Made by a program: the position numbers and the translations under genes. DNA of 37,440 bases, from the NCBI GenBank assembly GCA_003022125.1, contig PXQH01000011.1, forward strand, positions 1 through 37,440. The letters are read 5' to 3'. The notes under the pieces are model-generated. The model was given only the letters and a program-made list of their open reading frames with translations, was not told the DNA's origin and did not search any database. The stretch comes from Cyanobacteria bacterium QS_8_64_29 (GTDB lineage: Bacteria; Cyanobacteriota; Cyanobacteriia; Cyanobacteriales; Rubidibacteraceae). Numbering within the stretch: position 1 is the first letter of the stretch; the number at the start of each line of letters is the position of its first letter. This document shows positions 1-37,440 of this stretch, piece after piece.

Positions 1-702
1 CACCTTGGCAATGGAGGAGTGGGCAAAGGGACGAGTCACGCGCACGGTCAACACCCCGGTTTGGTTGATGGTGCCGGCCCAGACCGAGCCGCCCGCTTCC
101 ACAGCCTGCGGCCGCGATTCGCCCGTTAGCGCCGATGTGTCGATCTGGGCACTGCCGGCCAGCACTTCGCCATCGAGCGGGATGCGCTCGCCGGGCTTGA
201 GCTGGATGCGCTCGCCCACGGCCACGGCCTCAGGGGAAACAGTTTGCAGCTGGCCGTCCCGCTCCACGCGTGCCACATCCGGCCGCACCGCCAAAAGCGA
301 TTCCACCGAGCGGCGCGAGCCCCCCACAGCGCGATCCTGCAGCAGCTCCCCCAAGCGATAGAACAGCATGACGCCCACAGCTTCCGGAAGCTCGTGGATG
401 GCGATCGCGGCGAGCGTGGCCACCGCCATCAAAAAATTCTCGTCAAAGACCTGACCGCGCCGGATGTTGCGCCCGGCAACCGACAGCACGCCCCAGCCGC
501 TCGCCAAATACAGCGGGAGGAATAGGGCGTACTCGCCGATTTGATAGGGCGTCTGGTGGAGAGCTTCCCGGAAGAGCATACCCAGCGCGAGCGCTAGGGT
601 CATGCCAACTAGCAGGACGGCCTCGCGCTTAAGCGCGGGGTTGTTACCTGACTCGCGCTCGCAAGCAGAATCCTCGCAGCACGCTTGCTCTCGGTCGACC
701 AC
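1..702 (-). CDS. Heavy-metal translocating P1B-type ATPase, N-terminal part (runs off window start)
   Basis: This is a membrane pump that exports (or imports into a compartment) a soft metal ion such as Zn, Cd, Co or Pb, driven by ATP. The 234 visible residues hold the first membrane segments (about residues 28-45 and 55-75, then 88-118) and the actuator domain, with the PLDG motif near 175 and the TGES phosphatase loop at 193-196. The phosphorylation DKTG site lies beyond the window. There is no full N-terminal HMA domain. Instead a short cysteine tail (CC at residues 8-9, C at 14) precedes the membrane part, which is known from some ZntA/CadA-like pumps. The start is GTG at 702, chosen because a GAGGAG ribosome site lies 6-7 bases upstream. 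The metal specificity cannot be decided from this half. A palindrome at 741-761 may be its operator. Confidence 0.93.
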   Translation of the reverse strand, partial: MVDREQACCEDSACERESGNNPALKREAVLLVGMTLALALGMLFREALHQTPYQIGEYALFLPLYLASGWGVLSVAGRNIRRGQVFDENFLMAVATLAAIAIHELPEAVGVMLFYRLGELLQDRAVGGSRRSVESLLAVRPDVARVERDGQLQTVSPEAVAVGERIQLKPGERIPLDGEVLAGSAQIDTSALTGESRPQAVEAGGSVWAGTINQTGVLTVRVTRPFAHSSIAKV

Positions 703-740
703 GCTTGGCTCCTCAACGCTGCTAAGTAACTGAATGATTG

Positions 741-761
741 CTCAACTGAGAGACAGTTCAG
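741..761 (-). promoter_or_regulatory. Candidate ArsR/SmtB-type operator for the metal ATPase
   Basis: Two 8-bp arms, CTCAACTG and CAGTTCAG, surround AGAGA and match as an inverted repeat at 7 of 8 positions. TGAAC/GTTCA-like half sites upstream of a metal ATPase are typical of ArsR/SmtB-family metal-sensing repressors. No such regulator gene lies in the window, so the assignment is inference from position (about 40 bp upstream of the GTG start) and symmetry. Confidence 0.35.
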
Positions 762-778
762 ATGTTATGCGGGCCGTC

Positions 779-909
779 ATACCAATTCTCGTGGCTTGTG
801 CACTAGATTTCGACCTCCAAAACTCCCTCATCGGGCAAAGGAATGAGCGATCGCACAATATGGGAGTCATATTCTTTAGAAAGCGTGCATCCACTGCTCA
901 AATTGGTAT
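779..909 (+). mobile_element. Small non-coding terminal-inverted-repeat element, copy 1 (131 bp)
   Basis: The element begins ATACCAATT and ends AATTGGTAT, a perfect 9-bp terminal inverted repeat. A second copy in the same orientation lies at 7331-7434. The first ~40 bp and last ~30 bp are nearly identical between copies. This copy carries an extra middle stretch of about 27 bp that contains a HIP1 octamer. It has no coding capacity. Size and structure are those of a MITE. The ends could reflect a TA target duplication as with IS630/Tc1-type elements, but that is inference. Confidence 0.75.
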
Positions 910-940
910 CACCCCACCGTCAAGGTGCGATCGCAACCGA

Positions 941-960
941 GCTCCCCTAGTTTGGGGAGC
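941..960 (-). terminator. Hairpin downstream of the tRNA-Arg gene, possible terminator
   Basis: A perfect 7-bp stem, GCTCCCC and GGGGAGC, with a TAGTTT loop lies 25 bases beyond the tRNA 3' end. The T-run on the minus strand is poor, so termination is only plausible. Confidence 0.35.
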
Positions 961-1021
961 CCGGCAACAGGATTCGTTTAGGAGCGGGGCTGGCTGGATT
1001 CGAACCAGCGACCTAGCGCTT

Positions 1022-1858
1022 CAGATTGGTGCGGGTTTCCCCGCTCTCCGGACTATGCCTTCACCTTGGGCGCGATCGCGCCGTTAGGTGGCGACCGTTG
1101 CGTTGCGGGCAGGATCGGCTTTGTGGCGCAGGCTGGGAGGCAGCTGCGGCCGCAGCTCGGCTAGAAACTGCCGGCCGGCTTGGCTTCCCAGGCGCAGGCG
1201 GTACCCGCGCTTGCCCCGCGCGATTCCCCACTGCCAGCCCCAGGTGCGCGCGAAGTAAGCAGCGATGGTCTCGCACTCGGCACGCGAGGCCCCGACATGG
1301 AGAGAAACTTCCAGGCTGCGGATCCGACCGTTGCGGTACCGGAACGCGCGCGAGCCGCGATCCAGATACCACAGGACCAGGCCCTGACGGGTCAGATGCC
1401 GCAGAAACGGGCGCGCGATCGTGCGCGTCCCGCCCGGATACAGACGCTGCACCAGCACCCGGATCAGCGGCGTTTGCTTGGGTTGCAGGCGCAACCAGCG
1501 CTCGCCCTGCCGGGTTAGGTACATCTTGAGCGCAACCGGGCGCCCCCCGATGCGCTCCAGTAGCTGCCGCTGGAGCTCGGCATGCGCCCTATGGCGAGCG
1601 GGATGCAGCAGGTAGAAGTTATCGCCGTTGCGGCGAGCTCCCCCCAGCAACATGCCCGCCAAGATCCCGCGGCGCTCGCGTTTGGATGAGACTTCAAAGT
1701 CCATCGTTCGGCACTGCCCGCAACCAGTCTCTGCACCTTCCTTCCCCACAGCGGGAAAGGCTTGGCTCAAGATTGCCTTATCCGCATGGCGGACGTAGGG
1801 TCTCTTGAATTTGGCCGCATTCGACCCTGCGGTTTCCCGCAGGGCGCCCGATGCATTC
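1022..1858 (-). other. Group I intron (tRNA, IC3-like) in the anticodon loop of tRNA-Arg(CCU)
   Basis: The 5' splice site follows U36 and the last intron base is G at 1022 (the expected omega-G). P2 is a perfect 8-bp hairpin with a GAAA tetraloop (1825-1844). The Q strand at 1777-1759 reads GGCAATCTTGAGCCAAGCC, very close to the conserved Q region of cyanobacterial and plastid tRNA-Leu introns. Its TCTTG pairs with CAAGA of the P strand just upstream (P4). The R strand at 1737-1724 reads GGTGCAGAGACTGG and the S strand at 1059-1050 reads GGCATAGTCC, so GACT/AGTC form P7. P9 is GCGGG-GAAA-CCCGC (1044-1031). P3 can form between TGCGGCC, ahead of P4, and GGTTGCG, after R. The ORF fills the P8 region between R and S, leaving the core intact. 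Splicing activity itself is inferred. Confidence 0.93.
1084..1704 (-). CDS. Intron-encoded LAGLIDADG-family protein, catalytic residues apparently lost
   Basis: This 206-residue protein is coded inside the P8 region of the tRNA-Arg intron. It resembles LAGLIDADG homing endonucleases, which cut an intronless allele so the intron is copied in, and which sometimes act as splicing maturases. Two helix motifs are visible: GILAGMLLGGA near residues 13-23 and LVLWYLDRGS in the middle, the second followed by the basic strand-rich segment typical of the family. In active members the position before the final Gly of each motif is acidic. Here these positions read G (LLGGA) and R (YLDRG), so cleavage activity is doubtful. 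An open frame extends up to a TTG at 1770, but that would overlap the Q and R core strands. ATG 1704 lies just past R and is preferred, though its ribosome site is weak. It may be a decaying endonuclease or a maturase. The family call is from motif pattern only. Confidence 0.8.
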   Translation of the reverse strand: MDFEVSSKRERRGILAGMLLGGARRNGDNFYLLHPARHRAHAELQRQLLERIGGRPVALKMYLTRQGERWLRLQPKQTPLIRVLVQRLYPGGTRTIARPFLRHLTRQGLVLWYLDRGSRAFRYRNGRIRSLEVSLHVGASRAECETIAAYFARTWGWQWGIARGKRGYRLRLGSQAGRQFLAELRPQLPPSLRHKADPARNATVAT

Positions 1859-1912
1859 AGGAGGCGCTTGCTCTATCCAACTGAGCTACAGCCCCGTGCT
1901 GGCAGCGCCTCT

Positions 1913-1918
1913 ATCCTA
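1913..1918 (-). promoter_or_regulatory. Possible -10 box of the tRNA-Arg gene
   Basis: TAGGAT on the minus strand lies 17 bases upstream of the first tRNA base. No convincing -35 is visible. The gene also lies just downstream of, and codirectional with, the hydrolase gene and could be read through from it. Confidence 0.3.
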
Positions 1919-1951
1919 GCAAAGCGCGCCCCTTGGCTCGAGCAGGCGGCC

Positions 1952-3412
1952 TCAATCGCCCCCCTCAGGAGCAATCGCGGCCCGCTCGAGCGAGCGAACG
2001 ACAAACAGCGGCATGGCAGGCTGGCGCAGCCGCTGGGCATAGCGAGCGCTCATGAGGTCGCGATAGTCGCCATCGCCGGCAACGCGAGCGCGCAAAAAGG
2101 CCGTCGTTAGGGACTTGAGGTATTGGCGCGCAGGCGCCTCTGGCTGGGAACGCTGGCGCGATCGCGGCAGGTCCACTCCCGGTAGGACCGAAAAGTGAGT
2201 AGCGCCCTGCATTAGGGCCAGATAGCGATCGTCGCCGCTCAGCCAGCTAAACGGCCGGATTTGCTCGGCCAGGGCGGGCGTAATGGTGTCCTCAGTGCTC
2301 GAAACGATGAGGGTGGGCGTCTCGAGCTGCTGCAGCTGCGACTCGCCAAAAACCGCACTGGCAAACGGGTTGACGACGACGACAGCCGCAATCCGTTCGT
2401 CCTGGAGGCCGTAGTCCTGCTGCGGCAGCTGCTGCAGCTGGCATTGCAGCAGCAACGAGATATTGAGCGTGCGGCCGAGGCCGCGGCAGCGACGCTCGAG
2501 CTGCTCGAAGTTGAGCTTGGCCTCCGTGAGCGCGAGAGCGGTATAGCCGCCGAACGAATGCCCCACAACGCCCACGCGTTGCGTGTCGATGCGCTGGCCG
2601 TAGTCGCGCGCCAGGCGATCGAGCAAAAACGTGACATCGCGCGGCCGCTCCAGCGCTTCGCCGGGCTTGATGGCAGCTTCCCGATCGCCGTTCAGCAGGC
2701 TCTCCAGCCAGGCTGAATTGCTACCTGGGTGCTCGAGCGCCGCCACGGCGAAACCGTAGCTGGCCAGATGCTGAGCCAGATACGCGAACGATGCCCGGTC
2801 AGCGCCCAAGCCGTGCGATAGCACGACCAAAGGGGCCTCGCGCTGCCGGCGCTGGGGCAAGTACAGGGTTGTTGGAAAGCTGCGCTGGCGATCGCTATCG
2901 GCTAGGGCGAGCGTGCGCCGTTCGAACTGGCTGGAGCCCTGCTCGCGCGCTGGCGGCAACTGTCCCCGCTCCAGGGGCGGACTCTGGGTGCGCTCGCGCC
3001 GGTATTGCCGCTCGACGGCGGCTGTTGCATCCTGGGTCTGCTGACCGAGGGCGGGCAGCCCTTCGAGGGCTTCTGAACCCTCAGCCACGCCAGTCTGGGT
3101 GCCTAGTTGGCCAACCAGCCCCAGGACATCGAATGGCGTCAGCGGCTCGTTGCGCTCGGCCGCACGCACCAATAGGGCTCGCAGGCGCGCCCAGTAGTCG
3201 TTGGCAGGCAGCTCGCGCTGGCTGAGGCGCTGGCGGAAGGTGCTATCGGCCCGAGCGGGCGCCGGGGCATCGCTAGGCTGGGCGAGCGAGGCCGTCGCGC
3301 GGCCGACGGGCCCAGTTAGGGTGGCGAGGGCCAGCAGGGTCGTTGCCAACCCAGCCTGGGCTGCGATGAGAGGGCGCTGCCGCCAGCGGTGCGCCCGTTC
3401 GGGATGGGGCAT
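1952..3412 (-). CDS. Exported alpha/beta hydrolase, predicted dienelactone-hydrolase-like
   Basis: This 486-residue serine hydrolase has an unknown natural substrate. A basic N-terminus and a hydrophobic stretch (about residues 14-34) suggest export or membrane anchoring. A low-complexity, charged linker follows to about residue 175. The alpha/beta hydrolase core then shows the oxyanion region SHGLG at 199-203, the nucleophile elbow GHSFGGY at 284-290 (Ser286), an acidic STED motif near 390 and the catalytic His in GATHFS near 420. The fold matches proteins annotated in cyanobacteria as predicted dienelactone hydrolases. An upstream TTG (3496) keeps the frame open, but it lies deep in the spacer shared with argF. 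ATG 3412 directly precedes the signal-like sequence and is preferred. It is divergent from argF. Confidence 0.8.
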   Translation of the reverse strand: MPHPERAHRWRQRPLIAAQAGLATTLLALATLTGPVGRATASLAQPSDAPAPARADSTFRQRLSQRELPANDYWARLRALLVRAAERNEPLTPFDVLGLVGQLGTQTGVAEGSEALEGLPALGQQTQDATAAVERQYRRERTQSPPLERGQLPPAREQGSSQFERRTLALADSDRQRSFPTTLYLPQRRQREAPLVVLSHGLGADRASFAYLAQHLASYGFAVAALEHPGSNSAWLESLLNGDREAAIKPGEALERPRDVTFLLDRLARDYGQRIDTQRVGVVGHSFGGYTALALTEAKLNFEQLERRCRGLGRTLNISLLLQCQLQQLPQQDYGLQDERIAAVVVVNPFASAVFGESQLQQLETPTLIVSSTEDTITPALAEQIRPFSWLSGDDRYLALMQGATHFSVLPGVDLPRSRQRSQPEAPARQYLKSLTTAFLRARVAGDGDYRDLMSARYAQRLRQPAMPLFVVRSLERAAIAPEGGD

Positions 3413-3451
3413 GGGAAACGCGTCAGTGGCGCCTTGCGCGCGCCAAGCTGC

Positions 3452-3457
3452 TATAGT
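3452..3457 (+). promoter_or_regulatory. Possible -10 box for argF
   Basis: TATAGT lies 69 bases before the argF ATG in the divergent spacer 3413-3525. The nearest -35-like TTGCGC is only 12 bases away, so this is weak. Confidence 0.25.
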
Positions 3458-3525
3458 AAAAGTCTTCTTTCTAAGCTTACCCTGCCGGTTAGCCAATTGG
3501 CGCTGGCAGCCACTGAGAGACCAAC

Positions 3526-4443
3526 ATGAGCGGTTTGCAGGGTCGGGATTTGCTCAGTGCGGCCGATCTGTCGGCCAGCGAGCTGCAGGCGGTCATGCAG
3601 CTCGCCGCACAACTCAAACAGGGCAAGCCCTCGCCGCAAGGCACGCCCATCTTGGGCTTGCTGTTCGATAAACCCTCAACGCGTACCCGGGTCTCGTTCG
3701 GGGCAGCAATGGCGCGCCTAGGCGGCTCAACCATCGATCTCAACCCCAATGCCACCCAGATCGGCCGCGGCGAACCCATTGCCGATACGGCCCGAGTGCT
3801 GGAGCGCTACCTCGGCGTGCTGGCCATCCGGACGTTCCAACAAGCCGATATCGAGACATTTGCGCGCTGGAGCCAGATTCCTACTATCAACGCCCTCAGT
3901 GATCGCGAGCATCCTTGCCAAGTTTGGGCGGATCTGTTCACGATCGGCGAATGCTTGGGCAACCTCGAGGGACTGACGCTGGCCTATCTGGGAGATGGCA
4001 ACAATGTTGCCCAGTCGCTGCTGCTAGGCGGTGCCATTGCCGGTCTCCACCTGCGCATTGCCACGCCTGCTGCCCATGCCCCAGAGGCAGCCATCGTGGA
4101 GCAGGCCCGGGCGCTGGCCGGCCCCCAGCAGCAGATCGAGCTGACCGAAGATCCGCAAGCGGCCGCGCGCGATGCCCAGGTCCTCTATACCGACGTTTGG
4201 ACCAGCATGGGCCAGCAGGCCACCCAGGACCGGACCGCGATCTTTCAGGCCTATCGGATCGACGCCGAGCGGTTGCGGCAGGCTGCGGACGAGGCGATCA
4301 TGCTGCACTGCTTGCCCGCCCACCGCGGCGAAGAAATTACCAACGATGTCATGGAAGGGCCGCAAGCGCGCATCTGGCAGCAGGCCGAGAACCGCATGCA
4401 CGTTCAACAGGCACTGTTGGCTAGCGTGCTGGGGTTAGCCTAA
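3526..4443 (+). CDS. argF: Ornithine carbamoyltransferase
   Basis: This cytosolic enzyme of arginine synthesis joins carbamoyl phosphate to ornithine to give citrulline. The 305-residue length is normal. The carbamoyl-phosphate loop STRTR is at 51-55 and HPCQ at 129-132. The ornithine-binding region D-x-W-x-SMG is at 223-229, and the active-site HCLPAHRG motif with its reactive Cys is at 261-268. The HCLP and SMG signatures separate it from aspartate carbamoyltransferase. The ATG follows a purine-rich GAGAGA. It is a single gene, divergent from the hydrolase, with a 404-bp spacer downstream. It supplies arginine, the precursor used by the agmatinase pathway seen later at 31881. Confidence 0.97.
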   Translation: MSGLQGRDLLSAADLSASELQAVMQLAAQLKQGKPSPQGTPILGLLFDKPSTRTRVSFGAAMARLGGSTIDLNPNATQIGRGEPIADTARVLERYLGVLAIRTFQQADIETFARWSQIPTINALSDREHPCQVWADLFTIGECLGNLEGLTLAYLGDGNNVAQSLLLGGAIAGLHLRIATPAAHAPEAAIVEQARALAGPQQQIELTEDPQAAARDAQVLYTDVWTSMGQQATQDRTAIFQAYRIDAERLRQAADEAIMLHCLPAHRGEEITNDVMEGPQARIWQQAENRMHVQQALLASVLGLA

Positions 4444-4479
4444 AGCGGTAACGCCGCTAGTTGCGATCGACAATCGAGC

Positions 4480-4497
4480 TGCCAGCCAGCGCTGGCA
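4480..4497 (+). terminator. Hairpin after argF, possible terminator
   Basis: TGCCAGC and GCTGGCA form a perfect 7-bp stem with loop CAGC, 36 bases past the argF stop. Only short T tracts follow (CTTGTT), so termination efficiency is uncertain. Confidence 0.35.
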
Positions 4498-4573
4498 CTT
4501 GTTAAACCGGCCAGGCCGCGATCGCGCTCAGGCCACACGGAATGGGGGTCGCGCTTTAGTCCCTCTCAACTGG

Positions 4574-4597
4574 CAACCGAATGGGGCAGTTCGGTTG
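4574..4597 (+). terminator. Second hairpin in the argF-hsp20 spacer
   Basis: CAACCGAA and TTCGGTTG form a perfect 8-bp stem with an 8-base loop, followed by TTTG. It could terminate argF transcription. No gene is recognisable in the 404-bp spacer 4444-4847 that holds it. Confidence 0.35.
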
Positions 4598-4632
4598 TTT
4601 GTAAATGCCGTCACTCTCGATCTTTCCCAAGA

Positions 4633-4763
4633 TATAGCAATCGTAGACCACATGTGAACGGAGCTAGCTTGTTGGGCGAAGCTCTGGACTCTCTCGAAAT
4701 GGGAGTTGAAGCTCTCGGGGACAACCCCACTCATCCGTTCACGATCCACGTGTTTTTGCTATA
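4633..4763. repeat. Possible second type of terminal-inverted-repeat element
   Basis: TATAGCAA at 4633-4640 and TTGCTATA at 4756-4763 form a perfect 8-bp terminal inverted repeat enclosing 131 bp. The inside contains GAAGCTCT twice as a direct repeat. The sequence between is non-coding by eye and lower in GC than its neighbours. There is only one copy in the window, so the call as a mobile element is tentative. Confidence 0.3.
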
Positions 4764-4784
4764 GAAGTGGAACCGAGGTCCGAG

Positions 4785-4802
4785 CGCTTATTTTGATAAG
4801 CG
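4785..4802. promoter_or_regulatory. Perfect palindrome upstream of the small heat-shock gene
   Basis: CGCTTAT and ATAAGCG form a perfect 7-bp inverted repeat around TTTG, ending 45 bases before the hsp20 ATG. It may be an operator in the promoter or an upstream hairpin of the mRNA leader. It does not match the CIRCE element. Confidence 0.4.
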
Positions 4803-4811
4803 ACAGTCCCA

Positions 4812-4842
4812 ACCATCGGTTTAGCTAACTCAGGGAGGTGGT
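4812..4842 (+). promoter_or_regulatory. Leader hairpin masking the hsp20 ribosome site, possible RNA thermometer
   Basis: ACCATC at 4812-4817 can pair with GGTGGT at 4837-4842, directly adjoining the strong ribosome site GGGAGG and closing a loop that contains it. Short, weak Shine-Dalgarno-masking hairpins act as thermometers ahead of small heat-shock genes, including hsp17 of Synechocystis. The pairing is seen; the function is inferred. Confidence 0.35.
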
Positions 4843-4847
4843 AAGCC

Positions 4848-5333
4848 ATGGCTATTGTCCCTACCCGCGGTCCGGGCGCTGCACGGCCGGCTCGCAACTG
4901 GTGGGATCCGTTCCGTGAACTCGACTCCGTGCAGCAAGAAATGAATCGCATGTTTGACGATTTGGTGCGCACGGGGGATGGCGGCGAAAGCGGCAATCTA
5001 ACATTTGCCCCATCCGCCGAGCTAGACGAAACCGAAGATGCCATCCATCTCAAACTGGAAGTCCCGGGGATGGATCCCAACGATCTGGACGTGCAAGTCA
5101 GCGACGAAGCGATCTCCATTAGCGGCGAGCGCCGCTCCGAATTCCAGCATCAGGAAGGGAGCGGTCGGCGCAGCGAGTTCCGCTACGGGCGCTTCCAACG
5201 CGTAATCCCGCTAAATGCCCGGATCCAGAACGACAAAGTGCAGGCCAGTTACCAAAACGGCATCCTGCACCTCAACCTACCCAAAGCTGAGGAAGATAAA
5301 AACAAAGTGGTCAAAGTCAACGTGCAGCAATAA
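4848..5333 (+). CDS. hspA: Hsp20/alpha-crystallin family small heat-shock protein
   Basis: This cytosolic, ATP-independent chaperone binds unfolding proteins (in cyanobacteria also membranes and phycobilisomes) and forms large oligomers. It has 161 residues. A short N-terminal arm contains WWDPFRELDSVQQEM-like class signatures (residues 17-33). The alpha-crystallin domain runs from about residue 49 to 150, with FxRxIPLN-type strand sequence near 122-130 and the conserved GILHL segment near 142-146. The C-terminal IxI/VxV anchor appears as VVKVNV just before the end. The ATG at 4848 follows a very strong GGGAGG site. The monocistronic position, the palindrome and the SD-masking hairpin upstream suggest heat control. 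Confidence 0.95.
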   Translation: MAIVPTRGPGAARPARNWWDPFRELDSVQQEMNRMFDDLVRTGDGGESGNLTFAPSAELDETEDAIHLKLEVPGMDPNDLDVQVSDEAISISGERRSEFQHQEGSGRRSEFRYGRFQRVIPLNARIQNDKVQASYQNGILHLNLPKAEEDKNKVVKVNVQQ

Positions 5334-5428
5334 GCCGGCTAACCGCTTTAAGCGCGCCTGCCAGCGTTAGAAACCTCACCCGAGCGGCATGCCAGAATGG
5401 AGACAGTAAGCATTCCAACTCATCCACT

Positions 5429-6151
5429 GTGACATCCCAACTGGCAGCTCCAACAGCAACGACAACCGAGGACAACGCTTGCGTCCTGCTTGTCGAGACG
5501 AACGGGCGCTTTGCTCGGGAAGCCAGTGCGGATTTTTGGGAAGCCGGTTACGAGCCCATCGTTAGCAATAGCTTGCAAGCCAGTTGGCAGGCACTCGAGG
5601 CACGCCAGCCCGCATTGGTCGTGGTTGATGGCGGCCTGGCCGGCGAGGGTGCCCTCGAGTTTTGCCGCCAGATTCGGGATGAGGGACTCCGGGTACCGGT
5701 ATTGCTGGCCATGGCGCGCGACACCATTGACGATCGCGCTGCCTGCCTGGCCGCAGGGGCCGATGACTACGTGCTCAAACCCTACCGCCCCGAGACCTTT
5801 TGGCAGCTAGTCGATCTTTATCTGAGCGCCGCGACGCGCGAGCGCGAAACGGAACAGCTGCAATTTGGCGATTTGAAGCTGGATTTGACCCTGCGGCGTG
5901 CCGTTCGCAACGGGCGCGCGATCGAGCTGACGGTGAAAGAGTTCGAGCTGTTGCGCTGCCTGATGGTGCACGCCGGGCAGGTGCTAACCCGCGAGCAAAT
6001 TTTGGAAGCCGTTTGGGGCGATCACGGGGCAGGCGAGTCCAACGTGATTGAGGTCTACATCCGCTACCTGCGCCTCAAACTGGAGAGCGAGGGCGAGAAG
6101 CGCCTCATTCAAACCGTGCGCGGGGTGGGCTATGCCCTACGCGAGGCCTAG
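5429..6151 (+). CDS. nblR: OmpR-family response regulator with atypical receiver, NblR-like
   Basis: This 240-residue DNA-binding regulator has a receiver domain (residues 17-128) and a winged-helix effector (about 140-240). The effector has the OmpR-type signature ELTVKEFELL, then ESNVIEVYIRYLR and QTVRGVGYALRE. In the receiver the phosphoacceptor-position Asp67 and Lys117 are present. The acidic pair that binds Mg is reduced to Glu23-Thr24 (LLVET), and the Thr/Ser switch position reads Met (LAMARD). NblR, the regulator of phycobilisome breakdown under stress, is known for such a phosphorylation-independent receiver, and the overall sequence resembles it. The gene name is an inference. The GTG start at 5429 is the farthest upstream choice and its ribosome site is weak. 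The 3' end overlaps the next gene by 20 bases, suggesting cotranscription. Confidence 0.85.
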   Translation: MTSQLAAPTATTTEDNACVLLVETNGRFAREASADFWEAGYEPIVSNSLQASWQALEARQPALVVVDGGLAGEGALEFCRQIRDEGLRVPVLLAMARDTIDDRAACLAAGADDYVLKPYRPETFWQLVDLYLSAATRERETEQLQFGDLKLDLTLRRAVRNGRAIELTVKEFELLRCLMVHAGQVLTREQILEAVWGDHGAGESNVIEVYIRYLRLKLESEGEKRLIQTVRGVGYALREA

Positions 6152-6668
6152 CCTGCACCGCCTTGGCTTGCTTTGGGGAGCTGCAATCGCGCTAGCCCTG
6201 CTGGGCGGATGCGGCCCTGCCAGTAGCGCGCCCGATGGGGGGGATTCCCGCTCGAGCGCTCCCGAAGCCCAGCATCTGCCCGTTAGCGCCTGCGCGCAGT
6301 TTGCCGGTACCGATACCAGCGTGACGCTGGAGGTGGCGCGGACATCGCAGCAGCAAGCCCAGGGCTTGCAACACCGGCGCGAGCTTGCCCCCAACCGCGG
6401 CATGCTGTTTCCGTTTGAGGCCCCGCGCCAAGTGCAGTTCTGGATGAAGGACGTGCCCATTGCCCTGGACATGGTGTTCGTCCGCAGCGGTCGGATCCAG
6501 CACATTGCCGCTCGGGCCCCGCCCTGTCCTAGCGAGCCCTGTCCCACCTACAGCCCCGGGGAACCCGTCACTCAGGTCATCGAGCTGCGCGGCGGACGGG
6601 TTCAAGAACTGGGATTGGCGGTGGGCGATCGCGTCCGGATCGAGTCGGTCAGTCCGCAAGCCCCCTAG
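6132..6668 (+). CDS. DUF192 family lipoprotein
   Basis: This 178-residue protein belongs to the DUF192 (COG1430) family, whose function is unknown. A lipoprotein signal is clear: a basic start, a hydrophobic core, then the lipobox ALLGGC, so it is probably anchored at the membrane facing the periplasm. The DUF192 core contains the typical arc: V-A-R-T-x-x-Q-x-x-x-GLQHR, the aromatic FWMKDVPIALDMVF segment near residues 107-120, and a C-terminal GDRVRIE strand. The ATG at 6132 lies inside the regulator gene and gives a complete signal sequence. The open frame extends upstream only as a shadow of that gene. It ends 16 bases from the convergent lepB stop. Confidence 0.88.
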   Translation: MPYARPSLHRLGLLWGAAIALALLGGCGPASSAPDGGDSRSSAPEAQHLPVSACAQFAGTDTSVTLEVARTSQQQAQGLQHRRELAPNRGMLFPFEAPRQVQFWMKDVPIALDMVFVRSGRIQHIAARAPPCPSEPCPTYSPGEPVTQVIELRGGRVQELGLAVGDRVRIESVSPQAP

Positions 6669-6684
6669 CGGCGCGCGCGCACCG

Positions 6685-7263
6685 TCAGCGCTGCTGCGGT
6701 ACGGTCCGCCTTTCGGGAACCGCCGAGTACTCGGGGTCGGCAATCTGACCGAGCCGATCCGGCGGCCAAAAGCGCACAAAGGCATGGCCGATGATGTTTT
6801 TGCGCGGGACAAATCCCCAGTAATGGGAATCGCGGCTGTTGTTGCGGTTATCGCCCAAAACCAGATAGCGCCGCTTGGGGATCTCGACCGGCCCGTAGGT
6901 GTAGTCGGGCTCGGCCTTGAGGTAGGGCTCCTGGATGGCTTGGCCGTTGATGAACACGGTTCCGTTCCGGACGGCCACCGTTTCGCCTGGCAGGCCGATT
7001 ACGCGCTTGATAAACGCCTGCTCGAATTGGAGCGACTCGGGCGGCGAGAAAACGATAATATCGCCCCGCTCGGGGCGGCCGAAGCGATAGCTTAGCTTCT
7101 CGACCAGCAGGCGATCGTTGACCTGAAGGGTCGGTTGCATGGACTGGGAAGGGATGTAGCGCGCTTCCGCGACAAAATGGCGGATGCCCAACGCCAAGAC
7201 GACGCTCAGGCCCAAGGTTTTGACGGTCTCGAGCCACGGGTTGGCGGTATCGCGTTGGGACAT
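6685..7263 (-). CDS. lepB: Signal peptidase I
   Basis: This membrane protease removes signal peptides from exported proteins and, in cyanobacteria, also from thylakoid lumen proteins. It has 192 residues. There is one N-terminal membrane segment (about 12-30), then the catalytic Ser41 in PSQSMQPTL, the general base Lys86 in AFIKRVIGLPGE, and the conserved GDNRNNSRDS box at 137-146. The ATG at 7263 begins MSQRD; an upstream TTG (7299) is possible but adds only a basic tail. Many cyanobacteria have two such enzymes. It lies convergent to the DUF192 gene and divergent from dihydroorotase, with a small mobile element in the divergent spacer. Confidence 0.96.
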   Translation of the reverse strand: MSQRDTANPWLETVKTLGLSVVLALGIRHFVAEARYIPSQSMQPTLQVNDRLLVEKLSYRFGRPERGDIIVFSPPESLQFEQAFIKRVIGLPGETVAVRNGTVFINGQAIQEPYLKAEPDYTYGPVEIPKRRYLVLGDNRNNSRDSHYWGFVPRKNIIGHAFVRFWPPDRLGQIADPEYSAVPERRTVPQQR

Positions 7264-7330
7264 ACGGCTGGGTTGCGCGCGTTGGCGGCTGCGTTCCAAC
7301 CCTGGATTGTAAGCGCTGGAGTTTCCTATG

Positions 7331-7434
7331 ATACCAATTCTCGTGGCTTATGCACTAGATTGCGATCTCCAAAAATCCTTCAATATGGAAGTTATGTCCT
7401 TTGGTTAGCGTGCATCCGCTGCTCAAATTGGTAT
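7331..7434 (+). mobile_element. Small terminal-inverted-repeat element, copy 2 (104 bp)
   Basis: The ends ATACCAATT and AATTGGTAT are the same as in copy 1 at 779-909, in the same orientation. The left ~40 bp and right ~30 bp match closely. The middle is shorter and has no HIP1 octamer. The last two bases (AT) plus the next G form the ATG of the dihydroorotase gene, so the element occupies the whole leader of that gene and most of the 169-bp lepB-pyrC spacer. Confidence 0.8.
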
Positions 7435-8755
7435 GACTGCTCCCGCCGAATCGCTGATCCGCAACGCGGAGGTTTTGCACCCCAGCGGCCAGCTCGCGCG
7501 CGGCGACGTGCACCTGCGCGGCGGCAAAATCGCGGCCGTTTTGCCCGCTGGCAGCCCCATCCGCGCCCAGCACGAGATTGAGGCCGGCGGCCTGACGCTG
7601 TTGCCCGGCGGCATCGATCCCCAGGTGCACTTTCGCGAGCCGGGTATGGCGCACAAAGAAACCCTGTTTAGCGGCAGCTGTGCCTGCGCGCGCGGCGGCA
7701 TCACGGCGTTTTTGGAGATGCCCAACACGCAGCCGCCCACCACGACGCAAGCAGCCCTGGACGACAAGCTCCAGCGGGCCGCTAGCAGCGCGCTGGTTCA
7801 CTACGGTTTTTTTATTGGGGCGACGGCGGACAACCTGCCGGTGCTGCAATCGGCGCAGCCCGCCTGCGGCATCAAGATCTTTATGGGGTCATCCCACGGG
7901 TCGCTGCTGGTCAGCGAGCCGGCCGTTCTGGCGCGCATCTTTGCCAGCGGCCATCGCCCCATAGCCGTCCATGCCGAAAACCAGCAGCGCCTGGAGCAGC
8001 GGCAGCGGCAGTTTGCCGGCGCTCGAGACCCGGCCGTCCACACCCAAATCCGCGATCGCCACGTTGCCCTGCTGGCAACGCAACAAGCGCTGGAGCTGGC
8101 CCAGCGCTACCGGCGGCGCCTGCACGTACTCCACGTCTCGACCGCCGAGGAAGCCCAGTTGCTGCGCGCTTGCAAGCCCAGCTGGGTCAGTGCCGAGGTC
8201 ACACCCCAACACCTGCTACTGAACGAGCACGCCTACGCCACGCTGGGGACGCGGGCGCAAATGAATCCGCCGCTGCGATCGCCGCGCGACAACGCCGTCT
8301 TGTGGCAGGCCCTGCAGGATGGCGCCATTGACTTTGTCGCCACGGATCATGCCCCCCACATCTGGGAAGAAAAGGCCCAGGGGTATCCGCACGCGCCTTC
8401 GGGGATGCCCGGGGTGGAGACCTCACTGCCACTGATGCTGACCCAGGCCATGCAAGGCCGCTGCAGCATTGCGCAGGTGGCCCGCTGGCTCTCGGCAGGG
8501 CCCGCTCAGGCTTACGGTCTGGCCAACAAAGGGGCGATCGCGCCGGGCTACGATGCCGATCTGGTCTTGGTGGATTTGGCAACGTATCGCCCGGTGCGGC
8601 GGGCAGAGCTGGCAACCCAATGCGGCTGGAGCCCCTTTGAGGGCTGGAACCTGACCGGCTGGCCCGTCATGACGTTGGTGGGCGGGCAAATTGCCTATGA
8701 GCGCGGGCAGCTCAACACGGCCGTGCGCGGCGAGGCTTTGTCGTTTCGCCGGTGA
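7433..8755 (+). CDS. pyrC: Dihydroorotase
   Basis: This cytosolic zinc amidohydrolase of pyrimidine synthesis closes carbamoyl aspartate to dihydroorotate. It has 440 residues, of the long dihydroorotase type. Metal and active-site elements seen are DPQVHFREPG at 62-71, the carbamylated-lysine region GIKIFMG (Lys148), AVHAE (His180), a LHVLHVS segment and ATDHAPH. The first residue of the usual HxH pair is Gln64 instead of His; as far as I recall this variant occurs in cyanobacterial homologues, but it is worth checking. The ATG at 7433 is formed by the end of the mobile element and has no visible Shine-Dalgarno. GTG- or ATG-based alternatives downstream would cut into the first strand. It is convergent with moeA, 12 bp apart. 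Confidence 0.93.
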   Translation: MTAPAESLIRNAEVLHPSGQLARGDVHLRGGKIAAVLPAGSPIRAQHEIEAGGLTLLPGGIDPQVHFREPGMAHKETLFSGSCACARGGITAFLEMPNTQPPTTTQAALDDKLQRAASSALVHYGFFIGATADNLPVLQSAQPACGIKIFMGSSHGSLLVSEPAVLARIFASGHRPIAVHAENQQRLEQRQRQFAGARDPAVHTQIRDRHVALLATQQALELAQRYRRRLHVLHVSTAEEAQLLRACKPSWVSAEVTPQHLLLNEHAYATLGTRAQMNPPLRSPRDNAVLWQALQDGAIDFVATDHAPHIWEEKAQGYPHAPSGMPGVETSLPLMLTQAMQGRCSIAQVARWLSAGPAQAYGLANKGAIAPGYDADLVLVDLATYRPVRRAELATQCGWSPFEGWNLTGWPVMTLVGGQIAYERGQLNTAVRGEALSFRR

Positions 8756-8767
8756 GACTTACCCCGC

Positions 8768-10009
8768 TTAGACCGGTAAGACTTCAATGGATCTGCCAGC
8801 CGGGATGTGGGTGGTTCCCACCGGAACTACAGCTAGGGCATCGGTCTGGGCCAGATTGACCAAATTGGCGGAGTCGTGGTGGCCCGGGTTGAGCGCAAAC
8901 GTGGGACCCCCGGCCTGGCGCTCGAGCTGCCCCCACAAATAGGTCTCGCGCCCGCCGCCGGCGCGCAGCTCGCTGCGGGTGGTCGCGGCTGCGAACTGAG
9001 CGGGGCCGGCTTGGGCCCAGCCCGATCGCCGCAGCAGCGCCGGGCGCACCAAGCGCCAGCAGCTCACCAAGGCCGAGACCGGATTGCCGGGCAGGCCAAA
9101 GTAGCAGCATTCGCGCCCGCTGTCATGGGCGGCAAACGTCGCCAGGGTCAGCGGTTTGCCCGGTTTGAGCGTGACGGTGCGGAACTGGAGTTGGCCCCCT
9201 AGCGCGGTGAGGACGCGCTCGATGTAGTCGTGATCGCCGACCGAGACACCCCCCGTCGATAGTACCAGATCGGCTGAGGCAATGGCTTGGGCGATGGCCG
9301 ACTGCAGGGCCTCGGGCCGATCGGGCACGATGCCTAGCGGCTGCGGCACCGCGCCGCAATCGGCCACAAAGCTTGCCAGCGCGTACTGATTGGAATCGAC
9401 AATCTGGCCGGGTTGCAGGAGCTGATGGGGTGGGACTAGCTCGTCGCCGGTGGACAGAATTGCCACTTGCGGGCGCCGGTAGACCGCCACCTGCTGGCAC
9501 TGGGCAGCCGCCAGCAGCGCCACCTCGGCAGGGCCCAAGCGGGTTCCGGCTGCTAGCAGCGGCTCCCCCGCCCGATGGAAGCTGGCGCGCCGGCGCACGA
9601 AGGCCTGCGGCTCGATGGGCGCCTCGACCCGGATCCGGTCGCCATCGCGCTGGATCCGCTCTTGCGGGACGATGGCATCGGCCCCCGCTGGCAGCAGGCT
9701 GCCGGTATAAAGGCGCGCTGCTTGGTGGCCCCCCAACGCGCGCTGCGGTTGGGATCCGGCCGGGATGGTCTCGACCACCTCCAATGGGGCTGGCGCTTGG
9801 GGGCTGCAATCGGCCAAATCCGCCGAGCGGACGGCGTAACCGTCCATGGCCGAGTTGTCCCAGTGCGGAAAATCCAGCACCCCCGTCACGGGCGCAGCCA
9901 AAATCCGACCGGCTGCCGCCTCCAGGCCAACGCGCTCGGCATCGCGCTCGCGATCGAGCGGTGGCGCGCAGCGCAGCGCGATCGCCTCGGCCTCGCGGAC
10001 GCTCAGCAT
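8768..10009 (-). CDS. moeA: Molybdopterin molybdenumtransferase
   Basis: This cytosolic enzyme inserts molybdate into adenylated molybdopterin to make molybdenum cofactor, needed here for enzymes such as nitrate reductase. It has 413 residues. Signatures are NSAMDGYA near residues 58-65, the ILSTGDEL segment, the STGGVSVGDHDY nucleotide/pterin motif and LPGNPVSA. The C-terminal MoeA domain IV is also present. The frame is open to an ATG at 10036, but ATG 10009 is preceded by GGGGGA at good spacing and matches the family start. It is divergent from the RDD gene. mobA, the later step for the guanylyl form, is in the same window at 28330 but not linked. Confidence 0.95.
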   Translation of the reverse strand: MLSVREAEAIALRCAPPLDRERDAERVGLEAAAGRILAAPVTGVLDFPHWDNSAMDGYAVRSADLADCSPQAPAPLEVVETIPAGSQPQRALGGHQAARLYTGSLLPAGADAIVPQERIQRDGDRIRVEAPIEPQAFVRRRASFHRAGEPLLAAGTRLGPAEVALLAAAQCQQVAVYRRPQVAILSTGDELVPPHQLLQPGQIVDSNQYALASFVADCGAVPQPLGIVPDRPEALQSAIAQAIASADLVLSTGGVSVGDHDYIERVLTALGGQLQFRTVTLKPGKPLTLATFAAHDSGRECCYFGLPGNPVSALVSCWRLVRPALLRRSGWAQAGPAQFAAATTRSELRAGGGRETYLWGQLERQAGGPTFALNPGHHDSANLVNLAQTDALAVVPVGTTHIPAGRSIEVLPV

Positions 10010-10071
10010 TCTAATTTCCCCCACCAGCGCTACCATTGACGCTAGCAGCCCCGCGCCCGCCCAACCTGCTT

Positions 10072-10602
10072 ATGGACAGCGAGCGATCGCGCTCCCAACC
10101 CTTGGCTGAAGTCCCGCTGGAGCGGCGCGTTTATGCCTTCGCGATCGACTTTGCAGCGGTTGCGCTGCTGGCTGGGGCAGCCGCCATTCCGCTGTTGCAG
10201 GTGCTGGTCTTTGCCGCTGCTTGGTTGGGGCTGCGCGTTTATGCGGTTTTGCGCTATCGCGGGCAAAGCCTGGGACGCTGGGCCTTCAATCTCAAAGTCA
10301 TCGATGGGCGCCGCGGCACCCTCCCCGATAGCGGCATCTTGCTGCAGCGAGAGGGGCTAACCGGGGTGGGGGCCTTGCTCGCCGCTATCGGCCTGACGCA
10401 GTTGCCCAACCCCATCGGGTTTGGCATCCCCTGCATTCCGCTGGCTGCCGACCTTCTGTTTGCCTTCGCCAGCGAGCAGCGCGGTCAGACCTTCCACGAC
10501 AGCTACACCCGGACCACCATCGTCTGGGCGGAGCGCGGGTATTCGCTCGATGAGCGCCTCAAGCGCTGGGTTGACGAGGCGCGGAATCGCTTGGGAAGAT
10601 AG
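10072..10602 (+). CDS. RDD family membrane protein
   Basis: This 176-residue membrane protein belongs to the RDD family, whose function is mostly unknown; some members are linked to ion transport. The family name motif appears in variant form as R-x-Y-A-F-A-I-D near residues 19-26. Hydrophobic segments lie at about 26-60 and 95-130. [16 protein letters not shown] stretch, the RDD-typical loop, lies between them. The C-terminal cytoplasmic tail is charged. ATG 10072 is preferred over a TTG at 10036, since the latter would overlap the upstream moeA promoter region. It is followed 43 bp downstream by rpmG and may be cotranscribed. Confidence 0.8.
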
Positions 10603-10645
10603 CAGATCGGCTACCCCTTCAACTGAGTCCAGACCAGTCCCAGCT

Positions 10646-10840
10646 ATGGCAAGCAGGAAAGGAATCCGCGTGATTGTGACGCTCGAGTGTACCGAGTGCC
10701 GCACCAATCCCCATCAGCGCACGCCCGGCGTCTCGCGCTATACCACCGAAAAAAACCGCCGCAACGTTAGCGGGCGCCTGGAGCTGCGCAAGCACTGCCG
10801 CTATTGCAACAAGCACACCGTGCACAAAGAGACCAAATAA
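10646..10840 (+). CDS. rpmG: 50S ribosomal protein L33 (bL33)
   Basis: This is a 64-residue large-subunit ribosomal protein. The sequence carries the L33 pattern [11 protein letters not shown] at its start, an [21 protein letters not shown] core and a basic tail. Four cysteines in two CxxC pairs (ECTEC, HCRYC) indicate the zinc-binding form. The ATG at 10646 gives the standard length; the longer frame upstream is a shadow of the RDD gene. It is followed after 10 bp by rpsR, the usual cyanobacterial order rpmG-rpsR. Confidence 0.97.
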
Positions 10841-10850
10841 GCGAGCGACG

Positions 10851-11066
10851 ATGGCGTACTTTCGCAAGCGACTCTCTCCCATCAAGCCGGGCGATCCCAT
10901 CGACTACAAAGATGTCGATCTGCTGCGCAAATTCATTACCGAGCGCGGCAAAATCCTGCCGCGCCGCATAACTGGCTTGACTGCCCGGCAGCAGCGGGAT
11001 CTGACCCGCGCCATCAAGCGCGCTCGCATTCTGGCGCTGCTGCCTTACATCAACAAGGAAGGGTAG
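10851..11066 (+). CDS. rpsR: 30S ribosomal protein S18 (bS18)
   Basis: This 71-residue small-subunit protein lies on the platform and contacts S6. It is recognised by an [22 protein letters not shown] region, the [19 protein letters not shown] helix and the closing LALLPY. The length is standard. It lies 10 bp after rpmG and 72 bp before the RNase gene on the same strand, so the three probably form one operon. Confidence 0.97.
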
Positions 11067-11138
11067 CTGCCCGCCGCCGAGGCGCTACCAGTCGGGTGTT
11101 AGCTTGTCCGTAGCCATGCCAGCCGGAGTGCGGAAGTC

Positions 11139-13169
11139 GTGGCACTGGAAGCGGGAACGCCGGTCGAGTTTCGCATCCGCGGCGAGCGCCGCTTGGCTGT
11201 CGTTGAGGGCGCAGCGGGCAAAAAGCACTGGACGGTGCGCGATTGCCAGGGCCGCGCCCATACCCTCCACCCGCGCCAGGTCGAGTACGAAGCGGGAACG
11301 ACGCTCGAGGGCGTCCAAGCCCTCTCGCGCTTTCTAGAAGCGGTCGAGCCCTACCTGGGGACCGCTGACAGTAGCGATCTGGAACTGGCTTGGGAGCTGC
11401 TACTCGAGCAAGGCGAGACGGCAACGCCAGCCGGTCTCGCCCAGGTTTTGTTTTCCGAGAGTACGCCGGAAGCGTGCTACGCGGCTTACTGCCTGCTAGA
11501 GCAGGACCGGATTTACTTTAAGCGCAAAGGCGATACCTACGAGCCGCGCCCGAACGAGCAGGTTGCGGACCTCCAGCATCAACAGGAAGCAGAGCGGCAG
11601 CGCGAGCGCGAGTGGCAGCACTTTGCGGAGCAGTTGCAGCAGGCGGAAGCGGGCCAGTCGGTGGAGTGGTCAGCCAGCGATCGCGAGCGCCTGGTGGCCC
11701 TAGAGCAGGTCGTGCTCCACCCCGAGCGCGACGTCCCGCTTGCCCAGCAAGCGCTCGCGCATGCCGGGCGCTCGCAAACACCGCAGGCAGCCTTTCGGTT
11801 GCTGGTCGATATCGGCTGGTGGCACCCGCACGAAAACTTGGCGCTGCGCCGCAGCTCTTACCCCGTTAACTTTCCGCAGCAGGTGCGCGATTTGGCGCAG
11901 CAGTACCAGCATTCGCCGCCCAGGGCCGATGGCAACCGCCTCGATCTGAGCCACCTCAAGCTCTACACAATCGACGACGCCAGCACCGCCGAGATCGACG
12001 ACGGCCTGAGCGTGGAAACCCTGGGCGATGGCACGCAGCGCCTCTGGATCCACATTGCCGACCCCTCCTACTGGGTCGCGCCGGCCGACGCCCTGGATCT
12101 AGAAGCGCGGCGCCGCAGCACGAGCTTGTACCTGCCCACGGGAACGATTCCCATGTTCCCGCCAGAGCTGGCGACTGGCGCCATGAGCTTGGTGCAAGGG
12201 CAAATTTGCCCGGCCCTGAGCTTTGGCGTCGTCTTGAGCGAGAGCGGCGCGATCGGCGACTACACCATCCGCGACAGTTGGGTCAGGCCAACCTACCGCC
12301 TGACCTACGACGATGCCGACGAAATGCTGCAGCTAGGCGTGCAGGCCGAGCCCGAGCTGCTTGCCCTAGCCGATTGGGCTCAGCGGCGGGCACAGTGGCG
12401 CCAGGCGCAGGGCGCGATCGACATCCGCTTGCCCGAGGCCGAAATTGCCGTCGGACCGGACAGCGAGATCGACATTCAGCTCATCGAGAGCTCGCCCGCC
12501 CGTCAGCTGGTCGCCGAGATGATGATCCTGACCGGCGAGGTGGCGGGGCACCACGGGCAGGCACAGCAGCTACCGCTGCCGTTTCGCAGCCAGCCCCAAC
12601 CGGAGCTCCCCTCGGACGAAACCTTGTTGCAGTTTCCGGCGGGGCCAGTTCGGGCCTGTGCGCTGCGCGGTTGCATGCCGCGCAGCGAAACCAGCATCCA
12701 GCCGGCACGCCACGCCGGATTGGGCTTGCCAGCTTACACGCAGGTCACCTCCCCCATCCGCCGCTATGCCGATCTGCTCGCTCACTTCCAGCTCAAGGCG
12801 CACTTGCGCGGCGAAGCGCTGCCTTTCTCCAGCGAGGACCTGCAGGAGCTGACCTACAGTACAGCTGCCGCCGCAGCGGAAGCCAGCTCGGTCGAGCGGC
12901 AGACCAAGCGCTACTGGCGGCTGGAGTACCTGCGCCGCCACGGCGATCGCAGCTGGTCGGCGCTGGTGCTGCGCTGGCTGCGGCCGGAGGACAACCTAGC
13001 CCTGGTGATGCTGGAAGACATCGCCATGGAGCTACCGCACCGCTTCCAGATCCCGGTCGCACTCGGTGATCGCGTGGAGCTGCAGGTCGTAACCGCCGAT
13101 CCGCACAACGATGTCATCCGCTTGCGCGAGCGGGCCAATTGGGAAGCGCAACCTGCTGCAGCCGGCTGA
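11139..13169 (+). CDS. RNase II/RNase R family exoribonuclease (Zam-like)
   Basis: This 3'-5' exoribonuclease degrades mRNA and other RNA in the cytosol. It has 676 residues. An N-terminal RNA-binding part (about 1-240) with long glutamine/glutamate-rich helix precedes the catalytic RNB domain. The RNB domain opens with YTIDDASTAEIDDGLSVE near residues 275-292, where the acidic residues bind Mg. It contains the SPIRRYADLLAHFQL motif near 535-550. A C-terminal S1-like beta domain follows. Cyanobacterial homologues downstream of rpmG-rpsR are annotated as RNase II or as Zam (acetazolamide resistance protein), and the gene order here matches. The start is GTG at 11139 with GGAG about 11 bases upstream. 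Confidence 0.92.
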   Translation: MALEAGTPVEFRIRGERRLAVVEGAAGKKHWTVRDCQGRAHTLHPRQVEYEAGTTLEGVQALSRFLEAVEPYLGTADSSDLELAWELLLEQGETATPAGLAQVLFSESTPEACYAAYCLLEQDRIYFKRKGDTYEPRPNEQVADLQHQQEAERQREREWQHFAEQLQQAEAGQSVEWSASDRERLVALEQVVLHPERDVPLAQQALAHAGRSQTPQAAFRLLVDIGWWHPHENLALRRSSYPVNFPQQVRDLAQQYQHSPPRADGNRLDLSHLKLYTIDDASTAEIDDGLSVETLGDGTQRLWIHIADPSYWVAPADALDLEARRRSTSLYLPTGTIPMFPPELATGAMSLVQGQICPALSFGVVLSESGAIGDYTIRDSWVRPTYRLTYDDADEMLQLGVQAEPELLALADWAQRRAQWRQAQGAIDIRLPEAEIAVGPDSEIDIQLIESSPARQLVAEMMILTGEVAGHHGQAQQLPLPFRSQPQPELPSDETLLQFPAGPVRACALRGCMPRSETSIQPARHAGLGLPAYTQVTSPIRRYADLLAHFQLKAHLRGEALPFSSEDLQELTYSTAAAAAEASSVERQTKRYWRLEYLRRHGDRSWSALVLRWLRPEDNLALVMLEDIAMELPHRFQIPVALGDRVELQVVTADPHNDVIRLRERANWEAQPAAAG

Positions 13170-13205
13170 GCGGCTCGGGCTGGAGATGCTGCGAGGGCCA
13201 ACGCC

Positions 13206-13601
13206 ATGCCATCCACCGTGCAGCAACGCTTTCAACCGCAGCAGATGGTCATTCTGGCTCACGCCGGTTACCAGCTCTATAGCGAAGTCGTGCAAACCGT
13301 GCCCTCGCGGCCGCTGTGTTGGGTGCGTCCCATGGCGCTGGCCGTTTTACCAGCCCACGACGAGCTGCCGCCGGCCGAGGTCCCAAGCGCAGCAACCCTG
13401 TACGATTTGCGCCAAACGACAGATTTGATTTTGCCGGCAACGCTGTTTCGGGGCGCGCTCGATACGGAAGTGCTGCCGCTCATGAGCCGCTTGGCAGCGC
13501 TAGAGTCACCCTCGCCAGGCGATGGCCGCGCCCGATTGCAGCTGCGGGCATTCATCGAGCAAGTTTGGCGCGCGTACCGGCATTCGTTTCCCCCCGCCTA
13601 G
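13206..13601 (+). CDS. Hypothetical protein, 131 residues
   Basis: This is a soluble small protein of unknown function. It has a basic/aromatic N-terminal half with a hydrophobic strand region (CWVRPMALAVLP, residues 38-49). A TDLILPATLFRGALDTEVLPL segment (about 73-93) has the look of a conserved cyanobacterial motif, and the C-terminus is helical. No signal peptide or membrane segment is seen. It lies 36 bp downstream of the RNase gene on the same strand and may be its operon partner. Its stop shares the tetranucleotide CTAG with the stop of the convergent gene 13598-13792. Confidence 0.7.
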   Translation: MPSTVQQRFQPQQMVILAHAGYQLYSEVVQTVPSRPLCWVRPMALAVLPAHDELPPAEVPSAATLYDLRQTTDLILPATLFRGALDTEVLPLMSRLAALESPSPGDGRARLQLRAFIEQVWRAYRHSFPPA

Positions 13602-13792
13602 CGGCTGGCAACCAGCCGAATCCGCCCGGCATCCATCTCGGCCATCAGCAGCTCCAGCGCTTCGCGATCGCCATCCGGGACCTGGCCCAGGCGCGTGAGT
13701 TCGGCGTTGATTTTCCGCTCAAGCTCGGGGGTGAGCTTGCGCGCAGCGATCGCTTGCTCCACCAGCTGGCGGATGGCCGGTACGGCAGTCAC
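13598..13792 (-). CDS. Small hypothetical protein, 64 residues
   Basis: This protein is mostly helical and charged: TAVPAIRQLVEQAIAARKL, then a segment ELERKINAEL and a closing MDAGRIRLV. I do not recognise the family; the pattern resembles small conserved cyanobacterial proteins. The GTG start at 13792 is decided by a perfect AAGGAGG ribosome site 7 bases upstream. A longer open frame reaching 14050 lacks such a site and would cross the promoter region of the next gene. It is convergent with the 131-residue gene, sharing CTAG as both stops. Confidence 0.75.
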   Translation of the reverse strand: MTAVPAIRQLVEQAIAARKLTPELERKINAELTRLGQVPDGDREALELLMAEMDAGRIRLVASR

Positions 13793-14006
13793 GAGGGTAC
13801 CTCCTTGAGCCCACAGTCCCGTCTGCGAGTCAGGACAATGGCTGCATCGTTCGGGATTAACCCATGACGTTACCACCTCCCGAATGGGCCTCGGATCTAT
13901 CTCGGGGAGCAGATTGGGCTGCCGCCTCCAGCCGCTGCGTGTCAGCCCCACCGCCGTTGAGCTACTGTAAAAAACGGTCGCGATAGCAGCAGAGCACGCT
14001 TCGGTT

Positions 14007-16616
14007 ATGCCGGTTGCGATTGAAGAGTTGGTAACGGCCGAGATTGACAAGCCCGGCCGCTACCTAGGTAACGAACGGGGTGCCCAACACAAGCCTTGGG
14101 AACAAGCCAGCGTGCGCTGGGTGCTGACCTATCCCGAGCTGTACGAAGTGGGTGCCTCCAATCTGGGGCACGTCATTCTCTACAACGTGCTCAACGCGCA
14201 ACCGCGCCACCTCTGCGATCGCGCCTACCTGCCCGCCCCCGATCTGGCCCAAAAGCTGCGCGATACCCAAACGCCGCTGTTTGCGCTGGAATCGCGCCGG
14301 CCCGTGATGGAGTTTGATGTCATGGGCTTTAGCCTCAGCTACGAGCTAGGGGCCACCAACATCCTCGAGATGCTCGACCTGGCTGGGGTGCCGCTAACCT
14401 GGCAGGAGCGGGCGGCCGGCGATTGGCCGCTAGTCTTTGCTGGCGGTCAGACGGCGACGTCCAATCCCGAGCCCTACACGGATTTCTTCGATTTCATCAC
14501 CATCGGCGATGGCGAAGAGCTGTTGCCCGAGATTGGCTTTGTCATCGAGGACGGCAAAGCCGCCGGCCTGACCCGCGAGGAGCTACTGCTGGATCTGGCC
14601 CAAGTACCGGGGGTGTACGTGCCCCAGTTCTACGAGCGGGGCGCCGATGGCGCCGTTCGGCCCCGGCGCTCGGATGTGCCCGAGCGCATCGTGCGGCGCG
14701 TTGCCACGCCCATGCCCGAGTACTCCATCGGGCTAGTGCCTTATGTCGAGACCGTGCACGATCGCCTCAGCGTCGAAATTCGGCGCGGGTGCACCCGCGG
14801 CTGCCGCTTCTGCCAGCCCGGCATGCTGACCCGACCGGCCAAGGACGTCGAGCCCCAGAAAGTAGCTGATACCATCGAGCGCGGCATGCGCGAGACCGGC
14901 TACAACGAGTTCTCGCTGCTGTCGCTGAGCTGCTCCGACTACCTCTCGCTGCCGGCCCTGGGCACCGAGGTCAAAAACCGCCTCAAAGACGACAACATCT
15001 CGCTATCGCTGCCCAGCCAGCGCGTGGATCGCTTTGACGACAGCATTGCCAATGTGGTTGGGGGGATGCGCCAAACTGGCCTGACGTTTGCCCCTGAAGC
15101 CGGCACCCAGCGCCTGCGCGATGTCATTAATAAAGGCCTCAGCAACGAGGACCTGCTGCGCGGCATCAAAACCGCTTATGAGCGCGGCTGGAATCAGGTC
15201 AAGCTCTACTTCATGATCGGCTTGCCGGGCGAGACGGATGCTGATGTCATCGGCATTGCCGACACGATTCGCTGGCTCAAGCGCGAGTGTCGGGCCCCCG
15301 GGCGCAAGCCCATGGCCTTTAACGTTACCATCTCCAACTTTACGCCCAAACCCCACACGCCCTTCCAGTGGCACACCGTGGCAACCGGGGAATTCCAGCG
15401 CAAGCAGGCGCTGCTGCGCGAGGAGCTGGGGCGCATCAAGGGGGTCAAGGCCAACTTTACCGACGTGCGCCTCTCGGCCATGGAAAACTTCATCGGGCGC
15501 GGCGACCGGCGCTTGAATGCCGTCGTCCGTCAGGCTTGGGAGCTGGGCGCCGGCATGGACGCCTGGTGGGAGAACCTGGACGCAGCCTTTGGCGCCTGGG
15601 AGCGCGCGATCGCCGAGGCCGGCCTGGACTGGCAGTACCGCCAGATCGAGCAGGGCGAATGGAACGTTATGGCCGGTTCCAGCTCGCAGCAGGCCCTCGA
15701 TGCGCCCCTGCCGTGGGATCACATCCACACCGGCATTGATAAAGACTGGCTCAAAGCAGAGCTGCAGCGCGCGCTCGAGGCGACCACTGTCCCCGACTGC
15801 TCCTACGCAGGTTGCTCGCACTGCGGCGTCTGCGGCATCGACTTCGGTCACAACGTGGTTGCCGAGCCGCCGCCCATCCCCGAGTTTCAAGGCCACTTCC
15901 AGCCGGATCGGACGCGCGCGCAGCGGTTGCGGGTGCGCTTTGGCAAGCATGGCGAGATGGCCCTCATCGGCCACCTCGACCTGGCGCGCCTGTTCGATCG
16001 CGCCGTCCGCCGCGCGGCCCTGCTGATCGCCTTTACGGGCGGCTACCACCCCACGCCGCGCATCGCAATTGCCAATGCCCTACCGCTGGGCGCCACCGGC
16101 AGCGGCGAGATCGTCGATTTCGATCTCACCCGGCGCCTGGATCCCGAGACCTTCCGCCAGCAGCTCGCCGAGCAACTCCCGAGCGAAATCCCGCTCTACA
16201 GTGCCACCGAGACCGAGCTGCAGGGCTCGGCAGCCAGCTCGCTCGAGCGGGCCGAGTACCGCGTGACGGTCGAAGTCGCCGAACCGAGCTCGCCCGAGCA
16301 GTGGCGCGCTTGGATTGAGAGCGTTTTGGCTAGCGATGCCGTTTGGTGGCAGCGCCAAACCAAATTCGGCAAGGTGCAAACGGTAAACCTGCGCGAGCGC
16401 CTCGATGAGCTCGAGCTCCAATCGGCCAGCCGGGCCGAAACCGGCGCCGCCATCCTGCGCTATGTCGGTAGCTGCCGCAATGATGGAACGCTGCTGCGGC
16501 CCGAGCACCTCGTCGAAATGCTCGAGCGACAATCGGGGCAAACCCTTTATCTACGCCACGCCCACCGAGAGCAGCTCATGCTGGCTGCCGAGCGCACGCC
16601 TGCCCCCGCGCGCTAG
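14007..16616 (+). CDS. B12-binding-type radical SAM protein fused to a DUF2344 domain
   Basis: This 869-residue iron-sulfur protein belongs to a family whose reaction is not known. The N-terminal third resembles the cobalamin-binding-like domain of this family (to about residue 230). The radical SAM core follows, with the cluster motif C262-xxx-C266-xx-C269 in RRGCTRGCRFCQPG. Downstream lie strand and helix motifs including FAPEAGTQR and the LPGET loop. A cysteine-rich linker (CSYAGCSHCGVCG near 598-610) suggests a second metal site. From about 640 the DUF2344 (radical SAM-linked) domain begins with RVRFGKHGEMALIGHLDLAR. In many bacteria these two domains are separate neighbouring proteins; in cyanobacteria they are commonly one chain. 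The ATG at 14007 is the first good start; the 214-bp upstream spacer holds its promoter. Confidence 0.92.
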   Translation: MPVAIEELVTAEIDKPGRYLGNERGAQHKPWEQASVRWVLTYPELYEVGASNLGHVILYNVLNAQPRHLCDRAYLPAPDLAQKLRDTQTPLFALESRRPVMEFDVMGFSLSYELGATNILEMLDLAGVPLTWQERAAGDWPLVFAGGQTATSNPEPYTDFFDFITIGDGEELLPEIGFVIEDGKAAGLTREELLLDLAQVPGVYVPQFYERGADGAVRPRRSDVPERIVRRVATPMPEYSIGLVPYVETVHDRLSVEIRRGCTRGCRFCQPGMLTRPAKDVEPQKVADTIERGMRETGYNEFSLLSLSCSDYLSLPALGTEVKNRLKDDNISLSLPSQRVDRFDDSIANVVGGMRQTGLTFAPEAGTQRLRDVINKGLSNEDLLRGIKTAYERGWNQVKLYFMIGLPGETDADVIGIADTIRWLKRECRAPGRKPMAFNVTISNFTPKPHTPFQWHTVATGEFQRKQALLREELGRIKGVKANFTDVRLSAMENFIGRGDRRLNAVVRQAWELGAGMDAWWENLDAAFGAWERAIAEAGLDWQYRQIEQGEWNVMAGSSSQQALDAPLPWDHIHTGIDKDWLKAELQRALEATTVPDCSYAGCSHCGVCGIDFGHNVVAEPPPIPEFQGHFQPDRTRAQRLRVRFGKHGEMALIGHLDLARLFDRAVRRAALLIAFTGGYHPTPRIAIANALPLGATGSGEIVDFDLTRRLDPETFRQQLAEQLPSEIPLYSATETELQGSAASSLERAEYRVTVEVAEPSSPEQWRAWIESVLASDAVWWQRQTKFGKVQTVNLRERLDELELQSASRAETGAAILRYVGSCRNDGTLLRPEHLVEMLERQSGQTLYLRHAHREQLMLAAERTPAPAR

Positions 16617-16668
16617 GGCGGCGCTGTTTGCGCCCGTTTGCAGCTGCGGGCGTGGCATGGGTATGGGC

Positions 16669-16685
16669 CAAATTGCGCCAATTTG
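16669..16685. promoter_or_regulatory. Perfect palindrome upstream of yfr1
   Basis: CAAATTG and CAATTTG form a 7-bp inverted repeat around CGC, about 65-80 bases upstream of the yfr1 -10 box. It could be a protein-binding site for yfr1 transcription. There is no known match. Confidence 0.3.
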
Positions 16686-16748
16686 CAGATTGTTGGCGTA
16701 TTTTGCCAGTTACCCTCGTGCGGCCCGCTCAGCTCGGTTGCGGTTGCT

Positions 16749-16754
16749 TACAAT
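16749..16754 (+). promoter_or_regulatory. -10 box of yfr1
   Basis: TACAAT lies 6-7 bases ahead of the expected first base of the Yfr1 RNA. No consensus -35 is visible at 17 bp. Confidence 0.55.
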
Positions 16755-16760
16755 GGAGGA

Positions 16761-16827
16761 AGCGGAGACACATGTTTCCGTTCACTCCTCACACCACACG
16801 CCGCCCGAACAGCGTTCGGGCGGTTTC
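16761..16827 (+). ncRNA. yfr1: Yfr1 small regulatory RNA
   Basis: Yfr1 is an abundant, short cyanobacterial trans-acting RNA that pairs with mRNAs (outer-membrane porins in marine strains) through an unpaired core. That core, ACTCCTCACACCAC, is present exactly at 16784-16797. It is flanked as in the family by a 5' hairpin (16763-16780, CGGAGACA / TGTTTCCG with one G-T pair) and a 3' terminator hairpin (16801-16823). The location just upstream of trxA is also typical of cyanobacteria. The transcript would be about 67 nt; ends are inferred from the -10 box and the terminator. Confidence 0.94.
16801..16823 (+). terminator. Rho-independent terminator of yfr1
   Basis: CCGCCCGAAC and GTTCGGGCGG make a perfect 10-bp stem with loop AGC, followed by TTTCCTATT. 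It is the 3' hairpin of Yfr1 and separates it from trxA. Confidence 0.9.
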
Positions 16828-16924
16828 CTATTGGGCCCCCTGAAGCAGCTGGTGGACCGGTACGCCGCCTGCTCAAGCCGACCTGTGGTAGAATAACTGA
16901 AAATAACGATAAATATATCTGGGC

Positions 16925-17248
16925 ATGGCAGCAACTGCGGAAGTCACGGATACGACGTTTCAAAACGAAGTTCTAGAGAGCGAAGTTCCAGTTCTGGTTG
17001 ATTTTTGGGCTCCCTGGTGCGGTCCTTGCCGCATGGTTGCCCCGGTAGTCGATGAAATTGCCGAGCAATACCAAGGGCAGATCAAAGTCGTCAAGATCAA
17101 CACGGACGACAATCCCAACGTGGCCAGCCAGTACGGGATTCGCAGCATTCCCACCCTGATGATCTTTAAGGACGGCGAACGCGTCGATATGGTCGTTGGC
17201 GCCGTTCCCAAAACCACGCTTGCCAATACGCTAGAGAAGTATCTCTAG
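16925..17248 (+). CDS. trxA: Thioredoxin (m-type)
   Basis: This is a 107-residue redox protein that reduces disulfides in metabolic enzymes and peroxiredoxins, linked to photosynthesis through ferredoxin-thioredoxin reductase. The active site WCGPC is at 31-35, the cis-Pro segment IRSIPTL near 74-80, and GAVPKTTL near the end. Length and sequence fit the cyanobacterial m-type. The ATG at 16925 has no obvious Shine-Dalgarno; the leader is AT-rich with a possible -10 TAGAAT at 16889-16894, 31 bases before the start. It is adjacent to yfr1. Confidence 0.97.
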
Positions 17249-17353
17249 AGCGCGAGGGCGCAAGCTCAATGCGTTCCGGTCGGCCGGCTGCGCTGGCGGT
17301 GCCTGCCCGGCAGGAGCGGGGCGCTAACCGTTTGACTTCGCTCGGATCTGGCA

Positions 17354-18394
17354 TTGCAATTGCTACCGGACGATCTAGGCCGTTGGGCCGAGCAGCTCTC
17401 GCAGGCCAAAAACGGCAAGTGGATCCGGCGAGCTCTGGAAGTCCTCGTCCGCCTTGCCGGTACGGACGTCGACCGCCTGGATTGGAAGATTCTGACAGCG
17501 GCGCTTGAGGACTTGGAGCAGGGTTTCCAAGTCTTTGCGCCGTACCGCCACATCCGTAAGGTCAGCTTTTTTGGTTCGGCCCGGCTGTCACCGCAGACCG
17601 CTGAGTACCGGCTGGCAGCCGAGCTAGCCCGCTTGCTGAGCCAGCACGGCTTCATGACCATCACCGGCGCAGGCGGCGGCATCATGCAAGCGGGCAACGA
17701 AGGGGCCGGACGGGCCAACTCCTTCGGGCTCAATATTCAGCTGCCGTTCGAGCAAGGCGCCAACGCCTGCATTGAGGGAGATAGCAAGCTCATCGACTTC
17801 AAGTATTTTTTTACCCGCAAGCTATTTTTCATGCGGGAGAGCGATGCGATCGTTTTTTTCCCGGGCGGGTTTGGAACCCAGGATGAAGCCTTTGAGTGCT
17901 TGACGCTCTGCCAAACCGGCAAAGGGGGACCGGTCCCCATCGTATTGATCGACAAACCGGGCGGCACCTACTGGCAAGCGTGGAACGACTACCTCCGCCA
18001 GCATCTAATTGCCAACCAACTGATTGGCCCCCACGACACGGATATTTTTACCGTAGTCGATAGCGCCGAGCGCGCCTGCAAGGCCATCCAAGACTTCTAC
18101 CGCGTCTATCACTCCTCGCGCTACGTTGGCGAAACGTTGGTCATTCGCCTCAACCAGCCGCTGAGCGATCGCGATACCGACAAACTCAATGCCGAGTTCA
18201 GCGACATTTTGGTCGACGGCAAGATTGCCAAAAGCAATGCCTTGCCCCAAGAAGCGCGCGATGCCACCGCGTCGCTACCGCGCCTGACCCTGCACTTCAA
18301 CCAACGAGATCTGGGCCGCCTGTACGGCTTGATTCGCGAGCTCAATCGCTTGGGAGCTGCCACTGCCAGCGCTAGCCATCCCGAGCGCAAATAA
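17354..18394 (+). CDS. LOG-family / TIGR00730-like Rossmann protein
   Basis: This 346-residue cytosolic protein carries the LOG signature PGGFGTQDEAFE (about residues 169-180) and an upstream GGGIMQAGNEGA nucleotide-binding loop (near 108-119). Proteins of this fold are often labelled lysine decarboxylase. Characterised members are cytokinin riboside 5'-monophosphate phosphoribohydrolases or nucleotide hydrolases. This long form, with an extra N-terminal helical region and a C-terminal extension, is common in cyanobacteria and its substrate is not established. The start is not clear. TTG at 17354 is the first candidate after an in-frame stop at 17333 that lacks only CTG competition, and another TTG follows at 17360. 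It lies 105 bp after trxA and could be cotranscribed. Confidence 0.85.
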   Translation: MQLLPDDLGRWAEQLSQAKNGKWIRRALEVLVRLAGTDVDRLDWKILTAALEDLEQGFQVFAPYRHIRKVSFFGSARLSPQTAEYRLAAELARLLSQHGFMTITGAGGGIMQAGNEGAGRANSFGLNIQLPFEQGANACIEGDSKLIDFKYFFTRKLFFMRESDAIVFFPGGFGTQDEAFECLTLCQTGKGGPVPIVLIDKPGGTYWQAWNDYLRQHLIANQLIGPHDTDIFTVVDSAERACKAIQDFYRVYHSSRYVGETLVIRLNQPLSDRDTDKLNAEFSDILVDGKIAKSNALPQEARDATASLPRLTLHFNQRDLGRLYGLIRELNRLGAATASASHPERK

Positions 18395-18412
18395 GGAACG
18401 CTCGCTCCAGAT

Positions 18413-18430
18413 GGCCGCCCGCTGGCGGCC
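18413..18430 (+). terminator. Terminator-like hairpin after the LOG-family gene
   Basis: GGCCGCC and GGCGGCC form a perfect 7-bp GC stem with loop CGCT followed by GTTTG. Just beyond lie two tandem TTGACT boxes (18433-18438, 18442-18447) and TAATAA at 18454-18459, a likely promoter for the next gene although the spacing is short. Confidence 0.55.
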
Positions 18431-18508
18431 GTTTGACTGGCTTGACTGTAAAATAATAAGCAAGCCAAGCTAGCATAGCTCGGCCTGCTAACTAAGGTTA
18501 ACAACGAT

Positions 18509-19111
18509 ATGAGTACCAACACGCCCAATCCGTCCAATCCAGCCGGTTCGAGCAACGAGCCAACCGGAGCGAGCGGCAGCACGCCATCCAGTCAACCCAA
18601 CTCCGAGCTGGAAGCCGCCGTCGACCGGGTGCTCGAGCGCAAAGTCACGCCCATGCTGGAGGACGATCGGCTAAACCGCAAAACCGATCACCTGCGGGGG
18701 CAAGTGGGTTGGCTCATGGGCATTACGATTGCCTCAGTGCTGATCCTGGGCGGTGCCTTGGCTTGGTCGGTCAACCGGTTGCAAACGCAACAAGCGCGAT
18801 TGGCCGATAGCGTCGCTAGTGGCGAAGAGGCGGGCGGCCAGGTTCAGCAACTCAGAGAACAACTCCAAACCAATCAAGAACGCCTCCAGGCGATGCGAGA
18901 GCGCCTGCAAGAAATCGGCAGCGGCGTTAACAGCAACGAATCGGCGCTCAATCGCATTGCCGACTCGCTGCGCGGCATTGCCGAACAGGGCTCTTCGGGC
19001 TCCGAGTCACCTTCTGCGGAACCGTCTCCTTCCGAGACTGAGGGGTCGCAAACCGATGGCAGCTCGCAACAAAGCAACGGCACCAACGGGGGCGGCAACA
19101 GCACCGAGTAG
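18509..19111 (+). CDS. Membrane-anchored coiled-coil protein of unknown function
   Basis: This 200-residue protein has a layout that is easily read. A Ser/Thr/Pro/Asn-rich disordered N-terminus (1-32) is followed by a charged helix (33-65) and one membrane segment (about 68-90, LMGITIASVLILGGALAW). A glutamine/glutamate-rich coiled coil follows (92-150). The C-terminus is a low-complexity Ser/Glu/Gly/Asn tail. No enzyme motif is present. The topology suggests an anchored scaffold or cell-envelope protein, but nothing more can be said. The ATG at 18509 follows AAGG at 9-10 bases. It is convergent with pepA and shares a bidirectional terminator. Confidence 0.75.
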   Translation: MSTNTPNPSNPAGSSNEPTGASGSTPSSQPNSELEAAVDRVLERKVTPMLEDDRLNRKTDHLRGQVGWLMGITIASVLILGGALAWSVNRLQTQQARLADSVASGEEAGGQVQQLREQLQTNQERLQAMRERLQEIGSGVNSNESALNRIADSLRGIAEQGSSGSESPSAEPSPSETEGSQTDGSSQQSNGTNGGGNSTE

Positions 19112-19117
19112 GGTCAA

Positions 19118-19156
19118 AAGCGCGCTGCCGGACCCACCCTCGGGGGCAGCGCGCTT
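19118..19156. terminator. Bidirectional terminator between the coiled-coil gene and pepA
   Basis: AAGCGCGCTGCC and GGCAGCGCGCTT form a perfect 12-bp stem around a 15-base loop. The A and T at the stem ends give short T tracts in both directions. It serves two convergent genes. Confidence 0.8.
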
Positions 19157-19160
19157 GGAT

Positions 19161-20678
19161 CTAAGCCAGGATCCAGTTAACTAGCGTTCGGACGGGGATG
19201 CCGGTTGCACCGGCGTTGTTGACCCCGTCTTCTTTATCGATTAGGGCCGTGCCGGCAATATCGATGTGGGCCCAGGGGGTTTGCTCGACAAACTGCTGCA
19301 GAAACAGGGCTGCCGTGATGGACCCTGCCGGGCGCGATCCGGCATTTTTCATATCGGCGATGGGGGATTTGAGCAGCTCGAAGTATTTGGACTCGAGCGG
19401 CATTTGCCAGAGCTGTTCCCCACTGCGCTCGGCGCCTTGCTTGAGCTCGTCCGCCAGCCACTCCTCGGGGCTCCACAAACCGGCAATGCGGTTGCCGAGC
19501 GCGATCAGGCAGGCCCCAGTCAGGGTCGCCACATCCACCATGGCGTCCAAGCCTAACTTTTCGGTAAAGACCAAGGCATCGGCTAGGGTGAGCCGCCCTT
19601 CCGCGTCCGTGTTGTTGACCTCAATGGTTTTGCCGTTGGAGGCTTTGAGAATGTCGCCCGGCCGCATGGCGCGGCCGCTGATCATGTTCTCGGTGACGGC
19701 GCTAATGAAATGGACTTCAACGTCCGGCTTGAGCTGAGCGATCGCCTTGGCCGTGCCGAAGGTGGCAGCTGCCCCGCCCATGTCCATCTTCATGGTCTCG
19801 ATGCCGCTACCGGTGGGCTTGAGGTTGAGCCCACCCGAATCGAAAGTCAAGCCCTTGCCAATGACCGCCAAGCGGCGCCGCGGCGTCCCTTCCGGCCGGT
19901 AGGTCAAATGGATGAATTTGGGCGGCAGGTCCGAGGCTTGAGCGACGCCCAGAAAAGCGCCCATCCCGCGCTTTTCGCACTCGTCGCGCTCCAGAATCTC
20001 GATCTCGAGCCCGTAGTCGGTTGCTAGCGACTCTGCCAGCTCGGCCAGGGTCACCGGCGTAACGGTATTGGCCGGGGCGGATACCAGCTCGCGCGCCAAA
20101 ATCGTGCCCGAGCAAACCTTCTCGCCTCGGGCGATGGCTGCTTCTTGGCCGCCTAGACCCAGCAGCTCGACTGTCTCGAGCTTGAGCTGGCTGTCCTCGG
20201 GTTCGGATTTGAAGCGGTTATCTTGATGCAGCGCCAAGATCGTGCCTTCAACGATCGCCTGCGCCGTCGCTGCGGCATCGCCATGGGCGACAGGCAGGCT
20301 CACCGCTAACGTCCGGCAGCGCTCTTGTTTGGCCGAGCGCGCTACGCTCGCCGCAGCGACCCGAACGGTATCTTGAGTTAGCTCCTCGGCCGGGCCCAGC
20401 CCCACCAGCACGATTTTGCGAATGGGGCTGCCACCGCCCACCCGCGTCACGGCGGTACTGCCCGATTTGCCGGCAAACTCCGTTTCGTCGATCAGCTCTT
20501 TTAGCACGCCGGCCAGCTTGTCGTTGAGCTCGGCCAGCTCGCCGGTGAGCTCGACGCTCCCCTCGCACAGCCCGATTGCCAGTGCATCGCCCGTCCACGC
20601 CAGCGGTGCTGTCTGGGTGGCTTTGAACTGTACCCCCAGGCTGGTCGTGTCGGTAACGGTCATGGCAGTCGCCTGCAT
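19161..20678 (-). CDS. pepA: Leucyl aminopeptidase (M17 family)
   Basis: This cytosolic, two-metal aminopeptidase removes N-terminal residues during peptide turnover; the family forms hexamers. It has 505 residues. The C-terminal catalytic domain shows [14 protein letters not shown] (metal-binding Lys and Asp), [13 protein letters not shown] and the M17 signature NTDAEGRL with its Asp and Glu ligands. The N-terminal domain is less conserved, as usual. ATG 20678 is set by a perfect AAGGAGG four bases upstream; the frame stays open further but without a ribosome site. It is divergent from the transglycosylase, 113 bp apart. Confidence 0.96.
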
Positions 20679-20791
20679 GGTGCCTCCTTGCTGCGCGTGC
20701 GCTCCTGAGACCAGTGTATTGCGGCCGCTGCCCCGGACGCGCCTGCCCGGGTGCAGCGCTACCATCGAGTAATGTTGACTGCCAAGGGGCC

Positions 20792-22936
20792 ATGCGCTGG
20801 GCACGCAAACGCCGTTTCTCCCATCGCCTGAGGTGGCGCTTGGCGGGCGCGATCCTGCTGGTGGCAACGGCCTGGCTGGTGCAGCTCCCGTTTGGCGGCG
20901 ATCGCCAACAACCGGCCGAGCGCGACTCGCCCGTCCTGGCGCTGGTATCGCAATCGCCGCAGCAGCGGGCCAGCCAGCTGCAAGCCATTGCCCGCCAGGG
21001 CAGCGAGCGCGCGCGGTTGCGCGCGCGCTCGCTGCTGGCAGCGGATGCGATCGCGCAAAACCAAGGCGAGCGCGCCCTGAAGTGGCTGGATGGCCTCGCC
21101 GAGCGCTACTCGTTATTGGCGCCCCAAATTGCCTTTGATCGGGCGCATGCCTACCTGCTGGCTGGCGAGCTCGAGCGCAGCCGCGATCAGCTGCGCCAGT
21201 TGCTCGAGCGTTATCCCGAGGCGCCCGTTGCCGCGCGCGCGCTGGATTGGTTGGGCTGGCAGGATCCCCGCTACTGGCAGCGCGGCGTCACCCAGTTCCC
21301 GAGCCATCCCAGCAGCGTGGAGATGGCGCGCCAGCTGCTGGATTCGGAGTCAGAGCAAGTAGCGGATCCGGCCCCCTTGTGGCTCGCAATCGCCCGATTT
21401 GCTCCCCAACCCGAGCGCGCCAGCGAAGCGCGCGACCGGCTCATGGCGCTCGCGCCCGAGGGCCTGGACTCCCAAGATTGGGCCGCGATCGCGGCCGGCT
21501 ATTGGGACGAGCGCGCCTACGGCAAAGCGGCCCGCGCCTACGCGCGCGCCGCCGAGATCCCAGCCCATCTCTACCGGCGCGGGCGCGGCTACCAGCTCAG
21601 CAACCAGCGGATTTCGGCGGCCGAGGCCTACGAGCGCCTGCTGCGCGAGTTTCCCCAAGCCCCTGAGGCCGGATCGGCCCTGCTGCGCCTGGCGGAGATG
21701 GCCGATCGCGGGCAGGCCCTGCACTACTTCAACCGGGCCATCCACAACTTTCCCGACAAGGCCCCGCAGGCGCGAGCGACCAAAGCCCAACTGCTGGCGT
21801 CGGTGAGCCGGCACTCGGCGCAATACCACCGCGAGCGCTTGCTAGCCGAGCACCCGCACTCGGAGCCGGCCGCCCAGTACCGCTGGCACCTCGCCCAGCA
21901 GCAAGCCGAGGCCGGCCACCTCGAAGCCGCCATGCAGCAGGCTGCCGTGATCGCGCGTGACAATGCCGACAGCTCGCTGGCGCCCCGCGCCGCTTTCTGG
22001 CGGGGCAAATGGGCAGCGCAGCTCGGGCAGGACGGCACTGCCCGCGAGGCCTTCCAACGCGTGCTGCGCGCCCACACCGCCTCCTACTATGCCTGGCGCT
22101 CGGCCAGCCTGTTGGGCCGCAAGGTGGGTGACTTTCGCCAGCTGCGCAGTGCCGAGCGCTCGGTGCAGCGCCCCCAGCAGCGACCAGGCTTGCCAGCGGG
22201 ATCCGATGCAGTGGAAGAGCTCTACCGCCTGGGCCAGGACGAGCGCGCCTGGGCAGCTTGGCGCGTTGCTAACGGCAGCGCGAGCGAGCTGACCGTGCGC
22301 GAGCAATTCACCGAGGGCCTGCTGCGCATTGCACGCGGGGACTACCTCCAAGGCCTCAACCGAATCTGGACGCTCCAGCAGCGCGACGGCAAGCAGGCCC
22401 ACCAGCAATGGCAGGCCCTGCGGCAGCAACCCAAGTACTGGCACGCGCTGTTCCCGTTGCCCTATTACGAGGCGATTGCGCAACAGGCCCAGCAGTACCG
22501 CCTCGACCCGCTGCTGGTGACGGCCATCATCCGCCGGGAGTCGCGCTTCGAGCCCGACATGGGCTCCTCAGCTGGAGCCATCGGTCTCATGCAGCTCATT
22601 CCCAGCACGGCATCGCGAGCCGCCGAGCGCTTGGGCTTGAGCGATTACGATCTGCGCGATCCCCAAGACAGCCTCCGACTGGGGAGTTGGTACTTGGCCC
22701 GCCTGCATGGGCGCTACGAGGGCAATGCCCTGTTGATGGTGGCCAGCTACAACGCTGGGGTCGGCAACGTCAACGACTGGCTCGAGCAGCGCGATCCCAA
22801 CGACCCGGATGCCTTTGTGGCCCAAATTCCGTTTGATGAGACCCGAAACTACGTCAAGGCGGTCTTTGGCAATTACTGGAACTACCTGCGCCTGTACGAT
22901 CCCAGCATGCGCGAGGTAGCCGGTTCGCCGCCTTGA
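20792..22936 (+). CDS. Soluble-type lytic murein transglycosylase (SLT domain)
   Basis: This enzyme cleaves the glycan strands of peptidoglycan between MurNAc and GlcNAc with anhydro ring formation. It has 714 residues. A basic N-terminus is followed by one hydrophobic segment (about 18-34), which suggests export with membrane anchoring. The long middle is an alpha-superhelical repeat region like the U-domain of Slt70 (TPR-like, about 50-560). The C-terminal SLT domain contains [20 protein letters not shown] with the catalytic Glu, [10 protein letters not shown] and the [11 protein letters not shown] motif. ATG 20792 follows AAGGGG closely. It is followed 63 bp downstream by tatC, possibly with its own promoter (TACAAT at 22966-22971). 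Confidence 0.93.
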
Positions 22937-22999
22937 GCGAGGCGCCGGGCAGCCAAACCGCTGGATACAATGGGCGGCAGCTTCTAAAGGCAGGGTCCG

Positions 23000-23761
23000 A
23001 TGCCGCCTCAACCAGAACTCGAACCCCAAGCCGAGCGCGACAGCCATCTCGATGTTGTCCCGGAAGACACCGAGATGTCGCTATTCGAGCACCTGGAAGA
23101 GCTGCGGCGGCGCATTTTTTATGCCCTCATCGCCGTCGCCATCGGCATTGTGGGGTGCTTTCTGGGGGTCGATCCCATCGTTGAGCTGCTGGAGCAGCCT
23201 GCCCAGGGCGTCAAGTTCCTCCAGCTCGCGCCGGGCGAGTATTTTTTCGTCTCGCTCAAAGTTGCTGGCTACAGCGGCTTGCTGGTGGCAACGCCTTTTA
23301 TTATTTATCAGGTTTTACTGTTCGTCCTGCCCGGGCTAACGCGGCGCGAGCGGCGCTTGGTGGGGCCAGTGGTGTTGGGCTCGACGGTCTTGTTTGCGGC
23401 CGGTCTGGCGTTTTCCTACTTTGCCCTGGTACCGGCGGCGCTCAACTTTTTCATTAGCTACGGGGAAGGCATTGTCGAGCAGCAGTGGTCGATTGACAAG
23501 TACTTTCGCTTCGTTCTGCTGCTGATGTTTAGCACGGGATTGGCCTTCCAGATCCCTATCATTCAAACGCTACTGGGGCTGTTGGGCATCGCCGGCTCGC
23601 GGCAGATGCTGTCCGGGTGGCGCTATGTGGTCTTTGGGGCTGTGGTATTGGGGGCCATCTTGACCCCTTCCACAGATCCGCTGACGCAATCGCTGCTGGC
23701 AGGCGCCGTTTTGGGCCTCTACTTTAGCGGCATTGGCTTGGTGAAAGCGCTGGAACGCTAG
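23000..23761 (+). CDS. tatC: Sec-independent protein translocase TatC
   Basis: This polytopic membrane protein binds twin-arginine signal peptides and forms the core of the Tat pathway in the plasma and thylakoid membranes. It has 253 residues. The family start [14 protein letters not shown] appears at residues 26-39 after a charged 25-residue extension. Six membrane helices can be followed, with [13 protein letters not shown] and the [11 protein letters not shown] loop as landmarks. The Rieske protein PetC, coded nearby at 24296, is a Tat substrate in cyanobacteria, which fits the context. The stop TAG overlaps the stop of the convergent DUF3067 gene. Confidence 0.96.
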
Positions 23762-24084
23762 CTGGGGGAATCTGGCTCGACGAGCCATTCTGAGGCCCGC
23801 TCTCCCAGCTCAATGGGGATGCTGACGGCCCGACCGACGCGCGGCCGCCGGCGCGTTTGCCGGATGGCCTCGCGGACCTGGGCAGTGGCCCCCATGCCGT
23901 CGAGGTAGCGCGCTAGCTCGGCTAGGTGCGCGCGGTACTCGGTCTCGTCGAGCGGAAACGAGGCCTGTTCCAGATAGCGCCACATGATTTGGACGAAGAT
24001 GCGCGCCGGCGTGCGCCGCAGCCGGATGTCGTAGGAGCGCCCCCACTTATCGAGCAGCAATTGCTGGAGCTCCTGCCCGGTCAC
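23758..24084 (-). CDS. DUF3067 family protein
   Basis: This 108-residue protein belongs to a family found in cyanobacteria and plastid-bearing eukaryotes. Its biochemical function is not established in bacteria, though a role near photosynthetic complexes or iron-sulfur biology would fit its distribution. The family start [18 protein letters not shown], the [13 protein letters not shown] segment near 33-45 and the [12 protein letters not shown] stretch near 78-90 are clear. The GTG start at 24084 is supported by AGGAGG 9 bases upstream; an out-of-frame ATG lies between. It is divergent from petC and convergent with tatC, sharing CTAG. Confidence 0.88.
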
Positions 24085-24295
24085 GATCGCATCCTCCTAG
24101 CTAGCGGAACGTTACAATCGCTCGCGTGCGGGTCCATCCTGCGCTTTCAGCCATCCCAGCGCCAGCGGGCAGCCCCTGTCTGCAATAATACAAATCCAGC
24201 GAGTCCGTCCCCGGGCCGCTATCGGCCAGGCTGCTTGCCCGAGCTGGGCGATCCCGAGCAGCTAGCGTGACGCAGCCAAGCTCAAGCACAAAACC

Positions 24296-24838
24296 ATGGC
24301 TCAAGCATCCGATTCCGCTAACGCGCCTAACATGGGCCGCCGCCAGTTTATGAACGTTATGGCGTTCGGCACGGTAACGGGCGTTGCCCTAGGCGCGCTC
24401 TATCCCGTGGTTCGCTATTTCATTCCGCCCTCGGCTGGCGGCGAAGGCGAGGGCGTCGTTGCCAAAGACAAGCTGGGCAAACCAATTGATGCCGGCAACG
24501 TAGCGGCCGAACACGATCCCGGCGATCGCGTCCTCACCCAAGGCATTGATGGCGATCCCACCTACGTCATGATCACCGAAGACGAGAGCATCGCTAGCTA
24601 CGGCCTCAATGCTGTCTGCACGCACCTGGGCTGCATCGTGCCCTGGGACGGCAGCCAAAACAAATTCGTCTGCCCCTGCCACGGGTCGCAGTACGACGCC
24701 ACCGGTAAAGTCGTGCGCGGCCCGGCCCCCAAGTCGCTGGCCCTGGTCAATACCGAGGTCACTGAAGGCAACCAAATCGTTTATACGCCCTGGGAAGAGA
24801 CGGACTTTCGCACGGGCCAAGCCCCCTGGTGGACCTAG
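24296..24838 (+). CDS. petC: Cytochrome b6-f complex Rieske iron-sulfur protein
   Basis: PetC carries electrons from plastoquinol to cytochrome f in thylakoid membranes. It has 180 residues. A twin-arginine-type N-terminus (MGRRQFMNV, residues 13-21) precedes the single membrane anchor (about 22-44). After a glycine-rich hinge the soluble domain binds the 2Fe-2S cluster through CTHLGC (108-113) and CPCHG (126-130). The length is standard. The ATG at 24296 is the family start. The 211-bp upstream spacer holds AT-rich TGCAATAATAC, a possible -10 region. It is followed by petA after 45 bp, the usual petCA operon. Confidence 0.98.
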
Positions 24839-24883
24839 GGACCGCCGGCAGGCGGTTTCGAGTAGCGCGCACGGGACGATCCG

Positions 24884-25846
24884 ATGAGAGCAGTAGTTTT
24901 TCCCATGGCCAAAGTTGCGCTGGTGGCGCTCGCTGCCGCCGCAGTGTGGGTCGCCGGCGCCGGCCTAACCCCGCAACCGGCAGCTGCTTATCCGTTCTGG
25001 GCCCAGCAGACTGCCCCCGAGACGCCGCGCGAGGATACAGGGCGAATCGTCTGTGCCAACTGCCACTTGGCCCAGAAGGAAGCCGAGGTTGCCGTCCCCC
25101 AGTCGGTAACGCCGGATTCAGTGTTCAAAGCCGTCGTCGAGATCCCCTACGACACTGAGCTGCAGCAGGTCATGGCCGACGGCTCGCGCGGCGAGCTCAA
25201 CGTTGGCGCGGTGCTGATGCTGCCCGAGGGCTTTGAAATTGCGCCGGAGGAGCGCATCCCCGAAGCCATGCAAGAGGAAGTGGGCGACGTCTTCTTCCAG
25301 CCCTACAGCGCGGACAAGCCCAACATTGTCTTGGTCGGGCCGCTGTCGGGCAAAGAGCACCAGGAGATCGCCTTCCCGGTGCTCTCGCCCGATCCCGAGG
25401 CCAGCGAAGACCGCTACTACGGCAAATTCCCCGTTTATCTTGGGGCCAATCGCGGGCGCGGCCAGCTCTATCCTGATGGGAGCCGCAGCAATAACGCCGT
25501 CCAGAAGGCCTCGGCTAGCGGCACGATCGCCGCGATCGCCGAGCGCGAGGCGGGCGGTTACGAGGTCACCATCCAACCGCAAGCGGGCGAGCCCACCACC
25601 GATACCATCCCCGCCGGTCCCGAGCCCATCGTGACCGAGGGCGATGCGGTGGAAGCCGGCGATGCCCTCACTGAAGATCCCAACGTGGGCGGTTTCGGTC
25701 AGGAAGAAACCGAGATCGTGCTGCAGGACCCCACCCGCATCAAGTGGCTGATGGGCTTTCTGGGCCTGATTGCTCTCGCCCAGATCTTTTTGATCCTCAA
25801 AAAGCGGCAGGTCGAGCGCATGCAAGCTGCCGAGATGGACCTTTAG
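24884..25846 (+). CDS. petA: Cytochrome f
   Basis: This c-type cytochrome of the b6f complex passes electrons to plastocyanin or cytochrome c6 in the lumen. It has 320 residues. A Sec signal peptide of 35 residues ends PAAA before YPFWAQQ, and Tyr36 is the mature N-terminus that serves as axial heme ligand. The heme site CANCH is at 57-61. The large and small lumenal domains follow, and the C-terminal anchor is about 283-306 with a basic stromal end. It is cotranscribed with petC. It is convergent with the damaged EamA gene, whose frame runs on through its antisense strand. Confidence 0.98.
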   Translation: MRAVVFPMAKVALVALAAAAVWVAGAGLTPQPAAAYPFWAQQTAPETPREDTGRIVCANCHLAQKEAEVAVPQSVTPDSVFKAVVEIPYDTELQQVMADGSRGELNVGAVLMLPEGFEIAPEERIPEAMQEEVGDVFFQPYSADKPNIVLVGPLSGKEHQEIAFPVLSPDPEASEDRYYGKFPVYLGANRGRGQLYPDGSRSNNAVQKASASGTIAAIAEREAGGYEVTIQPQAGEPTTDTIPAGPEPIVTEGDAVEAGDALTEDPNVGGFGQEETEIVLQDPTRIKWLMGFLGLIALAQIFLILKKRQVERMQAAEMDL

Positions 25847-25859
25847 CGACCCTTGCGAG

Positions 25860-26745
25860 CTAGCTCGGGCGGGGCAGGCCGCCTGCCCCAGCGCGATCTC
25901 CAGGCCCACCAGCAGCAGCGCGCAACCGCCCAGCCCCCATCCGGTTGGGATCTCGCCCAAAAGGAGCGCTCCCAGCAGCGTAGCCCCGACTGGCTCGAGC
26001 AAGGTCACCAACGTCACGGTCATTGGCGGCAACCAGCGCAGCGCCCAGTTGAAACTGGTGTGGCCCAGCAGCTGCGACCCGAGCGCCAGCAGCAGGATGC
26101 AACCGTAAACCACTGGCGGATGGGGCCAGTAGCCCATCCCCAAAACCGGCGGTAGCGGCGCCAGCACGATGGCAGCCGTGGCATAGGCCACCGTGGCGTA
26201 GCTGCGCGTGTCCAACCCGGCCCCTCGGGCAGCCCGGCCCAGGGCAAAATAGGTTCCGGCTGCCATGGCCCCAACCAGCGCCAGCCCATCGCCTAGCAGC
26301 GAGTGACGGGTCGCGCCTCCGTAGGCAGTATCCCCCCAAGCAATGAGGCCGCAGCCGGCGGTAGCTAGCAGCGTGCCCGCTGGCCCCATACCAGCTGGGC
26401 GGCCAGCGCGACCCACAGCGGGTGGGTCGTCACCAGCGCCGTGGAAGCGGCAATGGAGGTGAGCGCTAGCGAGGCGATCCAGCTGACAAAGTGCAGCGCC
26501 AGGGCCAAGCCGGCTGCCACCGCGTAGCGCCAGCCGCGGGCGGCCAGCGCTGGCAGGGGGAGGCTCAATGGCAGCAGCAGTACGGTCGCGACTTGCAAGC
26601 GCGCCGCCGCCAGGAATGCGCTCAGCGCCCATACCTCACCGGTGGCGGCTGCCAAGGCCCACCGGATCCAAATGGCAGAGGCCGATATACCCGCAACCCC
26701 CAACCCCAGAACCAGGCCCAGCTGCCAGCGCGGTGGCTTTACCAT
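25860..26745 (-). pseudogene. EamA/DMT-family transporter, frameshifted
   Basis: This was a ten-helix drug/metabolite transporter. The first half starts at ATG 26745 (MVKPPRWQLGL) and reads normally through SIAASTALVTTHPLWVALAAQL, the typical end of the first EamA repeat, to LVWGQRARC and a TAG near 26365. The second half continues in another frame from about 26385 (GTLLATAGCGLIAWGD) through YVFALGR-like and NWALRWLPPMTVTLVTLLEPV segments to LVGLEIALG near 25885. The change of frame falls where the linker between repeats should be, consistent with a small deletion there. The second frame also has no stop near the expected end and runs on antisense to petA; a TAG in a third frame is at 25860-25862. 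It may be a real pseudogene, or a sequencing error plus a lost stop. Confidence 0.8.
25871..25889. terminator. Hairpin downstream of petA
   Basis: GGGGCAGG and CCTGCCCC form a perfect 8-bp GC stem with loop CCG, 24 bases after the petA stop. It would serve petA and the convergent transporter gene. T-runs are absent on both sides. Confidence 0.5.
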
Positions 26746-26775
26746 GGCGATCGCTGAAGATAGCCGCCGCCAGCG

Positions 26776-27153
26776 ATGGCAACCGAGCTGCCGCCGCTCA
26801 CCACCGAGACCATCTGGGCAATTCTCAACGACGAGCTGGCCGATGGCACGGTCAATCGGCTGGCTTGGGCTTGCTTGGGCTATCGCTACGATGCGGCAGC
26901 CCAGCAGTGGGACAGTAGCGGCGCCCACCCCGACTGGCAAGCGGCGTACCCGCAACCGCCGGACTTTATCGCCAGCCGTCGCGCCACCGTTAAGCTCACG
27001 CGCTCGATTCCCAAGCCCGACAAGCAGCTGCTGAAGGAACGACTGGGCTTTAAGGGCTACAAGATCGGCGAGTTCGGCCCGCGCGAGACCCGCCGCGCCA
27101 CGGCTGCCAATTGGCTGCTACATTACATGCGGCAGACCGGCAGGCTGGCGTGA
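26776..27153 (+). CDS. DUF1823 family protein
   Basis: This 125-residue soluble protein is from a family restricted to cyanobacteria and plants; its function is unknown. It is recognised by [18 protein letters not shown] at the start, the [13 protein letters not shown] segment near 35-47, [10 protein letters not shown] near 70-79, and a closing [31 protein letters not shown] region shown here in part by [10 protein letters not shown]. It is divergent from the EamA remnant, only 30 bp between starts. Its TGA is followed one base later by the GTG of bioF, so both are probably translated from one mRNA. Confidence 0.92.
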
Positions 27154-27154
27154 G

Positions 27155-28333
27155 GTGACGCCTCCCACCCCTCAAGCGCGCGATCCCTACGCCTGGATCG
27201 AGCGCGCGCTGGCAACCCTCCATCGGGCCAACTGGTACCGCTCGGTAACGCCCATCCGCAGCCGGCCGGGCGCCGTCATCGAGCGCAACGGCCGCTCGCT
27301 GGTGAACTTGGGCAGCAACGATTATCTGGGGCTGGCCGGCGATCCGCGCCTTATTGAGGCAGCGGCGCAGGCAGCGCGCGAGCTGGGCACCGGTAGCACG
27401 GGCTCGCGCTTGCTCAGCGGCCATCGCGCGCTCCATCGCGAGCTCGAGACGGCCCTTGCAACCCTCAAAGGCACTGACGATGCCTTGGTTTTTAGCTCGG
27501 GATACTTGGCCAATTTGGGGACGATTGCGGCCTTGGTGGGCCCGCGCGACCTGGTCCTAGGCGATCGCTACAATCACGCCAGCCTCAAAACTGGGGCTGC
27601 CGCCAGCGGCGCTTGCACCCGCGAGTACGCCCACTGCGACCTGGGGGATCTGCAAGCGCAGCTAGCACGCGAGCGCCCGCACTACCGCCACTGCCTCATT
27701 GCCACGGATAGTGCCTTCAGCATGGACGGCGATCTGTGCCCGCTGCCGCAACTGCTGGATTTGGCCGAATCGGCCGGGTGCATGGTGTTGGTCGATGAAG
27801 CCCACGCCACTGGCGTTCTGGGGGCAACTGGGGCAGGCTGCGTCGAGGCCTGGGGCTGCGGCCATCGCCCCATGGTGCAAGTGGGAACGCTCAGCAAGGC
27901 CCTGGGCAGCCTGGGGGGCTATGTCGCCGGCTCGGCCGCCCTCATCGACTACCTGCGCAACCGTACCCCGAGCTGGATCTACACCACCGGCCTATCGCCA
28001 GCCGATGCGGCAGCAGCCCGGGAAGCGCTACGGCTGGTGCGCGAGGAACCGCAGCGCCGCGAGTGGCTTTGGGCGAATGCCGATGCGCTCAAGCAGCAGC
28101 TCTCAGGGCATGCCCTGCTGCCCTCGCAAACGCCCATCGTTTGCCTGCAAGCGGCGAGCCCGGCCCGGGCCCTAACGCTGGCGCAGCAGCTCGAGGCGGC
28201 CGGCGTCTTTGCACCGGCGGTGCGCCCGCCCACTGTGCCCACCAGCCGCATTCGCTTCTCGGTGATGGCAACCCACCAGCGCGAACACCTACAGCGCGCG
28301 GCCGCCGCGCTCGAGGCCGAGGCAAGCAGCTAG
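27155..28333 (+). CDS. bioF: 8-amino-7-oxononanoate synthase
   Basis: This PLP enzyme condenses pimeloyl-ACP/CoA with alanine in biotin synthesis. It has 392 residues. It shows the fold-type I pattern: [10 protein letters not shown] near 50-59, [13 protein letters not shown] near 76-88, [11 protein letters not shown] near 213-223 and the PLP-binding Lys248 in [11 protein letters not shown]. Related enzymes (Kbl, HemA, SPT) share the fold; sequence and length fit BioF best. The GTG start at 27155 lies one base after the upstream stop, so it is probably translationally coupled to the DUF1823 gene. It is convergent with mobA, with CTAG used as both stops. Confidence 0.92.
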
Positions 28334-28917
28334 GCTCCCCGGGCAGCCAGATCGGCAGGCGCGTTGCAGTTCCAAAGTGCTTGGGGATCGCTTACGGTCA
28401 GCGTCCCGACGGGTTGCTGCGCCAGCCAGTCTTGCAGCGAGCGCTGCCCGGAACGCAGGTGAGCGCGTAGCGAGGGCAGGCAATCGCGCTTATAAAAGCC
28501 GCACAGCGGCTCCCACCGAGCGGAACGGAACGGTAGCTGCGCCACTGTCCCGTCTGCCTCCTTCGGTAGCTGGGCCATCCAATGCTGGAGCTCAGCCGCG
28601 TTGATGCCTGCCAGATCGCAAGCCAGCACGAGCGCCCACTGGGTCTCAGTTCGCTCGAGGCCCGCAACGAGCCCTGCGAGCGGGCCCTGCCCCCGATCGC
28701 GCTCGCAGCAGAAGGTGCACTCGGTTGGCGCTCGGTGGCGGTAGCGCGCTGGCCGGGGCGTCACGATCCGAACCGGTGCCGCCCCCGCCGCGATCGCCGC
28801 CTGGCAAACGCGCGCCAGTAGCGGTATCCCGCCCAAGGTGACAAGAGCTTTGTCGCGCCCCATGCGAGAGTTCTGGCCGCCAGCCAGCACGATTGCCGTC
28901 ACCGCCGGGGCCGTCAC
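28330..28917 (-). CDS. mobA: Molybdenum cofactor guanylyltransferase
   Basis: MobA attaches GMP to molybdenum cofactor, giving the bis-MGD form used by bacterial nitrate reductases. It has 195 residues. The N-terminal nucleotide-binding motif [15 protein letters not shown] is at 11-25, the GPLAGL loop follows, and the DLAGIN segment replaces the common DMP metal-binding motif (usual CDMP reads ACDLAG). The GTG at 28917 overlaps the TGA of the upstream gene as GTGA, the mark of translational coupling; a second GTG at 28932 is less likely. It pairs functionally with moeA at 8768. Confidence 0.9.
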
Positions 28918-29204
28918 GACTCCGCCGCCCACTCATCCGAGTCCGGCTCGGGCGAACCGGCCAGGTGCGGGCGCTGGGGTGACTGCCTGAAGCGAATGGC
29001 TGTCACGCCCAAGTTGGGGGCCGAGGCCGCGATTTTGTGGCGCCGCAACCACAGGGCATGGCGCGCGTGGGCATCGGGACAGGTAACGACCAACTCCGTC
29101 CCGCGCAAGCTCAGCTGGCAGTGTGCCAGCAGGTTGCGGAAGGGCCAACGCTGGCGTTGCAGAAAGAGCGCGATCGCGCGTTGGGCGAAGGGTTGGGCGG
29201 ACAT
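28914..29204 (-). CDS. Hypothetical protein coupled to mobA, 96 residues
   Basis: This is a small basic protein. Residues 1-75 look folded: an amphipathic N-terminal helix, then LSLRGTELVVTCPDAHARHALWL- and a LGVTAIRFR strand, an alternation compatible with a small nucleic-acid- or protein-binding domain of KH/DciA-like shape. The last 20 residues are polar. I do not recognise the family. The stop is embedded in the mobA start (GTGA), so the two are translated together, and a role beside molybdenum cofactor is possible only by position. Confidence 0.65.
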   Translation of the reverse strand: MSAQPFAQRAIALFLQRQRWPFRNLLAHCQLSLRGTELVVTCPDAHARHALWLRRHKIAASAPNLGVTAIRFRQSPQRPHLAGSPEPDSDEWAAES

Positions 29205-29489
29205 GACCTGGATCCGAATCGGGCTAGCTCGTTCGGAAGTGCTGGGATCTCAGCAAGTTATTGCAATCGGCTAGCAACAAGTTTGAACTTTCATGACGCC
29301 ACTCCTGCAGGAGACTGCCTGCCTCCGTGCTGACGGGCGTGCTATCGACAATTGCTACACTGCGGGTTAGTTTTTGCCATGCTGGCCTCTAGGATATTCC
29401 GGTCGACCGCGGTCTGCCAGCCAGCTAGCGGCTCGGCCGATGGGGCCGCCTTGTTGGCCCCAACCTAGGGTGAAGGTGTGAGGAAGGCT

Positions 29490-30953
29490 GTGACTGCCAA
29501 AAAGATCGCCCAGAAGCGACAGCGGCAAACGCGCTCGTCCAAACCTACCCCCAACAAGCGCAAGCCTGCCTCCCTCTGGAAGCGCCGGTTTTGGGTGGGA
29601 ACGGGCCTGTTGGGCGTTGCCGCCCTATCTGCCATGGGCGGTGCCCTGCTGGCACTCTCGCTCTCGGCGCAGCCGCTACGCCCGGCGCAGCTAGCGCAGC
29701 GGGCCGAGCGCATTGCGTTTGACGAGCGCGATCCGGTTGATACCCCAAGCTTGCAGCTGCCGGGGCTAACGCGTCCCATCAACGTTCTGATTCTGGGAAC
29801 CAAAGCCGATACGCCCATTGCCAAACGCTCGCCGGAGCGCAGCAATGAATTTGGCGGCAACACGGACACCATCCTGCTGGCGCGCTTTGAGCCAGGCTCG
29901 GACGAACTGACGCTACTGTCGGTACCGCGCGATACGCGCACCCGCATTGAAGGACTGGGAACAGCCAAAATCAACGCGGCCAATGCCGAAGGCGGTGCAG
30001 CGCTAGCAGCCCGCGAGGTGCGCGATTTGCTTGGGGGTGTGGCCATCGATCGCTACGTGCGCCTCAACCTGCAGGGCGTCGAGACTTTGGTCGATGCGCT
30101 GGGTGGAGTTACGGTCTATGTCCCCAAAGACATGCACTACACCGACCGCAGCCAGGACCTGCGCATCGATCTGGAACAGGGCAAGCAGCATCTGGATGGC
30201 GATAAAGCTTTGCAGTTCCTGCGATTCCGCCACGATGGCAAAGGCGACATCGGCCGGATCCAGCGCCAGCAGATCCTGCTGCGCGCCATCCTCGACAAGG
30301 CCCTAAATCCGACCACCTTGGTGCGGGCGCCCCAGATCGTCTCGGCCGTCCGCGCGCACGTGGATACCAACCTGAGCGTTGAGGAGATGATTGCGCTTGC
30401 CGGTTTTGCCACCAAGACCGACACCAGCGACGTGCAGATGGTCATGCTGCCCGGCCGCGTTGGTTCGGGGACGGTTCAGAGCGATTCGGGCGAGACCTCA
30501 ATCAGCTATTGGATCCCGGACGAGTCGAAAATTCCAGCCCTAATGGCCCGCTACTTCGATGCCCCACGGGCCGCCTCCAGCGAGGAGGAGGCTCCCGAGC
30601 CGGCTAACGTGCGCGTGGCCATCCAAAACGGGGCGGAGCAAGCCCAAGCCGCGATCGCGCTCAAGCGCGCGCTGCAGCGGCAGGGCTACCGCCAGAGCTA
30701 TCTCGACGATGGCTGGGACCGCGTACCGTCCCGAACGCGCATCCTGGTCCAGCAGGGCAACGAACGGGCCGCCCGAGCCGTTCGCGAGTCCCTAGGGATG
30801 GGAACGGTGCGCGTCCAGAGCACGGGACCGCTCAACGCTGATATCACCGTGCGCATGGGTCAAGACTGGCTGCAGCGGCAGCGCGTGCTGCCCTCGGCAC
30901 CTGAGGCTAGCGATGCCAGTGCGCCAGCAACCAGTCCCGCAACAGCGGGTTAA
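29490..30953 (+). CDS. LytR-CpsA-Psr (LCP) family protein with LytR_C domain
   Basis: LCP enzymes transfer polyprenyl-linked glycans to peptidoglycan or similar acceptors at the outer face of the plasma membrane. It has 487 residues. A very basic cytoplasmic N-terminus (1-32) and one membrane helix (about 35-57) precede the LCP domain. The LCP domain has NVLILGTKAD, NTDTILLARFEP, LSVPRDTRTRI with the pyrophosphate-binding Arg residues, and FLRFRHDGKGDIGRIQRQQ. A C-terminal LytR_C domain (about 370-460) follows an acidic linker. GTG at 29490 has GAGGA 5 bases upstream and is preferred to GTG 29478. The upstream spacer 29205-29489 shows only a 12-bp palindrome CTCCTGCAGGAG at 29302-29313. Its 3' end overlaps the convergent hydrolase gene by 47 bp. 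Confidence 0.92.
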   Translation: MTAKKIAQKRQRQTRSSKPTPNKRKPASLWKRRFWVGTGLLGVAALSAMGGALLALSLSAQPLRPAQLAQRAERIAFDERDPVDTPSLQLPGLTRPINVLILGTKADTPIAKRSPERSNEFGGNTDTILLARFEPGSDELTLLSVPRDTRTRIEGLGTAKINAANAEGGAALAAREVRDLLGGVAIDRYVRLNLQGVETLVDALGGVTVYVPKDMHYTDRSQDLRIDLEQGKQHLDGDKALQFLRFRHDGKGDIGRIQRQQILLRAILDKALNPTTLVRAPQIVSAVRAHVDTNLSVEEMIALAGFATKTDTSDVQMVMLPGRVGSGTVQSDSGETSISYWIPDESKIPALMARYFDAPRAASSEEEAPEPANVRVAIQNGAEQAQAAIALKRALQRQGYRQSYLDDGWDRVPSRTRILVQQGNERAARAVRESLGMGTVRVQSTGPLNADITVRMGQDWLQRQRVLPSAPEASDASAPATSPATAG

Positions 30954-31809
30954 CCCGCTCAGGGACTTCATCGTGGGGACAGTGGCCCAACCCGGGCAGC
31001 GGGACAAAGCGCTCTACGGTGGACCAGTCGGCGGCCTGGCGGCCCAGCTCAACCGGTTCCCAGGGATCGGCAGTGCCCCACAGCACCAGCGCCGGGCAGG
31101 CGAGCTCGGGCAGCAGCTCCTCCGGTAGTGGTCCCCCGGAATAATTGACAAAGGCAATAAAGACCTCGGCAGCTCCCGGATCGCGGGCCGGCTCGAGCAG
31201 CAGCGCCACTAGCTCGTCCGTTACGGCCTCGGCCTGCGGGTAAGCCTGCTGCAAGATGCGGCGGACGGTTCCAGGCCGGGCGAGGCGGCGAAAAAACGCC
31301 CGACCGATGGGGCCGACGCTCAGCAACTGTTGCGCCAGCGGCGCGCTCCAGCGCCGGTACCAGGGCAGGTTGCCGCGCTTGCACTCGTGCAGCCGCCGCA
31401 GCGAAAAGTTGATGGCCGCCACTCCCAATACCCGCTCCGGATGAGTTACAGCAGCCTGCATGGCCGCAATGCAGCCAATGGAGTTACCCACCAAAAACGC
31501 GGGCTCGCTCACGACCTCGCGGCAAAAATCGGCCACCTGCTGGCCCCAAGTCTCGAAGGTGTAGCTAACTGTAGGACTAGGTGGTGGCTTGGCGGATGCC
31601 CCAAAGCCGAGCAAATCGATGGCGTAGCACCGGCAGTCGCGCCCGAGCTCGGCGAGGTTGTGGCGCCAGTGACCCGAGCAGGCCCCAAAGCCGTGGACCA
31701 GGACCGCTGGCGGCCCGCGATCGCCGCAGGCGCGGTACGCAATGCGGTGGCCGCGCCACTGCCACGCGCTAACCGGCGGCATGGCCGTCACAACAGCCGA
31801 ATCATCCAT
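30907..31809 (-). CDS. Alpha/beta fold hydrolase
   Basis: This 300-residue hydrolase of the esterase/haloperoxidase-like alpha/beta family has no signal peptide. It shows the oxyanion motif VHGFGACSGHW at 38-48, the nucleophile elbow VGNSIGC with Ser110, the acid in GTADPWEPVELG and the catalytic His in GLGHCPHDEVPE. Cyanobacterial and plastid homologues include enzymes near chlorophyll catabolism, but the substrate is not deducible. ATG 31809 is preferred; the frame is open to 31890, which would overlap the agmatinase start, and ATG 31782 is also possible. It is divergent from agmatinase, 71 bp apart. Confidence 0.85.
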   Translation of the reverse strand: MDDSAVVTAMPPVSAWQWRGHRIAYRACGDRGPPAVLVHGFGACSGHWRHNLAELGRDCRCYAIDLLGFGASAKPPPSPTVSYTFETWGQQVADFCREVVSEPAFLVGNSIGCIAAMQAAVTHPERVLGVAAINFSLRRLHECKRGNLPWYRRWSAPLAQQLLSVGPIGRAFFRRLARPGTVRRILQQAYPQAEAVTDELVALLLEPARDPGAAEVFIAFVNYSGGPLPEELLPELACPALVLWGTADPWEPVELGRQAADWSTVERFVPLPGLGHCPHDEVPERVNPLLRDWLLAHWHR

Positions 31810-31880
31810 AGGGGAGGCTGCCAGCGTGGGATACTGCCATCTTAGGCTAAGGCCCAGTCCCCCGCCGGCTGCTACCGACC

Positions 31881-32792
31881 ATGACCCCACCCCATCGCGC
31901 TGCCCCCGCGCTCCCGGCTTTTATGGCCCACGAAGGGGGTGGTGCCGGGGCCACGGCCCCCCTGAGGGTCCTGCCCGTTCCCTACGAGGCCACCACCACC
32001 TACCGCCCGGGCTGCCGGGGCGGCCCCGAAGCCTTGCTGGCTGCCTCCGACGAGCTGGAGGCCTACGACCTGGAACTCGAGCGCGAGGTGAGCTGGGAGT
32101 TGGGCATTCACACTTGCGCCCCCGTGGCCGATACCCGCGCCACTGCCATGGCACCGGCGGACGCCATGCCCGCGATCCGCGAGGCTGGGGCCCAGCTTGC
32201 TGCAACGGTGGCCTTTGGGGTAACCGTTGGCGGCGAGCACAGCGTGACTGCGGGGTTGCTGCAGGGGTACCGCCAGTACTGGCGCGAGCCGTTTACGGTG
32301 GTGCAAATTGACGCCCACGCTGACTTGCGCGATCGCTACGAAGGCTCGCCCCACAACCATGCCTGCGTCATGCGGCGGGTTCAGGAGCTGGGCTTGCCCA
32401 TCCTGCCCGTGGGCATCCGCAGCCTCTGCCGCGAGGAGGCCCAGCGGATCGCCCGGCAGCAGCTGCCGGTAGTCTGGGCGCGCGATGCGGCGGCCGGAAC
32501 GGGCTGGATCGAGCGCGCGCTCGCCAGCATCGAGACCGAGCGGGTGTTTATCACCATCGACCTCGACGGGCTCGACCCGGGGCTGATGCCGGGGGTGGGG
32601 ACGCCGGAACCGGGCGGTTTGGCCTGGTACCCGCTGCTGCACTTTCTGCGGCGCACCTTCGAGCGCCACACGGTCATCGGCAGCGACATCATGGAACTCG
32701 CCCCAGTGGCCGATTCAGTGGTTTCGCAGTTTAGTGCGGCCAAGCTAGCCTACAAGCTGCTGGGCTACGGCGCCTGGCAGCGGGGCTGGTAG
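31881..32792 (+). CDS. speB: Agmatinase / ureohydrolase family
   Basis: This manganese enzyme hydrolyses agmatine to putrescine and urea. It has 303 residues. Metal-ligand motifs are [13 protein letters not shown] and TIDLDGLDP, followed by [10 protein letters not shown], all conserved for the arginase/agmatinase fold. In cyanobacteria SpeB-type proteins act in polyamine synthesis or, for some, as guanidine hydrolases, so substrate specificity is not certain. The ATG at 31881 follows a weak site; the N-terminal 15 residues may be extra. It is followed 94 bp later by pyrH. Confidence 0.88.
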
Positions 32793-32886
32793 GGGCCCCC
32801 GCCGGTGCAATTTCGTTCCGAGAGCGCGCACCGAGCTGCTATGTTATTTGGGGGTTAGCGACACGCGGGCGTGGCGGCGATCGGGG

Positions 32887-33600
32887 ATGAGTTACCGGCG
32901 CATTTTGCTCAAGCTTAGCGGCGAAGCCCTAATGGGCGAGCGCAGCTACGGCACCGATCCGGAGGTGGTGGCCAACATCGCCCGCGAAATTGCCGATGTC
33001 CTGGCCACTGGGGTGCAGCTTGCGGTGGTGGTGGGCGGTGGCAACATCTTTCGCGGGCTCAAGGGGGCTGCCGGCGGCATGGACCGGGCGACGGCGGACT
33101 ACATCGGCATGATCGCCACGGTCATGAATGCCCTAACGTTGCAGGACGCACTCGAGCGCATCGAGGTGCCCTCGCGCGTGCAGACCGCCATCACCATGCA
33201 GCAGGTGGCCGAGCCCTACATCCGCCGGCGTGCCATCCGGCACTTGGAAAAAGGGCGTGCCGTCATCTTTGGCGCTGGATCGGGCAATCCGTTTTTCTCC
33301 ACCGATACCACGGCGGCCCTGCGGGCCGCCGAGATTGACGCGGAAGCCATTTTTAAAGCCACCCAGGTAGATGGCATCTACGATTGCGACCCGCACCACA
33401 ACCCGCAAGCGCAGCGCTACCAGCACTTGTCGTTCGGGCGCGTGCTCACCCAAGACCTGCGCGTGATGGATGGCACCGCCGTCGCGCTGTGCAAAGAAAA
33501 CGACATTCCAATCCTGGTTTTCGATCTCTCGGTGCGCGGCAACATCGTCCGCGCCATCCAAGGCGAATCGATCGGCACCATCGTGGGAGGTAGCGAATGA
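32887..33600 (+). CDS. pyrH: Uridylate kinase
   Basis: This hexameric enzyme phosphorylates UMP to UDP, inhibited by UTP. It has 237 residues. It is recognised by [11 protein letters not shown] at the start, [11 protein letters not shown], the [16 protein letters not shown]-type segment (here [13 protein letters not shown]) and FDLSVRGNI near the end. ATG 32887 matches the family start ([12 protein letters not shown]); an upstream TTG at 32848 is unlikely. The last bases overlap frr (ATGA), the universal pyrH-frr pair. Confidence 0.97.
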
Positions 33601-34145
33601 ATCTCGACGACGTCCGAGACCGAATGCAAAAGGCCATCGACGCGACGCAGCGCGATTTCAATACGCTGCGCACTGGGCGTGCCAATCCCGCCCTGCTCGA
33701 TCGCGTCACGGTGGAGTACTACGGCGTCGAAACGCCGCTCAAGTCGCTGGCCAACGTCAGCACCCCCGATGCCACGACGATCACCATCCAGCCGTTCGAT
33801 AAAAACAGCATCGCCCAAATCGAAAAGGCCATCGCCATGTCCGATATTGGGCTAACGCCCAACAACGATGGCAACGTCATTCGGCTCAACATCCCGCCGC
33901 TGACCAGCGAGCGGCGCCAGGAGCTGGTCAAAGTCGCCGGCAAAATTGCCGAAGAAGGCCGGGTCTCGGTGCGCAACATCCGCCGCGATGCCATTGATGC
34001 CATCCGCAAGCAGCAAAAGAACGGCGAGCTCTCCGAGGACGAGTCCCAAGACCTGCAGGAGCAGGTGCAGAAGCTGACGGACCAGAGCGTGGGCAAAATC
34101 GACGAGCTGCTCAAAGCCAAAGAGGACGACATCACCACCGTTTGA
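33597..34145 (+). CDS. frr: Ribosome recycling factor
   Basis: RRF splits post-termination ribosomes together with EF-G. It has 182 residues. Family motifs are [46 protein letters not shown] and [15 protein letters not shown], all in the expected order. The ATG overlaps the pyrH stop by four bases, so translation is coupled. The next gene follows after 58 bp. Confidence 0.98.
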
Positions 34146-34203
34146 GCGCTGCCCGACCCCCCGCCAGTGCTGCGCGTGCGAGCTGGCGGCGAGACTGGCG
34201 TTT

Positions 34204-35343
34204 ATGTCGCAGACTGCTTCCGCCCCTGCCCGATCCGGCCGCGATCGCGTGCTGGCGGTCGATGACTCGCCCGACAGCCGGCTGCTGGTGCAGAGCATTT
34301 TGGAGGCCGAAGGCTACGCCGTGTCGCTGGCCGAGAGCGGCTGGCAAGCGCTAGCCAGCGTCGAGCGAGCGCCGCCCTCGCTGCTGCTGCTGGATGTCAT
34401 GATGCCCGAGCTCGACGGGTTCGAGGTTACCCGGCGCATTCGGGCCAACCCCAATTTGCCGTTTGTGCCCATTTTGCTGGTGACCGCCTACGATCGACCC
34501 AATGCCGCCCAAGGCCTGGATAGCGGCGCCGACGACTTTTTGCGCAAGCCGCTCGATGTCGATGAGTTGCTGGCGCGGGTGCGCTCGCTGCTGCGCCTCA
34601 AGCACAGCGTGGACGAGCGCGACGAAATCGCCCGCCAGCGCGCCGACTTTGTCTCGCGCCTGACCCACGATCTGCGCACGCCGCTGGTGGCGGCGGACCG
34701 GATGCTGTCGCTGTTCCAGCAGGGGGCCTTTGGCGAGCTCAACGAGTCCATGCGCGAGGCCGTTGACACCATGGCCAGCAGCAACCGCAGCATGCTCGAT
34801 ATGGTCAATACGTTGCTGGAGGTCTACCGCCACGAAGCCGGGCGCAAAACCTACGACTTTACCCGCGTGGACCTGCGCGCCCTGCTGGGTGAGGTGCTGC
34901 AGGAGCTGGAGCCGCTGGCGCGCGAGCGCGGGCTCGCACTCCACCGCGAGCTGGACGCGGGTGAGGCTGCCATCGTGAGTGCCGATCGCGTCGAGCTGCG
35001 CCGGGTGCTGGCCAACTTGGTCGACAACGCCATCAAATTCACCGATGCCGGCTGGGTGGCGGTGCGCTTGCAGTCGCTGCCGTACGGGAAGGACGGCCGG
35101 CCCTGGCTGGCAGTTGAGGTGGCAGACACCGGCCGCGGCATCTCGCCCCAGGAGCAGCAGACGCTGTTCGAGCGCTTTCGCCAGGGGCAGCACGGCCAAG
35201 CCGGCAGCGGGCTGGGACTGCACCTGTCCCAGCGCATTGCCCAGCAGCACGGCGGCACGATCACCTTGCGCTCGCAGGTGGGCGAGGGAAGCACCTTTAC
35301 GCTCAAGCTGCCGGCCCAGCCGCAATCCAACGCGCGTTCCTAA
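34204..35343 (+). CDS. Response regulator receiver-histidine kinase hybrid
   Basis: This is a soluble signalling protein of 379 residues. It has an N-terminal receiver domain (about 14-130; phosphoacceptor Asp64 in LLLDVMMPELDG, Lys115), a HisKA dimerisation domain (His155 in SRLTHDLRTP) and a HATPase domain (NLVDNAIKF, DTGRGIS, GSGLGLHLS). It has no membrane segment or sensory domain. The order receiver-then-kinase means it is likely fed by another kinase and passes the signal on; this arrangement is common in cyanobacteria. The target is unknown. The stop TAA overlaps the ATG of the aldehyde dehydrogenase by one base, indicating an operon. Confidence 0.95.
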   Translation: MSQTASAPARSGRDRVLAVDDSPDSRLLVQSILEAEGYAVSLAESGWQALASVERAPPSLLLLDVMMPELDGFEVTRRIRANPNLPFVPILLVTAYDRPNAAQGLDSGADDFLRKPLDVDELLARVRSLLRLKHSVDERDEIARQRADFVSRLTHDLRTPLVAADRMLSLFQQGAFGELNESMREAVDTMASSNRSMLDMVNTLLEVYRHEAGRKTYDFTRVDLRALLGEVLQELEPLARERGLALHRELDAGEAAIVSADRVELRRVLANLVDNAIKFTDAGWVAVRLQSLPYGKDGRPWLAVEVADTGRGISPQEQQTLFERFRQGQHGQAGSGLGLHLSQRIAQQHGGTITLRSQVGEGSTFTLKLPAQPQSNARS

Positions 35344-36728
35344 TGGCGGCAACAGCGATCCCGGATTGGGTAGCGCAGCAGCGCCAGTTTTTCGCCAGCG
35401 GGCAAACGCGGCCGCTGGCGTTCCGTCAGGCCCAGTTGCAACAGCTGCGCCAGGCGATCGCCGCGCGCGAGGCAGCCTTCACCCAGGCGCTGTGGCAGGA
35501 CTGCCGGCGCCCCCCGCTAGAGACGGTCGCGGGCGAGGTGAGCTACTGCCTGCAAGAGATCGACTGCGCGCGCAAGCACCTGCGGCGCTGGGCCCGCCCG
35601 CAGCCGGCGCCCACGCCGCTGCCGCTGCTGCCGGCGCGCTCCTACACCGTCAGCGAGCCACTGGGCGTGGTGGCCATCGTCAGCCCTTGGAACTATCCGG
35701 TACAGCTGGCGCTGGTGCCGCTGATCGGCGCGATCGCGGCCGGCAACTGCGCCCTGGTCAAACCCTCTGAGGTGGCTCCCCACGCCGCGCGCGCGGTGAG
35801 CGAGCTGATCGCTGCCACCTTCGATCCGGCCTTGGTGCGCGCGGTGGAAGGCGATAAGGAAACGACGCAGCAGCTGCTGGCCCAGCCGCTGGACCACATC
35901 TTTTTCACCGGGAGCGCCGCAATCGGGCGGGAGGTGATGCGTGCGGCCGCCGAGCGGCTGATCCCCGTGACCTTGGAGTTGGGGGGCAAAAGCCCCTGCT
36001 TGGTTGATCGCCAGATTCGGCTCAACGACGCCGCCCGGCGCATCGCCTGGGGCAAGTTCATCAATGCCGGCCAAACCTGCATTGCGCCCGACTACGTCCT
36101 GGCGCACCGGGCCATTGCCAGCGAGCTAATCGCAGCCATGCGGGATTGCCTGCGCACCTTCTACGGCGAAGACCCGGCCCAGAGCCCAGACTACGCGCGC
36201 ATCATCAACGACCGGCACTTCGAGCGGCTGCGGGCGCTGATCGAGCCGGGCCAGGTCGCGGCGGGCGGCGAAACCGATCCCGACCAGCGCTACATCGCCC
36301 CCACCATCCTGGAGGGCGTTAGCTGGGATGACGCCGTCATGCAAGAGGAGATCTTTGGCCCCATTCTGCCGGTGCTGCGCTACGAAACCCTGGATGACGC
36401 CCTGGCGGCGATCGCGGCGCGGCCCAAACCGCTGGCGCTCTATGCCTTCTCGCAGGATGCCACCGTCCGGCGCCGCGTGCTGCAAGAAACCGCGGCAGGC
36501 AGCACTTGCTTTAACGACACCATCGTGCAGTTTCTGTCGCCGCATTTGCCCTTTGGCGGCGTGGGGGCCAGCGGCATGGGGAGCTATCACGGCCGGGCCA
36601 GCTTCGAGACGTTCTCGCACCGCCGCAGCGTGGTCCGCCGGCCGTTGTGGCCGGATATCAAGCTGCGCTATCCGCCCTACCGGGGCAAGCTCGGCGCCTT
36701 GCGGTGGCTGCTGCGTTGGGGCAGCTAG
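35343..36728 (+). CDS. Aldehyde dehydrogenase (class 3-type)
   Basis: This NAD(P)-dependent oxidation enzyme converts aldehydes to acids. It has 461 residues. The fold is clear: SPWNYPVQLALVPLIGA and KPSEVAPH in the cofactor domain, FTGSAAIGREVMRAA, then the Glu in TLELGGKSP near 208-216 and the catalytic Cys in NAGQTCIAPDY near 245. An EEIFGPILPVL segment and LPFGGVGASGMG lie near the C-terminus. The class 3 type in cyanobacteria acts on long-chain fatty aldehydes (AldE-like); the end shows a basic-aromatic stretch consistent with membrane association. It is translationally coupled to the upstream hybrid kinase gene. Confidence 0.93.
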   Translation: MAATAIPDWVAQQRQFFASGQTRPLAFRQAQLQQLRQAIAAREAAFTQALWQDCRRPPLETVAGEVSYCLQEIDCARKHLRRWARPQPAPTPLPLLPARSYTVSEPLGVVAIVSPWNYPVQLALVPLIGAIAAGNCALVKPSEVAPHAARAVSELIAATFDPALVRAVEGDKETTQQLLAQPLDHIFFTGSAAIGREVMRAAAERLIPVTLELGGKSPCLVDRQIRLNDAARRIAWGKFINAGQTCIAPDYVLAHRAIASELIAAMRDCLRTFYGEDPAQSPDYARIINDRHFERLRALIEPGQVAAGGETDPDQRYIAPTILEGVSWDDAVMQEEIFGPILPVLRYETLDDALAAIAARPKPLALYAFSQDATVRRRVLQETAAGSTCFNDTIVQFLSPHLPFGGVGASGMGSYHGRASFETFSHRRSVVRRPLWPDIKLRYPPYRGKLGALRWLLRWGS

Positions 36729-36773
36729 CTAGGCGCGTTCGCAAAGTAGGCAGAGCGGCCTACAGTGGGCCGC

Positions 36774-37012
36774 ATGAGCGAATTTGACCTATCCGATGGG
36801 AGTGGAACTGCTCCCAGCCACTGATGCCCTAGCCGAATACCGGACGACCGACCCACGACCACCGCCGCATTCTCAATGGCATCTTCTGGATCCTGCGCAC
36901 TGGGTCACCTTGGCGTGAGCTTCCCTGTTGCTACGGTCCCTGGCCCACAGTCGCCAACCGTTGGGGTCAAGCCGGCATCTGGGAGTCATGGCAACGGAAT
37001 TGCAGCAACTGG
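36774..37012 (+). pseudogene. IS5-family transposase remnant, plus-strand
   Basis: The family N-terminus is legible but broken. ATG 36774 reads MSEFDLSD, then the frame must shift to continue EWNCSQPLMP, which meets a TAG at 36830, and from 36842 reads GRPTHDHRRILNGIFWILRTGSPW-type sequence through GPWPTVANRWGQAGIWESW. This is the DNA-binding N-terminal part of an IS5-family transposase. The DDE catalytic part is absent. It ends about where an oppositely oriented transposase fragment begins. Confidence 0.8.
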
Positions 37013-37017
37013 CCCAC

Positions 37018-37219
37018 AATGTCTGTCAAGGCGGAAAGTCCGACGGCAGCATGCGCCAGCCGGCCCGCAGGACGTACAGAATGGCCTCGATCGCGGCTCG
37101 CAGGTTGGTTTTGCGAGGCCACCCCAACGCAACGGGGCATCGGCGGCGAAGTAGGCTGCGAGCATCGCCCACTGCGCGTCGCTCAGCCGCGTGGGATAGG
37201 CTGGGGTGGTAGCTTCCAT
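37018..37219 (-). pseudogene. IS5-family transposase remnant, minus-strand
   Basis: ATG 37219 preceded by AGGAAG starts a typical IS5-type (DUF4096) N-terminus: PTRLSDAQWAMLAAYF. A frameshift follows near codon 30, after which another frame reads GWPRKTNLRAAIEAILYVLRAGW and LPSDFPP, then a TGA where Trp is expected (PP-*-QT). The rest of the element is missing. Upstream an 11-bp inverted repeat (37211-37267) repeats its first codons. Confidence 0.8.
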
Positions 37220-37267
37220 GGTTTATCTTCCTTTGGCTTCGGTCGGACAGCCTACGCCATGGAAGCT
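37211..37267. repeat. 11-bp inverted repeat at the start of the transposase remnant
   Basis: AGCTTCCATGG (37211-37221) and CCATGGAAGCT (37257-37267) are perfect inverted copies separated by 35 bp. They contain the ATG-GAA-GCT start codons of the minus-strand transposase and of the plus-strand open frame at 37259. Confidence 0.6.
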
Positions 37268-37440
37268 CCCGGACTTTTAAAACACCCTCTTAAGGTATCT
37301 CGGCCCCGTATGGTAACTGTTCACCCTCAGCAGGATAAGGGTGTGGTTTTATATTTCCTGGAGCCGCTTCTTTTGTCGATTCAAATCCTGTATCACTTTT
37401 TGACACGGATTGGCGATCAGGTAAACTTGGATCGCCAAGC
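37259..37440 (+). CDS. Open frame running off the window end, unidentified
   Basis: From ATG 37259 sixty codons stay open to the window edge. The composition differs from the neighbours: it is lower in GC, with a hydrophobic/aromatic run (VVLYFLEPLLLSIQILYHFL, about residues 29-48). I cannot name a family. It could be a fragment linked to the insertion sequences or a real gene entering the next region. The frame ends inside an inverted repeat (37410-37418 with 37430-37438). Confidence 0.25.
   Translation, partial: MEAPGLLKHPLKVSRPRMVTVHPQQDKGVVLYFLEPLLLSIQILYHFLTRIGDQVNLDRQ
37410..37438. repeat. Perfect 9-bp inverted repeat at the window end
   Basis: TTGGCGATC and GATCGCCAA surround an 11-base loop. 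It may be an element end or a hairpin. Only this one copy is visible. Confidence 0.4.

Follow-up and report, generated by a model that had tools for sequence, protein, structure and literature searches.

The tRNA-Arg(CCU) gene of Cyanobacteria bacterium QS_8_64_29 raises the question of what a LAGLIDADG protein encoded inside a tRNA intron does once its catalytic acids are gone. The gene lies in the window, that is, the whole stretch of DNA analysed here (37,440 nt), which is an entire contig of a genome of 2.22 Mb with a completeness of 99.95%.

The tRNA-Arg(CCU) gene is split by a group I intron

ARAGORN used without its intron mode detected no tRNA gene across the window. With the intron mode switched on, a tRNA-Arg(cct) gene was identified at 984-1895 of the minus strand, with an 837-nt intron in the anticodon loop inserted directly after U36. 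The gene consists of the following parts:

1859-1895, minus strand: 5' exon of tRNA-Arg(CCU), with the anticodon CCU (U36) as its end (ARAGORN -i)
1022-1858, minus strand: group I intron of 837 nt, the last base (1022) being the presumed omega-G (ARAGORN; RF00028, 31.1 bits)
984-1021, minus strand: 3' exon of tRNA-Arg(CCU), with 985 as the discriminator base and 984 one base past it (ARAGORN)

A tRNA-Arg(CCU) gene split by a group I intron had been proposed in a sequence-only reading of this DNA, and the proposal was borne out by ARAGORN in intron mode and by the RF00028 core match. An intact separate tRNA-Arg(CCU) gene, which the same reading had named as evidence against itself, was looked for across the genome and none was found. 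Of the 40 uninterrupted tRNA genes above the Rfam cut-off, those for Arg have the ARAGORN anticodons UCU, CCG and ACG, and CCU is absent among all 40. Apart from the split gene, no tRNA-Arg(CCU) gene was detected in this near-complete genome. A chance arrangement is excluded, because this organisation recurs at the same position in 41 genomes. tRNA-Arg(UCU) might decode AGG by wobble, and therefore a loss of splicing need not kill the cell.

The intron core

All 40 distinct introns with the ORF start with GAA and end with CTG, and the hallmarks of group I introns are present, namely the 5' splice-site U in a U.G pair of P1 and the terminal G of the intron. The core elements in the window are as follows:

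1857-1861, minus strand: 5' strand of P1, CCU and GA on the two sides of the splice site, with the U36.G wobble at the splice site; partner UCGGG at 1847-1851 (RNAalifold, 40 ORF-deleted introns)
1825-1844, minus strand: P2 hairpin (RNAalifold, 40 ORF-deleted introns)
1813-1818, minus strand: 5' strand of P3, GCGGCC, complementary to 1091-1096 (covariation across 40 distinct introns)
1766-1809, minus strand: P4-P5 region, with the 5' strand of P4 at 1804-1809 and its 3' strand at 1766-1771 (RNAalifold)
1740-1765, minus strand: P6 (RNAalifold)
1725-1729, minus strand: 5' strand of P7, GACUG; partner UAGUC at 1051-1055 (RNAalifold)
1062-1090, minus strand: P8, CACC (1087-1090) with GGUG (1062-1065), containing the ORF stop codon at 1084-1086 (alignment of 36 sequences)
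1051-1055, minus strand: 3' strand of P7, UAGUC (RNAalifold)
1031-1046, minus strand: P9 hairpin (RNAalifold)

In L095 and L096, P8 is formed by CAUC/GAUG.

The RF00028 model matched the core at 1710-1815 of the minus strand with 31.1 bits (E = 7.6e-6 for a stretch of 1,081 bases and 3.7e-6 for the whole genome), which covers model positions 53-154 of 253 and is below the gathering score of 50 bits. The sub-threshold score is probably due to the ORF, which splits the core, as ORF-less relatives at the same site exceeded the gathering score with the full model in 13 of 14 loci. The sequence-only reading had also named the absence of a group I core as a reason to abandon it; on this point the score of the window itself fell short of the cut-off, and the core was established through its ORF-less relatives. 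Among the other introns with the ORF, L079 and L191 reached 43.0 and 41.1 bits with the full model stretching across the ORF, and L067, L085 and L095 reached 46.5, 42.9 and 38.0 bits with the 3' part of the model placed before the end of the ORF. The Rfam group I model cannot represent the P3-P7 pseudoknot.

The Q strand, said to be near-identical to that of tRNA-Leu introns, does agree by eye, being AATCTTGAGCCAAGCC in the window intron vs AACCCTGAGCCAAGCC in the tRNA-Leu(UAA) intron of the same genome. The latter (L043, contig C50) is the second group I intron of this genome, 228 nt long according to ARAGORN and scoring 70.3 bits with RF00028; its host gene is read as tRNA-Leu(UAA), although ARAGORN gives Ser(aga).

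The ORF is located in the loop of an extra J7/3 stem

The placement of the ORF within the intron was resolved with the help of three RNA strands, two of which overlap its last codons:

1714-1724, minus strand: 5' strand of the J7/3 stem (P7.1-like), GUUGCGGGCAG, 11 bp with 1102-1112
1084-1704, minus strand: LAGLIDADG_2 ORF, 206 aa from the conserved ATG, with the frame open up to TTG at 1770 (PF03161, E = 1e-18)
1102-1112, minus strand: 3' strand of the J7/3 stem, CUGCCCGCAAC, within the last codons of the ORF, pairing with 1714-1724
1091-1096, minus strand: 3' strand of P3, GGUCGC, within the last codons of the ORF (covariation with the 5' strand of P3)

In all 40 distinct introns, the final codons of the ORF contain a hexamer complementary to the 5' strand of P3 (in L082, a second site ties); under a fixed placement rule, this holds for 39 of the 40. 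The strands covary as GUGGUC/GGCCAC, GUAGUC/GGCUAC, GCGGUC/GGCUGC or GGCCGC and GCAGUC/GGCUGC, the window having GCGGCC/GGUCGC. When the 3' strands were redealt among the 40 introns, 5.70 of 6 pairs were still formed (maximum 5.80) in comparison with 5.93 for the own strands, because G.U pairs were allowed. P8 starts directly after the 3' strand of P3 and contains the stop codon in the window and in most other introns. The ORF therefore lies between the 5' strand of P7 and the 3' strand of P3, in J7/3.

At one fixed offset in the 40 introns with the ORF, 6.7 of 7 positions of the J7/3 stem pair on average, with at least six pairs in 37 introns; the controls gave at most 5.98 of 7 with the 3' strands redealt 500 times and at most 3.5 with the strands slid by one or two bases. 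The ORF-less introns tested at the same offset (n = 38, with four unparsed rows left out) formed 5.13 of 7 pairs vs at most 5.00 after redealing, a weak margin due to the stem of family f7, which sits two bases further in. J7/3 of the ORF-less introns is either 4 nt long, mostly AGAC (17 of 57), or 37-84 nt long (40 of 57); these counts follow a by-eye reading of L257 and L254 (J7/3 AGAC), the automatic count being 15 and 42. A stem of at least seven pairs near the offsets of the ORF-bearing introns, such as GUUGUAG/CUACAAC, was found in 37 of the 40 with a long J7/3.

The ORF had been assigned to P8 from the sequence alone, and this assignment had to be given up: the ORF occupies the loop of a covarying J7/3 stem and only its stop codon touches P8. 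Location in P8 was ruled out by the covariation of the 3' strand of P3 in the last codons together with the J7/3 forms of the ORF-less introns. A 3' strand of P3 right after P7, as in the Rfam fit to the window, was also rejected, as it had no fixed place across the 40 introns. A J7/3 stem is not known as a feature of IC3 introns. The L043 intron lacks it by eye and is too small for an ORF of the LAGLIDADG_2 kind.

The encoded protein has a LAGLIDADG fold

The ORF product matched PF03161 (LAGLIDADG_2) with E = 1e-18, which substantiated the earlier claim of a LAGLIDADG ORF inside the intron; five further ORFs of the family matched with E = 1e-22 to 3e-35. The AlphaFold model (mean pLDDT 89.3, pTM 0.85) showed the LAGLIDADG fold over residues 6-198, and the PD-(D/E)XK fold was not found. 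The protein had been expected to differ in fold from the endonuclease of the Synechocystis tRNA-fMet intron, rightly so, that enzyme being described in the available part of PMC1995217 as PD-(D/E)XK. The closest solved folds were those of I-SceI (VIA Z 18.8, 186 residues, 2.7 A) and I-WcaI (18.6), followed by I-Tsp061I (15.3) and WhiA (14.2), with bI3 maturase (10.9) and I-AniI (10.7) lower. The Foldseek E-value of bI3 maturase to the predicted fold was 4.1e-6.

Searches with the protein gave no matches in NCBIfam or in the plasmid collection, only four weak matches by sequence in the PDB (E = 0.82-0.87), which we attribute to chance, and five records of 24.6-26.3% identity in the phage collection. 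The net positive charge of the protein is +27 (family median +16, control relatives +11), which does not single it out, since two outgroup proteins with both acids have +21 and +18. GC3 is 0.80 in the ORF and 0.66-0.76 in three neighbouring genes, so the ORF matches the high GC content of its host.

Catalytic acids are lost in most members of the family

In two-motif LAGLIDADG enzymes, the metal-binding acid is the residue preceding the last Gly of each motif. The window protein has Gly at this position of motif 1 and Arg in motif 2. Among the 40 distinct tRNA-Arg ORFs, both acids are present in two (L085 and L087) and neither in 26; Asp or Glu occurs in motif 1 of 12 ORFs and Asp in motif 2 of four. 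As a control, 83 other PF03161 relatives were compared (103 loci, 80 of them on viral contigs, giving 104 aligned stretches from which motif gaps and duplicates were removed), and 82 of them have Asp at both positions. Of the 206 columns, none varies more than the acid position of motif 1, with 13 different residues; that of motif 2 ranks 26th. Neither acid was found in any of the 12 intact rows of family f46 or in any of the 12 rows comprising f13, f15 and the window, and the ORF tree requires at least four state changes per acid. With its catalytic acids gone, the protein is unlike an ordinary homing endonuclease. Some members, L085 and L087, may still cut, as they keep both acids.

Another acid might have taken over, leaving a nickase or cutter. 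The candidate is an Asp one residue before the usual acid of motif 2, which is invariant in all 40 distinct ORFs. However, in each of the 25 control rows listed, the same Asp is found next to the usual acid (MDDG, LDDG) and is therefore not a replacement, and motif 1 of the window protein (LAGMLLGGA) is devoid of any acid, so that activity retained through a shifted acid appears extremely unlikely.

Distribution of the intron and its ORF among cyanobacteria

A search with the single protein in 388 genomes of the class found 23 genomes at E <= 0.001. These were the window's own genome, three with close relatives (41-45% identity), all four in tRNA-Arg(CCU) introns, and 19 with distant relatives (E = 1e-11 to 5e-4), beside which a tRNA was not found. 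The distant relatives (L048-L066) belong to other cyanobacteria, and 18 of the 19 have open frames of 280-413 aa; at 10 of these loci, no group I intron was found above the Rfam cut-off, a weak test which ORF-bearing introns fail as well. The first search for relatives, with the single protein against genome contigs, found none; the alignment search yielded 14, all but one of them (13) located in an intron of tRNA-Arg(CCU).

An alignment of the four proteins matched 49 of 388 genomes of the order at E <= 1e-12, and the loci of all 49 were inspected. In 41 of the 388 genomes, the ORF is carried by an intron of tRNA-Arg(CCU), 832-969 nt in length; as G407 and G422 share one sequence, 40 of these introns are distinct. 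The remaining eight comprise three tRNA-Asn(GUU) introns, two introns read in ribonucleotide reductase genes and three loci without a tRNA found. In the three former loci (L202, L203 and L204 from G460, G405 and G433), tRNA-Asn(GUU) is split by an 898-nt intron encoding a distant relative of the same ORF, with Asp kept in motif 2 and Lys, Glu and Lys, respectively, in motif 1. By pattern, an intact tRNA-Asn arm was found in none of these three genomes, and their tRNA-Arg(CCU) arm is intact. The two group I introns read as lying in ribonucleotide reductase genes (L205 in G529 and L206 in G480) carry the nearest outgroup ORFs, in which both acids are kept; in the vicinity of L205, there are also another group I intron and one of group II.

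According to a model of the 3' part of the intron, the trnR(CCU) intron is present in about 202 of the 388 order genomes, including all 41 with the ORF. This number results from 271 rows at E <= 1e-4 minus 69 rows at E > 1e-8, which were taken as 3' halves of intact genes; no rows fell between 1e-8 and 1e-17. Of these genomes, 98 were inspected (41 with the ORF and 57 without it) and all had the intron in tRNA-Arg(CCU). Given about 202 introns and 41 with the ORF, intron genomes without a detected ORF form the majority. ARAGORN found an intron of 204-310 nt in 57 of 60 ORF-less loci examined, always in tRNA-Arg(CCU), and none in L259, L268 and L276. In the 388-genome class sample, 31 genomes matched the intron 3' model at E <= 1e-12, 12 of them from outside the order (G071, G095, G103, G113, G115, G141, G197, G207, G243, G291, G294 and G356). 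The sequence-only reading had depicted an unusual LAGLIDADG intron; the intron and its ORF were seen correctly, but the picture was incomplete, the intron being widespread and the catalytic acids gone.

Descent of the ORF and the case for mobility

On the ORF tree, the host family labels change nine times, which is the minimum for ten families (shuffled mean 27.3); descent with the host was judged from these family labels. Only 15 of 40 inner branches were starred, f46 as one group had a support of 50/79, and f13 and f52 were each broken once. The window was nested inside f13 (96/96*), which we take to be Spirulina and relatives from intron sequences identical to named records. A horizontal gain of the window intron from f13 may be considered a candidate, but the AU test did not reject f13 as a clade excluding the window (p = 0.279), and the window row forms a long branch of odd composition.

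A classical mobile intron, spread by a LAGLIDADG homing endonuclease that is still active and cleaves trnR(CCU) alleles lacking the intron, would suit the PF03161 match, the folds of I-SceI and I-WcaI as nearest neighbours and the two ORFs with both acids. Targets would also exist. The pattern of the tRNA-Arg(CCU) arm is present in 185 of 388 genomes, a few of them through other tRNAs with CTTCTAA arms, and most listed matches are intact CCU arms; by the same pattern, an intact arm was found in none of the 41 genomes with the ORF. An uninterrupted arm occurs in seven of eight sampled relatives from the window's family f1. However, the window protein has Gly and Arg in place of the acids, at least one acid is missing in 38 of 40 distinct ORFs and the ORF tree is grouped by host family, not scrambled, which makes continued homing very unlikely.

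The ORF is maintained by purifying selection

The frame is open in 38 of the 40 distinct ORFs. The median dN/dS was 0.199 for ORFs without either acid (40 pairs, range 0.08-0.44) and 0.163 for those with at least one acid (74 pairs, range 0.10-0.36), as obtained from NG86 counts for pairs with dS of 0.1-1.5, after removal of both acid columns and of the tail that takes part in the RNA structure. Six single acid-less pairs gave Fisher p of 5e-5 to 8e-20. The window ORF enters none of the pairs, as its relatives are too distant.

The intron is kept with a broken ORF in three genomes (G414, G407 and G422; two distinct sequences), and these ORFs (L199, L200 and L201) were excluded from the tree and from dN/dS. 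In both L199 and L200/L201, the break occurs just after the KSFKKK codons, with a run of ten A in L199, and this place may be a mutation hot spot or a slippage site.

The lost acids, the two distinct broken ORFs and the many ORF-less alleles would fit a dead homing endonuclease gene, functionless and in the course of being lost. Such decay is very improbable in view of dN/dS of about 0.2 among acid-less ORFs, the 38 open frames and the long branches within wholly acid-less groups (the 12 f46 rows and the 12 rows of f13, f15 and the window).

Acid loss under purifying selection suits any binding role, also one at the DNA level without cutting, for instance that of a regulator of its own gene or promoter similar to WhiA, a LAGLIDADG-fold transcription factor with one of the nearest folds (VIA Z 14.2). 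However, the gene is intronic in 41 of 41 genomes and its tail holds the 3' strand of P3, whereas a regulator need not stay in the intron; a DNA-level role is rather unlikely.

A putative maturase of a bacterial tRNA intron

The reading favoured here is that a former homing endonuclease has lost its acids under purifying selection and is now probably the maturase of its bacterial tRNA intron. It is suggested by the loss of both acids in a protein still under selection, the gene of which is intronic in all 41 genomes. The protein most likely lacks cleavage activity, binds RNA and helps splicing. Judging from the intron anatomy, self-excision would proceed in the ordinary two steps: P1 would pair the anticodon CCU with GGG through the U.G wobble, guanosine would attack after U36 and the exons would then be joined at the omega-G. 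The LAGLIDADG protein encoded in the loop of the extra J7/3 stem probably descends from homing endonucleases; its acids would have been lost while purifying selection continued, apparently as the gene was passed down within entire cyanobacterial families. As a putative tRNA-intron maturase, it would bind its own intron and help it to fold. The strongest counter-evidence is provided by the ORF-less introns in many families together with the three genomes with a broken ORF. The ORF-less introns are of nearly the same build, and the ribozyme therefore evidently manages without the protein there.

The conserved start of the ORF in the window is ATG at 1702-1704, giving 206 residues. At this place, ATGGACT is present in 29 of the 40 distinct introns and ATAGACT in 10, from f52 and f6 (L067, L071-L073, L077, L078, L085, L091, L094 and L199); in L196, the start is out of frame. 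AAGGA is found just upstream in all 10 AUA introns, and in L077, L094 and L199, ATG, GTG and TTG are absent between the last in-frame stop and AUA, so AUA seems to serve as the start codon in some lineages. In 19 of the 40 distinct introns, the window not being among them, a Shine-Dalgarno-like motif was detected within or next to the 5' strand of the J7/3 stem.

Plastid matK, located in the trnK intron, is a tRNA-intron protein that no longer has functions in mobility and is retained because of its role in splicing. It differs from the window protein in being derived from a reverse transcriptase and residing in a group II intron, in contrast to a LAGLIDADG protein of a group I intron. A dedicated maturase in which translation and splicing oppose each other, hence a group I counterpart of matK made from a converted endonuclease, is conceivable, if somewhat doubtful. 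A translating ribosome would prevent the ribozyme from folding, and the ribozyme, once folded, would make the start inaccessible, with the ribosome-binding site by the J7/3 stem, the 3' strand of P3 in the last codons and the stop codon usually in P8.

Relation to known introns

Group I introns without an ORF occur in tRNA-Arg(CCU) genes of alpha-proteobacteria. These, as well as the cyanobacterial and plastid tRNA-Leu(UAA) introns, share with the window intron the anticodon-loop position and the same kind of core, and differ from it in the absence of an ORF. The fungal mitochondrial maturases bI3, bI4 and I-AniI are intron-encoded proteins with a LAGLIDADG fold as in the window, but their hosts are mitochondrial protein-coding genes, their structural similarity to the window protein is lower than that of I-SceI and the maturase of the window is putative. 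For some fungal mitochondrial LAGLIDADG proteins, only maturase activity is described in the available part of PMC3943268.

A protein-encoding group I intron in a cyanobacterial tRNA gene is likewise that of Synechocystis PCC 6803 tRNA-fMet, which is 655 nt long and encodes a protein of 150 aa (available part of PMC1995217). Its product, I-Ssp6803I, is a PD-(D/E)XK endonuclease in tRNA-fMet, in contrast to the acid-less LAGLIDADG_2 protein in tRNA-Arg(CCU). In the compilation of endonuclease-bearing bacterial group I introns in that part of PMC1995217, the Synechocystis tRNA-fMet intron is the one in a tRNA gene and LAGLIDADG proteins are in rRNA genes. The latter are the 23S rRNA introns of cyanobacteria and Thermotoga, also bacterial group I introns with LAGLIDADG ORFs (same source), whose single-motif proteins in rRNA genes differ from the two-motif protein in a tRNA gene found here.

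According to the available part of PMC5733544, tRNA-Leu and tRNA-fMet had been the only cyanobacterial tRNAs with reported introns; introns of 22-49 nt in Arg(ACG), Gly and Lys tRNAs are added there. A database paper from 2025 has no cyanobacterial mention in its main text (PMC11835236). In the open-access literature, no cyanobacterial tRNA-Arg(CCU) intron or LAGLIDADG gene of such an intron was found among the matches listed; an earlier mention in subscription papers is possible.

Little is known about factors that help bacterial group I introns to splice; a LAGLIDADG one in Thermotoga is named in the available part of PMC3984707. At one tRNA site, the cyanobacteria offer a natural series of introns without the ORF, with both, one or no acid and with a broken ORF. 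The step from a selfish endonuclease to a splicing factor is thus directly testable in these bacteria, some of which are in culture.

Genomic neighbourhood

The proteins flanking the window's tRNA-Arg(CCU), which has an alpha/beta hydrolase gene as a neighbour, gave no tblastn match in seven f1 loci or in five loci with the ORF. Next to tRNA-Arg(CCU) in L045, L046, L047 and L293 lies what we take to be a YdcF-like gene, and in L045, L047 and L293, presumably also a tocopherol-cyclase-like gene. Elsewhere in the window, the cyanobacterial small RNA Yfr1 was detected at 16762-16825 of the plus strand with 59.4 bits.
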